Of a stretch of DNA of 64,000 nt, positions 1 through 64,000 are shown in pieces. The notes beneath the pieces were generated by a model. The model ran no database searches and was not told where the DNA came from. It saw nothing but the letters and a program-made list of their open reading frames with translations. Position numbers and translations under genes: made by a program. This DNA is from Limnohabitans sp. Rim8 (GTDB taxonomy: Bacteria; Pseudomonadota; Gammaproteobacteria; Burkholderiales; Burkholderiaceae_C): assembly GCF_945901735.1 (NCBI RefSeq), contig NZ_CAMDLM010000021.1, positions 1 to 64,000 of the forward strand, written 5' to 3'. The number at the start of each line of letters is the position of its first letter. Position 1 is the stretch's first letter.

Positions 1-1
1 C

Positions 2-385
2 GGCGCCTTGGGCGTGCCTCCCGAGCCGGTTGCGCTGGCCTGGCCTGCACATCAGGTCTTGACCTGCGCTCATGCCCATGGCCTGGCTTGCTGGGGCCTG
101 GCGGGGAGCATCGCGGCTGTGGACGACGTGGCAGGCTTTGAGCACACCGTGCGCGCCGGACGCGCCATGGGTTTCACGGGCTCGGTTTGCATTCACCCGC
201 GACAAGTCCCCATCGTCAACCGCGGCTTCTCCCCTTCGGCCGAGGAGCTCGCCTGGGCTGAACGTGTCGTGGCTGCCGATGAAGCCGCATGCCGTGCGGG
301 CCTCGGTGCGGTGCTGCTGGACGGTCGGATGATCGACCGGCCCATCGTCCAGCGGGCGCGCCGCTGGTTGGGATTGACCCCATGA
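2..385 (+). CDS. HpcH/HpaI aldolase / CitE-like lyase, C-terminal part (5' end outside window)
   Basis: The open frame enters at base 2, so only about 127 C-terminal residues are present. They carry the end of the CitE/CoA-lyase TIM barrel: a DD pair after GSIAAV, and GFTGSVCIHPRQV followed by NRGFSPSAEEL, the usual GF-x-G-x-x-x-IHP-x-Q ... N-x-x-F-x-P signature of (3S)-malyl-CoA/citryl-CoA lyase-type proteins. Such enzymes cleave or form beta-hydroxyacyl-CoA or related acids using Mg2+. The substrate cannot be told from the fragment. The stop overlaps the next start as ATGA, so this gene and the esterase behind it are translationally coupled. Confidence 0.8.
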   Translation, partial: GALGVPPEPVALAWPAHQVLTCAHAHGLACWGLAGSIAAVDDVAGFEHTVRAGRAMGFTGSVCIHPRQVPIVNRGFSPSAEELAWAERVVAADEAACRAGLGAVLLDGRMIDRPIVQRARRWLGLTP

Positions 386-1617
386 GCACAGCGCTGCCAT
401 CGGGGTCCCACTGGGTGACCGCCTGGGCGGCGTCTGCACAAGGCGCCTACCCGGTGGGTTCCACGATCGCGCAGCCCGACCTGAACAGAGCCTTGCCTGA
501 AATGAAACAAGGCCTTGTCAACCAGTCCCTTCGCATGGTGCTCAGGCCTGCTTTGTGGTCACCGCGTTTCAGATTGCGCTTGAGCAACCGCTTTGGCAAC
601 AAGCCGCTGCTGTTGCGTGGGATGAGTCTGGCCTTGCACATGGGTGGCGGCGCCTTGGTACCCGGTACGCGCATTGCATTGCCCGACCAGACGATTGCTG
701 CCGGCTCATTTGAATGGACACCTGCCATAGAGTGGGCAGCGCTGCCCGAATCAGCGCAATCGATGCAGGGCCGCAGCCTGGCCTTCAGTGCCTGGGTGGA
801 GGGTTCCAGCGGCCCCATCACCTGGCATGCCAAGGCGATGGCAACGTCCTACTTGTCCCAGCCAGGCGACCAGAGTGCTGCCGTTTCTGACAGCGAGTTA
901 GGCTTCCCGCACACCACCACTTCCAGCTTTTTCATCGACGCGCTGGATGCTTGGCTTTCGGCCGAAGCTTGCACGCTGGCCGCTTTTGGCGATTCGCTCA
1001 CCGATGGCACGGCTACGACTCTCAATGGGCATGACCGCTGGACAGACGTGCTGCAACGCGAATTGTGGGCCGCAGGGCGCCAAGATCTGGCGGTTGTGAA
1101 TGCAGGCATCGGCGGCAACCAGGTGACAGGTCCAGCACCTGGAGCAAGCCCCTGGCGTGGCGGCCCAGCGGCCACAGAAAGACTGGCGCGAGACGTGCTC
1201 GACCTGTCTGCCGTTCGTACGATCTTCTGGCTCCAAGGCATCAACGACTTCAGCGACAATGGCCAGGCCGAAGCAGCTGCCGTGTTCGAGGCCATGGCGT
1301 ATTCAGTCCAGCGCATGCGGGCGCAGGGGGTACGCGTCTTAGGCGCGACAGTCCCAAGTGCCCTTGGCAGCACCCGGCCTGGCCATGGCAGCGAGCGACA
1401 GAACAGCCGACGTCGGGCCTTCAATGCCGAAGTGGGCAAAGGTGCGCTTTTCGATGACTTCGTCGATTTGGATCTTGCCCTGACCGACCCGCTCACCGGA
1501 AGGCTTCATTCCGCTTTCAACGGTGATAGCACTTTAGGCGAACCTGGCGACGGCCTACACCCTAACCGTGCGGGGCATGCTGCCATGGCCCGCTGCATCC
1601 TTAAAAAACTACCGTGA
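382..1617 (+). CDS. SGNH/GDSL-type esterase or lipase
   Basis: The 411-residue protein has the block I motif GDSLTDG at residues 203-209 with the nucleophile at Ser205, a GxND-like block (LQGINDFSD), and the C-terminal catalytic D-x-x-H in DGLHPNRAGHAAMA. This fits a GDSL hydrolase acting on esters. The 200 residues before GDS resemble the N-terminal beta domain of large bacterial GDSL esterases and contain no clear signal peptide. I chose the ATG at 382 because it overlaps the upstream stop (ATGA); a longer frame from 289 would run through the lyase gene. The 3' end overlaps the next gene as GTGA. The substrate is unknown. Confidence 0.8.
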   Translation: MSTALPSGSHWVTAWAASAQGAYPVGSTIAQPDLNRALPEMKQGLVNQSLRMVLRPALWSPRFRLRLSNRFGNKPLLLRGMSLALHMGGGALVPGTRIALPDQTIAAGSFEWTPAIEWAALPESAQSMQGRSLAFSAWVEGSSGPITWHAKAMATSYLSQPGDQSAAVSDSELGFPHTTTSSFFIDALDAWLSAEACTLAAFGDSLTDGTATTLNGHDRWTDVLQRELWAAGRQDLAVVNAGIGGNQVTGPAPGASPWRGGPAATERLARDVLDLSAVRTIFWLQGINDFSDNGQAEAAAVFEAMAYSVQRMRAQGVRVLGATVPSALGSTRPGHGSERQNSRRRAFNAEVGKGALFDDFVDLDLALTDPLTGRLHSAFNGDSTLGEPGDGLHPNRAGHAAMARCILKKLP

Positions 1618-2060
1618 ATCCCATCCCGAACCCCTACGACCCTCGGTTGCGCGATGACCTGAGCACCAATGAAACCACTTTGTTGCACTTCATGTCCGAC
1701 TGCATGCACGGTCACGACATGAGTCTGGTCGATCGATATGTGGCCGAAGACTACATCCAGCACACGCCGGGTATTGGCCAGGGACGAGCTGGCCTGCGTC
1801 GTTACCTCGAGGAGGTGGCATGGAAGCGTCCTGGCCGATTGGTATGGCGGCCCATTCACCTGTTCGCTTGCGGTGATTTCGTCATCTTGCACAAGCTGTT
1901 GCCTTCCACGGTCATCGCAGACTTCATGCGCTTCAATGCGCAGGGCCAGATGGCCGAACACTGGGACGTGGTGCAGCCCCTGCCAGAGCCCGACTACGAC
2001 CCGATGCGGCTGTCGGCTGAGAACCTGTCGCGGTTCTCTGCGTTGTTCAAGATCAGCTGA
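1614..2060 (+). CDS. NTF2-fold (SnoaL-like) protein
   Basis: This 148-residue protein starts at a GTG that overlaps the esterase stop (GTGA). It has the SnoaL/NTF2 layout: an N-terminal helix, a YVAEDYIQHTPGIGQGRAGL segment, then strands ending in DFMRFNAQGQMAEHWDVVQPLP. The conserved H-x-P and AEHWDVVQ elements are typical of predicted SnoaL-like cyclases/isomerases annotated as nuclear transport factor 2 family. The actual reaction is not predictable. Being the third coupled gene after a CitE-like lyase and an esterase suggests a small catabolic unit for an ester or hydroxy acid. Confidence 0.75.
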   Translation: MNPIPNPYDPRLRDDLSTNETTLLHFMSDCMHGHDMSLVDRYVAEDYIQHTPGIGQGRAGLRRYLEEVAWKRPGRLVWRPIHLFACGDFVILHKLLPSTVIADFMRFNAQGQMAEHWDVVQPLPEPDYDPMRLSAENLSRFSALFKIS

Positions 2061-2185
2061 AACCTTGGCGCTTCCACATGCCTACCTGTCGCCCGATTAC
2101 CTCGCCACCGCGGACAGTGTAATTCCGTGGCATCGCGCCTGCTGCTGTCGTCCGCTTCCAGCCTATTTCAGCCACTCGCCCAAAC

Positions 2186-2485
2186 TCACCCCCCACCCCG
2201 CTGCATCGTCAAATCAAAGTGCTTCATGAAGCGCTGGCGCGCTTCTTCTTCTACGTCTTCGAACACAAAAGAGACCGCCAAGCGCTGCAGGCGCAGCAGC
2301 GCGATCAGGCGTGGCGGCAGGGTGTGCCATTGCAGTTGCAGATGGCCTTCACCGATCTGCACACGCACCTGGCCGGTGCCCATCACAAAGGCATGGAGGC
2401 CCAGTGCGCGGGGCAAGGCCGTCAACCATTCGGTTTCGCTGGTGCCCATGTCGCGCTCGAAGCGCTCGGGGTAGTAGGACTGCAC
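2186..2485 (-). CDS. small hypothetical protein at the end of the aor operon
   Basis: A 99-residue frame starts with GTG 26 nt beyond the moaD-like gene and on the same strand. I do not recognise the family. It is rich in charged residues, has no membrane segment or signal peptide, and ends RQRFMKHFDLTMQRGGG. A 60-residue central part alternates hydrophobic strands (HAFVMGTGQVRVQIGEGHL, then LQWHTLPPRLIALLRL), suggesting a compact beta-rich fold. Position alone suggests a maturation or accessory role for the tungsten oxidoreductase. The ribosome binding site is weak, so expression is probably coupled to the gene before it. Confidence 0.55.
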   Translation of the reverse strand: MQSYYPERFERDMGTSETEWLTALPRALGLHAFVMGTGQVRVQIGEGHLQLQWHTLPPRLIALLRLQRLAVSFVFEDVEEEARQRFMKHFDLTMQRGGG

Positions 2486-2511
2486 GAAAACAAGACCTGC
2501 GTGGGCAGACT

Positions 2512-2766
2512 TCAGCCACCGGCCACAGGCGGCCAGATGGCCAACACATCGCCCTCGGCCAGGGTGGTGGTGTCCCGGTCTTCGGGTTTGATGTATTTGC
2601 CGTTGACCAGCACCAGATGCACGAGCTTCGGGGGCATGCCGAAGGGCTCGATGATCTGGCTGATGCTGGTGTCCTGCGCCACATCCAGCGTGACTTGGTT
2701 GCTGCGCCGGGCTTCGGCGGGCAAATAGTCGGTCAGCGTGGCAAACAGTTTGAAAGTGATGTTCAT
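2512..2766 (-). CDS. MoaD/ThiS-family sulfur carrier protein (AorD-like)
   Basis: This 84-residue protein has a beta-grasp MoaD/ThiS sequence: an N-terminal ITFKLFATLTDYLP strand, a central LVLVNGKYI strand and the C-terminal GDVLAIWPPVAGG. The terminal Gly-Gly is where sulfur is carried as thiocarboxylate. It lies directly downstream of aorC. Tungsten aldehyde oxidoreductase operons often carry a dedicated MoaD-like gene, thought to help make the pyranopterin cofactor for the W enzyme, and that is the likely role here. A housekeeping MoaD is less likely because no moaE or other moa gene is adjacent. Confidence 0.85.
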   Translation of the reverse strand: MNITFKLFATLTDYLPAEARRSNQVTLDVAQDTSISQIIEPFGMPPKLVHLVLVNGKYIKPEDRDTTTLAEGDVLAIWPPVAGG

Positions 2767-2781
2767 GCGCAGATTGTCGCT

Positions 2782-4122
2782 TCAGCGGCGACGCGCATCG
2801 GCGGCACCACTCCAGCGGCCCTGGCCCTGAGCGCAGTCCAGATAAGCGTCCACCAGCTTGGTCGGATCGTGCATCAGGCGGTCTTTCCAGTCGCCCAGGT
2901 GCACCTGGCCTTCAACCAAGCCGCGCATCACGCCCACATGCTCGGTCCAGCCCACGCTGTTGCAGCCGACCATCACATCGTCCTTGAACTGCAAGCTCAG
3001 GTGACGGCCTGCGGCCTTGTCGGTCAGCACCGCCGACTGGCCACCGGCCACGCCTTCCCAGTTGCCAAAACTGGTGGAGATCAAACCAAGGGTGTCGAGC
3101 ACGTTGATTTGCGTCACGCCCTTGAGCACAGCGTTTTGGCCCAGCATGTTGAGCGCGGCCACACGGGCCTGCTCGGCCGCATTGGGCTGGATGGCGCTCA
3201 CAATGGTTTTGCCGCTGACCATGTCAAAAGCTTCGGCGCAGTCGCCTGCGGCGAAGATGCCGGGCACATTGGTTTGCAGGTGCTCGTTGGTCAACACGCC
3301 TTGCAGGCAGGTGATGCCGCTGTCCTTCAAAAAGCCAATGGCCGGACGCACGCCGGTGGCGCTGATGACCAGATCGGCTTCGACGGTTTGGCCATTGGAC
3401 AGACGCACCTGCAGCGCACCGCTGGCATCGTCAGACCCCAGGCCCACAGCTGCGGCCAGTCTGCCCAGCAAGCTCTTTTCAGCACCTTGGCTGATGGCTT
3501 CGACCTTGGTTCCGGTGAACACCTGCACGCCCTTGACTTCACACCAGTCGCGGATCATGCCGCCCGCCACCGGGCCCATCATGCGGGGCACCATGCGGTC
3601 GCCCATTTCCACCACGCTGAGCTTGACGCCGCGCGCCGCCAGCGATTCCATGATGATGCAGCCAATGAAGCCCGCGCCCATTTGCAGCACACGGGCACCG
3701 GGCTTGGCCAGCGCCTGGATGGCCCGGGCGTCTTCGAGCGTCCAGCAGGGGTGCACACCGGGCAGGTCCATGCCTGCAATCGGGGGGCGCACGGGGTGCG
3801 AACCGGTGGCGATCAAGAGCTTGTCAAACGCCAAAGACTTGCCATTTTCGAGGTGCACGGTTTTGCCCGCTGAATCCACACGCGTCACTTTGGCTTTGAC
3901 CTGAGTGATGCACAGTTCGTCAAAGTGGGCGTCGCTTTTGCGCAAGTAAGTGCCGCGCTCGTCGATGTTGCCAATCAGCAGATAAGGGATGGCCATGCGC
4001 GAGTAAGGCGCATCGGGCTCGTCGCCAATCAAGGTGATGGTGTCACCCGGGGCATGCTTGCGGATGGTTTCAGCGGCGATCACGCCAGCAGGGCCTGCGC
4101 CCAAAATCACGTGGTGGGTCAT
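2782..4122 (-). CDS. aorC: FAD/NAD-dependent oxidoreductase, AorC subunit of the aldehyde oxidoreductase
   Basis: The 446-residue protein is a class II pyridine nucleotide-disulfide-type flavoprotein. It has an N-terminal FAD site (VILGAGPAGVIAAE), a second dinucleotide site for NAD(H) (MGAGFIGCIIMESLAARG), an ATGVRP turn and the FAD-closing motif IFAAGDCAEA. By analogy with AorC of Aromatoleum aromaticum it should pass electrons from the ferredoxin chain of AorA to NAD+. I start it at ATG 4122, which has a GGAG site 6 nt upstream; a longer frame would cover the hairpin in front. It follows aorB on the same strand after a 106-nt gap that contains a hairpin. Confidence 0.85.
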   Translation of the reverse strand: MTHHVILGAGPAGVIAAETIRKHAPGDTITLIGDEPDAPYSRMAIPYLLIGNIDERGTYLRKSDAHFDELCITQVKAKVTRVDSAGKTVHLENGKSLAFDKLLIATGSHPVRPPIAGMDLPGVHPCWTLEDARAIQALAKPGARVLQMGAGFIGCIIMESLAARGVKLSVVEMGDRMVPRMMGPVAGGMIRDWCEVKGVQVFTGTKVEAISQGAEKSLLGRLAAAVGLGSDDASGALQVRLSNGQTVEADLVISATGVRPAIGFLKDSGITCLQGVLTNEHLQTNVPGIFAAGDCAEAFDMVSGKTIVSAIQPNAAEQARVAALNMLGQNAVLKGVTQINVLDTLGLISTSFGNWEGVAGGQSAVLTDKAAGRHLSLQFKDDVMVGCNSVGWTEHVGVMRGLVEGQVHLGDWKDRLMHDPTKLVDAYLDCAQGQGRWSGAADARRR

Positions 4123-4130
4123 GGTGTTCT

Positions 4131-4164
4131 CCAAAAAAGAAACAGCGGCCCCGGAGAGCCGCTG
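4131..4164 (-). promoter_or_regulatory. hairpin plus T-rich tract between aorB and aorC
   Basis: Read on the minus strand, a 7-bp stem (cagcggc/gccgctg, 4143-4149 with 4158-4164) is followed by TTTCTTTTTT and then directly by the ribosome binding site of aorC. It looks like a leaky intrinsic terminator or an mRNA-stability hairpin that could set the AorB:AorC ratio. No function has been shown. Confidence 0.45.
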
Positions 4165-4228
4165 CGTCGTTGATTTCAGCAAGGCCCAGTGCTGCCCTTG
4201 AAGGCGACACTGAGACTTTGGCTGAGCA

Positions 4229-6076
4229 TCACAGGCCCAGACGTTCCCGGGTGGCCGATGTGGGGTGGCCTTCGCCGTCCCAGCCGCGCGCCTCGTAGTA
4301 CTTGGGCAGCATTTCGTCCAACTTGCTGACCATGCCTTTGCCGGGGCCGGTTTTGGCGGCTTCGGTCATCAGGCGCTTGGGCAGGTTGTCGTCGGCCTTG
4401 GTGAAGCCGGCGGCGTTGTTGAACTCGCGCTCCATGTTCCAGATGCGCTCGCCGATGTGGTTCAAGTGCTCCATGGTGAACTCTTCGCCACAAGCGGCTT
4501 GCACCTGAGGGGCCACGTCGGCCAGGGTCCAGGCAAAGCTGGTGAAGACGCAGATGCCTGCCGAATCAAAGGCGGCTGTTGCGTCCTGGAAGGCCTTGAC
4601 CAATTCGGGCTTGCCTTCGTGCTCGGTGGGCTCTGTCTTGACCGGGATGCCCAGCACTTCAGAGGCGATGGTGTAGCCGCGCAGGTGGCAAGCACCGCGG
4701 TTGGAGGTGGCATAAGCCAAGCCGATGCCCTGGATCACGCGACCGTCATAGGCCGGGAACTCTTGGCCTTTGACGCTCATGGACAGGTCGGGGTGGCCGT
4801 ATTTGGCGGTCAGGCGCTTGGAGCCCATGCCAATTTCCTTGCCAAAACCAATGCCCTTGGCGGTCATGTCGACAAACTCGCACAAGGCTTCGGCCGAGCC
4901 AAAGGGTGCTTCGACACCAATTTGCTCTTTGGTCAGCACACCCATTTCATACAGCTCCATCACGGCGCCAATGGTGGTGCCAAAGCTGATCGGGTCAAAG
5001 CCTTCTTCGTTGCAAATCATGTTGGCGTATTGCAAGGCTTCGAGGTCATTCACGCCGTTGGCTGCGCCCAGTGCCCAAGCCGCTTCGTATTCCAGGCCGC
5101 CGTTGGCGCCCCAATACTCAGGCTTGTTTTTGACGGAGAAGTGGCCTTCGTCGATCTTGCTGATGCGGCCGCAAGCGATGGTGCAACCAAAGCAGGCTTG
5201 GTTGGTCACCAGGTGCTTTTTGCCGTCGGTTTCGCGGGGCGTGACCATGGCTTCGGCCGAGATGTCTTTGGCGCCTTCAAACTGCACATCGCGGTGATTG
5301 CGTGTAGGCAAACCACCGACTTCGTTGATCACGTTCATCAGCACCTGGGTGCCGTACGCTGGCAGGCCCTGGCCCGTGACGGCGTTGTCGGCCAGCACCT
5401 TTTTGGCCGCCTTGGCCGCCGCCATGAACGCCTTGGGGTTTTGCATGTTGCCCACGCCTTTGGTGCCGCGCACCGCAATGGCTTTGAGGTTCTTGCTGCC
5501 CATGACAGTGCCCACGCCCGAGCGGCCAGCCGCACGGTGCAGGTCGTTCACCACCGCAGCATAAAGCACGCCGTTTTCACCGGCCTTGCCGATGCTGCAG
5601 ACACGCAGCAAGGGGTCTTGCAAGCTGGACTTGAGGATTTCCTCGGTCTTCCAGACGCTTTGGCCCCACAGGTGGCTCGCATCGCGCAACTCGGCTTCGT
5701 CGTCGCTGATGTGCAAGTAAACCGGCTTGGCCGATGCGCCTTCAAAAATGACCATGTCCCAACCGGCCATTTTGAGCTCAGCGCCCCAATAGCCACCCGA
5801 GTTGGAGCAGGCAATGGCCCCGGTGAGCGGGCTCTTGGTGATGACGGTGTAGCGGCCACCGGTCGAGGCCATGGTTCCGGTCAGCGGGCCGGTGGCCCAA
5901 ATGAGTTTGTTGTCAGCCGATAGCGGGTCAACTTTGGGGTCGATCTCGCTGATCAGGTATTTGCTGCCCAGACCGCGTGAGCCGAGGTAGGCTTTGGCCC
6001 ACTCCATGTTCAGCGGTTCAGACTTGACGGTGCCAGCCGTGAGGTTGACGCGGAGGATTTTTCCAGCCCAAGACAT
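4229..6076 (-). CDS. aorB: tungsten-containing aldehyde ferredoxin oxidoreductase, large subunit AorB
   Basis: The 615-residue protein belongs to the aldehyde ferredoxin oxidoreductase family, which oxidises aldehydes to carboxylic acids using a bis-pyranopterin W cofactor and one [4Fe-4S] cluster. The cluster ligands are visible as C-x2-C-x3-C at Cys295, Cys298 and Cys302 and a fourth at Cys509 (GICVFTS), with spacing like that of the Pyrococcus enzyme. The N-terminus (WAGKILRVNLTAG ... GSRGLGSKYL ... GPLTGT) is typical of the family. ATG 6076 is preceded by AAGGAG. It lies between aorA (23-nt gap) and aorC. The tungstate importer upstream supports W rather than Mo as the metal. Confidence 0.92.
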   Translation of the reverse strand: MSWAGKILRVNLTAGTVKSEPLNMEWAKAYLGSRGLGSKYLISEIDPKVDPLSADNKLIWATGPLTGTMASTGGRYTVITKSPLTGAIACSNSGGYWGAELKMAGWDMVIFEGASAKPVYLHISDDEAELRDASHLWGQSVWKTEEILKSSLQDPLLRVCSIGKAGENGVLYAAVVNDLHRAAGRSGVGTVMGSKNLKAIAVRGTKGVGNMQNPKAFMAAAKAAKKVLADNAVTGQGLPAYGTQVLMNVINEVGGLPTRNHRDVQFEGAKDISAEAMVTPRETDGKKHLVTNQACFGCTIACGRISKIDEGHFSVKNKPEYWGANGGLEYEAAWALGAANGVNDLEALQYANMICNEEGFDPISFGTTIGAVMELYEMGVLTKEQIGVEAPFGSAEALCEFVDMTAKGIGFGKEIGMGSKRLTAKYGHPDLSMSVKGQEFPAYDGRVIQGIGLAYATSNRGACHLRGYTIASEVLGIPVKTEPTEHEGKPELVKAFQDATAAFDSAGICVFTSFAWTLADVAPQVQAACGEEFTMEHLNHIGERIWNMEREFNNAAGFTKADDNLPKRLMTEAAKTGPGKGMVSKLDEMLPKYYEARGWDGEGHPTSATRERLGL

Positions 6077-6099
6077 GTTGATGCTCCTTGTGGGGGGAT

Positions 6100-6576
6100 T
6101 TAAGAGGCCGAGGGCTGATTGCCCAACTTGTCGGCCCACTGCTTCATCTTGTCGATGCCGGTCCAGTTGGCATCCACAAACGTGATGGCGCCGGTCGGGC
6201 AAGCGTCGGCGCAAGCCGGGTCACCGCCGCACAGGTCGCACTTTTGCACCTTGCCGGTCTCTTGCACATAGTTGATGGTGCCGAAGGGGCAGGCGATGGT
6301 GCAGACCTTGCAGCCCACGCAGGTAGATTCGTTGACCACTTTGGCGCCGGTGACTTTGTCGACCGTGATGGCTTCCACAGGGCAGGCATGCAGGCACCAG
6401 GCTTCGTCGCACTGGGTGCAGGTGTAGGGCACTTTTTTGCCGGTGTGATGGAAATCAAACACCTTGATGCGCGATTTGGAGGTGGCGTAAGTGCCGTAGT
6501 TCTCGAAAGAACAGGCCATTTCGCACTGCAAGCAGCCGGTACATTTGTCCGGATTGATGTGCAGGACTTTCTGCAT
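6100..6576 (-). CDS. aorA: four-cluster ferredoxin-like subunit AorA
   Basis: The 158-residue protein has 16 cysteines in four cluster-binding groups: C12/15/18/22, C53/56/61/65, C86/89/92/96 and C113/116/122/126. It therefore probably holds four [4Fe-4S] clusters, like the HycB/DmsB-type electron-transfer subunits and AorA of Aromatoleum aromaticum. It would carry electrons between AorB and AorC. There is no signal peptide, so the complex is cytoplasmic. It is the first gene of the aor operon, with a good ribosome binding site (AGGAG, 7 nt) and a long 5' region of about 210 nt after tupA. Confidence 0.9.
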   Translation of the reverse strand: MQKVLHINPDKCTGCLQCEMACSFENYGTYATSKSRIKVFDFHHTGKKVPYTCTQCDEAWCLHACPVEAITVDKVTGAKVVNESTCVGCKVCTIACPFGTINYVQETGKVQKCDLCGGDPACADACPTGAITFVDANWTGIDKMKQWADKLGNQPSAS

Positions 6577-6617
6577 GTGTAACTCCTGTGAGGTGACGGG
6601 CTGTTCAAGCCCGCGCT

Positions 6618-6638
6618 TATGAATCGGGATGCATAGGT
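6618..6638 (-). promoter_or_regulatory. candidate operator upstream of aorA, shared with tupB
   Basis: On the plus strand the site reads TATGAA-tcggga-TGCATAGGT, an imperfect palindrome (TATGmA-N6-TkCATA) 42-62 nt before the aorA start. The same 15 fixed bases with the same 6-nt spacing occur at 9122-9142 before tupB. This points to a common regulator of tungstate uptake and the W enzyme, probably the ModE-like protein at 11710-12840. Binding is an inference. Confidence 0.55.
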
Positions 6639-6788
6639 ATTGTTAATCCAAGCCCCTGCAAACCGATCCGTATTTACCCTATGTTTAGCAGGCTTGTCCT
6701 CAAAATTCTCAGCTTGAAACACATCTGACAGGCCCCTGACTGCCCACCCCAGCGATCTATCGCCAAACCAGCTTGCCCAAAGCCGGAA

Positions 6789-7601
6789 TCACTTGACCGC
6801 GTTCGGGAAAAACAACTGCTCGCCGCCAATTTTGTAATCGGCAATCACGCCCTGCCCAGCGGCCGAGGTGATCCAGTCGACAAACTTTTGCGCATCGGCT
6901 TGTTTGACGTGCGCATGTTTTGCGGGGTTGACCACCATGACGCCGTATTGGTTGAACAAGCGGTTGTCGCCCTCCACCAGGATGGCCAAATCCGCGCGGT
7001 TCTTGAAATTGAGCCAAGTGGCGCGGTCGGCCAGCACATAGCCGCCTGAAGACGCCGCGATGTTCAAAGCCGGGCCCATGCCGCAGCCGCATTCCTTGTA
7101 GCCGCTGCCTTTTTTGTCAGCCAGATTGGCCATTTTCCAAAAGCGCAATTCGGCCGCATGGGTGCCACTCTTGTCACCGCGCGAGATAAACGCCGCGTTG
7201 CCTAAAGACAACTTGGCCAAGGCCGCCACGATGTCTTTGCCTTTGGTGGCTGCCGGGTCGGCTTTGGGGCCAATCAGCACAAAGTCGTTGTACATGACGG
7301 GCAAGCGCTTGAGGCCAAAGCCATCGGCCACAAACTTTTCTTCGGCCGCTTGGTCGTGCACAAACACCACATCGGCGTCACCCCGGCGCGCCATGTCAAG
7401 CGCTTGGCCGGTGCCCAGCGCCACCACTTTCACGTCCAGCCCACTGGCTTTTTTGAAGGCAGGCAGCAAATGGGCGAACAAGCCCGATTGCTCGGTGGAC
7501 GTGGTGGACGACATCACGATCGATTGGGCTTGCGCCCACACCGAGGTGGTGGCCAAAACAGCGCACACCAGGGCGCGGCGGGTGAAAGTTTTAAAGGTCA
7601 T
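6789..7601 (-). CDS. tupA: tungstate ABC transporter substrate-binding protein TupA
   Basis: The 270-residue protein starts with a signal peptide (TRRALVCAVLATTSVWAQA) and continues with SSTTSTEQSGLFAHLLPAF, the TTS-type oxyanion-binding motif of TupA/WtpA-like tungstate binders. Later segments (ISRGDKSGTHAAELRFW and YVLADRATWLNF) also fit TupA. It should capture tungstate in the periplasm and pass it to TupB. The ATG at 7601 overlaps the tupC stop (ATGA) and has AAGGAGA upstream. The gene sits immediately before the tungsten aldehyde oxidoreductase operon, so metal uptake and use are adjacent. Confidence 0.9.
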   Translation of the reverse strand: MTFKTFTRRALVCAVLATTSVWAQAQSIVMSSTTSTEQSGLFAHLLPAFKKASGLDVKVVALGTGQALDMARRGDADVVFVHDQAAEEKFVADGFGLKRLPVMYNDFVLIGPKADPAATKGKDIVAALAKLSLGNAAFISRGDKSGTHAAELRFWKMANLADKKGSGYKECGCGMGPALNIAASSGGYVLADRATWLNFKNRADLAILVEGDNRLFNQYGVMVVNPAKHAHVKQADAQKFVDWITSAAGQGVIADYKIGGEQLFFPNAVK

Positions 7602-8326
7602 GAAAGTTCTCCTTGAACAAAAGCATGGGCTGCCGGGCTGCACTCGGCAAGCAAAGTAGGGTCGAAAAAATCAGAAACAGGCAGGTCGGCCAAAACGCGG
7701 CCGAACTCCAAATAAACCACGCGGGTGGCCAGGCGTTTGACTTGGCCCAAGTTGTGGCTCGCCCAGACCAAAGTCAAAGGCTTGTCGGGTGCTGGGCCTG
7801 CGACAAATTCGGCCATCAAGATCTCGATCTCACGCTTGGCGTGCGGGTCCAGACTGGCCGTGGGTTCGTCCAGCAGCAAGACATCGGGCTGACGCGCCCA
7901 GGCGCGGGCCAAGGCCAGGCGCTGCTGCTGCCCGCCCGACAACTGGCGACCGTTTTGCTGCGCTACAGACTGCAGGCCCACACGCTGCAAAGCCTGCAGA
8001 GCCAAGGTCTTCGAGGCGCGCCAATTCAAAGCCCGCGAACGGTCCAGCCACACACCCAGCGCCACATTGTTCAGGGCCGACAGGCGCAGCATGTGCGGTC
8101 TTTGGAACAGCATGGCCTGGCGCACACCCGGTGTTTGAATCACCTGACCTTGAGTGGGCGGCACCAAGCCGTGCAAGGTGCGCAGCAAGCTGCTTTTGCC
8201 CGAGCCGTTGGCCCCCACCAGTGCCACGCGTTCACCCGCCGCCATGCGCAAACTCACGCACTTCAGGGCCTGTTGCGCCCCCAGTTGGACGCTGACCGCG
8301 TCAAGCGTGATATGCACGTTGCTCAT
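7598..8326 (-). CDS. tupC: tungstate ABC transporter ATP-binding protein TupC
   Basis: This 242-residue ATPase has a Walker A site GANGSGKSS, the signature LSGGQQQRLALARA, Walker B VLLLDEPTA and a switch histidine in VWASHNLGQV. It would power tungstate import through TupB. There is no C-terminal TOBE domain of the kind found in ModC, so it fits TupC better than the molybdate ATPase. Its start overlaps the tupB stop and its stop overlaps the tupA start, both as ATGA, giving a tightly coupled tupB-tupC-tupA order. Confidence 0.88.
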   Translation of the reverse strand: MSNVHITLDAVSVQLGAQQALKCVSLRMAAGERVALVGANGSGKSSLLRTLHGLVPPTQGQVIQTPGVRQAMLFQRPHMLRLSALNNVALGVWLDRSRALNWRASKTLALQALQRVGLQSVAQQNGRQLSGGQQQRLALARAWARQPDVLLLDEPTASLDPHAKREIEILMAEFVAGPAPDKPLTLVWASHNLGQVKRLATRVVYLEFGRVLADLPVSDFFDPTLLAECSPAAHAFVQGELS

Positions 8327-9066
8327 GGCTGCGCGCCCACCAGACCATCGGCCGCCGCTGGCCTCGCATGGCGTGTCTCACCCCAGCGCCGCAGGCCCGC
8401 CACCAGCGCGTTGAGCAGCAACACCACCGCCAGCAAGACCATGCCCAGCCCCAGCGCCAGCGGCAAATCGCCCTTGCTGGTTTCCAGCGCAATGGCGGTG
8501 GTCATCACGCGGGTGAAACCATCGATGTTGCCGCCCACAATCATGACGGCCCCCACTTCAGAGATGGCGCGGCCAAAAGCCGTCACGCCCACCGTCAGCA
8601 AAGCCAGGCGCTCATCCCAAGCCAGCAACAAGCTGCGCACCCAGGGGCCTGCGCCCAAGGATGCCCATTGTTCACCATGCTGGCGCTCCACGTCCTCCAC
8701 CACCTGGCGCGTGAGCGCCGTGACCACCGGCACCACCAAAATGAACTGGGCCAGCACCATGGCCTGAAAACTGAACATCCAGCCCAAAAAGCCTAAAGGC
8801 CCGGTGCGCGACAACAAGAGGTACACCACCAAACCCACCATCACCGAGGGCAGCGCCAGCAAGGTGTTCAGGCCCACCAAAACAAGGCCCCGGCCACGAA
8901 AACGCGACACCGCCAACCAAGCGCCCAGCGCCACGCCCACGCCATAGGCCAGCAGGCAGGCCGTGGCACTCACGGCCAAGGAGCGCGTGACCACCACCCA
9001 CAGGGCAGGGTCGAAAGAAGTGACGAGGTTCAGCGCCGTCAGGACGCTGTCGGAGAAGGTGTTCAT
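8323..9066 (-). CDS. tupB: tungstate ABC transporter permease TupB
   Basis: The 247-residue inner-membrane protein has about five or six hydrophobic segments and the permease signature loop EVGAVMIVGGNIDGFTRVMTTAIALE, the EAA-like contact with the ATPase. Sequence and context fit the TupB branch of the molybdate/tungstate/sulfate permeases. It is the first gene of the tupBCA operon. An 86-nt region in front holds the motif shared with aorA (9122-9142) and ends at the terminator of the TRAP operon, so the operon should have its own promoter. Confidence 0.88.
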   Translation of the reverse strand: MNTFSDSVLTALNLVTSFDPALWVVVTRSLAVSATACLLAYGVGVALGAWLAVSRFRGRGLVLVGLNTLLALPSVMVGLVVYLLLSRTGPLGFLGWMFSFQAMVLAQFILVVPVVTALTRQVVEDVERQHGEQWASLGAGPWVRSLLLAWDERLALLTVGVTAFGRAISEVGAVMIVGGNIDGFTRVMTTAIALETSKGDLPLALGLGMVLLAVVLLLNALVAGLRRWGETRHARPAAADGLVGAQP

Positions 9067-9121
9067 ACAGCGCTTTGGATGCTAAGGGACAAGCCCCCCG
9101 CAAGGTATGAGGGGTGTCCAC

Positions 9122-9142
9122 TATGAACAAGTTTGCATAGGT
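9122..9142 (-). promoter_or_regulatory. candidate operator upstream of tupB, shared with aorA
   Basis: The plus strand reads TATGAA-caagtt-TGCATAGGT, matching 6618-6638 at all 15 bases outside the 6-nt spacer. It lies 56-76 nt before the tupB start. The two outer hexamers are inverted relative to each other, as expected for a dimeric regulator. No third copy was found by eye before dctP, dctQ or the regulator gene. Confidence 0.55.
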
Positions 9143-9152
9143 CAGCACCAAT

Positions 9153-9175
9153 AAAAAAGCCCGGCGAACCGGGCT
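9153..9175 (-). terminator. intrinsic terminator of the TRAP operon
   Basis: On the minus strand agcccgg-ttcg-ccgggct (9158-9175) is followed by a run of T. It lies about 20 nt beyond the dctM stop and separates the TRAP genes from tupBCA. Confidence 0.8.
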
Positions 9176-9195
9176 CTTCTTGGTGCGACAGAAGC

Positions 9196-10983
9196 TTACT
9201 TCTTGCTCGCCTTCATATCGGCTTCCAAGGCTTTGGCCGGGTCGTCCTCATCAGGCTTTTCACCGTCCAACTGAGGGTCTTCCTCTACACCGTCTTGCGA
9301 CTGGCCTTCGTTTTGCAGCATTTGCTCCAACGCGGCCTCGGCATCGACCTTCACACCCTCTTGCAGGCCACCGGTAACCAAAGACGGCACCATGATGATG
9401 GCCGCCACCATGATCAACTGAAGGATGATGAAAGCGATCGAGCCTTTGTAGATTTCGGAAGTCGTCACAGCGCGGATGTTCTCCCCAGTGACCCGGTCTT
9501 TGTAATCGTTCTTGGGCGCAACACTGCGCAAATAGAACAAAGCAAAACCAAAGGGCGGCGTCAGGAACGAGGTCTGCAGGTTCATCGCCACGATCACCCC
9601 GAACCAGATCATGGCCTGGTCGGCAGTCATGCCAGGCACCAACCCGGGCAAGATCTTCTCGGCCACAGGGGCCAGGATCGGGATCACGATGAAGGCGATT
9701 TCAAAGAAGTCGATGAAACAACCCAAGATGAAAATCAGGATGTTCACCACGATCAAGAAGCCGATCGCACCACCCGGCATGTCGACAAACAGATGCTCCA
9801 CCCAGATGTGGCCATCGGCTGCATTGAAGGTGAAGCTGAACACGGTCGAGCCGATCAGGATGAACAGCACAAACGAGGCCAGCTTGGCCGTGTTTTCCAG
9901 CGCCTGGTTCATCAAAGGCATGCTCAAACGGCGCTTGCCAATGGCCAAAATCAAGGCACCCAAAGCCCCCATGGCACCGCCTTCGGTGGGCGTGGCGACA
10001 CCCAGAAAGATGGTTCCCAGAACCAGGAAGATCAAAATCAGGGGCGGCATCAGAACAAAGGTTACCTGCTCAGCCAATTTGGACAACAAGCCCATGCCGG
10101 TGACGCGGTTGACGATGGCCAAGGCCAAAGCCACCAAGGACGCCACAGTCAAGGACATGATGACCATTTCATCGCCGGGGGACTCTTGGGTGCGGTCGAG
10201 CCAAGCGGTCATGATGGCATCGTGGGACGAAGCCCATGAAAAACCCACCACCGCGCACAAAATCAAAAGGAACATCAAGGACACATGGCCTGATTTGCCA
10301 TTGGCTTCGCGGTAAATGCGGGCTTCGGGCGGCAAGGCGGGCACCATGTCCGGCTTGAAAATGGCCACGGCCACTATGAACAAGACGTACAAACCGACCA
10401 ACAGCAAGCCGGGCACCAAAGCACCGGCGTACATGTCACCCACCGAGCGGCCCAATTGGTCGGCCAACACGATCAACACCAACGAAGGCGGAATGGCTTG
10501 CGCCAAGGTGCCCGAAGCCGTGATGGTTCCGGTGGCAATGACACGGCTGTAACCGTAGCGCAGCATGATGGGCAAAGAGATCAAGCCCATGGAAATCACG
10601 GCCGCAGCCACGACACCAGTAGTGGCCGCCAACAAGGCCCCCACCAAAATCACCGCGATAGCCACGCCACCACGCACAGGGCCAAACACCTGACCCACCG
10701 TCTCCAGCAAATCTTCGGCCATGCCGGATTTTTGCAAAATGATGCCCATGAAGGTGAAAAACGGAATGGCCAGCAAAGTGTCGTTTTGCATGATGCCAAA
10801 AATGCGCAAGGGCAAGGCCTGAAACAAGGAAGGCGGGAACAGTCCCGCTTCCATGCCGATGTAGCCAAAGCCCAGACCGCAAGCGGCCAGCGCGAAAGCC
10901 ACCGGAAAACCGGTCAGCAGCAGCACAAACAAACCGGCAAACATGATGGGCACAAAGTTCTGTGCCAGAAAAGTCGCTTCCAT
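9196..10983 (-). CDS. dctM: TRAP transporter large permease (DctM)
   Basis: The 595-residue membrane protein is the large permease of a TRAP transporter, with many hydrophobic helices and the family motifs PFFTFMGIILQKSGMAEDL, GTLAQAIPPSLVLIVLADQLG and TPPFGFALFYLR. It couples Na+ entry to solute import together with DctQ and DctP. It is longer than the usual 430 residues, mainly through an insert between helices in the middle and a charged Glu/Asp-rich tail (EEDPQLDGEKPDEDDPAKALE). This size is seen in the mannitol/chloroaromatic or 2-oxoacid type TRAP group. The ATG at 10983 overlaps the dctQ stop. Confidence 0.9.
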   Translation of the reverse strand: MEATFLAQNFVPIMFAGLFVLLLTGFPVAFALAACGLGFGYIGMEAGLFPPSLFQALPLRIFGIMQNDTLLAIPFFTFMGIILQKSGMAEDLLETVGQVFGPVRGGVAIAVILVGALLAATTGVVAAAVISMGLISLPIMLRYGYSRVIATGTITASGTLAQAIPPSLVLIVLADQLGRSVGDMYAGALVPGLLLVGLYVLFIVAVAIFKPDMVPALPPEARIYREANGKSGHVSLMFLLILCAVVGFSWASSHDAIMTAWLDRTQESPGDEMVIMSLTVASLVALALAIVNRVTGMGLLSKLAEQVTFVLMPPLILIFLVLGTIFLGVATPTEGGAMGALGALILAIGKRRLSMPLMNQALENTAKLASFVLFILIGSTVFSFTFNAADGHIWVEHLFVDMPGGAIGFLIVVNILIFILGCFIDFFEIAFIVIPILAPVAEKILPGLVPGMTADQAMIWFGVIVAMNLQTSFLTPPFGFALFYLRSVAPKNDYKDRVTGENIRAVTTSEIYKGSIAFIILQLIMVAAIIMVPSLVTGGLQEGVKVDAEAALEQMLQNEGQSQDGVEEDPQLDGEKPDEDDPAKALEADMKASKK

Positions 10984-11585
10984 CAACGTGCTCCCTGAAC
11001 TTGTTCTTGCGCCAGTTTTTCCAGTGCAATCAATTCTTTTTGCTCATCCGACATGGCCTCTTCAGAAGACAAAACGTCTTCGCCCTGCCCCACCAAAAAG
11101 TCCAAGCGTTTGATCAGTTCCGACACACCTTGCAGCATGAGCAAGGCAAAGCCGGCAGGCACCAGCGCATACACAGGCCAACGGATCAGGCCACCCGCGT
11201 TGGAGGACATTTCGCCGCTGATGTAAGCCTGCATGAACAAGGGCCAAGACAAGTAAATGCACAAGAAACAAAACGGGAACAGGGCCAACAAAATGCCGCC
11301 CACGTCAATCCAGTTGCGGGCACGCGCCGTCAACATGGACGAAATGAAGTCGATGCGTACGTGCGCATTTTTAAGAAAGCCATAGCCAGCCCCCAACAAA
11401 AACACAGCGGCAAACAGGTACCACTGGATTTCCAGCAAGGCGTTCGAGCTCGAATCAAAAGCCTTTCGCACAATGGCGTTGCCTGCACTGATCAAGGTCG
11501 TGGCCAGAATCAACCAGGTGGTGAAAAGTCCCACGCTTTGATTCAAACGGTCAATGCCCCGCGAAATCAACAAGAAAAAAGACAT
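10983..11585 (-). CDS. dctQ: TRAP transporter small permease (DctQ)
   Basis: The 200-residue protein has four hydrophobic segments and the DctQ features GYGFLKNAHVRIDFI and IQWYLFAAVFLLGAGY. It is the small membrane subunit linking the binding protein to DctM. The C-terminal 40 residues are charged and cytoplasmic. A GGAGG-like site precedes ATG 11585. The gene overlaps dctM by one base. The binding protein gene dctP lies 1.35 kb upstream, separated by a regulator gene on the same strand. Confidence 0.88.
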   Translation of the reverse strand: MSFFLLISRGIDRLNQSVGLFTTWLILATTLISAGNAIVRKAFDSSSNALLEIQWYLFAAVFLLGAGYGFLKNAHVRIDFISSMLTARARNWIDVGGILLALFPFCFLCIYLSWPLFMQAYISGEMSSNAGGLIRWPVYALVPAGFALLMLQGVSELIKRLDFLVGQGEDVLSSEEAMSDEQKELIALEKLAQEQVQGAR

Positions 11586-11709
11586 GTTGTCCTCCAGAAA
11601 TTCAGGTGCTATTGTAATTCTGCGTTAACCGGCCACAGCGTGTTTACACCAAATGCTTGGGTTGATATTTGTCACGGGCGCCATGAGCACATTTCACAGC
11701 TGTAAAAAA

Positions 11710-12840
11710 TCAAGGGTTAACCCCAAGGGGGACGCGCGCCGCTCTGAATTGCCACCAAGGCAGCATGCTGCGCAAGGACTGCACCTGACCCGCATCGGCG
11801 GTGGTGGTGTATCCGGCCATCGCTTGCAAACGTTGCTGCCAAGCCGACTCGCTGAGCAAAGCGCGCAATTGCCGCACGGGTTCGCTGTCCAACGCCGATG
11901 CCAGGCACACCAGCCAATAACGCTCCGGGTACAAAGGCACGAAATCGAGCCCATGCACCTGCGCCGCACTGGCGATGCCCAAGCCTGCGTCGGCCTGACC
12001 CGCAGCAATGCAAGCAGCCACCGCGCTGTGCGAATTTTCTTCGTGCGCATAGCCTGTCAGGTCCGATGCCTGCAGACCCAAAACTTGCAGGCACTGGTCC
12101 AGCAGCAGGCGTGTGCCTGTGCCCGGACTGCGGTTGACATAAAGCGCGCCGGCCTGGGCCACATCCGCCAAGCTTTGCAAACGCAAATGGTTGCCCGGCG
12201 CCACCATCAAACCTTGCGAACGTGTAGCAAAACCAATCAGCTTATGCAACCCAGGCTTGAGCAAAGGTTTGTAGGTGCGGGCCACCAACGAATCCGCATC
12301 GGGTTGCCAAGGTGCATGAAAACCCGCCACATGGCAGCGCCCCTCGTTCAGGGCGCGGATGGCGTCGACGCTGCCGCAAAAGCGCAAGTCAAGGTGCAAG
12401 GACTGGGCTGCGGCTTCTTCCCGCAGCATGACCAATGCATCGTCGTGGCTGGCATAGATGGCCAAGGCCTGGTGCGTGGGATCAAAGGCCACTGCAAACG
12501 TTTTTTCCAGCTCGGCCTGCAAAGCGCTGATTTGGGGCGCCAACCGGGCTTGCGCTTGTCGCTCGGCCCAAAGCAACTTGTCGGCAAAACCGGTCAGCCG
12601 GGCGGCCTGGCCCTTCTCCCAAACGATGAGAGGTTGCCCCAATGATTGCTCCCAGCGCTTGAGTTCGCCCCAAACATGGCGGTAGGACAAGTCCAGATGT
12701 TTGGCTGCACCGCCAATCGAGCCGGCGTGGCGCACCGCTTGCAACAAGTCCATGAGGGGGTTGCGCAAGGGGCTTTGGCGATTGCGCGCCGTTTCATGGC
12801 CCGGCTGGGTCCATTGGTACGAGAGATCGATGTGCTGCAT
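11710..12840 (-). CDS. ModE-type HTH fused to a periplasmic-binding-protein-like domain: transcriptional regulator
   Basis: The 376-residue protein has two parts. Residues about 28-110 are a winged helix of the ModE kind (LLQAVRHAGSIGGAAKHLDL, YRHVWGELKRWEQSLGQPL, ARLTGFADKLL). Residues about 120-350 resemble a substrate-binding PBP domain (SRSQGLMVAPGNH-like region, then VNRSPGTGTRLLLDQCL and IAAGQADAGLGIASAAQ). ModE-PBP proteins are thought to sense an oxyanion or related ligand. It sits between dctP and dctQ but only 2.6 kb from tupBCA, so it could control either the TRAP genes or the tungsten genes. The PBP part replaces the TOBE domains of classical ModE. Confidence 0.8.
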   Translation of the reverse strand: MQHIDLSYQWTQPGHETARNRQSPLRNPLMDLLQAVRHAGSIGGAAKHLDLSYRHVWGELKRWEQSLGQPLIVWEKGQAARLTGFADKLLWAERQAQARLAPQISALQAELEKTFAVAFDPTHQALAIYASHDDALVMLREEAAAQSLHLDLRFCGSVDAIRALNEGRCHVAGFHAPWQPDADSLVARTYKPLLKPGLHKLIGFATRSQGLMVAPGNHLRLQSLADVAQAGALYVNRSPGTGTRLLLDQCLQVLGLQASDLTGYAHEENSHSAVAACIAAGQADAGLGIASAAQVHGLDFVPLYPERYWLVCLASALDSEPVRQLRALLSESAWQQRLQAMAGYTTTADAGQVQSLRSMLPWWQFRAARVPLGVNP

Positions 12841-12888
12841 GGATTGAAGTTTGCCCTATAGCCAAGCACCGAGCTGGCTTGGCCAAAA

Positions 12889-12912
12889 CAAAAGGCCCCG
12901 AAGGGCCTTTTG
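12889..12912 (-). terminator. intrinsic terminator after dctP
   Basis: A 10-bp perfect stem (caaaaggccc/gggccttttg) with a 4-nt loop lies 24 nt beyond the dctP stop. It is symmetric enough to work in both directions and isolates dctP from the regulator gene. Confidence 0.75.
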
Positions 12913-12935
12913 TGGTGCATGCATGCGGGCCTGAA

Positions 12936-14015
12936 TTACAGTTTGGCCGATTGCATGTAGTTGTCGAAGCGCGCTTCGGTGAAGCGGAACCACTGGTTGG
13001 CTTCCTTGCGGAAAGCCGAGTAGTCGCCGTAGATTTTTTTCCAACCTGGGTTCTTTGTGCCGATTTCTTCGTAAAGGGCCATGGACTCTTTGAAAGCCGC
13101 GTCCATCAAATCCTTGGGGAAAGGGAACAACTTGGCACCACCGGCGACCAAGGTCTTGAGCGATGCAGCGTTGCGTGCGTCGTAACGGGCTTGCATGTCG
13201 GTTGCTGCAAAACTGGAAGCCGCCTCGATGATTGCCTTGTACTCGCTGGACAGACTGTCGTAAGCTTTTTTGTTGATGTGCAGGTCCAACTGAGGACCGC
13301 CTTCCCACCAACCTGGGTACGCGTAGTTCTTGGCCACTTTGTAGAAGCCCAGTTTCAGGTCATCGTAAGGGCCCACCCACTCGGCCGCATCGATCGTGCC
13401 TTTTTCAAGCGCTTGGTAAATCTCGCCGCCAGGAATGTTTTGTGGCACGCCACCGATGCGCTCAACCACTTTGCCTGCAAACCCGCCCACGCGGAATTTG
13501 GTGCCCTTGAAGTCGGCCAAGGACTTGATCGGCTTGCGAAACCAGCCACCCATTTGAGCGCCTGTGTTGCCCATCACGAAGTTGACGATGTTGTAGTTGT
13601 TGTAATGCTCGCGCATCAATTTCATGCCGTTGCCATGCAGCATCCAAGCCGTCATCTGGCGGCTGTTCAAACCAAAGGGAATGGCACAACCCAAGGCAAA
13701 CACTTCGTCCTTGCCAAAGTAGTAGTAAGGCGCGGTGTTGGACATTTCCACGGTGCCGTCTTTGGTGGCGTCGATGGTGCCGAAAGCGGGCACCAATTCA
13801 CCGGCCGCGTGGGTGGTGATCTCGAACTTACCGCCGGTCATTTCCTTGACCTTGGCTGCGAACACATCGTTCACACCAAACAAAGTGTCCAGCGCCTTGG
13901 GAAAGCTGGAAGTCAGACGCCAGCGCAGGGCTGCTTGGGCGTGAACCGCAGGTGCAACACCGGTAGCCAAAATACCGGCCATGCCGGTGTTTTTGATGAG
14001 GGAACGACGATCCAT
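12936..14015 (-). CDS. dctP: TRAP transporter substrate-binding protein (DctP/TakP-like)
   Basis: The 359-residue protein begins with a twin-arginine-type signal peptide (MDRRSLIKNTGMAGILATG) and has DctP family segments: RWRLTSSFPKALDTL, PIKSLADFKGTKFRVGG, and GEIYQALEKGTIDAAEWVGPYDD. The last of these is the canonical TRAP binder motif in which an acidic solute is held by arginine (here in KFRVGG). It most resembles binders of the TakP group for 2-oxo acids or related monocarboxylates. The true ligand is unknown. It has its own terminator and a good ribosome binding site (AAGGAG). Confidence 0.88.
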   Translation of the reverse strand: MDRRSLIKNTGMAGILATGVAPAVHAQAALRWRLTSSFPKALDTLFGVNDVFAAKVKEMTGGKFEITTHAAGELVPAFGTIDATKDGTVEMSNTAPYYYFGKDEVFALGCAIPFGLNSRQMTAWMLHGNGMKLMREHYNNYNIVNFVMGNTGAQMGGWFRKPIKSLADFKGTKFRVGGFAGKVVERIGGVPQNIPGGEIYQALEKGTIDAAEWVGPYDDLKLGFYKVAKNYAYPGWWEGGPQLDLHINKKAYDSLSSEYKAIIEAASSFAATDMQARYDARNAASLKTLVAGGAKLFPFPKDLMDAAFKESMALYEEIGTKNPGWKKIYGDYSAFRKEANQWFRFTEARFDNYMQSAKL

Positions 14016-14213
14016 GAATGGACTCCTTGTGAAAATTTGAAAACCACCCGAAACATCGGGCCATGAAAAACAAACACCGGCTTATTGTAGAAAGTGAATC
14101 GCCCCCTAAATCTGGGGGTTTACCCTTTTTAAACCAGCAAAAACTTCAAGGTCTTTGAAGATATCTCAATCTTCAGTTGGACACTTGGGAGGGGCACAAA
14201 AGCCAGCCCCCCT

Positions 14214-14236
14214 AAAAAAGGCCATCTCCAAGGCCT
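14214..14236 (-). terminator. weak terminator overlapping the dxs stop
   Basis: On the minus strand aggcc-N8-ggcct is followed by TTTTTAG. The stem is only 5 bp and its first arm overlaps the dxs stop codon, so efficiency is uncertain. Confidence 0.4.
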
Positions 14237-16083
14237 CAGTCCGTCCAACGCTGTCGAATTGACGCCTCGATGCCCACCGCATCCAGCCCTTGTAAAGCCA
14301 GCAGCTTGGCCGGGTCGCCATGCTCAATGAACACATCGGGCAAGCCCAGCTGCAACACCGAGCGCTGCAGGTTCAGCTGCTGCAAGGCCTCGGCCACCGC
14401 GCTGCCCGCGCCGCCCATGGTGCAGCCCTCTTCCACCGTCACCAGGTGCTCGTGGCTTTGCGCAATTTGCGACAGCAGCTCGGTGTCCAGCGGCTTCACC
14501 CAACGCATGTTCACCACGGTGGCGTTGAGCTTTTCAGCAGCCTGCAAAGCCGGGGCCAGCAAGGTGCCAAAGGCCAGAATGGCCAGCTTCTCCCCCTGAC
14601 GGCGCACTTCGCCCTTGCCAAAGGGCAAAGTGTCCAGATCGCGGCCGGGCTCGGTGCCCACGCCTGCGCCGCGCGGGTAGCGCACCGCCACCGGGTGGTT
14701 TTGCGCGTAAGCGGTGCTCAGCAACTGGCGGCACTCGCGCTCGTCGGCCGGACAAGCCAAGCTCATGTTGGGGATGCAGCGGATATAAGCGATGTCGTAA
14801 GCCCCAGCGTGGGTGGCTCCGTCAGCCCCCACCAGACCGGCACGGTCAATTGCAAACACCACCGGCAAGTTTTGCAGCGCCACATCGTGGATGAGTTGGT
14901 CGTAACCGCGCTGCAAAAAGGTGGAATAAATGGCAAGAACAGGTTTGAGCCCCTCGCAGGCCAGGCCTGCGGCAAAGGTCACGGCATGCTGCTCGGCGAT
15001 GCCCACGTCGTAATAGCGCTTGGGAAAGCGCTGGTGAAAAGCCACCATGCCCGAGCCTTCGCGCATGGCAGGGGTGATGCCCACCAAGCGCAGGTCTTTT
15101 TCGGCCATGTCGCACAGCCACTGGCCAAACACCTGGGTGAAGGTGGTTTTGGCGGGCGTGGCGGCAGGCACCAAGCCCACGCTGGGGTCGAACTTGCCGG
15201 GGCCGTGGTAGGCCACCGGATCGGCTTCGGCTTTTTCATAGCCCTGGCCTTTTTTGGTCACCACATGCAAAAACTGCGGGCCGCTCAAGTGCTTGATGTT
15301 TTCCAGTGTCGGGATCAGCGACTCCAGGTCGTGCCCGTCGATCGGGCCGATGTAGTTGAAGCCGAATTTCTCGAACAGCGTGGCGGGCACCACCATGCCC
15401 TTGGCGGTTTCTTCCAAGCGCTTGGCCAGCTCAAAAAGCGGGGGGGCGTTTTTCAGCACGTTCTTGGCCCCGGCCTTGGCGGCCGAGTAAAAACGCCCGC
15501 TCATCAGTTGGGCGAGGTAGCGGTTGAGCGCGCCCACAGGCGGGCTGATCGACATGTCGTTGTCATTCAGGATCACCAGCAGCTTGCACTCTTCCACGCC
15601 CGCGTTGTTCAGGGCCTCAAAGGCCATGCCCGCCGTCATCGCGCCGTCGCCGATCACCGCAATCGCGTGGCGCGACTCGCCTTTTTGGCGGGCCGCCACG
15701 GCCATGCCCAAAGCGGCCGAAATGCTGGTGGACGAGTGGGCCGTGCCAAAGGTGTCGTATTCGCTTTCATCCCGGCGCGGAAAGCCCGACAAGCCATCGA
15801 ACTGGCGCAGCGTGGGCATGCGTTCGCGCCGACCCGTGAGAATTTTGTGCGGGTAAGTCTGGTGACCCACGTCCCAGACGATGCGGTCTTCGGGGGTGTT
15901 GAAGACGTAGTGCAATGCCACGGTCAACTCGACCGTGCCCAGGTTGGAGCTGAGGTGCCCACCGGTTTTGGAGACGTTGTCCAGGACGCAGTGGCGCAAC
16001 TCGTCGGCCAGTTGGGGCAAATCTGAGCGCTGCAGGCGGCGCAAATCGGCCGGGGAATCGATGTTCTTGAGCAAATCGGTCAT
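14236..16083 (-). CDS. dxs: 1-deoxy-D-xylulose-5-phosphate synthase
   Basis: The 615-residue enzyme condenses pyruvate and glyceraldehyde-3-phosphate to DXP, the first step of the MEP isoprenoid pathway and a source of thiamine and pyridoxal precursors. It shows the thiamine diphosphate motif [18 protein letters not shown]...NDND, the [15 protein letters not shown] element near residue 80, and the transketolase-like [15 protein letters not shown] with the catalytic glutamate. Length is normal. It follows ispA with a one-base gap, in the common xseB-ispA-dxs order. ispH of the same pathway is at 48558-49535. Confidence 0.96.
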
Positions 16084-16084
16084 G

Positions 16085-16990
16085 TCAGTTGTTTCTGGTG
16101 ATCACCATGGCGGTCAGGGCACGCAAAGCGGCCAAACGGGCCTCGGGCAAGCCGGTATCGGCCAGTGCCTGCATGGCCTGAGCAGCCAAAGAGTCGGCAT
16201 AGGCTTTGGCCGCGTCCAGCCCCATCAGGGCCACATAGGTCGGTTTGTCGGCGGCTTCGTCCTTGCCCGCCGTTTTGCCCAGGGTGGCCGAATCGGCGGT
16301 CACATCCAGCACATCGTCTACCACCTGAAAAGCCAGGCCCAGGGCCTCGCCAAAACGGGTCAAAGCCTCTTGAACTGGGGCCGACACGCCCGGCACGCAG
16401 GCTGCGCCCATCTGCACGCTGCACAAAAGCAGCGCCCCGGTTTTGAGTCGGTGCATCTGGCGCAATTGGTCCTCCGTCAAGCGCTGGCCCACACTGGCCA
16501 GGTCAATCGCTTGGCCCCCGGCCATGCCTTGGTAGCCCGAAGCCCGGGCCAGCAAGCCCACGCAGGCCGCTTGTTCTGCAGCGCTGACGCTGGCATCTTG
16601 GGGGGTGAGCATTTCAAAAGCCAAAGTCTGCAAGGCATCGCCCGCCAGCAGGGCTTGCGCCTCGCCAAACTGCACATGCACTGTGGGTTTGCCGCGCCGC
16701 AAAACATCGTTGTCCATGCAGGGCATGTCGTCGTGCACCAACGAATAAGCGTGGATCAATTCGATGGCACAAGCGGCGTTAAGCGCCGAGGGGCCGTTTG
16801 AAGCACCGCCCACCGCCTCGGCTGTGGCCAGCACCAGCAAGGGCCGCAAGCGCTTGCCGCCGTCCAACACGGCATAGCGCATGGCCTCGCCCAAAGCGGC
16901 GGGCGAATGGGCCTCAATGCCTTCAGACAAGGTGTTTTCAACACGATCGAGGTGCGGCTGCATCCATGTTTTGAGGTCCAACGGACTCAT
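16085..16990 (-). CDS. ispA: farnesyl diphosphate synthase (polyprenyl synthetase)
   Basis: The 301-residue protein has the two aspartate-rich motifs of chain-elongating prenyltransferases: DDMPCMDND (first, the bacterial two-residue-insert form typical of FPP synthases) and DDVLD (second). [12 protein letters not shown] is the usual N-terminal substrate motif. It should make farnesyl diphosphate from IPP and DMAPP. I start at ATG 16990, which overlaps the xseB stop (ATGA); an upstream start at 17002 would lie within xseB. It is followed directly by dxs. Confidence 0.93.
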
Positions 16991-17241
16991 GCGCCACTCC
17001 ACGGTTTGAGTTGTCCGCCATCCAGCACCTGAATTTGGTCTTCGACGGCTTTGAGCTTGTCACGGCAAAAGCACAGCAACACAGCGCCGCGCTGGTAACC
17101 CGTCAGCAGCTGGTCCAAAGGCATTTGCCCCGACTCGAGCTGCCCCACCAGTGTTTCCAGCTCCGACAAAGCCGCTTCGTATGAGGCAGGCACATCCGCC
17201 GCAACGGCATCGGCGAGGTCAGCTTGAACAGCCTTGGGCAT
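16987..17241 (-). CDS. xseB: exodeoxyribonuclease VII small subunit
   Basis: The 84-residue protein matches Xse[34 protein letters not shown] followed by a Leu/Lys-rich helix ending in QIQVLDGG. XseB joins XseA to form the single-strand exonuclease VII. ATG 17241 is preferred over an upstream TTG because it has GGAAG at a good distance. The stop overlaps ispA, which is the usual arrangement in proteobacteria. Confidence 0.93.
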
Positions 17242-17268
17242 GGGGTCTTCCAACAAAAAGAACCGATT

Positions 17269-17373
17269 TTAGGCTTTAAGACTGAACTTGGCTGACGCTT
17301 GGGTAGTCCCATCCAGCAGCAGCAGGGTGTTGCCCAGTTTGATCTGGCTCAGCATCGACTGCAGGCTTTCCAT
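17269..17373 (-). CDS. possible 34-residue small ORF
   Basis: A short frame (MESLQSMLSQIKLGNTLLLL, then DGTTQASAKFSLKA) lies 28 nt before xseB on the same strand. It has a hydrophobic middle and a weak purine-rich site in front. I know no family for it. It could be a leader peptide, a gene remnant or chance. Confidence 0.2.
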   Translation of the reverse strand: MESLQSMLSQIKLGNTLLLLDGTTQASAKFSLKA

Positions 17374-17525
17374 TGGATTGGCCTTGTCAGCCCCTGCTAG
17401 CATTCCCCGGGGTTAGAATGATCAACCCGCGACAGTAATTTCTGTTATTTTTTTGCGCCGTTTTCCATGAATTCAGCGCTTTGTTCCTGCCCCTTCATAG
17501 GGGGAGTCTCTAGGTCAGGTCATCC

Positions 17526-18653
17526 ATGTCTGATTTAAGTCTTCAACTGCAGCAGGCCGCAAGCCAACTACCAGTTTCTGCTTATTTCGAAGAAGCGCTG
17601 TTTCAGCGCGAATTGAACACGCTCTTCCGGCAAGGCCCTCGCTATGTGGGCCACCAGTTGGCGGTGCCCCACCCGGGCGACTATTTCACCCTGCCCCATG
17701 AGGCCGAAGGCCGAGCCCTGGTGCGCAACGCCCAAGGCGGGGTCGAACTGGTTTCCAATGTCTGCCGCCACCGCCAAGCCGTGATGCTGAGCGGCAGGGG
17801 CAACCTGAACACCCAACAAAAAGGCAGCGCGGGCGGCAACATCGTTTGCCCTCTCCACCGATGGACGTATTCGCCCAGCGGCCAATTGCTGGGCGCGCCG
17901 CACTTTGCCCAAGACCCCTGCCTGAACCTGAACAACTACAAGTTGCAAGAGTGGAACGGCCTGCTGTTCGAGGACAACGGCCGCGACATTGCCACCGATT
18001 TGGCAGGCATGGGGCCACGCTCTCAACTGAGTTTCGACGGCTATGCCCTCGACCGCGTGGAGCTGCACGAGTGCAACTACAACTGGAAGACCTTCATCGA
18101 GGTGTATCTGGAGGACTACCACGTCGGCCCCTTCCACCCGGGGCTGGGCCAGTTTGTCACTTGCGACGACCTGAGCTGGGAGTTCAAGGAGCACTATTCG
18201 GTGCAGACTGTGGGCGTGTCGGGCGGCTTTGGGCAGCCAGGCTCGGACACCTACAAAAAATGGCACGAGGTGCTGCTGAAATACCGCAATGGCCAACTGC
18301 CCGAGCGCGGTGCGATCTGGCTGACGTACTACCCGCACATCATGGTCGAGTGGTACCCGCATGTGCTCACCGTCTCCACCTTGCACCCGATCAGCCCGAT
18401 CAAAACGCTGAACATGGTGGAGTTTTACTACCCCGAAGAGATCGTGGCCTTTGAGCGCGAATTCGTTGAGGCCCAGCAAGCGGCTTACATGGAAACCTGC
18501 ATCGAGGACGACGAAATTGCCGAGCGCATGGACGCGGGGCGCAAAGCCCTGCTGACCCGTGGCGACAACGAGGTCGGCCCTTACCAAAGCCCCATGGAAG
18601 ACGGCATGCAGCACTTCCACGAGTGGTACCGCCGCCAGTTGAACGCCCTCTGA
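17526..18653 (+). CDS. Rieske-type aromatic ring-hydroxylating oxygenase, alpha subunit
   Basis: The 375-residue protein has a Rieske [2Fe-2S] site C-x-H ... C-x2-H at Cys80, His82, Cys108 and His111. It also has a mononuclear iron site in NYNWKTFIEVYLEDYHVGPFH, where the two histidines of DYHVGPFH bind Fe(II). The C-terminal part is the SRPBCC catalytic domain. The protein would insert oxygen into an aromatic or choline/carnitine-like substrate with electrons from an outside reductase; no ferredoxin reductase or beta subunit gene is adjacent. It is followed 13 nt later by an EamA exporter. The substrate cannot be inferred. Confidence 0.85.
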   Translation: MSDLSLQLQQAASQLPVSAYFEEALFQRELNTLFRQGPRYVGHQLAVPHPGDYFTLPHEAEGRALVRNAQGGVELVSNVCRHRQAVMLSGRGNLNTQQKGSAGGNIVCPLHRWTYSPSGQLLGAPHFAQDPCLNLNNYKLQEWNGLLFEDNGRDIATDLAGMGPRSQLSFDGYALDRVELHECNYNWKTFIEVYLEDYHVGPFHPGLGQFVTCDDLSWEFKEHYSVQTVGVSGGFGQPGSDTYKKWHEVLLKYRNGQLPERGAIWLTYYPHIMVEWYPHVLTVSTLHPISPIKTLNMVEFYYPEEIVAFEREFVEAQQAAYMETCIEDDEIAERMDAGRKALLTRGDNEVGPYQSPMEDGMQHFHEWYRRQLNAL

Positions 18654-18666
18654 ACCGAAGGCAACG

Positions 18667-19554
18667 ATGCAAGCCTCCTGGATGATCCTGGCATCCTTGT
18701 TCTTTTCGATGATGGGGGTTTGCGTCAAATTTGCATCGGCCCATTTCCACGCCTTCGAGCTGGTTTTTTTTCGCGGCCTGATTGGCGTGCTCTTCATGGC
18801 CAGCTTGTGCCGAATTCAGGGCGTCCCCTTGTGCACTCCGATCCCCATGATGCACGTTTGGCGCTCGGTGGTAGGCGTGACCTCGCTTGCGGCCTGGTTT
18901 TATGCCATTGGCTACCTGCCTCTGGCCACCGCCATGACACTCAATTACATGAGCAGCATCTGGGTGGCGGTTTTTCTGGTGGGGGGTACCTTGGTCATGG
19001 GCAACCTGCAACACGCGACCCGGCAAGGGCCCATCGTGCTGACGGTGATCGCTGGGTTTGTCGGCGTCATCTTGTTGTTGCGCCCCACCATCGAACAAGA
19101 CCAGTTATTTGCCGGCATCGTCGGTCTGCTCTCGGGCCTGATCGCGGCTTTGGCTTACATGCAGGTGGCCGCTTTGGGCCGTCTGAACGAGCCCGAAGCC
19201 CGCACGGTGTTTTATTTTTCCGTCGGCACCGCCGTGGTCGGCGCCGCGCTGATGCTGGTCACGGGCATGAGTCTCTGGGTGTGGCCCAGCGTGCTGTGGT
19301 TGCTGCCCATTGGCGTGCTGGCCGCTCTGGGGCAGTTGTGCATGACCAACGCTTACAGCCGGGGATCGACCCTGGTGGTGGCGAACCTGCAGTATTCGGG
19401 CATCGTCTTTGGTGCCTTGTTTGGCCTGATGTTGTTTGGCGACTACATCCCGCTCATGGGCTGGTTGGGTATGGCCCTGATCATGGCCAGCGGCATCGCC
19501 TCCACCGTGCTGCGCAACCGTACACTGCCCAGCGCCCCTGCTGAAAACCATTGA
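18667..19554 (+). CDS. EamA/DMT-family transporter
   Basis: The 295-residue protein has ten predicted membrane segments arranged as two EamA repeats of about 140 residues. Typical features are VKFASAHFHAFELVFFRGLIG in repeat one and LGQLCMTNAYSRG and LFGDYIPLMGWLGMALIMASG in repeat two. DMT members mostly export metabolites such as amino acids, nucleosides or purines. The substrate is unknown. It follows the Rieske gene closely and precedes a sulfurtransferase gene by 16 nt, so the three may form one operon. Confidence 0.85.
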   Translation: MQASWMILASLFFSMMGVCVKFASAHFHAFELVFFRGLIGVLFMASLCRIQGVPLCTPIPMMHVWRSVVGVTSLAAWFYAIGYLPLATAMTLNYMSSIWVAVFLVGGTLVMGNLQHATRQGPIVLTVIAGFVGVILLLRPTIEQDQLFAGIVGLLSGLIAALAYMQVAALGRLNEPEARTVFYFSVGTAVVGAALMLVTGMSLWVWPSVLWLLPIGVLAALGQLCMTNAYSRGSTLVVANLQYSGIVFGALFGLMLFGDYIPLMGWLGMALIMASGIASTVLRNRTLPSAPAENH

Positions 19555-19570
19555 ACCTTGGAGACACACC

Positions 19571-20428
19571 ATGTACAACCTGCTGATCAACGCCCCCCAA
19601 TTGCAAACCCTGCTGGCGCAAGGCACACCCTGCGCTGTGTTCGACTGCAGCTTTGACCTGATGAAGCCCGAGCTGGCGGGTGGTTTTTTTGCAGACGAGC
19701 GCCTCGCGGGTGCCCTGCCCGCCGACCTGGACAAGAACCTGAGCACGCACGAGGTGGGCCTGGCCGTGAATGGCGGTCGCCATCCCTTGCCCCAGCGCGA
19801 AGCCTTGGCCCGGTGGCTGGGCAGTCTGGGGGTACACAACGGCATGCAAATCGTGGTGTATGACCGCAACAAAAGCATGTACTGCGGTCGTTTGTGGTGG
19901 ATGCTCAAATGGCTAGGGCATGATGCTGTAGCCTTGCTGGACGGCGGCTTGCAGGCCTGGAAGGACGCGGGTGGCGCCACCGACTCGGGTCCCTTCACAC
20001 CGCCTGCGCCCGCGTCATTTGAATTGAAAACACCATTGCGCCAACTGGTGCTAACCGATGCCGTTTCGGCCGCCTTGGGCCAAACCACTCAAACCGTGGT
20101 CGACGCCCGCGCCGGAGCCCGTTATCGGGGCGAAATGGAACCGCTGGACCCTGTGGCGGGACATATTCCCGGCGCACTCAACCGGCCTTTTGCCGATAAC
20201 TTCACCGAAGACGGCCGTTTCAAAAGCCCCGAGTTGCTCAAAGTCGAATGGGACCGGGTACTCGCTGGCCGCCCTGCCAGCAGCGTGGTGCACCACTGCG
20301 GATCTGGCGTGACGGCGGTGCCCAATTTGATGGCGATGGAGATGGCCGGTTTCGGCCCCACCGCGCTGTATGCCGGCAGCTGGAGCGAGTGGTGCCGCAC
20401 GCCGGGCCTGCCCTGCGCCAAGGGCTAA
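19571..20428 (+). CDS. 3-mercaptopyruvate/thiosulfate sulfurtransferase (SseA-like)
   Basis: The 285-residue protein contains two rhodanese domains. The C-terminal one carries the active loop HCGSGVTAVPN with catalytic Cys243; CGSGVTA is the mercaptopyruvate-type loop, as opposed to the CRxGx(R/T) of thiosulfate sulfurtransferases. The first domain is catalytically inactive, as usual. It should transfer sulfur from 3-mercaptopyruvate to thiols or cyanide in the cytoplasm. There is no signal peptide. A good GGAG site precedes the ATG. Confidence 0.88.
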   Translation: MYNLLINAPQLQTLLAQGTPCAVFDCSFDLMKPELAGGFFADERLAGALPADLDKNLSTHEVGLAVNGGRHPLPQREALARWLGSLGVHNGMQIVVYDRNKSMYCGRLWWMLKWLGHDAVALLDGGLQAWKDAGGATDSGPFTPPAPASFELKTPLRQLVLTDAVSAALGQTTQTVVDARAGARYRGEMEPLDPVAGHIPGALNRPFADNFTEDGRFKSPELLKVEWDRVLAGRPASSVVHHCGSGVTAVPNLMAMEMAGFGPTALYAGSWSEWCRTPGLPCAKG

Positions 20429-20480
20429 GACGGATGGCATGAAGCTCAGCAAGGCCAGTCCAGTGGGGGTGTCAGTTTTT

Positions 20481-20578
20481 GTAGGTCGGCGCCTTCATGT
20501 CCGACTTTGTGCACCAACGCCCCTTGAAAATGTCGCTTCGCGAGAGCATGGCTGTCGGACCGTAAAGGCCCGACCTAC
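20481..20578. repeat. REP-like inverted pair, copy 1
   Basis: The 25-base arms gtaggtcggcgccttcatgt... (20481-20505) and ...aaaggcccgacctac (20554-20578) are near-perfect inverted copies of each other. They match the arms of the cluster at 23334-23429. The core is GTAGGTCGG-y-GCCTT. The element sits in the convergent gap between the sulfurtransferase and ZIP genes. Confidence 0.6.
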
Positions 20579-20640
20579 GGGGGAAAGTCGGTCATCAAGT
20601 CCCAACCGACGGAATGCCCTGACTCCGCGCTGTAGCCGCG

Positions 20641-21492
20641 TCAGTGCTGGTGCCCTGCCAAGGCGCTGACGATGACCACCATGCCCATGCCCAAGCCTAG
20701 CCACAGAATTTGTGCGGCGGTTTCGCGTGCGGACAGGCGCTTTTGCAGTTGCGGGATCAAATCGGCCAGAGCCACATAAACAAAGCTGCTGCTGGCCACC
20801 ACCAGAAAATACGGCAACCCGTCGTGCAGGGCATCAACCAGCAAATAGCCCACCGCCCCGCCCAAAGCGGTGATGGCCCCGGCCATCGACACCTTGACGA
20901 TGGCCGCCTGGCGGCTGCTGCTGCCTTGGCGCAACACGGCCAAGTCGCCCATGTGGTGCGGCACCTCGTGTGCCAACACGGCCAAGGCCGCAATCACGCC
21001 CAAGTGCATGTCGGCGATGAAGGCCGAGGCGATCAGGATGCCGTCGCCAAAGCAATGCACGCTGTCGCCCGCGAGCACGGCCCATTGACCGCGCACTTTC
21101 TCTTCGGCATGGTGCGCATGTGGGTGTCCGTGCGCTTCGTGGCCATGGCTGGAGGCCTGCGCATCATCATGCCCATGGGCATGGTGGCCGTGGGCATGGT
21201 GGCCATGGCCATGGCCATGTTCGTGCCCGTGGTGCCACAGCTCAGCCTTGTCGAGCAAAAAGAAAAACACCAGGCCGATCAGCAAAGTCATGAACAAGGC
21301 GTGGGCCCCGGCTTCACTTTCAAAGGCCTCGGGCAGCAAGTGCAAAAAAGCTGTGGCCAGCAAGGCCCCGGCGGCCAGGCTGAGCATGTGTTGGGTGTAG
21401 CGGCTGAGCACGCCAAAACTCAGCCAAGCAGCCAGCCAGACGCTGCCAATGCCCGCCACCAAAGTGCCCACCAAAATCGCCAATAAAGTCAT
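20641..21492 (-). CDS. ZIP-family metal transporter
   Basis: The 283-residue protein has about eight membrane segments. It has the ZIP helix motifs HCFGDGILIASAFIAD (metal-site helix IV) and LAHEVPHHMGDLAVL (helix V), with the conserved His and Glu residues of the transport path. A long cytoplasmic loop of about 45 residues between helices III and IV is packed with His-Gly and His-Ala pairs, a presumed metal-capture or sensing loop. It should bring Zn2+ or another divalent metal into the cytoplasm. ATG 21492 is chosen over an upstream in-frame start. Confidence 0.88.
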   Translation of the reverse strand: MTLLAILVGTLVAGIGSVWLAAWLSFGVLSRYTQHMLSLAAGALLATAFLHLLPEAFESEAGAHALFMTLLIGLVFFFLLDKAELWHHGHEHGHGHGHHAHGHHAHGHDDAQASSHGHEAHGHPHAHHAEEKVRGQWAVLAGDSVHCFGDGILIASAFIADMHLGVIAALAVLAHEVPHHMGDLAVLRQGSSSRQAAIVKVSMAGAITALGGAVGYLLVDALHDGLPYFLVVASSSFVYVALADLIPQLQKRLSARETAAQILWLGLGMGMVVIVSALAGHQH

Positions 21493-21525
21493 CTTGCTTC
21501 CATGAAGTGCTTGGCACTCCAAAAC

Positions 21526-21547
21526 AAACCGCCCTAAAGGGCGGTTT
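21526..21547 (-). terminator. intrinsic terminator ancestral to the adjacent repeat array
   Basis: Nine-base arms aaaccgccc and gggcggttt close a 4-nt loop, followed by T on either strand. On the minus strand it lies downstream of the dienelactone hydrolase gene and the repeat array. Confidence 0.65.
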
Positions 21548-21630
21548 TCAAAGTTCTCGCCCTAAAGGACTGTTTTCAAAGTTCTCGCCCCAAAGGACTG
21601 TTTTCAGAGTTCTCGCCAAAAGGGCGGTTG
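21532..21630. repeat. 28-bp tandem repeat, 3.5 units
   Basis: Units begin at 21532, 21560, 21588 and 21616, each of the form cccYaaaggRCkgttttcaRagttctcg. The first unit contains the terminator stem; units 2 and 3 read aggactg instead of agggcgg and cannot form that stem, and the truncated fourth unit returns to gggcgg. The array fills the gap between the ZIP and dienelactone hydrolase genes. There are no spacers and no cas genes. Confidence 0.85.
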
Positions 21631-21643
21631 TTGCATCAAAAAA

Positions 21644-22540
21644 TCAGGCCACCCCCTGGCGTTTGAGCCAGGCCAACAAGCGTTGCCAACCGTCTTCAGC
21701 GGGCCCCTTGCGGTAGCTGCCACGGTAATCGGCATGAAACGCGTGCGGAGCCTCAGGATAAACCACAAACTCACTGGCTTTAGCCGCTGCGGGCCCTTGG
21801 GCCAGTGCTTGTTTCATCTTATCGACCGTGTCAAGGGGGATACCGGTGTCGGCCGCGCCGTACAAACCCAGCACCGGGGCCTTGAGTTGGCCCACCAAAG
21901 CCAGTGGGTGCGCGGGGGTTTGCGCCGTGGCATTGCCCACCAGTCGGCCATACCAGGCCACGCCCGCCTTGAGCTTGGGTTGGTGGGCCGCATACAACCA
22001 GGTGATGCGCCCGCCCCAGCAAAAGCCGGTGATCGCCAGCTTGTCGGTGTTGCCGCCGTTGGCTGCGGCCCAAGCCACGCAAGCATCCAGGTCGCCCATG
22101 ACCTGCGCATCGGGCACTTTCGAAATGATTTCAGCCTGCAGCTTAGCAATTTCGCCGAACTCATTGGGGTCACCCTGGCGTACAAACAGCTCGGGGGCAA
22201 TGGCCAGATAACCGGCCTGGGCCAAGCGGCGCGTCACGTCGGCAATGTATTCATGCACGCCAAAAATCTCAGAGATCACCAGCACCACCGGCAAGCCGGT
22301 CTTGCCCGCCGGTGCGCTGCGGTAGACGGGCATCTTGAAACCATTCACGTCAATGGTCACTTCACCCGAGACCAAGCCCGTCAACGGGGTTTTGATGGCA
22401 GTCTGCGCCATGATGGGCATGGCCGCTGCGGCGTAACCCACGCCGAGTGCCGCTTGCAGTGCCACGCGGCGGGTCGCTCCGGCATCAGCCAGGCGCCCAC
22501 CCAGCAGGGCTTGCGTGTCTTCAATCAGGTTATGGTTCAA
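21644..22540 (-). CDS. dienelactone hydrolase family protein with Tat-like signal
   Basis: The 298-residue protein starts at TTG 22540, 7 nt after GAGGAG; the ATG at 22545 gives only ATG-CCT-TGA. Residues 20-50 form a twin-arginine-like signal (TRRVALQAALGVGYAAAAMP), so it is probably exported. The hydrolase domain has ISEIFGVHEYIADVTRRLAQAGY and the nucleophile loop GFCWGGRITW, where Cys replaces the usual Ser as in dienelactone hydrolases, and the C-terminal His in PEAPHAFHADYR. It would hydrolyse a lactone or related ester in the periplasm. Confidence 0.85.
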   Translation of the reverse strand: MNHNLIEDTQALLGGRLADAGATRRVALQAALGVGYAAAAMPIMAQTAIKTPLTGLVSGEVTIDVNGFKMPVYRSAPAGKTGLPVVLVISEIFGVHEYIADVTRRLAQAGYLAIAPELFVRQGDPNEFGEIAKLQAEIISKVPDAQVMGDLDACVAWAAANGGNTDKLAITGFCWGGRITWLYAAHQPKLKAGVAWYGRLVGNATAQTPAHPLALVGQLKAPVLGLYGAADTGIPLDTVDKMKQALAQGPAAAKASEFVVYPEAPHAFHADYRGSYRKGPAEDGWQRLLAWLKRQGVA

Positions 22541-22682
22541 GGCATGTCTCCTCGGTCGTGCAATAAAAAGGGCTTTATCTTGGCACAGTCGCTTCGGGCT
22601 CGCACAAAAGTGGCAATGGGCGGCCGGGATGGGGAGCCCTGGTGTGTCGTGGGCGCTTGAGTCAGGCATTTACACTGCCGCC

Positions 22683-23345
22683 ATGTCGGAATCCGCTCTG
22701 CCCGTTCTTTACTCGTTTCGCCGCTGCCCTTACGCCATGCGGGCCCGCTTGGCGCTGCACGCCAGCGGCATTGCCACCGAACACCGCGAAGTGGTGCTGA
22801 AAACCAAACCCGCCCACCTGCTGGCCCTGTCACCCAAAGGCACGGTGCCGGTGTTGTGGCTGCCTGGGGCTGCCGACGGCGGGGTGCTGGAGCAGAGCCT
22901 GGACATCATGCTGTGGGCCCTGCGCCAGCACGACCCGCTGGGCTGGTTGCCTCCGTCGGATGCGGGCATGGCCGATGCGCTGGCCCTGATCGCGCACAAC
23001 GACGGGCCTTTTAAGCAGCAACTGGACCGCTACAAATACCCCAACCGCTCGGGTCTGAAGAGCGGTGTGGCCGACCGCGATGAGGCGGCAATTTGGTTGC
23101 GCACGCTGGATGCGCGGCTGCAGGCACAGCCTTTGTTGTCTGGCGAGCACTTCGGCCTGGCAGACGCAGCACTGGCCCCCTTTGTGCGGCAATTCGCCCA
23201 CACCGACCCCGGCTGGTTTGCAGCGCAGGCTTGGACAGCGATGGCAAAGTGGCTGGCCAGTTTTGAGTCCTCCGAGCTGTTCAAAGCCATCATGCACAAA
23301 CACGCACCTTGGCAAGCGGCCCATTCAGAAAATGTCGGGCCATAA
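22683..23345 (+). CDS. glutathione S-transferase
   Basis: The 220-residue protein has an N-terminal thioredoxin-like domain (VLYSFRRCPYAMRARLAL) with a cysteine in RRCPYAMRAR, and a C-terminal helical domain (LSGEHFGLADAALAPFVRQFA) with the N-capping box-like motif. The CPY motif resembles the Omega-type or YfcG-like cysteine GSTs rather than Tyr/Ser-type ones, so it probably performs thiol transfer. ATG 22683 is the start; upstream in-frame codons belong to the promoter region of the divergent hydrolase gene. The stop lies in a REP-like repeat. Confidence 0.85.
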   Translation: MSESALPVLYSFRRCPYAMRARLALHASGIATEHREVVLKTKPAHLLALSPKGTVPVLWLPGAADGGVLEQSLDIMLWALRQHDPLGWLPPSDAGMADALALIAHNDGPFKQQLDRYKYPNRSGLKSGVADRDEAAIWLRTLDARLQAQPLLSGEHFGLADAALAPFVRQFAHTDPGWFAAQAWTAMAKWLASFESSELFKAIMHKHAPWQAAHSENVGP

Positions 23346-23429
23346 AGGCACCGACCTACAAAATGCGGCCTTCATGGTCCGACGTTTGACAAGATGCGGC
23401 CTTTGTAGGTCGGTGCCTTCAGGTCCGAC
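23334..23429. repeat. REP-like cluster, three arms, overlaps the GST stop
   Basis: Arms gtcgggccataaaggcaccg... (23334-23359), a middle copy tgcggccttcatggtccgac (23364-23383) and gtaggtcggtgccttcaggt... (23405-23429) share the core of the elements at 20481-20578. The first and last arms are inverted. The left arm contains the last codons and stop of the GST gene. Confidence 0.6.
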
Positions 23430-23455
23430 ATGAGACCTGTGCCCCAGAAAGGGGT

Positions 23456-26326
23456 TCAGTGCGCCTGCTCCCAATTCGGCCCAAAGCCCACTTCGGCCAG
23501 CAGCGGGACCTTCAGGTCGGCCACACTGGCCATGATGCGCGGGATCTCGGTGCGCACCCATTCCACTTCTGATTCCGGCACCTCGAACACCAGTTCATCG
23601 TGCACCTGCATGATGACTTTGGTGGCCTTGCCTTGTTCGTCCAGCGCTTTTTGTACCGCGACCATGCTCAGCTTGATCAGGTCGGCGGCGGTGCCCTGCA
23701 TGGGCGCGTTGATGGCCGCGCGCTCGGCCCCGGCGCGGCGCGGGCCGTTGGGGCTGTTGATTTCGGGCAGCACCAAACGGCGGCCAAACACGGTCTCGAC
23801 ATAACCCATCGCCTTGGCCTGCTCGCGGGTGGCGTCCATGTAGTGCTTCACCCCGGCAAAGCGCTCAAAGTAGCGGGTGATGTAGTTCTTGGCCGCCGTG
23901 TTGTCGATGGAGAGCGCCTTGGCCAAACCGAACGCACTCATGCCGTAAATCAGGCCAAAGTTGATGGTTTTGGCGTAACGGCGCTGCTCGCTGCTCACCG
24001 TGTCGGGCGTCATGCCAAACACCTCGGCCGCTGTGGCCTTGTGCACGTCCAGCCCTTCGTGAAAGGCTTTGAGCAAGGCCGGGTCGTCGCTCAGGTGCGC
24101 CATGATGCGCAGCTCGATCTGGCTGTAATCGGCACTCGCAATCACGCAGCCCGCAGGCGCCACAAAAGCTTCGCGCACCTTGCGCCCTTCTGCGGTGCGC
24201 ACCGGGATGTTTTGCAGGTTGGGCTCGTTGCTCGACAAACGGCCTGTGACGGCCACGGCCTGCGCGTAATGCGTGTGCACCCGGCCGGTGCGCGGCAAGG
24301 CCAGTTGCGCCAGCTTGTCGGTGTAGGTGCCCTTGAGTTTGGAAAGACTCCGGTGCTCCAGGATGCGGGCGGGCAGCGGGTAGTCTTCGGCCAGTTTTTC
24401 CAGCACTTCCTCGTCGGTGCTGCGTGCGCCGGTGGCGGTTTTCTTGACGACGGGCAGACCCAGCTTGTCAAAAAAGATCTCGCCCAGCTGCTTGGGGCTG
24501 GCCAGGTTGAAGGGCTGGCCCGCAATCTCGTAGGCTTCGGTTTCGAGCTGCACAATGCGCTCGCCCAGCGCCTGGCTTTGTGCGGCCAAAGTCGGCGCGT
24601 CAATCAGCACGCCGTTGCGCTCGATGCGGTACAACGATTCGCTGGTCTGTATTTCCAGCTCGTACACATATTTGAGCCCCGCATGGGCCGCGATCTGCGG
24701 CCACAGCGCCAGGTGCACGTCCAGGCACTGGTCCGAGTCTTCGCACGAGTAATGCGCCGCCTTGTCCACGTCCACCTGCGCAAACGGGATCTGGTGCGCG
24801 CCTTTTCCGCACAGGTCTTCATAGGTCACGCCCCGGCGCCCCACATGCCGCTCGGCCAAGCTGGAAAGGCCGTGCGGCTTGTGCACTTCGAGCACATAGC
24901 TTTCCAGCATGGTGTCGTGCGCATAGCCCTGCACTTCGATGCCGTGGTTGGCGAACACATGGCGGTCGTATTTGACGTGCTGACCCAATTTCAGGCGGGC
25001 CGGGTTTTCCAGCCAGGACTTGAGTTTGGCCAGCACATCGGCCAGCGGCAACTGCTCGGGCGCACCGGGGCCGTTGTGGGCCAACGGAATGTAAGCCGCC
25101 TGGCCGGGTGTGACGCTCAGCGAAATGCCCACGATCTCGGCGCGCATGGCGTCCAGAGACGTGGTTTCGGTGTCGACGGCCGTGAGCGGCGCTTGCTCGA
25201 TGCGGGCCAGCCACGTGTCGAACGCGGCCCAGTCGAGCACCGTGTCGTATTTCAAATCGCCCTGCACGGCGCTGGCCGCGCTGTCCAAGGCTGGCAATGC
25301 GGCAGGTTCATCTTCTTGAGCCGAGCCAAACAGATCCCCAATGCCCGTGTCTACCCCCCGACTTGGTGGCTTGGCCGTTTTGACTTTGGGCACGGGCGCG
25401 GGCGCAGGCACAGCCCCGCCCAGCGACTGCACCAAGCCCTTGAAGCCATAGGTTTGGTAGAAGTTGAGCAATTTGTCTTTGTCAGGCGCGTGCAGGTGCA
25501 GACTGGCCAATGACGGCAAGTCGGGCACCCAGTCATTCAAGTCGCAATCGGTTTTCATGGTCACCAGCGCCCGGCCCTTGGGCAACCAGTCCACCGCTTG
25601 GCGCAGGTTCTCGCCCGCAACGCCTTTGATGTCTTGCGCGTTTTCCATTAATTTGTCGAGCGAGCCGTATTCCATCAGCCACTTGGCGGCCGTTTTGGGG
25701 CCGACCTTGGCCACGCCGGGCACGTTGTCCACCGTGTCGCCCACCAGGGTTTGGTAGTCGATCATGAGCGAGGGCGGCACGCCAAACTCGGCCGTCACGC
25801 CGGCCACATCGCGCACCTTGCCGTTCATGGTGTCGATGATGGTGATGTGCTCGTTCACCAACTGGCTCAGGTCCTTGTCACCGCTCGACACCGTCACCCG
25901 AATGCCCTGCTGCGCGGCCACATGGGCCAGCGTGGCGATCACGTCGTCGGCCTCCACGCCGGGCATGTCCAGCACGGTCCAGCCCATCAGTCGCACCAGT
26001 TCATGGATCGGCTCGATCTGCGAGCGCAAATCGTCGGGCATGGGACTGCGGTTGGCCTTGTACTCGGGGTACAGCGCATCCCGAAAGGTCGGCCCCTTGG
26101 CGTCAAAAACGCAAGCCGCATAGACGGCGGGCACATCTTTGCGCAGCCGCTCCATCATGTTGATCATGCCGCGAATGGCCCCTGTGGCGGCGCTCGTCGG
26201 GTCGCCCGGAACCGCCCGCAGGTCGGGCATGGCGTGAAAGGCACGGTACAAATAGCTGGAGCCGTCGACCAGCAAGAGGGTCGGTTGGGCGGTGTTGGGG
26301 AGGGTGTCGGGGGTGGTGTCGCTCAT
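23456..26326 (-). CDS. polA: DNA polymerase I
   Basis: The 956-residue enzyme has all three activities. Residues 1-300 are the 5' nuclease, 350-550 the 3'-5' exonuclease, and the rest the polymerase. The exonuclease is intact: DTE in TAVDTETTSLDA, the KYDRHVF aspartate and YSCED. The polymerase has motif A DYSQIELR, the motif B/O-helix stretch RRYAKTINFGLIYGM and motif C HDELVFE. It fills gaps during repair and removes Okazaki primers. I start at ATG 26326; the frame continues upstream through an inverted-repeat region without a good start. Confidence 0.96.
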   Translation of the reverse strand: MSDTTPDTLPNTAQPTLLLVDGSSYLYRAFHAMPDLRAVPGDPTSAATGAIRGMINMMERLRKDVPAVYAACVFDAKGPTFRDALYPEYKANRSPMPDDLRSQIEPIHELVRLMGWTVLDMPGVEADDVIATLAHVAAQQGIRVTVSSGDKDLSQLVNEHITIIDTMNGKVRDVAGVTAEFGVPPSLMIDYQTLVGDTVDNVPGVAKVGPKTAAKWLMEYGSLDKLMENAQDIKGVAGENLRQAVDWLPKGRALVTMKTDCDLNDWVPDLPSLASLHLHAPDKDKLLNFYQTYGFKGLVQSLGGAVPAPAPVPKVKTAKPPSRGVDTGIGDLFGSAQEDEPAALPALDSAASAVQGDLKYDTVLDWAAFDTWLARIEQAPLTAVDTETTSLDAMRAEIVGISLSVTPGQAAYIPLAHNGPGAPEQLPLADVLAKLKSWLENPARLKLGQHVKYDRHVFANHGIEVQGYAHDTMLESYVLEVHKPHGLSSLAERHVGRRGVTYEDLCGKGAHQIPFAQVDVDKAAHYSCEDSDQCLDVHLALWPQIAAHAGLKYVYELEIQTSESLYRIERNGVLIDAPTLAAQSQALGERIVQLETEAYEIAGQPFNLASPKQLGEIFFDKLGLPVVKKTATGARSTDEEVLEKLAEDYPLPARILEHRSLSKLKGTYTDKLAQLALPRTGRVHTHYAQAVAVTGRLSSNEPNLQNIPVRTAEGRKVREAFVAPAGCVIASADYSQIELRIMAHLSDDPALLKAFHEGLDVHKATAAEVFGMTPDTVSSEQRRYAKTINFGLIYGMSAFGLAKALSIDNTAAKNYITRYFERFAGVKHYMDATREQAKAMGYVETVFGRRLVLPEINSPNGPRRAGAERAAINAPMQGTAADLIKLSMVAVQKALDEQGKATKVIMQVHDELVFEVPESEVEWVRTEIPRIMASVADLKVPLLAEVGFGPNWEQAH

Positions 26327-26372
26327 CCCTCGATTGTGTACCGGGTTGACACCCAAGTGACCAAGAAGGATT

Positions 26373-26596
26373 GGGGGCCGGGCCTGTGACAGGGTGATGT
26401 GGCAAAGCGAAGCGCCTCTGAACCTTGGCACAGGCCCGGCCCCCGATCCCCACCACCGAACCACGCAGACCCGGCCACCCAATCGCCCCGCCTGTCCTGG
26501 GCCAACCAGGGCAGACCCGGCCAGGGCTGACTGCGCGTGGCTCAGAGGCGCTTCGCTTTGCCACATCGGCCCCGCGCAGTCAGCCCTGGCCGGGTC
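26373..26596. repeat. three interlocked perfect inverted repeats in the polA-thrB divergent gap
   Basis: IR1: 16-bp arms 26373-26388 and 26429-26444. IR2: 26-bp arms 26396-26421 and 26542-26567 (core tggcaaagcgaagcgcctct). IR3: 24-bp arms 26514-26537 and 26573-26596. All arms are perfect. The left IR2 arm is the loop of IR1 and the right IR2 arm is the loop of IR3, so the whole 224-bp unit is symmetric in plan. It could be a mobile MITE-like element, a cruciform or a double attenuator. Confidence 0.85.
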
Positions 26597-26675
26597 ATTG
26601 AGGGCTTTGCGCGCTCTACAATCGTCACTTTCTCACCTCAGCCAGCCTTCCTCCTGGCGCTTTGACCCTCTTCCC

Positions 26676-27638
26676 ATGGCGGTATACACCGAAGTCACCG
26701 AAAGCCAGGCCAACGACCTGATGCAAGCCCTGAATCTGGGCCAGCTGACCGCTTTGCGCGGCATCAAGGGCGGCATTGAGAACACCAACTACTTTGCGTC
26801 GACCGATCAGGGCGAGTACGTGCTGACCTTGTTCGAGCGCCTCACGCACGAGCAACTGCCTTTTTACCTGCTCCTGATGAAGCACCTCGCCAAGCGCGGC
26901 ATCCCGGTGCCCGACCCGGCCGCCAACCGCGACGGCGATGTGCTGCACACCGTGAACGGCAAACCCGCCGCGGTGGTCAACAAACTCGCGGGCAAAAGCC
27001 AGCTGCAGCCCCAAGCCGTGCACTGCGCTGCCGTGGGCGACATGCTGGCGCGCATGCACCTGGCCGGTGCCGACTACCCCCGCAGCCAACCCAATTTGCG
27101 CGGTCTGCCCTGGTGGAACGAGACCGTGCCGGTGGTGCTGCCCTATTTGGACGAAACCCAGGCAGGCCTGCTGCGCAGCGAGCTGGCCTACCAAAACCAC
27201 ATCGCTCAGGGCGCAACTTATGCCGCCCTGCCCCGGGGCCCGGTGCATGCCGACCTGTTCCGCGACAACGTCATGTTCGAAGGCGAACAGCTGACGGGGT
27301 TTTTTGACTTTTACTTTGCGGGCGTGGACACCTGGCTGTTTGACTTGTCGGTGTGCCTGAACGACTGGTGCACCGACTTGCCCAGCGGGAAACACGACGC
27401 CGAACGCGCTCGGGCCTTGGTGCAGGCCTACAACCACACGCGCCCTTTGAGCGCGGCCGAGCGCACATTGTTGCCAGCCCTTTTGCGTGCGGGGGCTTTG
27501 CGTTTTTGGATTTCGCGCCTGTGGGACTACCATCTGCCCCGCGAAGCCGCCATGCTCACGCCGCATGACCCGACCCATTTCGAACGCGTGCTGCTGGGCC
27601 GCGTCCATCACCCTGTCTGCACTTCTGAGCTCTTGTGA
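26676..27638 (+). CDS. thrB: homoserine kinase (type II, APH-fold)
   Basis: The 320-residue protein is the ThrB variant of the aminoglycoside phosphotransferase fold. It shows the catalytic loop PVHADLFRDNVMF (HxDxxxxN) and the metal-binding Asp in GFFDFYFAG. It phosphorylates homoserine on the way to threonine. ATG 26676 is chosen because the family starts with AVYTEVT, and the longer frame would run through inverted repeats. There is no other threonine gene nearby. It is separated by 4 nt from a membrane protein gene. Confidence 0.92.
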   Translation: MAVYTEVTESQANDLMQALNLGQLTALRGIKGGIENTNYFASTDQGEYVLTLFERLTHEQLPFYLLLMKHLAKRGIPVPDPAANRDGDVLHTVNGKPAAVVNKLAGKSQLQPQAVHCAAVGDMLARMHLAGADYPRSQPNLRGLPWWNETVPVVLPYLDETQAGLLRSELAYQNHIAQGATYAALPRGPVHADLFRDNVMFEGEQLTGFFDFYFAGVDTWLFDLSVCLNDWCTDLPSGKHDAERARALVQAYNHTRPLSAAERTLLPALLRAGALRFWISRLWDYHLPREAAMLTPHDPTHFERVLLGRVHHPVCTSELL

Positions 27639-27642
27639 CACC

Positions 27643-28437
27643 ATGAACCTGCAAATTGTTCCCGCCAGCGCTGGCATGAAATGGGCCCGACAAGGCATGC
27701 GCACCTTCTGGCGTCAGCCGCTGGCCATGTCGGGGCTGTTTTTCATCTTCATGATCACCGTGTCGCTGGTCTCGGTGGTGCCGTTCATCGGCGGCGCGTT
27801 GGCCTTGGTGGTTCTGCCCGCGCTCACCCTGGGCATGATGGCGGCCACACAAGTGGCCTCTGATGGCAAATTTCCCATGCCCAGCCTGCTGTTTGTGGCG
27901 TTCAAGGCGGGGCCGCACCGCAAAAACATGCTCCAGCTGGGCGGGCTGTACGCGCTCATTTTCTTGCTGGTCATGGGCGTGTCCACGGTGGTCGATGGGG
28001 GCACCTTTGCCAAGGTCTACTTTGGCGGCGCACCCATGACGGCCGAAGTGGTCACAGCCGAATCCTTCCAGACCGCCTTGTGGGTGTCGATGCTGTTTTA
28101 CGTGCCGCTGTCGATGATGTTTTGGCATGCGCCAGCCCTGGTGCACTGGTACGGCATGCCTGCAGTCAAAAGCCTGTTTTTCAGTTTCATGGCTTGCTGG
28201 CGCAACCTTAAGGCATTTGTGGTTTACGTGGTAGCCTGGGCCGCGATTTTTCTGACTTCAGGGGTGCTGGCCTTGTTGATCACCAGCCTGCTGGGCAACC
28301 CCCAGCTGATGATGGCCACCTTCATGCCCATGGCACTGATGGTGGCGGCCATGTTCTTCAGCTCCATGCTGTTTTCTGTGCGCGACTGCTTTGCCACCAA
28401 CGTGCTCGACGAAGCGGCGCCCGAGCCGCTCAACTGA
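27643..28437 (+). CDS. BPSS1780-family membrane protein
   Basis: The 264-residue protein has five or six hydrophobic stretches, beginning MKWARQGMRTFWRQPLAMSGLFFIFM and ending with a cytoplasmic tail. This pattern with an early WxxxG-F-RQPL motif is that of the BPSS1780 family, found in Burkholderiales next to thrB. Function unknown. It starts 4 nt after the thrB stop and probably shares its transcript. The conserved F.Q/RQPL motif also occurs in the related DUF2189/DUF975 proteins. Confidence 0.85.
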   Translation: MNLQIVPASAGMKWARQGMRTFWRQPLAMSGLFFIFMITVSLVSVVPFIGGALALVVLPALTLGMMAATQVASDGKFPMPSLLFVAFKAGPHRKNMLQLGGLYALIFLLVMGVSTVVDGGTFAKVYFGGAPMTAEVVTAESFQTALWVSMLFYVPLSMMFWHAPALVHWYGMPAVKSLFFSFMACWRNLKAFVVYVVAWAAIFLTSGVLALLITSLLGNPQLMMATFMPMALMVAAMFFSSMLFSVRDCFATNVLDEAAPEPLN

Positions 28438-28472
28438 GGCGCTCGGCAGAACCGGGAACGGCCCGGGGCTGA

Positions 28473-28949
28473 TCAGTGGTGGTGGCCGTGGGCACCGTGC
28501 GCGTGACGGTGCGTCACCTCATCGGCACTGGCGGCGCGCACCTCCAATACCTTGAGCGTCAGCGTCAGGTGTTGACCTGCCCAGGGGTGGTTGGCGTCCA
28601 AAATCACCTTATCGCCCTTGATCTTCACCACATTGAAGACCTGCTCCTGCCCCTCAGCAGAGCGCCCACGCAGCTGTCCACCCACCTTCACACCCGGTGG
28701 AAATTCGCTTTTGGGGATGGTCTGAACCAGGCTCTCGTCTCGCTCACCAAAGGCGTCGGCCGGGGCCAGCTTGAGCGTAGTGCTGAAGCCCACTTCCTGC
28801 CCTTCCAGCGCTTGTTCAATTTTGGGGAAAGTGTTGTCGTAGCCCCCATGCAGGTAAGCGGTGGGCTCTTGCGTCTTGTCGAGCAACTGGCCTTGAGCGT
28901 TCACCACTTTGTGGTGCATGGTGACGACGGTGTCTTGGGTGATTTTCAT
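28473..28949 (-). CDS. slyD: FKBP-type peptidyl-prolyl isomerase SlyD
   Basis: The 158-residue protein has the SlyD form of the FKBP domain with the insert-in-flap chaperone part: LDKTQEPTAYLHGGYDNTFPKIEQALEGQEVG and then DAFGERDESLVQTIPKSEFP. The C-terminus HRHAHGAHGHHH binds metals and in Escherichia coli SlyD takes part in nickel delivery. It would speed proline isomerisation in the cytoplasm and act as a chaperone. Its close relative slpA is at 49535-49978. Confidence 0.9.
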   Translation of the reverse strand: MKITQDTVVTMHHKVVNAQGQLLDKTQEPTAYLHGGYDNTFPKIEQALEGQEVGFSTTLKLAPADAFGERDESLVQTIPKSEFPPGVKVGGQLRGRSAEGQEQVFNVVKIKGDKVILDANHPWAGQHLTLTLKVLEVRAASADEVTHRHAHGAHGHHH

Positions 28950-29014
28950 GAGAAGGGTCGGGTTAAAAAGTCATCGCTCAAAGATCGGGTTATGAATTCG
29001 TGCATCCATTGGAA

Positions 29015-29608
29015 CTATTTGCCAATGGCCACGAACTCCCAAAGAATGTGTGCCATACCACCTCGCAGTAATTGACGGTGCACACGTCGCATGGTTTTAC
29101 GCCATGGCGGTTGGTTCAAATCATAAACATTGGCAGGGGCTTCCCAACGAACTTGCAAGGCTTCAAAAGCCCCCTGAAAGCCGTACATGGCCCCGCTGGG
29201 CTTGGACCCCACAAAATATTCGTGCGTTTTCTCGGTAATGAAGTTCACATGGGTGGGGTCTGTGAAGGCTTCCGCCCGGGGATAAGCAGGCGTAAATGCC
29301 AACAAACGCCCGCCAGGCACCAACACTCGGTGGATCTCGCTCATGACGTTGATGAACGGATTGGTCACATCGCCGTTGGGCAAAACCATTTGCCTTGGCA
29401 TGTGCTCCAGAAAATCAAAGGCCGAGACCGAGTCAAAAAAACCATCGGGGTAGGGAATAGGCTCGACCACGAGATTGACACGCTTGTAGTCAAAGCCAAT
29501 CTTCTCCACAGCCAGGTCGATGTCGCGCACATCGCAGCCAAAGGTCGCATCGGCCCCGTAGGGGTTGCGCGGTTTCAGGCCACAGCCCAGATCCAAATGT
29601 TTTGTCAT
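29015..29608 (-). CDS. class I SAM-dependent methyltransferase
   Basis: The 197-residue protein has the SAM-binding glycine loop LDLGCGLKPRNPYGA at its start, an acidic D in DVRDIDLAVE (strand 2) and the motif PYPDGFFDSVSAFDFLEHMPRQ. It resembles methyltransferases that act in capsule or lipopolysaccharide-type clusters, but nothing here fixes the substrate. The gene stands alone, 62 nt before uvrD on the same strand. The C-terminal 40 residues are basic. Confidence 0.8.
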   Translation of the reverse strand: MTKHLDLGCGLKPRNPYGADATFGCDVRDIDLAVEKIGFDYKRVNLVVEPIPYPDGFFDSVSAFDFLEHMPRQMVLPNGDVTNPFINVMSEIHRVLVPGGRLLAFTPAYPRAEAFTDPTHVNFITEKTHEYFVGSKPSGAMYGFQGAFEALQVRWEAPANVYDLNQPPWRKTMRRVHRQLLRGGMAHILWEFVAIGK

Positions 29609-29669
29609 CGTTTGAGAGTTCCATCAAAAGTGGCTTGCACTGGCCACAAAAAGGGGGGCACAAAGGGGC

Positions 29670-32105
29670 TCACACCAAGGTGAGTTTAGCCACACTCAGC
29701 GCCAGCCATTTGATGCCATGGCGCGGAAAGTTGACCTGGGCTCGGGCATCGTTGCCCACACCCTCAACAGCCAGGACTTTGCCTTCGCCAAACTTGGTGT
29801 GGAACACATTTTTGCCTGCGCTGATGCCGTGCTCGGGCTCGGCTTTTTGCACCGGCACGGGCGGGCTTTTGTAGGTTTCGGTGCTCAGGCTGCTTTGGCC
29901 CCAGGCAGGACGGACGTGGCGGTTAAAGGCCGGGGTTTGCGGCCAGCCGCCGCCCGAGGTCCCAGCGCCATTGCCACTCCCACCACTCCCACCGCCCGTG
30001 CTGCCCAGGTTCGAAAACCCGGCGCTTTTGGGCGTCACCCACTTCAGACACTCTTCGGGCAACTCGTCCAGAAAGCGGCTTTTCAGGTTGTAGCGGGTTT
30101 GACCGTGCAGCATGCGGGTTTGCGAATGGCTCAGGTACAAGCGCTTGCGGGCGCGTGTGATGGCCACATACATCAGTCGGCGCTCTTCTTCCAGGCCGTC
30201 AAAGTCGTTCATTGCGTTTTCGTGCGGGAACAGGCCTTCTTCCAGTCCGGTAATGAACACCGCGTCAAACTCCAAGCCCTTGCTGGCGTGTACCGTCATC
30301 AGCTGCACCGCATCTTCGCCGGCCTGCGCTTGGTTGTCGCCCGCCTCCAACGACGCATGGGTGAGAAATGCTGCGAGCGGGCTCATGGTCACACCGTCTT
30401 CTCTGAACTCGTCAACCGTGCCAAGGTTGGATTCGGGAGAAGCGCTCAGACCTTGGCTGGCCGGGCTTTGCGACAAAGCTTGCGGCAAGGCCACCGCGCT
30501 GCGGCCAAAGCCTTCTTGGGTGACAAAGCTCTCGGCGGCGTTGACCAATTCTTCCAAGTTCTCCACCCGGTCAGCGCCTTCTTTTTCGGCGCGGTAGTGG
30601 TTCACCAGCCCGGTCTTGTCCAGCACCAGGTCGATGATCTCACGCAGCGTCATGCCCTCGGTCTGCTCGCGCAGCACATCGACCATGGCCACAAACGCCG
30701 CCAGATTGGCCCCGGCCTTGCCGGTGGTGGCGCTCACCGCATCGTGCAGCGAGCAACCCGCGGCACGCGCCGCGTCTTGCAGTTGCTCGATGCTGCGCGC
30801 CCCAATGCCGCGTGGCGGAAAGTTGACCACCCGCAAAAAACTGGTGTCGTCGTTGGGGTTCTCCATCAGGCGCAGATAGGCCAGCGCGTGCTTGATTTCG
30901 GCACGTTCAAAGAAACGCAGACCGCCATACACGCGGTACGGAAACCCGGCATTGAACAGCGCGGTTTCCAGTACCCGGCTTTGCGCGTTGCTGCGGTACA
31001 GCAGGGCCACTTCCTTGCGCTCAAAACCGTCTTGTTTCACCAATTGGCGCAGCTCTTCCACCAGCCACTGCGCCTCGGCAAAGTCTGACGGCGACTCCAC
31101 CACCCGCACCGGCTCGCCCGCACCTTGGTCTGTGCGCAGGGTTTTGCCCAATCGGGTTTTGTTGTGGCTGATCAGGTGGTTGGCCGAATCGAGGATGTTG
31201 CTGAAACTGCGGTAGTTTTGCTCCAGCTTGATCTGGTGGCGCACCTGAAACTCGCGCACAAAGTCGGCCATGTTGCCCACGCGGGCGCCACGAAAGGCGT
31301 AAATACTCTGGTCATCGTCGCCCACAGCCAGGATCGCACACCCATCTCCTTCAGGGCTGCCCTCACCCGGCAAACCCGCCAGCTGCTTGAGCCAGGCGTA
31401 TTGCAGTTTGTTGGTGTCCTGAAACTCGTCCACCAGGATGTGCCGGAAGCGTCGGCGGTAATGCTCGCGCACATGCATGTTGTCACGCAGCAGCTCATAG
31501 GAGCGCAGCATCAGCTCGCCAAAGTCCACCACGCCCTCGCGCTGGCATTGCTCTTCGTACAGCTGGTACAGCTCCACCTTGCGGCGGGTTTCGTCGTCGC
31601 GCACCGGCACATCGCCGGGGCGCTGGCCGTCTTCCTTGCAGCCCGAAATGAAATACTGCACCTGCTTCGGGGGGAAGCGGTCTTCGTCCACATTGAACTG
31701 CTTGCACAGCCGCTTGACAGCCGACAGCTGGTCTTGGGTGTCCAAAATCTGAAACGTCTGCGGCAGGCCAGCCAACTGGTAATGCGCCCGCAAAAACCGG
31801 TTGCACAGCCCGTGAAACGTGCCAATCCACATGGCGTTCACATTCACCGGCAACATGGACTGCAATCGCAGCTTCATCTCTTTGGCGGCCTTGTTGGTGA
31901 AAGTGACGGCCAAAATGCCGCCCGGCGAGACCTGCGAGGTCTGCAACAGCCAAGCAATGCGCGTGGTCAGCACCCGGGTCTTGCCCGAACCTGCCCCAGC
32001 CAGAATCAATGCATGCTCAGACGGCAAGGCCACGGCACGGAGCTGCTCTTCGTTGAGCTGGGCGAGCAAGGGGGAAGAAGTGTTCGAGGAGGTGTCTGAG
32101 AGCAT
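29670..32105 (-). CDS. uvrD: UvrD/PcrA-type superfamily 1 DNA helicase
   Basis: The 811-residue protein has motif I GAGSGKTRVL, motif II VDEFQDTN, motif III GDDDQSIYAFRGA, motif V VHASKGLEFDAVFITGLEEG and motif VI YVAITRARKRLYLSH. The C-terminus (VFHTKFGEGKVLAVEGVGND... IKWLALSVAKL) is the Tudor-like domain that binds RNA polymerase in PcrA/UvrD. It unwinds DNA with 3'-5' polarity in mismatch and excision repair. Before that lies a Gly/Ser-rich linker (STGGGSGGSGNGAGTSGGG). I start at ATG 32105, since 37 further codons upstream start with TTG and lack the family pattern. Confidence 0.93.
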   Translation of the reverse strand: MLSDTSSNTSSPLLAQLNEEQLRAVALPSEHALILAGAGSGKTRVLTTRIAWLLQTSQVSPGGILAVTFTNKAAKEMKLRLQSMLPVNVNAMWIGTFHGLCNRFLRAHYQLAGLPQTFQILDTQDQLSAVKRLCKQFNVDEDRFPPKQVQYFISGCKEDGQRPGDVPVRDDETRRKVELYQLYEEQCQREGVVDFGELMLRSYELLRDNMHVREHYRRRFRHILVDEFQDTNKLQYAWLKQLAGLPGEGSPEGDGCAILAVGDDDQSIYAFRGARVGNMADFVREFQVRHQIKLEQNYRSFSNILDSANHLISHNKTRLGKTLRTDQGAGEPVRVVESPSDFAEAQWLVEELRQLVKQDGFERKEVALLYRSNAQSRVLETALFNAGFPYRVYGGLRFFERAEIKHALAYLRLMENPNDDTSFLRVVNFPPRGIGARSIEQLQDAARAAGCSLHDAVSATTGKAGANLAAFVAMVDVLREQTEGMTLREIIDLVLDKTGLVNHYRAEKEGADRVENLEELVNAAESFVTQEGFGRSAVALPQALSQSPASQGLSASPESNLGTVDEFREDGVTMSPLAAFLTHASLEAGDNQAQAGEDAVQLMTVHASKGLEFDAVFITGLEEGLFPHENAMNDFDGLEEERRLMYVAITRARKRLYLSHSQTRMLHGQTRYNLKSRFLDELPEECLKWVTPKSAGFSNLGSTGGGSGGSGNGAGTSGGGWPQTPAFNRHVRPAWGQSSLSTETYKSPPVPVQKAEPEHGISAGKNVFHTKFGEGKVLAVEGVGNDARAQVNFPRHGIKWLALSVAKLTLV

Positions 32106-32308
32106 ATTCAAGGATTGTAGAAGCTGCACCGTATGTCCCGGCCTGCTCAGCGCATCCACCAGCCTCTGCCCAATCGCCAGGGATTGATCGCTCAAAAGGA
32201 CTGACATCTCTGTCAAATCAAGGGTTTACCATAAAGCCAACAGAAACTAAAAGCACCATACTGTATGTGGCGTTTATTGATCGATTTTCATCCCCCAAAG
32301 GCCTTCAC

Positions 32309-32515
32309 ATGCTTCGCCAATTTTTCTCGCAGCTCATGAGCCGCCTGGCGTGCTACATGTACAAGCCCAGCGCCACAGGCTCCTATGATTGCGGTTCTCC
32401 ACAACTGGGCATGGTGGCCGCATCCAACGTCGAACATGCCCATTGGCCTGCCGCACCGCAAAATGACGCACCCCAGCTGAAAATTGACTTGCGACCCAAG
32501 CCCAAGCAAGACTAA
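32309..32515 (+). CDS. small hypothetical protein (68 residues)
   Basis: A short frame starting at ATG 32309 (MLRQFFSQLMSRLACYMYKP...) has an AAAGG-like site upstream and ends DLRPKPKQD. It has no recognisable domain and is rich in Pro and His. It lies alone between divergent uvrD and an unrelated MFS gene. A frame of similar length exists on the opposite strand, so I cannot rule out chance. Confidence 0.4.
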   Translation: MLRQFFSQLMSRLACYMYKPSATGSYDCGSPQLGMVAASNVEHAHWPAAPQNDAPQLKIDLRPKPKQD

Positions 32516-32835
32516 TTCAACTCATCGGCTGCAATGGCCCGTATTCAGCTTCACTGTCGCGCTTATTGATCTGGCACCCTAAAAGCAGGTCGGTAGCTTC
32601 AGCCGCAACCTTGCTGGCTCCAGCGTAGAAACTTATCTACTCTGTTGCTGCCAAGGTACAAGTTAGAACGCACAGTCGGTCTAATGCGGGACATATCACT
32701 TCGTTCTGACGTGCCAACATGCATACAAGCCATGCTCCATGTAAAAGCACACCCCATGACACCGCCAGTTTGGCCAGTCCCAATTCACAGAACCCTCCCT
32801 AGACCAGCGCGTGGTTTGCACTTAGGGGGCTCTTG
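32516..32835. other. 320-nt gene-free stretch
   Basis: No convincing gene or RNA was seen. Base composition is more AT-rich than the neighbours, and a degenerate copy of the REP-like arm (gcaggtcggtagcttcag) lies at 32587-32604. A short frame at 32645-32839 lacks codon bias and overlaps the next start, so I leave it out. Confidence 0.5.
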
Positions 32836-34077
32836 GTGAAGGTGTTTTACGGCTGGCGCATGGTCGGTGCCGCTTGTGGCATCCAGTTCCTGTTGGCGGC
32901 TTTCCTCACCCAAGCACTTGGCCTGTACATCGCTGTGCTGTCGGACGAGATGGGCTGGAGCAAAACCACCTTGTCCGGTGCTGCAGCGTTGCAGTCGGTC
33001 GAAGCGGCCATCATCGGCCCGGTTTTGGGCTGGGTGATGGACCGGGTAGGCCCTCAAAAAATGATCCGCTGGGGGATCGTGCTGTTCAGCACAGGTTTGT
33101 TACTGCTGAGCCAGGTCAATAGCGTGACCACTTTTTATGTCAGCGCCGTGCTGATGGCGGTGGGTGCCAGCTTGAGTGGCTACTTTCCTCTTTCGGTGGC
33201 CCTGGTGCAGTGGTTCGAGAAATTCCGTGCCCGCGCCCTGTCCATCATGAGCCTGGGCCTGGCCATGGGCGGGTTGGTGGTGCCGCTGATGGCTTGGTCC
33301 ATGCAGCAATGGGGCTGGCGTGCCACGGCGGCCGGTTCGGGCGTGCTGGTCCTGCTGACGGGCCTGCCCATGGCCGGCATGATCCGCAGACGCCCCGAAG
33401 ACCATGGCGAGCACATCGACGGCATCAACCCCGCCATGCGCGCGGCGGCCGAGCGCGAAGGTCACGCAGTGCCCCCGCCCCAGATCGAGTTCACCGTCGC
33501 TCAGGCCTTGCGCACCCGCGCCTTCTGGATGCTTGCGATTGGCCACGGCTTGGCCCTGCTGGTGGTTTCGGCTGTCAACGTGCATGCCATCACCCACATG
33601 AAAGAAGGCTTGGGCTATTCGGTAGCCACGGCCAGCTGGGTGATCCTGATCATGACCTTTGGCCAACTGGCCGGTGTGCTGATGGGGGCCAGCATGGGCG
33701 ACTGGTTTGAGAAAAGAAAGGTGGCCGCGCTGTGCATGTTGGCCCACGGCATCGGCATGCTGTGCCTGACCTATGCCACCAGCATGGTCATGCTGTTGGC
33801 GTTCGGGGTGTTCCATGGCATCGCTTGGGGCTTGCGCGGCCCCTTCATGCAGGCCATCCGGGCCGATTACTTTGGGCGCAACGCGATTGGCATGATCATG
33901 GGACTGTCGGCGGCGATCATTGCTCTGGGGCAAATTGCCGGCCCCATGATCGCCGGGGTGCTGGCCGACCTGACGGGCGATTACCGACTGGGCTTCAGCC
34001 TCTTGGCCTTGCTGGCGGCCTTGGGATCGCTCTCCTTCATGCTGGCCACCAAGCCGCAACGGCCTCTTTCCGACTGA
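32836..34077 (+). CDS. MFS transporter (monocarboxylate/oxalate-type)
   Basis: The 413-residue protein has twelve predicted helices. It starts VFYGWRMVGAACGIQFLLA, like the oxalate/formate or monocarboxylate porter group, and has MDRVGPQKMIRWG in the cytoplasmic loop and a Pro/Arg-rich linker around residues 190-215. I choose GTG 32836, which has AGGGGG 6 nt upstream; TTG 32833 is too close. It faces no obvious partner gene, so its substrate is open; organic acid uptake is likely. A terminator follows at 34157. Confidence 0.82.
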   Translation: MKVFYGWRMVGAACGIQFLLAAFLTQALGLYIAVLSDEMGWSKTTLSGAAALQSVEAAIIGPVLGWVMDRVGPQKMIRWGIVLFSTGLLLLSQVNSVTTFYVSAVLMAVGASLSGYFPLSVALVQWFEKFRARALSIMSLGLAMGGLVVPLMAWSMQQWGWRATAAGSGVLVLLTGLPMAGMIRRRPEDHGEHIDGINPAMRAAAEREGHAVPPPQIEFTVAQALRTRAFWMLAIGHGLALLVVSAVNVHAITHMKEGLGYSVATASWVILIMTFGQLAGVLMGASMGDWFEKRKVAALCMLAHGIGMLCLTYATSMVMLLAFGVFHGIAWGLRGPFMQAIRADYFGRNAIGMIMGLSAAIIALGQIAGPMIAGVLADLTGDYRLGFSLLALLAALGSLSFMLATKPQRPLSD

Positions 34078-34156
34078 AAATCAGCTGTCGTCCGGACCCC
34101 TGGCTGGCGGTCAGGCTGATGAAGGTTCGGGCAAATTGAAACGGGTAGAATCAGCC

Positions 34157-34190
34157 ACCGGGCCCAAGATTCTTGCGCCCGGTTTTTTTT
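34157..34190 (+). terminator. intrinsic terminator after the MFS gene
   Basis: Seven-base arms accgggc/gcccggt enclose 13 nt and are followed by eight T. It lies 80 nt after the MFS stop and 103 nt before guaC. Confidence 0.75.
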
Positions 34191-34239
34191 GCCCTGAATC
34201 TGCAATGGGTTTACTTCAGGGGCCAGAAAACCGGCCAAG

Positions 34240-34285
34240 CCAAGCGCTCACTCGTTCTTTCAACGAATCCTTTTTTGGAGCTTGG
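34240..34285 (+). promoter_or_regulatory. hairpin in the guaC leader that can hide the Shine-Dalgarno
   Basis: ccaagcgctc (34240-34249) can pair with gagcttgg (34278-34285), which contains part of the only GGAG before guaC. The loop holds a second small stem (tcgtt ... aacga, 34252-34266). GGAG is 12 nt from the ATG, unusually far. Translational control of guaC is a guess from this pairing. Confidence 0.3.
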
Positions 34286-34292
34286 TTTTTTC

Positions 34293-35270
34293 ATGGAAAT
34301 TTTTGACTACGACAACATCCTGTTGCTGCCACGCAAGTGCCGCGTGGAAAGCCGTTCCGAGTGCGACGCGGGCGTCGAACTGGGTGGACGCAAGTTCCGC
34401 CTGCCAGTGGTGCCCGCCAACATGAAAACGGTGATCGACGAAAAGATCTGCCTGTGGATGGCACAAAACGACTACTTTTATGTGATGCACCGCTTTGACC
34501 TGGACAACGTCCAGTTTGTGCGCGACATGCATGGCAAAGGTGTTTACGCCTCGATCTCGCTCGGCGTCAAGGCGCCCGACCGCGCCACGGTGGACCAGCT
34601 GGCCGCCGAGAACCTGGTGCCCGAATACATCACCATCGATATCGCGCACGGCCATGCCGACAGCGTGCGCGACATGATCGGCTACATCAAGGCCAGACTG
34701 CCCAAAAGCTTCGTGATCGCCGGCAACGTGGCCACACCCGAAGCCGTGATCGACCTGGAAAACTGGGGCGCCGACGCCACCAAAGTGGGCGTGGGCCCTG
34801 GAAAAGTCTGTATCACCAAGCTTAAAACTGGTTTTGGCACTGGCGGCTGGCAACTCTCGGCGCTCAAGTGGTGCGCCCGCGTGGCCACCAAGCCCATCAT
34901 CGCCGACGGCGGCATCCGCAGCCACGGCGACATCGCCAAGAGCGTCCGCTTTGGCGCGAGCATGGTCATGATCGGCTCCTTGTTTGCGGGCCACGAAGAG
35001 TCGCCCGGCAAGACCGTCGAAGTCGATGGCGAGATGTTCAAGGAGTACTACGGCTCGGCGTCGGACTTCAACAAGGGCGAGTACAAACACGTCGAAGGCA
35101 AGCGCATTCTGGAGCCCATCAAAGGCAAGCTGGCCAACACACTCATCGAGATGGAGCAAGACGTGCAAAGCTCCATCAGCTACGCCGGTGGCACCAAGCT
35201 GATGGACATCCGCAAGGTGAACTATGTCACCCTGGGTGGTGACAACGCGGGCGAACACCTACTGATGTGA
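34293..35270 (+). CDS. guaC: GMP reductase
   Basis: The 325-residue enzyme converts GMP to IMP with NADPH, linking the guanine and adenine pools. It has the IMPDH/GMPR barrel motifs: [17 protein letters not shown] with catalytic Cys173, [14 protein letters not shown] and [12 protein letters not shown]. The size fits the short GuaC group of Bacillus rather than the 347-residue E. coli form. The protein lacks CBS domains, which excludes IMP dehydrogenase. ATG 34293 gives the usual [14 protein letters not shown] start. Confidence 0.92.
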
Positions 35271-35291
35271 ACCCACCGCTGCACTCACAGC

Positions 35292-35318
35292 AAAGGGAGC
35301 CCAAGGGCTCCCTTTTTT
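35292..35318. terminator. bidirectional intrinsic terminator after guaC
   Basis: Eleven-base arms aaagggagccc/gggctcccttt with a 2-nt gap and T-tract. It serves guaC and, in reverse, the convergent TauE/SafE gene. Confidence 0.85.
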
Positions 35319-35331
35319 GACTTGAAAAGTC

Positions 35332-36063
35332 TCAGCGCAAAGCCCCCAGCGCCAGCATCAAACCGCTGACCACCAGCAAGGCGCAGATGCACTGGCGCAA
35401 ACGCGCCACGGGCACGCGGTGCGCCATGCGGTGACCCAGCCAAACACCCGTCAAGGCCACGCCAATCAACAGGCTCCAACGCTGCCACATGTCACCGCTG
35501 GACAAGCGACCGTCCGAGGCCATGACCAGCAAGACCGTGGCCGCCGCCGTGGCAATGACCATGGGCGTGCTGGCGCGCAGTTGCTGCACATCGGTCACGC
35601 GGCGGCTCAGCCAGGCCACCACCAAGGGGCCGGCCGTGCCAAATAGCATTTCCACCAAGCCAATGGCCCCGCCCACCGGATGCACCCAAACCGGGGCCGG
35701 TGGCTGCAAAGGCGCAGCCCTGACGCGCAAGGCATTCAGGCCCACGGCCGCCACGTACAACCCCAGCAACAGCAAAGGCCATCGGGCCTGCAGGTGCTGC
35801 ATGAGCCACAAGCCCAACAGCGTGCCCATCACCATGCCTGGCAGCAGGCGGCGCAGCTCGCGCCACTGCACCTGCCGCCAATTCAGCCCGCTGTGAAACG
35901 CGGAGGCGGGCACGTCCATCAGCAGGGTCAAAGCCACCACGGCAGGCAGTGGCCAGTTCCAGGCCAACAGGGGCACCACCACCAAAGCCGAGCCAAAGCC
36001 CGTGAGGCCCAGCACGCTGTACCCCAACAAAACCACCCCCATGGGGTAAAGCCATTCCTGCAT
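35332..36063 (-). CDS. TauE/SafE-family sulfite/organic anion exporter
   Basis: The 243-residue protein has seven or eight hydrophobic segments with the two TauE repeats: LTGFGSALVVVPLLAW near the start and GTAGPLVVAWLSRR in the middle. The family exports sulfite, sulfoacetate or other anions. ATG 36063 has a good AAAGGAA site. It sits 14 nt downstream of a LysR gene on the same strand, so both may be co-transcribed. There is no sulfur-pathway gene nearby to fix a substrate. Confidence 0.82.
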   Translation of the reverse strand: MQEWLYPMGVVLLGYSVLGLTGFGSALVVVPLLAWNWPLPAVVALTLLMDVPASAFHSGLNWRQVQWRELRRLLPGMVMGTLLGLWLMQHLQARWPLLLLGLYVAAVGLNALRVRAAPLQPPAPVWVHPVGGAIGLVEMLFGTAGPLVVAWLSRRVTDVQQLRASTPMVIATAAATVLLVMASDGRLSSGDMWQRWSLLIGVALTGVWLGHRMAHRVPVARLRQCICALLVVSGLMLALGALR

Positions 36064-36077
36064 CCCGATTCCTTTTT

Positions 36078-36983
36078 TCAATCGCTCAAATGGTTTTGTA
36101 CAAACGCACGAAACACCGACATGACGGGCAACTCGGTGCGGCCCGCCAAGGTGATCAGCGCCAACCGCGCCTGGCCCTTCAGGGGTATTTGCATGGGCAA
36201 CTCCACCAAACGGCCCTGGATAAGGCCCTCTCGGGCCGCGCCCACAATGCCTAAGTAAATCGCATCGGTCTGACTCACCACATCCAGCAAGCTGGCGATG
36301 TCTTCGCACTGCAAGGTGGTCATTTGTGCCGGATTGGCCTGCGGGCCATAGTGGTCCACCAGCAAACGGGCCACCTCTTGCGACAGCTGGATGGAGGCGA
36401 TGGGGTAGGACAGCAGAGCATCAAAAGGCAAGCCCTCGACGGCGCCACCCAGCAACGGGTGGCCCTGGCGGCAGACAAAGCCTGCGCGCATCTCGACCAC
36501 CTGCGTCATCATCAAATCCGGCGCCGCTTCGACACGCCGCACATCCACCACCAGGGCATCGAGTTGCCGCTCGCGCAGTTGGGTCAGTTGCAGTTCGGTC
36601 GACCCGCGCGAGACCGTCACCTGCACCGTGGGGTGGTGCTTGGCCATGTAGACCAGCCAAGGCGTCATCAGCATGGCCCCTGGGCCTGAACCCAGACCCA
36701 CCCGCAAGGCACCCAAGCCGCCTTGCTGGAGCAAGGCAGCGCCTTGTTTGAGCTCCTGAGCCTCGTGAACGATGCGCCGCGCCCGCTCCAACACAGAGCG
36801 GCCCAGAGGTGTGAGTTCGTTTTTTTTGCCCACACGGTCAACCAAGAGGCCCCCCAGGTCGTCCTCCAGCGCCTGGATGCTTCGGCTCAGGGCGGACTGG
36901 GTGATGTGCAGTTTTTCAGCCGCACGGCTGAAGGAGCCGGTATCGGCCAGCGCCAACCAATGTTCAAGGTGCCTGAGGTTCAT
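36078..36983 (-). CDS. LysR-family transcriptional regulator
   Basis: The 301-residue protein has the N-terminal LysR winged helix (FSRAAEKLHITQSALSRSIQALEDDLG, residues 16-42) and a C-terminal LysR substrate-binding domain. It is divergent from the Bug-type binding protein and M20 gene (gap 120 nt), the common arrangement for a regulator of an organic-acid or amide catabolic unit, and is likely to bind in that gap. It is followed by the TauE/SafE gene on its own strand. Confidence 0.88.
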   Translation of the reverse strand: MNLRHLEHWLALADTGSFSRAAEKLHITQSALSRSIQALEDDLGGLLVDRVGKKNELTPLGRSVLERARRIVHEAQELKQGAALLQQGGLGALRVGLGSGPGAMLMTPWLVYMAKHHPTVQVTVSRGSTELQLTQLRERQLDALVVDVRRVEAAPDLMMTQVVEMRAGFVCRQGHPLLGGAVEGLPFDALLSYPIASIQLSQEVARLLVDHYGPQANPAQMTTLQCEDIASLLDVVSQTDAIYLGIVGAAREGLIQGRLVELPMQIPLKGQARLALITLAGRTELPVMSVFRAFVQNHLSD

Positions 36984-37103
36984 CCATTCATTTTACGAAT
37001 GGTTACCAGAAAAATAAGTCATTGGACACATTGATTTGTAATTTTTACGATTTGACTATGGTTATTTCAACCATGCAGAACCCTTGAACCTAACGGAGAC
37101 ACC

Positions 37104-38081
37104 ATGAACTTCAAAACCCTCATCACCAGCCTGGCCGTGGCTGCCAGCGCTTTCGGCCCGGCCCTGGCACAAACCTATCCCGCCAAAACCATCAACCTGA
37201 TCGTGCCCTACCCGGCCGGTGGGCCCTCTGACTTCTTCGCACGCAAGGTCCAACCCGATGCCGCCGCCAGGCTGGGCCAGACCATGATCATCGAAAACAT
37301 CGGTGGCGCGGGCGGCGCCATCGGCATGGCCAAACTGGTCAACGCCCCGGCAGACGGTTACACCCTGAGTCTGGGCAGCCCCATGGAGCTGGTGCTGGCA
37401 CCCATGGCCATCCAGGGCGTCAAGTACAAATCTGAAGACTTCAAACTGGTGGCGCAATTTGCCACCACCACGACCATTTTGGCCGTGCGCAACTCGCTCA
37501 ACGTGAAGACCGTGGACGATCTGCTGGCATTGGCCCGCAAGAACGCCAACAAGCCTCTGAGCTATGGCAGTGTGGGTCCGGGCTCGCTGTACCACCTGGT
37601 GGGCGAGAAGTTCTCGCAGTTGACCAAGGTGGATATGCTGCACGTGCCCTACAAAGGCATAGCACCACTTTTGACCGACTTGATGGGTGGCCAGATCGAC
37701 ATGGCCTTCCTGCCCATGGCCGGCTCCATTCCGCAGACCCTCATCGACGGCAAAATCCAGGGCTTGGCCGTGACCGCCAAAACCCCACACGCGCTGTTCA
37801 AGCAATTTCCGGCCATGGCCGCCATGAAAGGGCTTGAGGCGATGGAATTTGACATCTGGGCCGGTGTGCAGGTGCACAAAAACACCCCGGACGCTGTGAT
37901 CAACACCCTGAACAAGGCCTTCTATGCGGCGGCTGAAGTGTCCGAAACACGGAAGGCGCTGGAAGCCAGCGGCAACGAGGTCCTGCCTTCACGCACACCG
38001 GCCGAGCTGGCCCGCATTTACCTTGGCGACATCGAGCGCTACCGCGCCATCGCCAAATCGATTAATCTGCAAGCCCAGTAA
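37104..38081 (+). CDS. tripartite tricarboxylate transporter (Bug-type) substrate-binding protein
   Basis: The 325-residue protein has a Sec signal peptide (MNFKTLITSLAVAASAFGPALA) and the Bug family start YPAKTINLIVPYPAGGPSDFFAR, and a later YKGIAPLLTDLMGGQIDMAF. Bug proteins bind carboxylates or amides such as citrate, nicotinate or amino-acid derivatives. No TctA/TctB permease genes are adjacent, so it may use a distant one. It is 16 nt from the M20 hydrolase gene, which suggests the ligand is an N-acyl amino acid or amide that the hydrolase then cleaves. Confidence 0.88.
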   Translation: MNFKTLITSLAVAASAFGPALAQTYPAKTINLIVPYPAGGPSDFFARKVQPDAAARLGQTMIIENIGGAGGAIGMAKLVNAPADGYTLSLGSPMELVLAPMAIQGVKYKSEDFKLVAQFATTTTILAVRNSLNVKTVDDLLALARKNANKPLSYGSVGPGSLYHLVGEKFSQLTKVDMLHVPYKGIAPLLTDLMGGQIDMAFLPMAGSIPQTLIDGKIQGLAVTAKTPHALFKQFPAMAAMKGLEAMEFDIWAGVQVHKNTPDAVINTLNKAFYAAAEVSETRKALEASGNEVLPSRTPAELARIYLGDIERYRAIAKSINLQAQ

Positions 38082-38097
38082 TCGACGAGGTCCCGCC

Positions 38098-39309
38098 ATG
38101 AACGCCCCCACCGACGCTTTCCTGCATGACAAACTGCACGCCTTGCAAGCCCAGGCCGACGAATTCATTGCGGTGCGCCGCGACATTCACAAGCACCCGG
38201 AGATGGGCTACAAGGAGTACCGCACCAGCGACCTGGTGGCCGAGCAGCTGAGCGCCTTGGGCTACCGAGTGACACGCGGTCTGGGCGGCACCGGTCTGGT
38301 CGGGCAGATCAAAAAGGGCTCGGGCCACCGCGCCATTGGCATCCGCGCCGACATGGATGCGCTGCCGATTGACGAGGCCACCGGCCTGCCCTATGCCAGT
38401 TGCAACGTGGGCATCATGCACGCCTGCGGCCACGACGGGCATACCGCCATGCTGTTGGCGGCGGCCAAGCACATCGCTCAAAAAGGGGTGTTCTCGGGCA
38501 CTGTCAATCTGATTTTTCAGCCCGCCGAAGAAGGCTTGGGTGGGGCGAAAAAGATGATGGAAGACGGCCTTTTCCAGCAGTTTCCGTGTGATGCCATCTT
38601 TGCCATGCACAACATGCCCACCCACCCGCAAGGCCACCTGGTCTTGCGCGACGGCTCGGCCATGGCGTCGTCGGACAACGTCACCATCACCTTACACGGC
38701 AAAGGTGGGCACGGCGCCATGCCGCATGTGGCCGCTGACCCGGTGGTGGCCGGGTCGGCCATCGTCATGGGCTTGCAAAGTATTGTGGCCCGCAACATCG
38801 ACCCACAGCAAATGGCCATCATCACCGTGGGCGCGTTCAATGCGGGCGTGGCCAACAACGTGATCCCGCAGACCGCCACGCTGCGCTTGAGTGTGCGCTC
38901 GCTGGACCGCGATGTGCGCATCCTGCTCGAAAAGCGCATCACCGAACTGGTCCATGCCCAAGCCCAAAGCTACGGTGTGACAGCCGACATCGACTACCAA
39001 CGCGGCTACCCCGTGCTGGTGAACCACCTGGCTGAAACCGACTTCGCCCGCGATGTGGCCGAAGAACTGGTGGGGGCTGACAAAGTGGTGCGCCAAGGCC
39101 GCGCCCTGACGGGCAGCGAAGACTTTGCCTTCATGCTCGAAGAGGTGCCTGGCTGTTACTTGCTCATTGGCAATGGAGATGGCTCGGGCGATGGCCACGG
39201 CGCCTGCATGGTGCACAACCCCGGCTACGACTTCAACGACCAGAACGTGGCCGTGGGTTCGGCTTATTGGTCTTTGCTGGTGGAGCGCTTTTTACCCGCG
39301 CAGGGATAA
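38098..39309 (+). CDS. M20-family amidohydrolase (hippurate hydrolase-like)
   Basis: The 403-residue protein has the M20D metal-site motifs: MHACGHDGHTAMLL, PAEEGLGGAKKM and GSEDFAFMLEEVPGCYLLIGNG. These are typical of hippurate hydrolase/N-acyl-L-amino acid amidohydrolase, which cleave an acyl group from an amino acid using two metal ions. I start at ATG 38098, which follows a GAGG-like site, rather than at an upstream codon inside the previous gene. It follows the Bug-type binding protein. Confidence 0.9.
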   Translation: MNAPTDAFLHDKLHALQAQADEFIAVRRDIHKHPEMGYKEYRTSDLVAEQLSALGYRVTRGLGGTGLVGQIKKGSGHRAIGIRADMDALPIDEATGLPYASCNVGIMHACGHDGHTAMLLAAAKHIAQKGVFSGTVNLIFQPAEEGLGGAKKMMEDGLFQQFPCDAIFAMHNMPTHPQGHLVLRDGSAMASSDNVTITLHGKGGHGAMPHVAADPVVAGSAIVMGLQSIVARNIDPQQMAIITVGAFNAGVANNVIPQTATLRLSVRSLDRDVRILLEKRITELVHAQAQSYGVTADIDYQRGYPVLVNHLAETDFARDVAEELVGADKVVRQGRALTGSEDFAFMLEEVPGCYLLIGNGDGSGDGHGACMVHNPGYDFNDQNVAVGSAYWSLLVERFLPAQG

Positions 39310-39346
39310 ACAGCCCCAGCCTGGCCTTGGGGCATGGCCTGGCGCT

Positions 39347-39380
39347 GGCGGCCAAGGCCACGCGCATGGCCTTGGCCGCC
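39347..39380 (+). other. perfect 14-bp hairpin between the M20 gene and the site-2 protease gene
   Basis: Arms ggcggccaaggcca and tggccttggccgcc enclose a 6-nt loop. No T-tract follows on either strand, so it may be a rho-aided or mRNA-end hairpin, not a classical terminator. Confidence 0.55.
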
Positions 39381-39460
39381 GCTGCTGGACTCTCCCTTGA
39401 TAGGCGCCAAGCCTTGTCCAGATCGGCACCTTGACGGGTCTGACACAATCAGGGGTGAAC

Positions 39461-40123
39461 ATGTCTGACCTCATCCAAACCGTTTTGATTTACGCCCTGC
39501 CGGTGATCTTCGCGATCACCTTGCACGAGGCGGCTCACGGCTTCGCCGCGCTGCGCCTGGGCGACAACACCGCCTCGATGCTGGGGCGCGTCACACTCAA
39601 CCCTTTTCCGCACATCGACCCGTTGGGCACCATCTTGCTGCCGCTGCTGCTGTACTTCAGCACCAGCGGTGCGTTTTTGTTCGGCTACGCCAAGCCGGTA
39701 CCGGTGCGTTTTGACCGGTTGCGCCACCCCAAACGCGACATGGTCTGGGTGGCGCTGGCCGGGCCGGGTGCCAACCTGTTGCAGGCATTGGTTTGGGGCG
39801 TGTTGTTTTATGTGCTGACAGGCAACGGCATCAGCGAGCGCTTTTTCATTGAGATGTGCAAAGCCGGCATGCTGACCAATGTGGTCATGTTCGCCTTCAA
39901 CCTGTTTCCGCTCCCGCCGCTGGATGGGGGGCGCATCCTGGTGGGCGTGCTGCCCTGGCGCCAGGCGGTGCTGGTCTCCCGTGTGGAGCCCTGGGGCTTT
40001 TTCATCGTGATGGCGCTGGTCCTCACCGGCCTCATCAGTGCCTGGTGGATGCAGCCCCTCATGGCTGCAACCTTTGAGTTTCTCAAGTTCACGCTCAGCC
40101 CCCTGGCCGCTTTCTTGCGCTGA
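39461..40123 (+). CDS. site-2 protease (M50) membrane metalloprotease
   Basis: The 220-residue protein has the HEAAH zinc motif in ITLHEAAHGFAALRLGD (about residues 21-25) and the second site NLFPLPPLDGGRIL. Five or six membrane segments are expected. This short form without a PDZ domain is the YwhC/Rip-like group, next to trpS in many beta-proteobacteria; its substrate is unknown. ATG 39461 is chosen with a purine-rich site in front. It is not RseP, which would carry PDZ domains. Confidence 0.88.
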   Translation: MSDLIQTVLIYALPVIFAITLHEAAHGFAALRLGDNTASMLGRVTLNPFPHIDPLGTILLPLLLYFSTSGAFLFGYAKPVPVRFDRLRHPKRDMVWVALAGPGANLLQALVWGVLFYVLTGNGISERFFIEMCKAGMLTNVVMFAFNLFPLPPLDGGRILVGVLPWRQAVLVSRVEPWGFFIVMALVLTGLISAWWMQPLMAATFEFLKFTLSPLAAFLR

Positions 40124-40154
40124 TTTTTCAATTCTCAGTTTTTTTGTTTTTGTC

Positions 40155-41471
40155 ATGACACCCCCAACCCGCACACGCGTTCTCACCGGCATCACCACCA
40201 CCGGCACCCCCCACTTGGGCAACTACGTGGGCGCGATTCGCCCCACCGTGCAAGCCAGCCGCGACCTGAGCACCGATGGTTTTTACTTCCTGGCCGACTA
40301 CCACGCCCTCATCAAATGCGATGAGCCCGCCCGCATCCAGCGCTCCACGCTGGAGATCGCCGCCAGCTGGATCGCCTCGGGGCTGGACCCAGACAAGGTC
40401 ATCTTCTACCGCCAGTCGGACATTCCTGAAATACCAGAGCTCACTTGGCTGCTGACCTGCGTCACAGGCAAAGGCGTGCTCAACCGCGCCCATGCCTACA
40501 AGGCAGCAGTGGACAAAAACAACGCCGCTGGCCACGACCCGGACAGCGACGTGAGCGCAGGCCTCTTCATGTACCCGGTGCTGATGGGCGCAGATATTTT
40601 GATGTTCAAGGCGCACAAAGTTCCCGTGGGCCGGGACCAGATCCAGCACATCGAGATGGCGCGCGACATGGCTTCCAGCTTCAACCATTTGTATGGCGAG
40701 CATTTCGTGCTGCCCGAGGCCGTGATCGAAGCATCGGTGGCCCTGCTGCCAGGGCTTGACGGCCGCAAGATGAGCAAGAGTTATGACAACACCATCCCGC
40801 TGTTCGCGCCCGCTGCACAAATGCGCAAGCAAATCGCGGCCATCGTGACCGACTCCCAAGCGCCGGGCGAGCCCAAGACCACCGAAGGCTCGACGCTGTT
40901 TCAGATTTACCAGGCCTTTGCCAATGCCAACGAGACCGCCGCCATGGCCCGTGCCTATACCGATGGCATCGGCTGGGGCGACGCCAAGCACATGCTGTTC
41001 GAACGCATCGACCGCGAAATCGCCCCCATGCGCGAGCACTACCAAAGCCTGATTGACAACCCTGCGCACATGGACAAAATTTTGCTGTCCGGTGCCGACA
41101 AAGCCCGCCAACTGGCCACACCCTTTATGCGCGAATTGCGCCATGCCGTGGGCCTGCGGGCCTTGTCATTGGGCAGCGCTGCGCCGGTGGCGAAAGAAGC
41201 CAAAACCGCGCTGCCCAGCTTCAAACAATACCGCGAAAAAGACGGTCAGTTCTATTTCAAGCTGGTGGATTCAAAAGGTCAGATCTTGCTGCAAAGCCTG
41301 GGCTTTGCCTCGGCCAAAGAAGCCGGACAAACCATTGTCCGGTTGCAGTCCGAAGGCCCGGACGTCTTGGCCGATCTGCAGCCCATTCTTGAATTCGCCC
41401 CCCAAACTGCTGATTTTTTGAGCGAAGTTCTGACATTGTTGAAGGCCCACAACGCGGCCAGTCAAAAATGA
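40155..41471 (+). CDS. trpS: tryptophanyl-tRNA synthetase with C-terminal DUF1508-like domain
   Basis: The 438-residue enzyme has the class I core: the HIGH-like TPHLGNYVGAI (about residue 15), and KMSKS in DGRKMSKSYDN. It charges tRNA-Trp. After residue about 345 a linker leads to FKQYREKDGQFYFKLVDSKG and SLGFASAKEAGQTIVRLQ, which matches the YegP/DUF1508 pattern of a short beta-rich repeat. Usual TrpRS is about 330 residues, so the extra 100 residues are a fusion. The upstream gap from the protease gene is 31 nt. Confidence 0.92.
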   Translation: MTPPTRTRVLTGITTTGTPHLGNYVGAIRPTVQASRDLSTDGFYFLADYHALIKCDEPARIQRSTLEIAASWIASGLDPDKVIFYRQSDIPEIPELTWLLTCVTGKGVLNRAHAYKAAVDKNNAAGHDPDSDVSAGLFMYPVLMGADILMFKAHKVPVGRDQIQHIEMARDMASSFNHLYGEHFVLPEAVIEASVALLPGLDGRKMSKSYDNTIPLFAPAAQMRKQIAAIVTDSQAPGEPKTTEGSTLFQIYQAFANANETAAMARAYTDGIGWGDAKHMLFERIDREIAPMREHYQSLIDNPAHMDKILLSGADKARQLATPFMRELRHAVGLRALSLGSAAPVAKEAKTALPSFKQYREKDGQFYFKLVDSKGQILLQSLGFASAKEAGQTIVRLQSEGPDVLADLQPILEFAPQTADFLSEVLTLLKAHNAASQK

Positions 41472-41555
41472 TTTTGATGATTTAGATGAAAAATATGGCG
41501 AAAATATCGCTAAACTGATATCGTTGTACTTTTAGATTAGCGCGGAGATTAAAAC

Positions 41556-42161
41556 ATGACTGTTTACGTCATTGACGACCACCCCCTGATGCGTGACGCA
41601 TTGACGATGTTGCTGCATCGGGTCAAACCAGGCCTGAAGATCATCCCGATCCACAAACTGAACGTCGTGGAATCTACGGTTGAAAAAAATGGCCTCCCAG
41701 AGCTTTTTTGCCTTGACCTTCAACTGCCCGATACCTTGGGTATGTCCGGTGTTCAGGTGCTCAAAGCCAAGTTCCCCGACATCCCTTTGGCGGTCGTGAC
41801 CAGCTCCAGCGCCAGCGAATACGAAGCGCGTTGCCTTGAGGCGGGCGCCGATGCCTTCATCGAAAAATCCAACAGCCCCGCCCAGATCATTGCCGCCTTG
41901 CGCAGTCTCCTGGTGACCGAGGAGCAAGCGGCGATTGAAGACGCGGCAACACCCAACGCACCCACCAAACTGTCCAAACGCCAAAAGCAACTGATCCTGA
42001 TGCTGGACCAGGGCTTGTCCAACCGTGACATCGCCGAAAAACTCGACATCAGTGAGCACACCGTGAAGGTGCACTTCTGGCGCTTGTTCCGCCGCTTGGG
42101 CGTGAACAGCCGTACGCAAGCGTTGCACTTTGCCCGCACCAACGGCTGGTTGGGTATCTGA
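41556..42161 (+). CDS. NarL/LuxR-family response regulator
   Basis: The 201-residue protein has a receiver domain with acidic pair D7/D8, phosphoacceptor Asp54 and Lys104. It also has a C-terminal LuxR HTH (LSNRDIAEKLDISEHTVKVHFWRLFRRLGVNSRTQAL). It is complete and should bind DNA when phosphorylated. No histidine kinase gene is near, so it is an orphan here. A putative promoter region (ATATCGCTAAACTGATATCG) precedes it. The next gene starts 9 nt after its stop. Confidence 0.88.
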   Translation: MTVYVIDDHPLMRDALTMLLHRVKPGLKIIPIHKLNVVESTVEKNGLPELFCLDLQLPDTLGMSGVQVLKAKFPDIPLAVVTSSSASEYEARCLEAGADAFIEKSNSPAQIIAALRSLLVTEEQAAIEDAATPNAPTKLSKRQKQLILMLDQGLSNRDIAEKLDISEHTVKVHFWRLFRRLGVNSRTQALHFARTNGWLGI

Positions 42162-42170
42162 TTCGAACCC

Positions 42171-42728
42171 ATGCCTGTTGTATCGATCACCTTGCTGCCG
42201 GGCTACGCACCGGACACCCAGCACCGCATGGTCAACCGTGTGGCGCAGGCCGTGCGGTCCGTGATCGACACACCGGAAGCGGGTACCACGGTCTTTGTCA
42301 ACGAGGTCAGCACCTACCGGCGTGACGGCAAGGTGTTCAGCGGTGGCCGTGCCGCGCATCCGGTGGCTTCAGAGGTGGTGCGTTCTTTTTTGCAAGCCAC
42401 GCAAGAGCGTGACTTGCAAAAAGCCCAAAGTTTTTTGCACGCCGACTTTGGTATGTGTTTCCCGGGTGGGGTGAAGATGCGCACTTTACCCGAGATGATC
42501 GGCTGGGCGCAGCAGCGTTACAGCGCCATCCGGAAGAATTACGAGCAGTTTGAAGAGAGTTGGCATGGCGATGCCACCGTGGTGTTTTGCCATGGCACCT
42601 TGCAGGGTACCTGGCTCGAAGGTGAGCCTTTTGAAGGCATCCGTTTCATCGACCGGATAGAAGTGCGCGATGGCCTGATCACTCGTCAGGATGTGTGGAA
42701 CGATCTGGCCGAGCACCGCCAGGCCTGA
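42171..42728 (+). CDS. tautomerase (4-oxalocrotonate-type) fused to a SnoaL/NTF2-like domain
   Basis: The 185-residue protein starts MPVVSITLLPGYAPDTQHRMVN, with the catalytic Pro exposed after Met removal, and a 65-residue tautomerase-like unit with TTVFVNEVSTYRRDGKVF. From about residue 68 (EVVRSFLQATQERDLQKAQSFL) to the end it is a SnoaL-like fold (GVKMRTLPEMIGWAQ..., FIDRIEVRDGLITRQDVWND). Two enzymes of aromatic or polyketide-type chemistry in one chain suggest a keto-enol substrate. It follows the orphan regulator by 9 nt. Confidence 0.8.
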   Translation: MPVVSITLLPGYAPDTQHRMVNRVAQAVRSVIDTPEAGTTVFVNEVSTYRRDGKVFSGGRAAHPVASEVVRSFLQATQERDLQKAQSFLHADFGMCFPGGVKMRTLPEMIGWAQQRYSAIRKNYEQFEESWHGDATVVFCHGTLQGTWLEGEPFEGIRFIDRIEVRDGLITRQDVWNDLAEHRQA

Positions 42729-42736
42729 GCCCACAC

Positions 42737-42931
42737 TCAATCCTTCTTTTTGCTTTTGTCCCGGTTGATGATGTCGGGTGTGATGGAATCGACCACGTTG
42801 ACGGCCGTCTTGACTCCATAAATCACTGTCGAAGCGGCCACATCCGCGATGGCCAACACCGTACAGCCTTGCAGCAAAGGCATCGTCAAAAAGGCGACGA
42901 TCAGGATATGGGTTTTCATCATTTTTTGCAT
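42737..42931 (-). CDS. small lipoprotein (NF038104-like)
   Basis: The 64-residue protein has a lipobox LLQGC after a hydrophobic signal (IVAFLTMPLLQGCTVLAIADVA) and a charged C-terminus NRDKSKKKD. Processing would give a lipid-anchored mature peptide of about 43 residues. The sequence resembles the small NF038104 lipoprotein family of beta-proteobacteria, of unknown role. The exact start (42931, 42922 or 42919) is uncertain. It is convergent with the fusion gene. Confidence 0.75.
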   Translation of the reverse strand: MQKMMKTHILIVAFLTMPLLQGCTVLAIADVAASTVIYGVKTAVNVVDSITPDIINRDKSKKKD

Positions 42932-43108
42932 TTCGGATTCAAACAGGTGGCTTGCGCCAGCAAGACATTCAGTTGGTCATTGAGGCGCTCACCGAGCGCC
43001 AAGAGTGAGTGATTAGACAGTCAAGACTTCCATTGACACAGGTTCTTCGCACAAGGCAACAAAATGCTTGTATTTTAAAAGCATTGACCTCAATCCTATA
43101 CTCAGGCC

Positions 43109-43204
43109 ATGACCCACGCCAACGACACACCGCTTGAACCCGGGATGCCCGGCGAAACCCACGAAGAGTTTTTGACAATCCGCAAGGTCCTGGAGAACGT
43201 CTGA
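43109..43204 (+). CDS. possible 31-residue ORF upstream of pobA
   Basis: A frame reads MTHANDTPLEPGMPGETHEE, then FLTIRKVLENV. It is followed by a second short frame whose ATG overlaps its stop (TGATG). No family is known. Acidic and unlike a leader peptide. It may be a gene remnant. Confidence 0.25.
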   Translation: MTHANDTPLEPGMPGETHEEFLTIRKVLENV

Positions 43205-43305
43205 TGGCACGCATTGTCGCCCACAGCGCGCAAAAAAATCATCGCCATGACCACGCGCCAATCTCGACTGGCGTGGGTATGATCACACTGGAAGAGTGGC
43301 AATGA
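43204..43305 (+). CDS. possible 33-residue ORF overlapping pobA
   Basis: A frame reads [20 protein letters not shown], then [13 protein letters not shown]. Its stop overlaps the pobA ATG (ATGA), as does its own start with the ORF before. The chain of overlaps is typical of coupled genes, but nothing else supports these as proteins. Confidence 0.25.
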
Positions 43306-44483
43306 TACGGACACAAGTGGGCATCGTTGGCGCTGGCCCCGCGGGCTTGATGCTTTCTCACCTGCTGCACTTGGAGGGCATCGAGTCGGTCATCATTGAA
43401 CGCTCGCAAAAAGACCATGTGCGCTCCCGTCTTCGCGCCGGGGTGCTCGAACAGGGCACTGTGGAGATGATGCGCGAGGTCGGCCTGGGTGAACGCATGG
43501 ACCGACTTGCGCTTGTTCAACACGCGCTGGATTTTCGCTTCAACAACCGCTCGCATAGGCTGGACTTCCACGAGGCATCGGGCGGGCGTAGCGCCTGGGT
43601 CTATCCACAACACGAAGTGGTGGCCGATCTGATGCAAGCTCGCGAGGAGGCCGGTGCCCAGATTTTTTATGCCGCACCCGTGCAGCACATCGACGGCCTG
43701 GAGGGCAGCCGACCCACCATCCATTTCGAGTCAGAAGGCCAAGCACTCGAATTGTCATGCGATTTCGTTGCGGGTTGTGACGGCTTTAGGGGCATCAGCC
43801 GCAGCGCCATCCCTGAGGACAAGCTGCGGCTTTATGACCGTGTTTACCCCTTTGGCTGGCTGGGCATTTTGGCTGATGCACCACCGGCCATCCAAGACAT
43901 CACCTGGGGTTGCCATCCCGATGGTTTCGCCATGATGAGCATCCGCACGCCCGAGGTCACCCGCTTGTATTTGCAGTGCGACCCAGACGACAGCCCCGAC
44001 AACTGGTCAGACGATCGCATCTGGGCGGCATTGCACAAGCGGCTCGATGTCGATGGGCTACCCCCCATCAACGAAGGTCGCATCACGCAAAAAGCCATCA
44101 CAGCCATGCGCAGCTTCATCTGCGAACCCATGCGCTTTGGCCGCCTGTTTCTCGCTGGCGATGCCGCCCACATCGTTCCACCCACAGGTGCCAAGGGTTT
44201 GAATGCTGCGATGGCGGATATCAAGGTGCTTGGCCGCTCGCTGGTGGAACACTACAAACGCCATGACCCACGCTGGCTAGACAGCTACGCCGACACTTGC
44301 CTTGAACGCATGTGGTTGGTCCAGCGGTTCTCGGCGGGCCTGTGCTCGATGGTCCACCAATTTCCGGGGCAAAGCGCATTCGATCGCCGAATGCAACTGG
44401 CAGATCTGAACTACATGACCGGCACTCGCGAAGGGCGTGCAGTGTTCGCGCACAACTTCACCGGCCTGCCCGTACTCGCCTGA
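43302..44483 (+). CDS. pobA: 4-hydroxybenzoate 3-monooxygenase
   Basis: The 393-residue flavoprotein has the N-terminal FAD site [11 protein letters not shown] (residues 6-16), the DG motif [11 protein letters not shown] and the GD motif [26 protein letters not shown]. These and the length match PobA, which hydroxylates 4-hydroxybenzoate to protocatechuate using NADPH and O2. ATG 43302 is chosen; a GTG at 43296 is also in frame. No pobR or pca genes are next to it, so ring cleavage genes must be elsewhere. Confidence 0.93.
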
Positions 44484-44720
44484 TGGGTTTCACCTGCTAG
44501 GTCTATATGCCCCAAGGGAGCAAGAGGCCACCGAGAAAAGCATCAGCCCCGCTTAAGCTTGTCGGTGACCGCTCATTGCCAGTCCAATGAATCAAATGCA
44601 TGCCACCTTGTGGCTTTGTGCCGGTTGCATCCAAGCAGTTCAAGTAAGATGGCTTTGGGCACAGACAATCACCCAATGACCGCCGCAGATTGCTTTCCCA
44701 AACCATGAAAGAAATCACAC

Positions 44721-45143
44721 ATGTTGGTAAGCCTTTTATATGTCAGCCAGCCTGTAGGACCGATCACTACGACGGTCACGACGTCGATCTTAGTGAAATC
44801 CCAAACCAATAACAAAAAGGCCAATATCACCGGTATTTTGTGCCAAGGCGCGGGCTTATGGCTGCAGGCATTAGAGGGTGAAAGAAGTCAAGTCAACCGT
44901 CTTTACTCTCGCATCATAGGGGACCGCCAGCACCAAAATATCGAGTTATTGTCGATGAAAGAAATTAAGCACCGACAATTTGAGCAGTGGACCATGGCAC
45001 TCGTTCATCTGGACAAAGATGATCCGATGGTCAAGATGGCGCATCCAGAATTTGATCCTTACTCAGCCTCAGCAGACGACGCCATGTCGTTGCTGGATGT
45101 ATTGATCAAATCAAGCAGCCCAATCACCATGATGGATGCGTGA
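44721..45143 (+). CDS. BLUF-domain blue-light sensor
   Basis: The 140-residue protein is a stand-alone BLUF domain with a short C-terminal tail. The flavin-contacting residues are in place: Tyr7 (LLYVS), Asn31 (QTNNKK) and Gln49 (LWLQALEG), at the same spacing as in AppA (21, 45, 63). A Trp-x-Met in EQWTMALVHLD also fits. It should bind FAD and respond to blue light. There is no effector domain, so output must come from a partner protein. A/T-rich codons and position near a variable region suggest possible transfer. Confidence 0.88.
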   Translation: MLVSLLYVSQPVGPITTTVTTSILVKSQTNNKKANITGILCQGAGLWLQALEGERSQVNRLYSRIIGDRQHQNIELLSMKEIKHRQFEQWTMALVHLDKDDPMVKMAHPEFDPYSASADDAMSLLDVLIKSSSPITMMDA

Positions 45144-45562
45144 CTTGAAAGAAGTCACGTTGTAAGACAAACGGGGTTTGAACGACTTTCCCGTGCCGCA
45201 GCAGCAGTTCGCTGTCAAAATCCCAATCCAAAAAGCCCCGCGTGGTGCGGGGCCTGAGGCTGCCTCAATGCCTGCTGAGCAGGTTTGAAGTCTTTGTACT
45301 GGCGGGGCAGAACATGCTTCATCACAAACCGTCTAAGTTTTTGATGGGCAGGCAAATCAAGCACTTGAGGTTCAATTCATTGCTCTAAAAGTTGAGACAG
45401 CCACTTGTGGCATGAGTTTCCAGTACCCATTTTTTGTGGGGTCAGAGATTCGAATTCGAGTCAGATTTTTGCACTCCGATGGATCAGTGTATTCCCGGGG
45501 ATTGTTTGCACTAAAGACTGGAATCGGCATACTGAAGCCGAACCAGATAACAGGAGCCAGCT
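45144..45562. other. 419-nt AT-rich gap with tRNA-Ser flank copy
   Basis: No gene is seen. It holds the copy of the tRNA-Ser 3' flank (45230-45305), then AT-rich sequence. At 45445-45464 gagattcgaattcgagtcag resembles two pieces of the tRNA-Ser gene (TpsiC loop and anticodon arm) placed together; this may be chance. Confidence 0.5.
45230..45305. repeat. direct repeat A of tRNA-Ser 3' flank (with orphan terminator)
   Basis: 45230-45253 repeats the tRNA-Ser terminator stem, and 45271-45305 matches 47105-47139 at 34 of 35 bases, ending in tactggcgg, which is the last bases (complement of CCA, discriminator) of tRNA-Ser. There is no tRNA gene here. The terminator has no gene to terminate on this side. 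Confidence 0.75.
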
Positions 45563-46005
45563 ATGCCAAGAGCAAAGAAAACATGGGGTGAAAAGATGAA
45601 GGCAAAACCGCCCCATGATGTGATCATCGAGAAGGATTTCGCGGGAATCCCCAAAGGGTCCAAATTGCACATTTCATGCCCAGTTGAGATCGCGGCAGAA
45701 CTCAAGACGATCACGCCTGGCTACACCATGTCGATCCAGGCATTCAGGCATTCAGGCATTCAGGCATTCAGGCGCAAATTAGCCGAGAAAAACAACTGTG
45801 ACGCGACGTGCCCAGTCTCTACATCCTTTTTTTAAGAATCGTGGCTGAGCACTCATGGGAGGAATACAGCCGTACGGTCAGCACCCGGGACGTAGCCCCT
45901 TTTTGGCGGGTTGTCGAAGCCAGTTCATCCATGGCTAAAAAGCTGAGTTTTGATCCAGCTTGGATTGACCTACAGAGGGAACTTGAATTAAAAATGAACA
46001 CCTAA
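45563..46005 (+). pseudogene. frameshifted conserved protein (AGT/ATL-like fold suspected)
   Basis: Two frames, 45563-45835 and 45808-46005, read as one protein (WGEKMKAKPPHDVIIEKDF, ... CDATCPVSTSFF then FLRIVAEHSWEEYS ... PFWRVVEASS). The break is in a T7 run at 45827-45833; one extra T would restore the frame. The family resembles the C-terminal DNA-binding half of O6-alkylguanine transferases (PFWRVV in place of PCHRV), an inference only. An 8-bp microsatellite adds HSGIQAFR (eight residues). Confidence 0.6.
45741..45772 (+). repeat. octanucleotide microsatellite cattcagg x4
   Basis: Four perfect copies of an 8-bp unit lie inside the coding frame, preceded by a decayed half copy. Eight is not a multiple of three, so changing copy number by one or two breaks the frame; one, four or seven copies keep it. 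Confidence 0.9.
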
Positions 46006-46062
46006 GCAGCACCATGGGCTATACCTGCATGGATTTCTTAGAGATGGATTTTCGAGGCCAAA

Positions 46063-46920
46063 GTGCGGCAACCCTCACTCGATGAGCTCAGGGTTAACGG
46101 TCGCGGCCGCTACCTGCCGCTCAGAGGGGGGCTGACCCACGTCATTGAAGAGGGTCAGGACGATCAAGCTGCGATGCTGCTGGTGCACGGCGCCACGGTT
46201 CCGGCATGGGAGTTCGACCGACTGATCCCGCATCTCCGGTCCGCAGGCTGGAGGACCATCCGATTCGACCTGTTCGGGCACGGGCTTTCAGACCGCCCTG
46301 CAGTCCGATATGACTTCAGCTTCTTTCTTGAACAGGCGTTGGAGGTCCTGGACGGCATTGGCTCCCACCGCCCACTGACCTTGCTCGGTCATTCGTTTGG
46401 CGCGGCGCTCGCGGCTGCGATGGCCAGCCAGCGACCCGAGCGCATCGAGCGATTGGTGCTGGTCGCGCCGCTCCTGGACTTCATGGCGAACTCCTTCTGG
46501 GGCCAAGTCTTCTCGCTGCCTGGCATTGGCGGCCTGATGATGCGCCATGTCGGCCTTCCGGTACTGGAGCGACGCCGCGCACGCAGGTACCAAGCCATTG
46601 GGGCTGAGGATCTGACCTGGCGCTTCATCAGCGAGGCGCGTGCGCCAGGATACGCCGATGCCTTGGCCTCCATGTTTGCCAACCGAACGCTGGGCCCGCA
46701 GAGGGAACACTACCAAAGCCTGCAATCGAGCTCATCTGAGATCTTCGTGGTGGCGGGCAGCGCCGACCGAATCGTTCCCCTGCGTGATGTGGCCGAAGTT
46801 CGCTCCCTGTTGCCAATGCATGCGTACCGGCAGATTGAGAACGCGCAGCACAATCTGCTGCTGACCCATCCCGCGCTGGTGACATCGGTCCTTCCGCCGC
46901 CTCATCCGGGGACCAGATGA
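46063..46920 (+). CDS. alpha/beta hydrolase
   Basis: The 285-residue protein has the hydrolase elements LLVHGATVPAWEFDRLIPHL, DLFGHGLSDRP, the nucleophile elbow LLGHSFGAALAAAMA with Ser in GHSFG, and later GSADRIVPLRD and a C-terminal His in AQHNLLL. It starts at GTG 46063 and carries no signal peptide. The catalytic triad seems complete, but the substrate is open. It lies within the 1.8-kb segment between repeats A and B and may be an acquired gene. No nearby partner is seen. Confidence 0.82.
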   Translation: MRQPSLDELRVNGRGRYLPLRGGLTHVIEEGQDDQAAMLLVHGATVPAWEFDRLIPHLRSAGWRTIRFDLFGHGLSDRPAVRYDFSFFLEQALEVLDGIGSHRPLTLLGHSFGAALAAAMASQRPERIERLVLVAPLLDFMANSFWGQVFSLPGIGGLMMRHVGLPVLERRRARRYQAIGAEDLTWRFISEARAPGYADALASMFANRTLGPQREHYQSLQSSSSEIFVVAGSADRIVPLRDVAEVRSLLPMHAYRQIENAQHNLLLTHPALVTSVLPPPHPGTR

Positions 46921-47062
46921 GAAAGATCGCTCAACGCGGATGTGGACGGCGACAATTTCAAGATCGATTTGACGGGTCTATATTCGGCCCAGGTGCAATC
47001 TCCAAGTCGTCGACTCGGATGTGGCTGCGTGCTGGATGTGCGTGGATGCAGAGGGCAGGAAC

Positions 47063-47223
<161 letters not shown>

Positions 47224-47257
47224 TGGTTCGGTTTCGTTTGTCGAAGCCAATATTCTA

Positions 47258-49534
<2,277 letters not shown>

Positions 49535-49535
<1 letters not shown>

Positions 49536-49978
49536 CACAGCACTCCAATCAGTTGAACTTCAAAGGTCACAGTCTGACCGGCCAAGGGGTGGTTGAAGTC
49601 AAACCACACCGCGCCCTGCGCATTCACTTCCAGCACCGTGCCCGCATACGAGCCTAAACCATCGGGCGTGGGGAATTGCACCACATCGCCTGCCACGTAT
49701 TTTTCGGTCCGATCACCCAATTCGTTCAGCAGTTTGCGGGCCACCCATTGCTGCATGTCAGCAATGCGTTCGCCAAAGGCTTCGCCGGCCGGGATCTCCA
49801 TCACCACTCGGGTGCCTTCCGCCAAGCCCAATAAGCGCTGCTCGAGGGCGGGCGACAAGGTGCCCGAGCCCAGCGACAGGGTGGCGGGCTTCTCATTGAA
49901 AGTGTTGATGATGTCGCCCTGCGGCCCGGCCAGGCGGTAGTGAAGCGTCAAAAAAGAACCGGGTTCGACAATGGGCAT
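49535..49978 (-). CDS. slpA: FKBP-type peptidyl-prolyl isomerase SlpA
   Basis: The 147-residue protein has the SlyD-like FKBP split: MPIVEPGSFLTLHYRLA at the start, FNEKPATLSLGSGTLSPALEQRLLGLAEGTR, GEAFGERIADMQQ, and the final VWFDFNHPLAGQTVTFEVQL. It lacks the His-rich tail of SlyD (28473-28949), marking it as SlpA. The start at 49978 is the family one; extra upstream codons are not conserved in pattern. It leads the slpA-ispH-serS-tRNA-Ser operon. Confidence 0.88.
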
Positions 49979-50107
49979 AAGGGTTTTCTGGAATGCCGCA
50001 AACGCGGCCAAACGGGCATAAAGGAGCCATTATTGTAAAAAAACCCGGCCAAGCAGCCCCACCCAAGGGAATAAAAGGACCGAGGTCGCTCCAGGGAGGA
50101 GCAACGC

Positions 50108-50779
50108 ATGAGCATGAAGGACTTGCCGGTCGACGCGCGCCCGCGCGAAAAATTGCTCGCCCGTGGCCCGCAGGCGCTGAGCGACGTGGAGTTGCTGGCC
50201 ATCTTGCTGCGCACCGGCATGGTGGGCAAAAATGTCTTTCAGCTGTCCGAAGAACTGCTGGGGCCGGACGGCATCGCGGGCTTGTTGCAGGCCACCGTGC
50301 AGTCACTCCAATTGGTCAAGGGCCTGGGCCCGGCCAAACAGGCCGAGCTGCTGGCCGTGTTCGAGCTGGCCCGTCGGGCCTTGAGCCAGCGCCTGAAGGA
50401 GCGAGAGGCCTTCGAAACACCCGACGCCGTCAAACAGTATTTGCAGCTGCAACTGGCCCATAAAAACCACGAAGTCTTCGCGGTGCTGTTTCTGGACAAT
50501 CAAAACAGAATGTTGGCCATGGAAGAACTTTTTCGGGGCACCCTCAGCCAGACCAGCGTTTACCCCCGCGAAGTGGTCATGCGCGCCCTGCACCACCAGG
50601 CGGCCGCCGTGGTGCTGTCGCACAACCACCCCAGCGGCTCGGTGCAGCCCAGCCGGGCCGACGAGCACCTGACCCAGACACTCAAGGCCTCCTTGGCGCT
50701 GGTCGATGTGCGCGTGCTTGACCACATCATTGTGGGTCAAGGGCAGGCCTTGTCCATGGCAGAGCTGGGCTTGATGTGA
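50108..50779 (+). CDS. radC: RadC-type JAB/MPN-domain DNA repair-like protein
   Basis: The 223-residue protein has an N-terminal helix-hairpin-helix region ([27 protein letters not shown]) and a C-terminal JAMM metal site [19 protein letters not shown] (H-x-H-x7-D). Its exact role is unsettled; RadC is not required for classical repair in E. coli. A strong GGAGG site precedes ATG 50108. It is divergent from slpA. Confidence 0.92.
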
Positions 50780-50820
50780 GCGACCGCTAAACTCGGTGTT
50801 TTTCATTTTTGAAACCCGTC

Positions 50821-51819
50821 ATGTCCCACTACCACCTCTATGCCATTGGCAACGCCCTGGTCGATACCGAATACGAAGTCTCCGATGACCTGCTGAACAC
50901 CATGGGTGTGAGCAAGCGGCACATGACGCTTATTGACACCCCCCAACGCGCCGAACTGCTGACCCATGTGCAAGGCCTGCACGCTCGCCGCACCGGTGGC
51001 GGCTCGGCCGGCAACACCGTGGTGGCGCTGGCCCAATTGGGCGGCAAAGCGTTTTATTCGTGCCGTGTGGCCGACGACGAATTGGGTGCTTTCTACAGCC
51101 ATGACCTGCAAGCCAACGGCGTGGCCACCAACCTGACCCACACACAAGCGCAAGAAGGCCAAACCGGCAGCTGCATGGTGCTGGTCACACCCGACGCCGA
51201 GCGCAGCATGTGCACCTTTTTAGGCGCCACCTCGCAGCTGGACGCCTCGGCCCTGCACCCGCAAGACATTGCCAAGTCCAAAATTTATTACATGGAAGGC
51301 TACCTGGCGGCTTCGCCCTCGGGCCTCGAAGCCGCTGTCCAAGGCCGCCAAATCGCCATCGAGCACAAGGTGGCCACGGCACTGACGCTCAGCGATGTGA
51401 GCATGATCAACTTCTGCCGCGCAGGCCTCGATGCCATGATCGGCGACGGCCTGGACTATTTGTTTGCCAACGAAGAAGAAGCGCAAACCTGGTGCGGCAC
51501 CACCGATCTGGACGCCATCATTGGCCAGCTGTCGGCTTTGGCCAAAACCGTGTGCCTGACGCGCGGCCCCAAGGGCTGCGTCGTTGTGCAAGGCCAGCAG
51601 CGCACCGAAGTGCCCGCCGTGCCCACCCAAGCCGTGGACACCAATGGTGCCGGCGACATGTTTTCCGGTGCCTTTTTGTTTGGCATCACCCACGGCCAAA
51701 ACCCGGCGCAAGCGGCAGCCCTGGCCAACCGCGCAGCCGCTGCGGTGGTCAGCCAGCACGGCAACCGCCTGACAGCAGCGCAACTGCAGCAGATTCATGC
51801 CGACTTCCAGAAGGCCTGA
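50821..51819 (+). CDS. PfkB-family carbohydrate/adenosine kinase
   Basis: The 332-residue protein has the PfkB signatures: [19 protein letters not shown] (substrate binding) and the second motif [17 protein letters not shown] with the catalytic Asp. The 'TGGGSAGNT' start and sequence fit the adenosine kinase-like group used in nucleoside salvage; the substrate could also be a sugar. It is 2 nt from purT, so it is probably co-transcribed with a purine gene, which favours adenosine. Confidence 0.85.
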
Positions 51820-51821
51820 AC

Positions 51822-52958
51822 ATGAAAAAAATACTGCTTTTGGGTTCTGGTGAACTCGGCAAAGAATTCGTCATCAGTGCCAAACGCCTGGGCTGCCACG
51901 TCATCGCCTGCGACAGCTATGCGGGTGCGCCCGCCATGCAAGTGGCTGACGAGTTTTGCGTGTTCAGCATGCTCGATGAAGCCCCACTGCGCTCCGCCAT
52001 TGCTAAATACCGACCTGATTTGATCGTGCCCGAGATCGAAGCCATCCGCACCGAAGTGCTGCTGGACGTGGAAAAGCAAGGCTTTGAAGTCATCCCCAGC
52101 GCCCGCGCCGCCAACCAGACCATGAACCGCGACCGCATCCGCGATGTGGCCGTGGGTCTGGGCGTGCGCACCGCTCAATTCAGCTACGCCGGCTCGGCCA
52201 CCGAGCTGCAGGCCCGAGCCACCGAAATCGGTTTCCCGGTCGTCATCAAGCCCGTGATGAGCTCATCGGGCAAAGGCCAAAGCGTCGCCAAAACCGCCGC
52301 CGACGTGCAAGCCAGTTGGGACTACGCCTGCGCTGGCATGCGTGGCGACCGCCAAAAAGTCATCGTCGAAGAGTTCATCCACTTCGAGTTTGAAATCACC
52401 CTGCTCACCATCCGCCAGCGCAACGGTCAAACCCTTTTTTGTCCACCCATTGGCCATGTGCAAGAGCGTGGCGACTACCAATACAGCTGGCAGCCTCAAG
52501 GCATGAAGCCCGAGCAACTGTTGGCAGCACAGCAAATGGCCGAAAAAGTCACCACCGACCTAGGGGGAGCGGGCTTGTTTGGCGTGGAGTTTTTCGTGAC
52601 GCAAGACGAAGTGATCTTCAGCGAACTGAGCCCCCGCCCTCACGACACCGGCATGGTCACCCTCATCAGCCAAAACCTGAGCGAATTTGATTTGCACGCC
52701 CGGGCCATTTTGGGCTTGCCGATCCCGAACATTGAATGCGAGGAAGGGGCCAGCGCCGTGGTGCTGGCCGACAAGGATGGCCAAAACCCCCGCTTCACGG
52801 GCGTCGAAGCTGCCCTGAGCGAGCCGGGCGTCGACGTGCGAATTTTCGGCAAACCCACCACGCGGCCTTACCGCCGAATGGCCGTGGCGCTGGCCCAAGG
52901 CGCGAACGCCCTGCAGCGCGCACGCGAAGCCGCGGCCAAGATCTCGGTGGTGGTCTAA
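51822..52958 (+). CDS. purT: formate-dependent phosphoribosylglycinamide formyltransferase 2
   Basis: The 378-residue ATP-grasp enzyme uses formate and ATP to formylate GAR in purine synthesis. The N-terminal [38 protein letters not shown] and the metal-site [16 protein letters not shown] identify PurT. Its length is close to the E. coli 392. It starts 2 nt after the PfkB gene stop and precedes galE by 4 nt. Confidence 0.93.
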
Positions 52959-52962
52959 ACCC

Positions 52963-53973
52963 ATGAGCAACATCCTGGTCACGGGCGGCGCGGGCTACAT
53001 CGGCTCGCACACGGTGGTGGAACTCTTGAACGCGGGGCACCAGGTGGCCATCGTCGACAACCTGTGCAACAGCAGCGCCAAGGTGCTCGACCGGATCGAG
53101 GCCCTCGCAGGAAAGAACTTCAGCTTCATGCAGGCCGATGTGCGCGATGGCGCCGCGCTCGACCGGATCTTTGCCGAACACCGCATCGACGGCGTCATCC
53201 ACTTCGCGGGCCTCAAAGCCGTGGGCGAGTCGGTGGCCCAACCGCTGCGCTACTTCGACAACAACGTGGGCAGCACCTTGGCCTTGCTGCAAGCCATGGA
53301 CCGCGCGAACTTACGCCGCATCGTGTTCAGTTCGTCCGCCACGGTGTACGGCGACCCCGAGCAGGTGCCCATCACCGAAGGCAGCCGCCTGCAAGTGACC
53401 AACCCCTACGGCCGTACCAAACTGATCTGCGAAGACATCCTGCGCGACCTGCAACAGGCCGACCCACGCTGGCATGTGGCCATCCTGCGCTACTTCAACC
53501 CGGTGGGTGCGCACATCAGCGGCACCATCGGCGAACACCCCCATGGCATCCCCAACAACCTGATGCCTTTCATCACCCAAGTGGCGGTGGGGCAACGTGA
53601 GTTTTTGAGCATCTTCGGCCAGGATTACCCCACACCCGATGGCACAGGGGTGCGCGACTACATCCATGTGGTCGATCTGGCGCAGGGGCATCTGGCCGCG
53701 CTCAAGTACCTGCATGACCGCCAAGCCAGCATCACCGTCAACCTGGGCACCGGACGCGGCGTGAGTGTGAAAGAACTGGCCGACACTTTTGCCCGTGTGA
53801 CGGATGTGCCTGTGCCCTACCGCTTTGTGGAGCGCCGCCCTGGTGATGTGGCCGCTTGTTTTGCCGACACACGCCTGGCCCAAGAAGCGCTGGACTGGCA
53901 GGCGCAGCTGGGCGTTGAGCGCATGTGCCAGGACGCCTGGCGCTGGCAATCGAACAACCCCAAAGGGTATTGA
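52963..53973 (+). CDS. galE: UDP-glucose 4-epimerase
   Basis: The 336-residue extended SDR protein has GGAGYIGSHTVVELL (NAD site), the Ser in FSSSATVYG and the catalytic Tyr-x3-Lys in NPYGRTKLICEDIL. It interconverts UDP-glucose and UDP-galactose for cell surface sugars. It faces rfbA, another sugar nucleotide gene, across 100 nt, so the two together may supply envelope polysaccharide precursors. Confidence 0.93.
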   Translation: MSNILVTGGAGYIGSHTVVELLNAGHQVAIVDNLCNSSAKVLDRIEALAGKNFSFMQADVRDGAALDRIFAEHRIDGVIHFAGLKAVGESVAQPLRYFDNNVGSTLALLQAMDRANLRRIVFSSSATVYGDPEQVPITEGSRLQVTNPYGRTKLICEDILRDLQQADPRWHVAILRYFNPVGAHISGTIGEHPHGIPNNLMPFITQVAVGQREFLSIFGQDYPTPDGTGVRDYIHVVDLAQGHLAALKYLHDRQASITVNLGTGRGVSVKELADTFARVTDVPVPYRFVERRPGDVAACFADTRLAQEALDWQAQLGVERMCQDAWRWQSNNPKGY

Positions 53974-54073
53974 CCCAAGCAAGCGCTCAGCCATGGCCGC
54001 CCGCCATGGCCTGGACGCTGGGCTATTGAGTGTGGGGTCGTCTCAGCGCAGGCGGCACCCGCATGCAAGTGGC

Positions 54074-54955
54074 TTATTTCAGCAAGTTCAAGAGGTATTG
54101 GCCGTAGCCGTTTTTGGCCAAGGGCGCGGCCAGTTTCTGCACGGCCGCCGCATCGATCCACTTTTGCGTGAAAGCAATTTCCTCAGGGCAAGCCACCATC
54201 AAACCTTGGCGCTTTTGCAGCGTGGCAATGAAGCCTGCGGCTTCGAGCAAGCTGTCGTGTGTGCCTGTGTCCAACCAGGCATAGCCCCGGCCCATGATTT
54301 CCACGTTGAGCTGGTTCAGCGCAAGGTAGCGCTTGTTCACATCGGTGATTTCCAACTCACCACGGGGGGAGGGCTGGATGTCGGCGGCGATGTCGCACAC
54401 CTGCTGGTCGTAAAAGTACAAGCCCGTCACGGCGTAATTGCTCTTGGGGGCCTTGGGCTTTTCTTCAATGCTCAAGGCACGTTGCTGGTCATCAAAGTCC
54501 ACCACCCCATACCGCTCCGGGTCGTGCACATGGTAGGCAAACACACTGGCGCCGTGGGTGCGTTCGTTGGCATTGGCCAAGAGCTTCACCAAATCGTGAC
54601 CGTAATAAATGTTGTCGCCCAGCACCAGGGCGCTCGGGTCATGGCCAACAAAGTCCTTGCCAATGATGAAAGCCTGCGCCAAGCCATCGGGGCTGGGCTG
54701 CACCGCGTACTGGATGTTCATGCCCCACTGGCTGCCGTCGCCCAGCAATTCGTTAAAACGTGGCGTGTCCTGCGGGGTGCTGATCAGCAGCACATCGCGA
54801 ATGCCCGCCAGCATGAGCGTGGTCAGCGGGTAATACACCATGGGCTTGTCGTACACCGGCATGAGCTGTTTGCTCACCGCTTGGGTCACGGGGTACAGAC
54901 GGGTGCCAGAGCCGCCTGCGAGGATGATGCCTTTTCGATTTGTCATGGAATTCAT
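54074..54955 (-). CDS. rfbA: glucose-1-phosphate thymidylyltransferase
   Basis: The 293-residue protein has the nucleotidyltransferase signature [14 protein letters not shown] and [24 protein letters not shown] of RmlA, and [14 protein letters not shown]. It makes dTDP-glucose, the first step to dTDP-rhamnose. The other rml genes are not in the window. ATG 54955 has GGTGG upstream; ATG 54946 is an alternative. It is convergent with galE. Confidence 0.92.
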
Positions 54956-55107
54956 TTTAGGCCACCCCGCTTGACATGAACGGGCCATGCCGGCCAGGTG
55001 CAGCACGCGATGGCATGGTCAAGCCACACGCAGTGGAGAATTCGCCTGCCGGATTCCGTCGCAGCGCCGGATGAATTTCGACACGGGGCAGACGCCCCGA
55101 ACAACCC

Positions 55108-55860
55108 TCAATTGGGCTGAATTTGCACGCGTACGGGTGGTGGCACATTGGTCTGTGGGACAAGCGGCGCAATGGGCCGGGTCACCCCTTCTGGGACTTC
55201 CAACACAACATTAGGAATGGTGCGAATTTCGACCGGAGGGGTTGACTCGGTTTTGATTTCAACGGTCCTTTCAACCGGCTGACGCACCTGCACGGTGGGC
55301 TCGCTGCCGGCTGTTGCATTGGGCTCGACCGCTTTGTCGGCAAGCTTGGGCTCTTTGCCATCTTTATTGTCTGAAGCATTTGAAGAAGACTTGTTCTCGG
55401 CCGCCTTGTCATCAGCACCCGCAGAGCTTTTCGCCTCTGAGGATCCGGCAGAGGCAGAAGCGCCTGAAGCAGCGTTAGACCCGGCAGCCCCCTCAGCGCT
55501 TGATGTAGCCGTTGAGCCACTGGACCCTGACGTTCCTGCAGTGCTTGTGCTGCTGGCACTGCCTGTGCTGGTGGTCGCGGCACCCGCAGATGGGGATGCG
55601 CCAGGCGAGGCGGCCGAAGGGGCCGCTGCTGCTGCCAAACCACCACCTTGAATGGGGGTCGAGACAGGCGCTGCCACTTGAGGCGTCTGAACCTGAACCA
55701 AGGTGGCCACAGGCGGCACGGTGAATGCGGAGTTGATGCGCGCAACCACGCTGTCAATCACAGGCGGTTTAAAGACATAGTCACTGCGATCGCTGCGCAA
55801 CGACGAGTTCGACAGTGTGAAGTCAGCCAGCCCCAGCGTCTCGATTTGCGTTAACCCCAC
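55108..55860 (-). CDS. Ala/Ser/Gly-rich C-terminal remnant, probably of a two-partner-secretion exoprotein
   Basis: The 250-residue frame (GTG 55860) overlaps the end of the TpsB-like gene by 10 nt. Residues 75-165 are low complexity (Ala, Ser, Gly, Thr), followed by Lys/Glu-rich and Pro-rich parts. The first 45 residues (LTQIETLGLADFTLSNSSLR, SDRSDYVFKPPVIDSVVARI) look like the end of a filamentous-haemagglutinin-type exoprotein. It has no signal peptide, so as it stands it could not be secreted. It may be the tail of a larger deleted gene. Confidence 0.5.
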   Translation of the reverse strand: MGLTQIETLGLADFTLSNSSLRSDRSDYVFKPPVIDSVVARINSAFTVPPVATLVQVQTPQVAAPVSTPIQGGGLAAAAAPSAASPGASPSAGAATTSTGSASSTSTAGTSGSSGSTATSSAEGAAGSNAASGASASAGSSEAKSSAGADDKAAENKSSSNASDNKDGKEPKLADKAVEPNATAGSEPTVQVRQPVERTVEIKTESTPPVEIRTIPNVVLEVPEGVTRPIAPLVPQTNVPPPVRVQIQPN

Positions 55861-57092
55861 TTGCTGTGATACCGACCTTGTGTTTGGAGTCCGTCAGCAT
55901 CGTCTTTTTGGTTCGATGGATTGGCCGACAGATCGGCATCGCCATGGGTCCAGCTCATGCGCCAAAAAGCGCTGGCTTTTCTGACTGAAGTCCATTCACC
56001 CGACAAGCCCAAGACACCCGATTGGACTTGGCGTTGGGACTCAAAGCCGTTGGTGATGTCGGCATAACGTGAACGGTTGAACTGGGCTGATGCCGCCACC
56101 CGCACCAAACGCGAATAAAACAAGGGCCGACTCCAGTCGACGCCCTCGGTGAGGGCAATGCCAGACACCACCGGGTCGTTGACGCCCCCCAACAAGTGGT
56201 AGCGCATGTTCGAATACGACAGGCCCAGACGAGCGCCTCTGTAGCCCACAGGCACGCTGTAGGCCAAACGCCCGTAGTTCACAGCTTGTGTGGCCATCAG
56301 GTTGGTCGACAACTGGTCGCCATGCGCACTGGGGTTGTTCCAGTTGAGGTTCAGACTGGCACGGTCCGAACCTGTGCGGGCGTGGCCCCAATTGTCCAGC
56401 GAGCCTGACCCGTCCCATGCGGGCGTTTGCTCTATGGTGGCCACCACATCGGTGGTGTTGGGGGAACTGCCGGCTTTGAGGGAGGCGCTGGCGTTGACGC
56501 CCGGCAAGGCTTGAACCACGTTCAAGGCACCCTCCAGCAGCCGCAAATTCAGCGGCGTGCCTAGAACATAGGCCTGACCAAAGGTTTTTTCAACGCGCTC
56601 GGCCGCGATCGGTAGCGATGAACGGTCCACGATTTCAAGCACACCCATCAGGCCCGCCGTCACCACCAACCGCACCACACCGTCTTGAATGTCTTGCGGC
56701 GGCAAACTCACCTGCGCCAACCAGCCCAGTTGTTGGTATGCCTCCTCTAGCGCCGGCACCACGCGGCGCAGCTCAGTCAAATCCAGTTCACGGCCCAACC
56801 ACTGAGCCAACACGGCATCGATGGCTTTCTTTTCCATGACTTGACCGCCTTGCACGTCAAAGCGCTGAACCTTGAACGTGACACCCCCAGAAGCCGCCAC
56901 AGGCGCAGCCGGAACGGCGATCGGTTGGGTCTGAACCGGTGCTTTGGGCTGCAGCGACTTTTGGATGTCGCGCTGAATAGATCCAGCGTCCGGCACCACA
57001 TTGGGACTGGACTGCGCCAAAAGCCACGGCGTCCAAGCCAAGCCCAGGAGCAAAATGGCCCCGCGAATGGGCTTAAAAGCCATTTCCCTCAT
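55851..57092 (-). CDS. TpsB/ShlB/FhaC-family outer-membrane transporter, C-terminally truncated
   Basis: The 413-residue protein has a signal peptide (IRGAILLLGLAWTPWLLA), one or two POTRA domains (FKVQRFDVQGGQVMEKKAI ... LGWLAQVSLPPQDIQDGVVRLVVTAG) and the start of a 16-strand barrel (WDGSGSLDNWGHARTGSDRASLNLNWNNP). Normal FhaC/ShlB proteins have 550-580 residues; this ends at RYHSKWG in mid-barrel, about 150 residues short. It is therefore probably nonfunctional. ATG 57092 overlaps the upstream gene (ATGA). Confidence 0.75.
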   Translation of the reverse strand: MREMAFKPIRGAILLLGLAWTPWLLAQSSPNVVPDAGSIQRDIQKSLQPKAPVQTQPIAVPAAPVAASGGVTFKVQRFDVQGGQVMEKKAIDAVLAQWLGRELDLTELRRVVPALEEAYQQLGWLAQVSLPPQDIQDGVVRLVVTAGLMGVLEIVDRSSLPIAAERVEKTFGQAYVLGTPLNLRLLEGALNVVQALPGVNASASLKAGSSPNTTDVVATIEQTPAWDGSGSLDNWGHARTGSDRASLNLNWNNPSAHGDQLSTNLMATQAVNYGRLAYSVPVGYRGARLGLSYSNMRYHLLGGVNDPVVSGIALTEGVDWSRPLFYSRLVRVAASAQFNRSRYADITNGFESQRQVQSGVLGLSGEWTSVRKASAFWRMSWTHGDADLSANPSNQKDDADGLQTQGRYHSKWG

Positions 57093-57478
57093 CCAGCATT
57101 CCCCGCAGCTGCAGGTGCGTTGGCTTGAGGTGGCTCGTCTTTTGCGGCCGCCGATTGGGCCTGAATTTGGGCTTGGGCCGCAATCATTTGGGTGCCCAAT
57201 TGCGCCGCTTCGGCAAAGTGACGCGCGACCAAGTTTTTAAGCTCATCGATTTGAGCCATGGCGTAATGGACATCCGGAAAAATCGCGGGCATATCGACCA
57301 AACGGTCACCCTCGACCAACATGCTGGATCGCACAGCCACACCACCGCTGACAATTTGAACCACAAACACACCACGCCCCGTGATGGGGTGGCCTTCTAC
57401 AGGTGCAGGAGTTGGCTGAGCTTGTTCATTTTCCACAGGGCTGGCCTCATGAGGCTTGTCCGTCATGACTTTTTTCAT
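57089..57478 (-). CDS. hypothetical protein upstream of tpsB
   Basis: A 129-residue protein with an Ala/Pro/Gln-rich C-terminus (AAQAQIQAQSAAAKDEPPQA). Its middle has a compact hydrophobic part GRGVFVVQIVSGGVAVRSSM. There is no signal peptide. It overlaps tpsB (ATGA) and likely is co-expressed. I do not know its family. The start (57478, 57466 or 57496) is uncertain. Confidence 0.55.
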   Translation of the reverse strand: MKKVMTDKPHEASPVENEQAQPTPAPVEGHPITGRGVFVVQIVSGGVAVRSSMLVEGDRLVDMPAIFPDVHYAMAQIDELKNLVARHFAEAAQLGTQMIAAQAQIQAQSAAAKDEPPQANAPAAAGNAG

Positions 57479-57917
57479 CTTCCATCTCACCTTCATCAAC
57501 CCGGGCAATCACCCCATAAAATTGGCAAAACTGTCATTCTTTTGCCAGCGAATCGCTACTTTTTCCCCGAAAAAGTGCTCTACAAGATCAGCGATTTGAT
57601 TCTGATGAAGGGATGCTAATTGATGAAAAACAAAAAAAATCAATAAAAGTCTGAATTTGAATTTAAGTAACGGCATTGTCATTTTTCTTAAATCATTGAA
57701 CAGGCCAACAGCTCTATAAAATGAAGTTGCTGGGTCAATGAACCAGACAACTCCAGGCGTTTGCTGGCAGATCTGAACCGATGAATTGCACCCAGCTTGG
57801 CCCTGTTTGCTGCCAACGCCCGCAGCAGTCATGGTGCTTCTCTTCGGAAATATGGATTTTTTCCCCGGCTACTTTTCAACAAGTGGCTTTGCTGTTGGCG
57901 ATGGAGGCTTGGTCAAG
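57479..57917. other. 439-nt divergent intergenic region
   Basis: AT-rich DNA between the small gene (minus) and the response regulator (plus), with T-runs around 57630-57690. It should hold both promoters. A minus-strand frame across it (57509-57832) has no coding character. Confidence 0.5.
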
Positions 57918-58601
57918 ATGAAAGTACTGTTGGTTGAGGACGATGCACAAATCAGCGCATTGGTGATCAATGCATTGCGTCAGGCTAACTTTGATGTGGA
58001 CCACACCGACAATGGCTTAATCGGCTTGGAAAAATCCGCAACAGGGCTGTACGACCTGCTCGTCTTGGACTTGATGCTGCCTGGGTTGGATGGGCTGACC
58101 TTGCTCAAGCGCATGAAAGAAATGTCTCAATGGATCCCTACACTCATTTTGAGTGCCAAAGGGGACTTGGACGACCGCTTATTGGGGTTTGAATTGGGCG
58201 CTTGCGACTACATCCCCAAGCCCTTTTATGTGGAAGAACTGGTTGCTCGCGTCCGTGCCGCTTTGGCCAAAAGAGAGGGCATCATTGAACAAAGCTTGGT
58301 GGTTGGTGATTTGCGCCTTGACAGGGTCAGTCGGCAAGCACATTGGCAGGGAAACAATGCCACCTTGAGCCAGCGTGAGTTCAGCGTGTTGGAGCTGCTC
58401 ATGCGTTCTCCAGGGCATATTTTTTCAAGAAAACAAATTTTGCTGCATGTCTGGGAAATCGACTTTGACCCCAACACCAATGTGGTGGACGTGTGCATAC
58501 AAAGAATCAAGCGAAAACTCACCCGCCATCAAAACACAAACGCTGAGTTACCGATTGACTCCGTTCGCGGTGTTGGATATCGGATGAAAAATAGTGCCTA
58601 A
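57918..58601 (+). CDS. OmpR/PhoB-family response regulator
   Basis: The 227-residue protein has receiver residues Asp8/Asp9, phosphoacceptor Asp51 and Lys101, and a C-terminal winged helix (FSVLELLMRSPGHIFSRKQILLHVW... VDVCIQRIKRKL). It pairs with the histidine kinase whose start overlaps by 8 nt. Together they face the two-partner-secretion locus across 439 nt, which suggests they may regulate it or its replacement. ATG 57918 is used; the GGAGG site lies about 10 nt upstream. Base composition is more AT-rich than the rest of the window. Confidence 0.9.
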   Translation: MKVLLVEDDAQISALVINALRQANFDVDHTDNGLIGLEKSATGLYDLLVLDLMLPGLDGLTLLKRMKEMSQWIPTLILSAKGDLDDRLLGFELGACDYIPKPFYVEELVARVRAALAKREGIIEQSLVVGDLRLDRVSRQAHWQGNNATLSQREFSVLELLMRSPGHIFSRKQILLHVWEIDFDPNTNVVDVCIQRIKRKLTRHQNTNAELPIDSVRGVGYRMKNSA

Positions 58602-60006
58602 AAAAATGTCTATGTTTTTCAATAAACCCGTCAAAAAATCGTTCAAGGTTTATGTTTTTTTCCAAGTTTTCATCGCCACCGCCGTCATCATCTTGATCAA
58701 CAGACAGGTCAGCCAATATTTTTTACGGTCTCAACTGACACAACAAATAGAAGCCAATTTAGTCCAAGACGCTGTGGGGTGTGGCCATCTCATGAATGAC
58801 AAAGAGGCGTTTTTAATTTGCGCCTTCAATCAGAGTGGTCCCACCGACATCACACGTTCGCTGATTCAAACTTACGTCTTTTGCAGTGCGTCCCCCTCTA
58901 GCACCTCATTGACAAGCGCAGTTTGTGAAAAGCTGACTGAAACTGAGGAGCCGGTCAAGACAAACCATCCAAATGGACGCATTGGGATCGTCGGTAAAGG
59001 CAATGACCAGTGGTACGTGGCCCGGAAAAACGACAATATCCCATCGAACTACCTGCTTGCGCCCGCTTCCGCCACTTTGGAAATGGTGGTCAACGTTCGG
59101 GGGCTGCGCGATCGCAACTTGATCTACACGCTGCCATTCATTTTGTTGAGCATTGCCTTACTGACCTTTTATCTGACACAACTTTTGTTGAAACCCGTTC
59201 AGTCCATCAAAAAAACGCTGACGGTTTTGGAGCCACAGCACTTGGATCGGGCAACTGAGTTGAACAGTCCGTTTTACGAGTTCGACGATTTCTTGAAAAT
59301 CTTTGATGAACTTCGACAAAGGTTACAAAAAAGTTTCACCAAAGCTCGCCGCTTTGCGTCCGACGCCTCCCACGAATTGCGCACGCCGTTGACGATTTTG
59401 AGAGGCCATGCTGAAGAAATGATCACAGAGCTGCCCATGGGCTCTGGGACTCAAATTCGAATGCGTGTCATCGCCGATCAAGTGGATCATTTGATCGATA
59501 TTTCCGCCAAATTGTTGTTGCTTTCGCAAGCCGATGCCAACAGCATCAAGCTTCAATTAGAAACTTTGGACCTGAGCCAATTGGTCTGGAATTGGGCTCA
59601 AGATGCGCGCTCTTTTGACGAACGCATCGAGATCAAACACAGCATCGAACCCAGTCTCTGCTGCCAAGGGGATCGCCTACTTTTGCTGCAAGTGATACAC
59701 AACTTCTACACCAATGCGATCAATTACAACATCGACAAAGGCTGGCTGCGCATCACACTCCGAAAACACGATGACCATCTTTTGTTGTGCTTTGAAAACC
59801 CCAGCGAAATGATCCCCGCAGATTTCTCAAGTCGAGCTTTTGACCGTTTCTACCGAGGACCAGATGCCCTCGCCAAAGGCATCAACGGGTATGGCTTGGG
59901 GCTGAGCCTGTGCCAAGAAATCGCCAAAGTGCATGGGGGATCCATCGCCATCGACGCCACCCATAACCGTGTTGGGATCACTCTTTGTTTGCCGATATCG
60001 GCATAA
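58594..60006 (+). CDS. two-component sensor histidine kinase
   Basis: The 470-residue protein has two membrane segments (about 20-38 and 178-200) around a periplasmic part of about 140 residues containing five cysteines. A DHp helix follows with the phosphorylated His in RFASDASHELRTPLTIL, then a catalytic domain with the N box HNFYTNAIN and G2 box GYGLGLSL. The G1 box is the Asn-type ENPSEMIP rather than DxGxG, also known from active kinases. The start may be GTG 58594 or ATG 58606. It is partner of the regulator before it. Confidence 0.88.
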   Translation: MPKKMSMFFNKPVKKSFKVYVFFQVFIATAVIILINRQVSQYFLRSQLTQQIEANLVQDAVGCGHLMNDKEAFLICAFNQSGPTDITRSLIQTYVFCSASPSSTSLTSAVCEKLTETEEPVKTNHPNGRIGIVGKGNDQWYVARKNDNIPSNYLLAPASATLEMVVNVRGLRDRNLIYTLPFILLSIALLTFYLTQLLLKPVQSIKKTLTVLEPQHLDRATELNSPFYEFDDFLKIFDELRQRLQKSFTKARRFASDASHELRTPLTILRGHAEEMITELPMGSGTQIRMRVIADQVDHLIDISAKLLLLSQADANSIKLQLETLDLSQLVWNWAQDARSFDERIEIKHSIEPSLCCQGDRLLLLQVIHNFYTNAINYNIDKGWLRITLRKHDDHLLLCFENPSEMIPADFSSRAFDRFYRGPDALAKGINGYGLGLSLCQEIAKVHGGSIAIDATHNRVGITLCLPISA

Positions 60007-60158
60007 GGGATCGCTGTAGGTTTTCACGAAACTTCAGTCATTGATCGGGAGAGCATCAAAGCGTTTGGGGAGCACGATCCGCTGGCTTATTCCTGAGCCG
60101 CTTGACCTGCGTTGAGCTCAGCAGGGGAAACGCCGTACCTGCAACAGGGCTTCGGAAT

Positions 60159-60180
60159 AAAAAAACCGCCCGAAGGCGGT
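60159..60180 (-). terminator. intrinsic terminator of the HiPIP gene
   Basis: Minus-strand accgcc-ttcg-ggcggt followed by a T-run, 50 nt beyond the HiPIP stop. Confidence 0.75.
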
Positions 60181-60229
60181 GAGCATGAACCCAAGCGGAC
60201 GGCGCTGTCCGCTCGAGCCAGCCAAGGCA

Positions 60230-60556
60230 TCAGGCCTTTTTGGCCCAAGCCGAGCACCAGCCCTTGGCGGCCACTTGCTTGCCGGCAAACAGGGGGCAAC
60301 CACCGGCAGCAGCACCGGCCTTGGCTTGGAACAAGGCACAGTTGGCGCAGTTGGCACCCGCCGCCATTTTTGGAAATTTGGCTTTGTCAACCTTGCTGGC
60401 GTCGGCTTTGTAAGCCAGGCCCGCAGCTTGTGGGTCTTTTTCGTCGACCATGGCTTGGGCGGCCGCCTCGCCGACCGCCAGAACGGCCGTGGCAGCGGTG
60501 GCCACTTGCATCATGAAGACACGACGGGTGGAGGGGGTGGAAGTGAAACGGGACAT
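60230..60556 (-). CDS. high-potential iron-sulfur protein (HiPIP)
   Basis: The 108-residue protein has a twin-arginine signal (STRRVFMMQVATAATAVLAVG) and a mature part with four cysteines Cys70, Cys73, Cys87 and Cys101 in the HiPIP order (C-x2-C ... C ... C). It would carry electrons in the periplasm between respiratory or photosynthetic complexes. Expected to fold with its cluster before Tat export. A clear ribosome binding site GGAG precedes it. Confidence 0.93.
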   Translation of the reverse strand: MSRFTSTPSTRRVFMMQVATAATAVLAVGEAAAQAMVDEKDPQAAGLAYKADASKVDKAKFPKMAAGANCANCALFQAKAGAAAGGCPLFAGKQVAAKGWCSAWAKKA

Positions 60557-60753
60557 GCGAAACTCCTCGAAGGGTGTGTCAAAAAATTACTGGACAGTTC
60601 ATTGTGCGCCACATCAGTTACCTTGTCACGCGGGGCCGGATACCCGAGCAAATCACACAGGAAAGTCCGGGCTTTTACAGGTCATCCGCCCAGGGCAGGG
60701 GCATGTCAGAATGCGGTCTGAGTTTCAAACGCATCTGACACAAAGGTTTTGAC

Positions 60754-61344
60754 ATGCTGCAACTGCTCATTGGATTGGCCCTTTTTTTGGGCATTCACTC
60801 ATTGCAAAGCTTGGCCCCGCAGTTGCGCCAAAACGGCATCGTCCGCTGGGGTTCGCTGGGTTTCAAGGCCGTTTACGCGGCAGTCTCCGTGCTGGGGCTT
60901 TATTTGCTGGTGCATGGCTACAGCCAAGCACGGCTTGACCCGGTGATGCTTTGGACGCCGCCACGCGGCATGCAGCACGCCACCATTTTGCTGATGTGGC
61001 TGTCCATGGTCTTGCTGTTGGCCAGCTATGTGCCTGGCAACCACATCAAAGCCAAACTGCGTCACCCCATGACCTTGTCGGTCAAAGTTTGGGCGCTGGG
61101 CCATTTGCTGTCGAATGGCAACTTGGCCGATGTGCTCTTGTTCGGTGGTTTCCTCATCTGGGCGGTGTTGGTCTTTCGCGCCGCTCGCAAGCGCGACCGC
61201 CAAAGCCTGCACAGCGCGCCTGAGGGCAAGGTCATGAGCACCTTGATCACGGTCGCGCTGGGCACAGGCGTCTGGGCGGCATTTTTGATGGGTGGCTTGC
61301 ACCTGTGGCTGGTGGGCGTGATGCCCTTCACACGGGCCGGCTGA
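60754..61344 (+). CDS. NnrU-family membrane protein
   Basis: The 196-residue protein has six membrane segments: GLALFLGIHSLQSLA, LGFKAVYAAVSVLGLYLLV, and later WALGHLLSNGNLADVLLFGGFL, the family's HLLxNGxxxxLLLF signature. NnrU proteins occur with nitrite or nitric oxide reduction genes, and are related to isoprenylcysteine methyltransferase-like membrane proteins, yet no denitrification gene is nearby. Role unknown. ATG 60754 is clear. Confidence 0.88.
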   Translation: MLQLLIGLALFLGIHSLQSLAPQLRQNGIVRWGSLGFKAVYAAVSVLGLYLLVHGYSQARLDPVMLWTPPRGMQHATILLMWLSMVLLLASYVPGNHIKAKLRHPMTLSVKVWALGHLLSNGNLADVLLFGGFLIWAVLVFRAARKRDRQSLHSAPEGKVMSTLITVALGTGVWAAFLMGGLHLWLVGVMPFTRAG

Positions 61345-61868
61345 GCAAACTGCGTCGCGAAGGACTTGACGGCCTTCAAACCGCTGGAATTAAAAAAATT
61401 GACTTTTATTCCACTCAGGAATAAGATCACCGGTTGTTCATCATCACCCTTTGGACAACACGCATTCTGCTCACAAGGCGTTTGCACAAGCTTCGATTGA
61501 CCTCGACCACCTTGCCCTGTTGAGCTGCAGGCTCAGGTATTTTTCTCACAGCTCTGCGCAAGCCCCTGGATGGTTTGCGACTCGATTGACTTTGATTTCT
61601 CCGATACCCACCCGTTCGGGCTCCCCGGTAGTTTTGCCCTCGACACCCTCTTTTTGTTCTGGCCTTGGCCGAACCTCTGCCTTAGCCTCTGCGCAACGCG
61701 TCCTCGACACGACGCGCGACTGGCTGCAAAACAGTTCTAAAGCCCAACCCATGTGCTGAAACCGAAAGGCTTTGCACGTTTCCCTGCGGCTTCTGTCAAG
61801 AAGTCGCTTTTTCCTGCATGTCGGCTTTGGTTTGAAGCTGCCATGCCACCTCTCTGAAAGGCTCAACC
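61345..61868. other. 524-nt gap, likely leader of the RRM gene
   Basis: No convincing gene. It contains a strong promoter at 61399-61427, so an mRNA of about 435 nt would precede the RRM start. Frames on both strands (61451-61759 plus; 61546-61866 minus) overlap and lack coding bias. Confidence 0.5.
61399..61427 (+). promoter_or_regulatory. predicted sigma-70 promoter for the RRM gene
   Basis: TTGACT, 17 nt, TAAGAT. Close to the consensus with optimal spacing; the expected start is near 61434. Confidence 0.6.
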
Positions 61869-62162
61869 ATGAGCAGCAAAATTTACGTGGGCAACTTGCC
61901 CTACACCATCGACGACGCCAGCTTGCGTCAAAACTTTTCCGAGTTTGGTGGCGTGTTGTCGGCCAAAGTCATGATGGACCGTGACACCGGTCGCTCCAAA
62001 GGTTTCGCCTTTGTCGAAATGTCCAGCGCCGAAGAAGCCCTGGCCGCCATCACCGGATTGAACGGCATGTCGGTCAGCGGTCGCTCGATCGTGGTGAACA
62101 TCTCCAAGCCCAAAGAGCCCAGCACCGGCTACGGCAGCGGCTACCGCGACACCCGCAACTGA
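61869..62162 (+). CDS. RNA-recognition-motif protein
   Basis: The 97-residue protein is one RRM domain with RNP2 IYVGNL (residues 5-10), and RNP1 RSKGFAFVEM (about residues 42-51). The short basic tail ends YGSGYRDTRN, with less glycine than cold-responsive cyanobacterial and beta-proteobacterial Rbp proteins. It would bind single-stranded RNA. AAAGG precedes the ATG. The long leader may allow self-regulation. A strong terminator follows. Confidence 0.92.
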   Translation: MSSKIYVGNLPYTIDDASLRQNFSEFGGVLSAKVMMDRDTGRSKGFAFVEMSSAEEALAAITGLNGMSVSGRSIVVNISKPKEPSTGYGSGYRDTRN

Positions 62163-62179
62163 TTTTTTCAGTCGTCTTC

Positions 62180-62208
62180 AAAAAAGCCGCTTCACAGCGG
62201 CTTTTTTT
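62180..62208. terminator. bidirectional intrinsic terminator
   Basis: Eight-base arms aagccgct/agcggctt with A- and T-runs at the two sides; serves the RRM gene and the convergent ABC exporter gene. Confidence 0.9.
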
Positions 62209-62246
62209 GTGTCTGCGCCAGCGCTGCGCTGTCGGCAAAACGCAGG

Positions 62247-64000
62247 CTAGCCGTGGCCAGTGTTGAATTGCAACGCGGCCAAGCTGGCGTAAAGCCCACC
62301 CTTGGCTTGCAACTCGGCGTGGGTGCCTTGCTCCATCAGGCGGCCGCGCTCGAGCACCCAGATCACGTCGGCGCGTTGTACCGTGGCCAGGCGGTGCGCA
62401 ATCACCAGCGTAGTGCGGCCGACCATGGCTTTGTCCAACGCGGCTTGCACCATTTTTTCGCTTTGCGCATCGAGCGCGCTGGTGGCCTCGTCCAGCAGCA
62501 AAAGCGGTGGATTTTTCAGGATGGCCCGTGCAATGGCGATGCGTTGGCGTTGTCCGCCCGACAAGCGCACGCCGCGGTCGCCCAGGTAAGTGTCAAAGCC
62601 CTCGGGCAATTCGCGGATGAACTCTTGCGCGTACGCGGCCTCGGCGGCGGCCAGCACCTCTTCTAAGCTGGCCTCGGGGCGGCCGTAGCGGATGTTCTCG
62701 ATCACCGTGCCAGAAAAAATCACCGGCTCCTGCGGCACGATGGCCATGCGCTCGCGCAGGTCGTGCAAGTCCATCTGGTCGATCGGTACACCGTCCAGCA
62801 CAATGCGGCCCGATTGCGGGTCATGAAAGCGCATCAGCAAATCGAACAAGGTGGTTTTGCCCGCGCCACTCGGGCCCACCACGGCCACCGTCTGGCCCGG
62901 TCGGATCTGGCCTCTGAGTTGGTCCAGCGCCCAGGTGCCAGGGCGCGAGGGGTAATGAAAGCGCAGCGATTCGAGCTGCAAAGATGAGCCGCCTTGCGGC
63001 CAAGGTGCTTTTTGTGGCTGAGCGGAGACCTTGAGGTTGGACTCGGTGTGCAGCAACTCCATCAGGCGCTCAGTGGCACCGGCCGCGCGCAGCATGTCGC
63101 CGTAGACCTCGCCCAGCACCGCAAAGGCACTGGCCAGCAAGATCACGTAAAACACCGTCTCGCCCAGCTGGCCTGCGGTGCTGGTGCCCGCACGCACGGC
63201 CAGCGTGCCCATGTACAAGCCCCACAGCAGCACCGCGCTGGACGCCATGATGATGAAGCCCACCAGCACCGAACGCGCGCGGATGCGCTTGAGTGCCGTG
63301 CCCAAGGCTTTCGTGGTCGACTCGATGAAGCGGCGCGTCTCGCGGCCTTCGGCGGTGTAACTTTGCACCACGCTGATGGCGTTGAGCACCTCAGAGGCCA
63401 TGGCGCTGGAATCGGCCACCCGGTCTTGGTTGGCGCGTGACAAGCGGCGCACCCGGCGGCCCAGGTAGACGCTGGGGAAAATCACCGCCGCCAGCACCGC
63501 CACCACCTGCAGCATGAGCACGGGGTTGGTCCACACCAGCATCAAGAGCGCGCCGGTGCCCATGACCAGGTTGCGCAGGCCCATGGAAAACGAGGAACCC
63601 ACCACGGTTTGAACCAAGGTGGTGTCGTTGGTGAGGCGCGAAAGCACTTCGCCCGATTGCGTGGTTTCAAAAAAAGCGGGGCTCTGCTGGAGCACGTGGC
63701 CGTACACCGCGTTGCGCAAGTCGGCGGTGATGCGCTCGCCCAACCAGCTCACCATGTAAAAGCGCCCGGCAGAAAACACCGCCAAAGCCGCGGCCACGGC
63801 AAACAATTGCAAAAAGTTGCCCGACAACTGCTCAGCCGATGCACCCGTGGACAGCCCTTGGTCGATCAATTGGCGTAAAACCCAAGGAAACGCCAATGTG
63901 GTGCCAGCGGCCAGCAACAAAAACAGGGCCGCAAAGCCCAAGCCGACGCGGTAAGGCTTGAAGAAAGGGAGCAGGCCCGAAAGCGATTGATGAGGAGCAG
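62247..64000 (-). CDS. MsbA-like ABC exporter (fused membrane and ATPase domains), 5' end outside window
   Basis: The visible 584 residues cover most of the membrane domain and all of the ATPase. There is no stop up to the window edge (SGLLPFFKPYRVGLGFAALF upstream), so the start is missing. The ATPase has Walker A VGPSGAGKTTLF, signature RLSGGQRQRIAIARAIL, Walker B LLLLDEATSAL, and D-loop SALDAQSE. The family moves lipids such as lipid A (MsbA) or drugs; the sequence IVPQEPVIFSGTVIENIRYG is typical. The precise substrate is open. Confidence 0.9.
   Translation of the reverse strand, partial: APHQSLSGLLPFFKPYRVGLGFAALFLLLAAGTTLAFPWVLRQLIDQGLSTGASAEQLSGNFLQLFAVAAALAVFSAGRFYMVSWLGERITADLRNAVYGHVLQQSPAFFETTQSGEVLSRLTNDTTLVQTVVGSSFSMGLRNLVMGTGALLMLVWTNPVLMLQVVAVLAAVIFPSVYLGRRVRRLSRANQDRVADSSAMASEVLNAISVVQSYTAEGRETRRFIESTTKALGTALKRIRARSVLVGFIIMASSAVLLWGLYMGTLAVRAGTSTAGQLGETVFYVILLASAFAVLGEVYGDMLRAAGATERLMELLHTESNLKVSAQPQKAPWPQGGSSLQLESLRFHYPSRPGTWALDQLRGQIRPGQTVAVVGPSGAGKTTLFDLLMRFHDPQSGRIVLDGVPIDQMDLHDLRERMAIVPQEPVIFSGTVIENIRYGRPEASLEEVLAAAEAAYAQEFIRELPEGFDTYLGDRGVRLSGGQRQRIAIARAILKNPPLLLLDEATSALDAQSEKMVQAALDKAMVGRTTLVIAHRLATVQRADVIWVLERGRLMEQGTHAELQAKGGLYASLAALQFNTGHG

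Follow-up and report, generated by a model that had tools for sequence, protein, structure and literature searches.

In the 64,000-nucleotide stretch of Limnohabitans sp. Rim8 analysed here (the window), an 18-bp box stands before both the tungstate uptake genes tupBCA and the tungsten aldehyde oxidoreductase genes aorABCD, and it is most likely the operator of a helix-turn-helix (HTH)/PBP_like regulator encoded at 11710..12840 (minus strand, as are all features of the locus given below). The explanation that we favour, and hold to be probable, places tupBCA, aorABCD and formate dehydrogenase (fdh) genes in one regulon of this protein, whose apo form would be active on DNA. Co-regulation of tungstate uptake and use, as the preliminary description had proposed from the two box copies, gains support from phylogenetic footprinting, from the rarity of the box in the genome and from its association with the regulator. 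We would alter that proposal in two respects: judging by the place of the box relative to the -10 element, the tup and aor promoters are probably driven in opposite ways, and the regulon reaches further, to formate dehydrogenase and, in other genera, to the activator of exaC.

The tup genes encode a tungstate ABC permease (tupB, 8323..9066; NF041773 at E 2.8e-50, below its curated cut-off, and NF038017 above cut-off), an ABC ATPase (tupC, 7598..8326) and a tungstate-binding protein (tupA, 6789..7601; NF041772 at E 3.3e-71, below its curated cut-off). The aor genes specify a 4Fe-4S ferredoxin-like subunit (aorA, 6100..6576), the large subunit of the oxidoreductase (aorB, 4229..6076; PF01314 and PF02730), an FAD/NAD(P) oxidoreductase subunit (aorC, 2782..4122) and a MoaD/ThiS-like protein (aorD, 2512..2766), with tupC, aorA, aorC and aorD assigned by profile match. 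An AorB identity of 98-100% accords with the genus Limnohabitans. The aor-side copy of the motif reads TATGAATCGGGATGCATAGGT (6618-6638) and the tup-side copy TATGAACAAGTTTGCATAGGT (9122-9142). All 15 bases held to be fixed are the same in both, while the spacers, said to differ completely (tcggga and caagtt), share a single base of their six, a g at position four. What had been called a 21-bp palindrome is symmetric over 18 bp, TATGMA-N6-TKCATA, at 6618..6635 and 9122..9139 (sense strand TATGCA-N6-TTCATA, with spacers TCCCGA at aorA and AACTTG at tupB). The GGT that follows lies outside the palindrome, as a flank conserved in part, and at tupB (9140..9142) places CC just 5' of the box on the sense strand; C occupies -2 and -1 of the box in 82% and 69%, respectively, of 45 non-redundant tupB promoters. 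Both boxes do lie close to their starts, at measured gaps of 41 nt (aorA, ATG at 6576) and 55 nt (tupB, ATG at 9066) instead of the 42-76 nt first given.

The box is rare. Its only exact matches in the window are the aor and tup copies, and only these stand out, since allowing two mismatches yielded five matches against 3.42 expected. Across the 3.67-Mb genome, the degenerate pattern has three exact matches, two of them the tup and aor boxes, which are also the sole occurrences of the strict oriented form (TATGCA-N6-TTCATA); the motif is thus not common at random sites. We took the third degenerate match (C6:3084, TATGAAAGCGATTTCATA) as chance, for it is not of the strict oriented form and adjoins no recognised target. 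All 11 one-mismatch sites of the genome were inspected, with neighbouring ORFs derived mechanically and judged by eye. Six lie within long ORFs (L258, L259, L261, L264, L266 and L267), L263 overlaps the start of an ORF, L260 and L262 are unassigned sites between genes, one resembles the operator of BoxR (L268, on contig C63), and one (L265, C30:18623) precedes fdhA and is the sole site of the 11 that we place in the regulon. No moa gene was recognised beside these 11 sites by this inspection of ORFs. A LysR-type motif (T-N11-A), a sigma-54 signature at aor and a riboswitch-like GGAC/GTCC repeat at tup, all looked for by eye, found no support.

In relatives, the box has been kept before tup and aor. 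A matrix was trained on tupB upstreams alone (37 upstreams with 30 distinct words; all 37 carry the box, being the training set itself), with the 99% shuffle level as match threshold. It scored 68 of 75 aorA upstreams above that level, the 75 being drawn from 80 loci, of which the other five had too little DNA; seven of the 75 have no good box and a further two pass barely. Within genus g121, 29 of 30 aorA upstreams exceeded the level. The strict box was present in 116 of 399 genomes of the family, and the control search with the pattern read backwards returned 4 matches. At least 25 of the 150 strict sites listed, out of a larger total, precede aor, 20 in sense orientation and five reversed.

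The same genomes tie the box to the protein at 11710..12840. The regulator (E <= 1e-60) was found in 102 of the 116 strict-box genomes versus 83 of the 283 box-free ones (Fisher p 4e-28, uncorrected for relatedness), which leaves 14 strict-box genomes without a listed regulator and 83 regulator-positive genomes without a strict box. At least 66 of the 150 listed strict sites have their midpoint 8-193 nt before a regulator match, and all 66 read away from it; this is a lower bound, since the list of regulators is incomplete and some tup sites are regulator-flanked, too. In relatives, genes of the regulator family thus flank the box in divergent orientation. The window departs from this: its regulator gene, which sits within a TRAP cluster, has no box next to it even with two mismatches allowed. 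From sequence, conservation and this association we infer that the regulator binds the box. That a different protein reads it, e.g. a BoxR-like regulator of aromatic-acid genes or another factor, seems improbable to us. The core TGCA-N6-TTCA is one base off the BoxR operator, TGCA-N6-TGCA, the one-mismatch site at C63:598 precedes a boxR-like ORF near a boxC-like ORF (by eye), and boxC has a strict site upstream of it (L146). However, a box gene was met at just one of 40 further strict sites, set against those before the regulator and aor, and the co-occurrence with the regulator across genomes likewise speaks against BoxR as the reader.

In Pfam, the regulator matches PBP_like (PF12727, E 8.4e-56) and HTH_1 (E 1e-8), and neither a TOBE/Mop domain nor HTH_17 was found at E up to 0.001. 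Its N-terminal HTH, a winged one of ModE/LysR type, resembles that of ModE (2ijl, E 0.001), and the protein matches TIGR00637 at E 8e-9 (35.5 bits, under the cut-off of 98.5). The best Foldseek matches of its AlphaFold model (pLDDT 84) are full-length LysR regulators (8sbf, 1iz1, 5y2v and 6xtv, E 1e-13 to 1e-11), at query TM-scores of just 0.34-0.41 and with large rmsd; in the predicted structure, the likeness to LysR proteins is one of domain order more than of overall placement.

The position of the box within promoters bears on what a bound protein might do. Among the 45 tupB promoters, with positions numbered from the box's first base, TANNNT falls at +55 (23 promoters), +41 (11) or +56 (5), i.e. 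the -10 follows the box by 23 or 37-38 nt. The probable -10 of tupB in the window, TAGCAT (9079..9084), lies 37 nt past the box, with 12 nt left between it and the ATG; the tupB transcript would be nearly leaderless if this assignment holds. When 399 genomes across the order were searched for the box with a -10 at 23 nt, 19 held the pair, at 20 sites in all, and the control gave none; at 15 of these sites, a regulator homologue (36-61% identity) stands alongside in divergent orientation. In the aor and fdh promoters, the box likely comes after the -10, itself a probable assignment in both cases. In 21 fdh promoters, at least 16 TANNNT counts fall at -5 to -20 relative to the box. The aor promoters share a cross-genus conserved AACAAT at -9 to -4 (6639..6644 in the window, just upstream of the aor box), which would make a weak -10, and no TANNNT peak was found there, so that repression of aor is a positional guess. 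Further upstream, AGGGTAAATAC (6670..6680), the window form of a conserved AGGG(A/T)TAACCCT-like palindrome, is a possible second operator. Orientation is uniform at regulator and tup sites; four listed fdhA boxes are reversed. A common core-promoter feature that is no operator at all would also suit the closeness to the starts and an orientation that hardly varies at tup and aor. Such a feature, however, should not precede the likely -10 in tup promoters and follow it in those of aor and fdh, nor should it be so scarce in the genome and so linked to a single regulator, and we consider this reading very improbable.

As an operator, the box would hold a regulator dimer on its two half-sites, TATGCA and TTCATA, across the 6-bp spacer. 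At tup, with the box a fixed distance ahead of the -10 (centre near -45 or -59), the protein should activate once bound; in the aor and fdh promoters, with the box just past the probable -10 and over the start site, it should repress. Since a cell short of tungsten needs uptake and one well supplied with it needs the enzymes, the tungsten-free protein is most likely the DNA-active form. Tungstate entering the PBP domain would then release or reshape the regulator, whereby uptake would stop and aor and fdh would be freed. Both the metal specificity, tungsten over molybdenum or another ligand, and the direction of control in this scheme are what we infer, the geometry itself being fixed. The reverse assignment, in which the same regulator sits on the same operator in its tungstate-bound form, activating aor and repressing tup, has precedents in ModE of E. 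coli, which binds DNA together with molybdate, and in TaoR of Desulfovibrio vulgaris, which reportedly also regulates tup, with a polarity opposite to that proposed here. It would, however, need the reverse of the arrangement found (box before the tup -10 but after the likely one of aor and fdh), and we deem it unlikely.

Beyond tup and aor, the predicted regulon takes in formate dehydrogenase, encoded elsewhere in the genome. In regulator-positive genomes, 21 of 30 fdhA upstreams carry the box, that of Limnohabitans sp. Rim8 (L211) among them, and 16 of 25 do so after dropping five that had first been found through the box; none of the six usable fdhA upstreams from regulator-free genomes has it (best score 9.1, below the 99% level of 11.3). 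Besides, 59 of the 150 listed strict sites fell outside the regulator and aor classes, and 40 of these were examined. Of these, 28 could be assigned and 12 could not. Nine of the 28 lie at genes for the catalytic part of FDH, two at genes like fdsG or nuoF/fdsB, six at tup (some of which also adjoin a regulator, e.g. L139, the same site as L240), three at a homologue of the regulator or part of one, one at the gene for the small subunit of a Mo-hydroxylase, and seven at exaC or its activator.

The same box and -10 before the sigma-54 activator of exaC in two other genera suggest a tungsten-sparing enzyme swap. In genus g62, a search without gene information found the pair in four of five genomes, always before this activator. 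In g121, 56 of 70 genomes have it; among 40 examined of at least 69 sites, 27 belong to regulator or tup, 12 lie between exaC and its activator, pointing toward the activator gene, and one to neither. In five of the 12 genomes with an exaC site (G813, G846, G807, G820 and G346), that site and tup share a contig within 20 kb. The presence of aorB does not mark out these genomes, being nearly equal in both groups (11/12 versus 25/27 single-site genomes). Of the exaC loci from AOR-positive genomes (40 searched), 10 of 19 exceeded the 99% matrix level, versus none of the 24 from genomes with neither AOR nor regulator (23 of 40 searched; 5/24 pass 95%), at p 5e-5, or 7/16 versus 0/24 (p 6e-4) without three pattern-found loci, both uncorrected for relatedness. 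We rejected these seven remaining matches as switch promoters: they are weak (score 13-16), with no -10 seen at tup spacing. Nine of the 19 loci have no box, and the strict box of L174 (= L137) is directed at exaC without the -10 spacing. Of two other Limnohabitans exaC loci, L159 has no box and L163 a weak one; in the window genome, no exaC was found at E 1e-230, and the swap therefore does not extend to it. On the idea that the regulator is a tungsten-famine isoenzyme switch, whose tungsten-free form would activate uptake, shut off aor and fdh and, in some lineages, activate the exaC activator, we are evenly divided. ExaC, a metal-free NAD aldehyde dehydrogenase, would then keep aldehyde oxidation going without tungsten.

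Several known systems resemble this one in part. With ModE, it shares the layout of two 6-bp half-sites around a 6-bp spacer, and the N-terminal winged HTH is similar at the scores given above; the half-site of the Mo box, however, is TATATA as opposed to TATG(C/A)A, and the regulator has a PBP_like sensor in place of TOBE/Mop. LysR-type proteins are closest in model fold, yet the box is without the LysR motif and the effector domain is PBP_like. TunR proteins, tungstate-responsive regulators of sulfate reducers to go by the title of their description (Kazakov et al. 2013, J Bacteriol 195:4466), would be alike in the responsiveness proposed here. Their domain make-up is reportedly different. 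TaoR, a regulator of tungsten aldehyde oxidoreductase, has a PBP-like sensor domain, and TaoR-like proteins carry HTH_17, according to a report (PMC11980592) that cites Rajeev et al. 2019 (doi 10.1111/1462-2920.14500). The sensor recurs in the protein at 11710..12840, and one operator stands before tup and aor in the window, a likeness of arrangement; instead of HTH_17, the protein matches HTH_1/ModE. FdsR of Cupriavidus necator belongs to a formate-inducible system with formate, and not tungstate, as its reported inducer (PMC7057948). Its likeness would be one of arrangement: regulator homologues (39-41% identity) stand divergent from fdsG-like genes (by eye), where the box recurs with its -10 at unchanged spacing (L243-L245, L249); these neighbours hint that some members of the family may respond to formate.

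In the literature that we searched, mostly papers available without subscription, we met no description of an operator governing tungsten genes in Burkholderiales, and control of tungsten use in aerobic freshwater bacteria is little described. Metal-sparing enzyme swaps are known in principle for other metals. In Pelobacter, tungsten limitation leads to a molybdenum isoenzyme, and the abstract names no DNA switch (PMC4275255). If the exaC link is true, it would amount to a metal-sparing enzyme swap for tungsten. In Limnohabitans, common lake bacteria, the box defines a directly testable regulon of tup, aor and fdh.

Both 21-bp strings reported before tupB and aorA by the preliminary description were found and match its account, with a symmetric unit of 18 bp (9122-9139 and 6618-6635). 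Since both copies read TATGCA-N6-TTCATA on the sense strand, the box is a directional, slightly asymmetric palindrome; it lies 55 nt from the start codon of tupB and 41 nt from that of aorA. No further exact copy occurs within the window, and a search of the whole 3.67-Mb genome returned two strict copies, precisely these, in keeping with the proposed link to tungstate uptake and use. The minus-strand order is dctP, regulator, dctQ, dctM, box, tupB-tupC-tupA, box, aorA-aorB-aorC-aorD, all four aor genes being on this strand: the large subunit AorB contains the two AFOR domains, the AorA subunit is ferredoxin-like, AorC is a flavin oxidoreductase and AorD resembles MoaD/ThiS. The three enzyme subunits resemble those described for the Aromatoleum aromaticum AOR (PMC6365974). 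The gene for the presumed box binder (11710-12840) lies inside a cluster of TRAP transporter genes and begins 3.7 kb away from the tup box; in the window no box adjoins it. Many Limnohabitans loci have dctP, dctQ and dctM around or next to the regulator and tup (9196-14015; L007-L031), in at least two arrangements, and these transporters may be connected with aldehyde or acid substrates of AOR.

The scan for AorB relatives yielded 80 loci, whose titles mainly name Limnohabitans, Hydrogenophaga, Polaromonas or unclassified Burkholderiales. In the Limnohabitans loci with both promoters, the box precedes each of tupB and aorA and its distance hardly changes, while the tup spacers differ in sequence. 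With a matrix refined solely on tupB upstreams (n=37), 68/75 aorA upstreams scored above the 99% level set by dinucleotide-shuffled sequence; L033, L037, L041, L043, L056, L080 and L083 fell short of it, and L039 and L063 passed barely. Genus g121 gave 29/30 (sole miss, L337), several of these upstreams having a third half-site in tandem. Overlapping tandem half-sites, e.g. TATGCA-N6-TTCATAGGCA-N6-TTCATA, precede aorA in L055, L103, L318 and L334; such arrays suggest that two or more dimers bind cooperatively. A second palindrome, approximately AGGG(A/T)TAACCCT, is conserved between genera ∼34-45 nt ahead of the aor box (6670-6680; L006-L085, L318-L347), is lengthened to AGGGTTATCCCTAGG in many g121 loci, and could bind a separate aor activator. 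Downstream of the tup box, Limnohabitans tupB upstreams conserve GGACA(C/T)CCCT, often with GTCC ahead of the -10 as an inverted repeat (window 9085-9121). Although titled Akkermansia muciniphila, locus L010 has a Limnohabitans-like contig whose AorB is 98% identical; the bin is probably mislabelled.

Of 399 family genomes taken from a larger group, 116 contain the strict box (the reversed control pattern gave 4 matches) and 185 the regulator at E 1e-60. The two co-occur: 102 genomes have both, 14 the box alone, 83 the regulator alone and 200 neither (p = 4e-28, a value inflated by shared ancestry, sister genomes not being independent). Among 150 sites listed, at least 66 stand directly before the regulator, every one oriented away from it; a further 25 lie before aor, 20/25 in sense orientation. 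In the loci read, the box lies between tup and a divergently oriented regulator gene.

The regulator combines a ModE/LysR-like winged HTH with a PBP_like domain, and its AlphaFold model (23 sequences; pLDDT 84) best matches LysR-type regulators. TaoR has a PBP-like domain and the enzyme target in common with the regulator, but TaoR-like proteins carry an HTH_17 domain (PMC11980592). ModE has a similar HTH but also TOBE domains, of which none was found in the regulator. The 6-N6-6 layout of the box is also that of the ModE operator. Because regulator homologues are divergent from fdsG-like genes in four loci (L243-L245, L249), FdsR may belong to this family. In genus g91 (L141, L142) a strict box lies ∼18 nt ahead of the start of a regulator paralogue of the HTH/PBP type (38-39% identity).

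Among the sites listed other than those at the regulator or aor, 40/59 were inspected, and 28 of these 40 adjoin FDH catalytic genes (9), FdsG- or NuoF/FdsB-like genes (2), exaC or its divergent sigma-54 activator (7), tup genes (6, one with moeA), regulator homologues (3) or a Mo-hydroxylase small subunit (1). The formate dehydrogenase gene fdhA was present in 41 of 43 regulator-positive genomes searched; 21/30 loci analysed exceeded the 99% level, or 16/25 after removal of five genomes first found via the box, and the window's own genome is among the positives (L211; C30:18623). Of 40 regulator- and AOR-free genomes, seven had fdhA, and none of their six usable upstreams passed (top score 9.1). 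Where a box is present (L201-L230), it is usually separated from fdhA by a small ORF with a Tat-like leader; by eye, this ORF starts ∼20-50 nt after the box. Elsewhere in the genome (L268, G000:C63, position 598), TATGCATTAAAGTGCATG precedes a boxR-like ORF with a boxC-like ORF nearby; this is probably a BoxR-type operator resembling the tungsten box.

Promoter geometry differs among targets. Within 45 non-redundant tupB promoters, TANNNT counts reach 23 at +55, 11 at +41 and 5 at +56, numbered from the first base of the box, the mean being 0.5 per position; the window's candidate -10 is TAGCAT (9079-9084, minus strand), 12 nt before the ATG. The tup box is thus centred near -59 or -45 relative to the inferred start, usual places of activator action. 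At fdh promoters (n=21), TANNNT is counted at least 16 times between 5 and 20 nt ahead of the box. Aor promoters gave no TANNNT peak; they conserve AACAAT, a weak putative -10 ending 3 nt ahead of the box. These upstream elements would put the box over the start, a repressor position. With the box upstream of the -10 at tup but over the start at aor and fdh, the regulator would act in opposite senses on uptake and on the enzymes, and since this polarity makes biological sense only so, we infer that its tungsten-free form is the DNA-active one.

The tup spacing recurs at exaC, encoding a metal-free enzyme of the acetaldehyde dehydrogenase family NF050026: in each of six strict sites between exaC and the sigma-54 activator gene (g62, g121), exactly 23 nt separate the box from a TA(A/C)CAT. 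Searched without gene information, the composite of box, 23 nt and TANNNT gave 20 sites in 19/399 genomes across the order, 15/20 beside divergent regulator homologues. Genus g62 had it in 4/5 genomes, one apiece and always at the exaC place, and g121 in 56/70 (at least 69 sites; control matches, 0). Forty inspected among the 69 g121 sites listed comprised 27 at regulator or tup, 12 between exaC and the activator gene, all pointing to the activator, and one at neither. AorB is encoded in 11/12 g121 genomes with an exaC site, the exception being 84% complete; it follows the box in general and not the exaC site, as 25/27 single-site genomes carry aorB and 0/4 box-free genomes tested do. Exchange via exaC does not apply to the window, because a search of its genome at E 1e-230 found no exaC and the exaC upstreams of the two other Limnohabitans comprise one lacking the box and one with a weak box without the -10. 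For g62 and g121, we read the arrangement as one in which tungsten starvation would turn on a tungsten-free aldehyde dehydrogenase.
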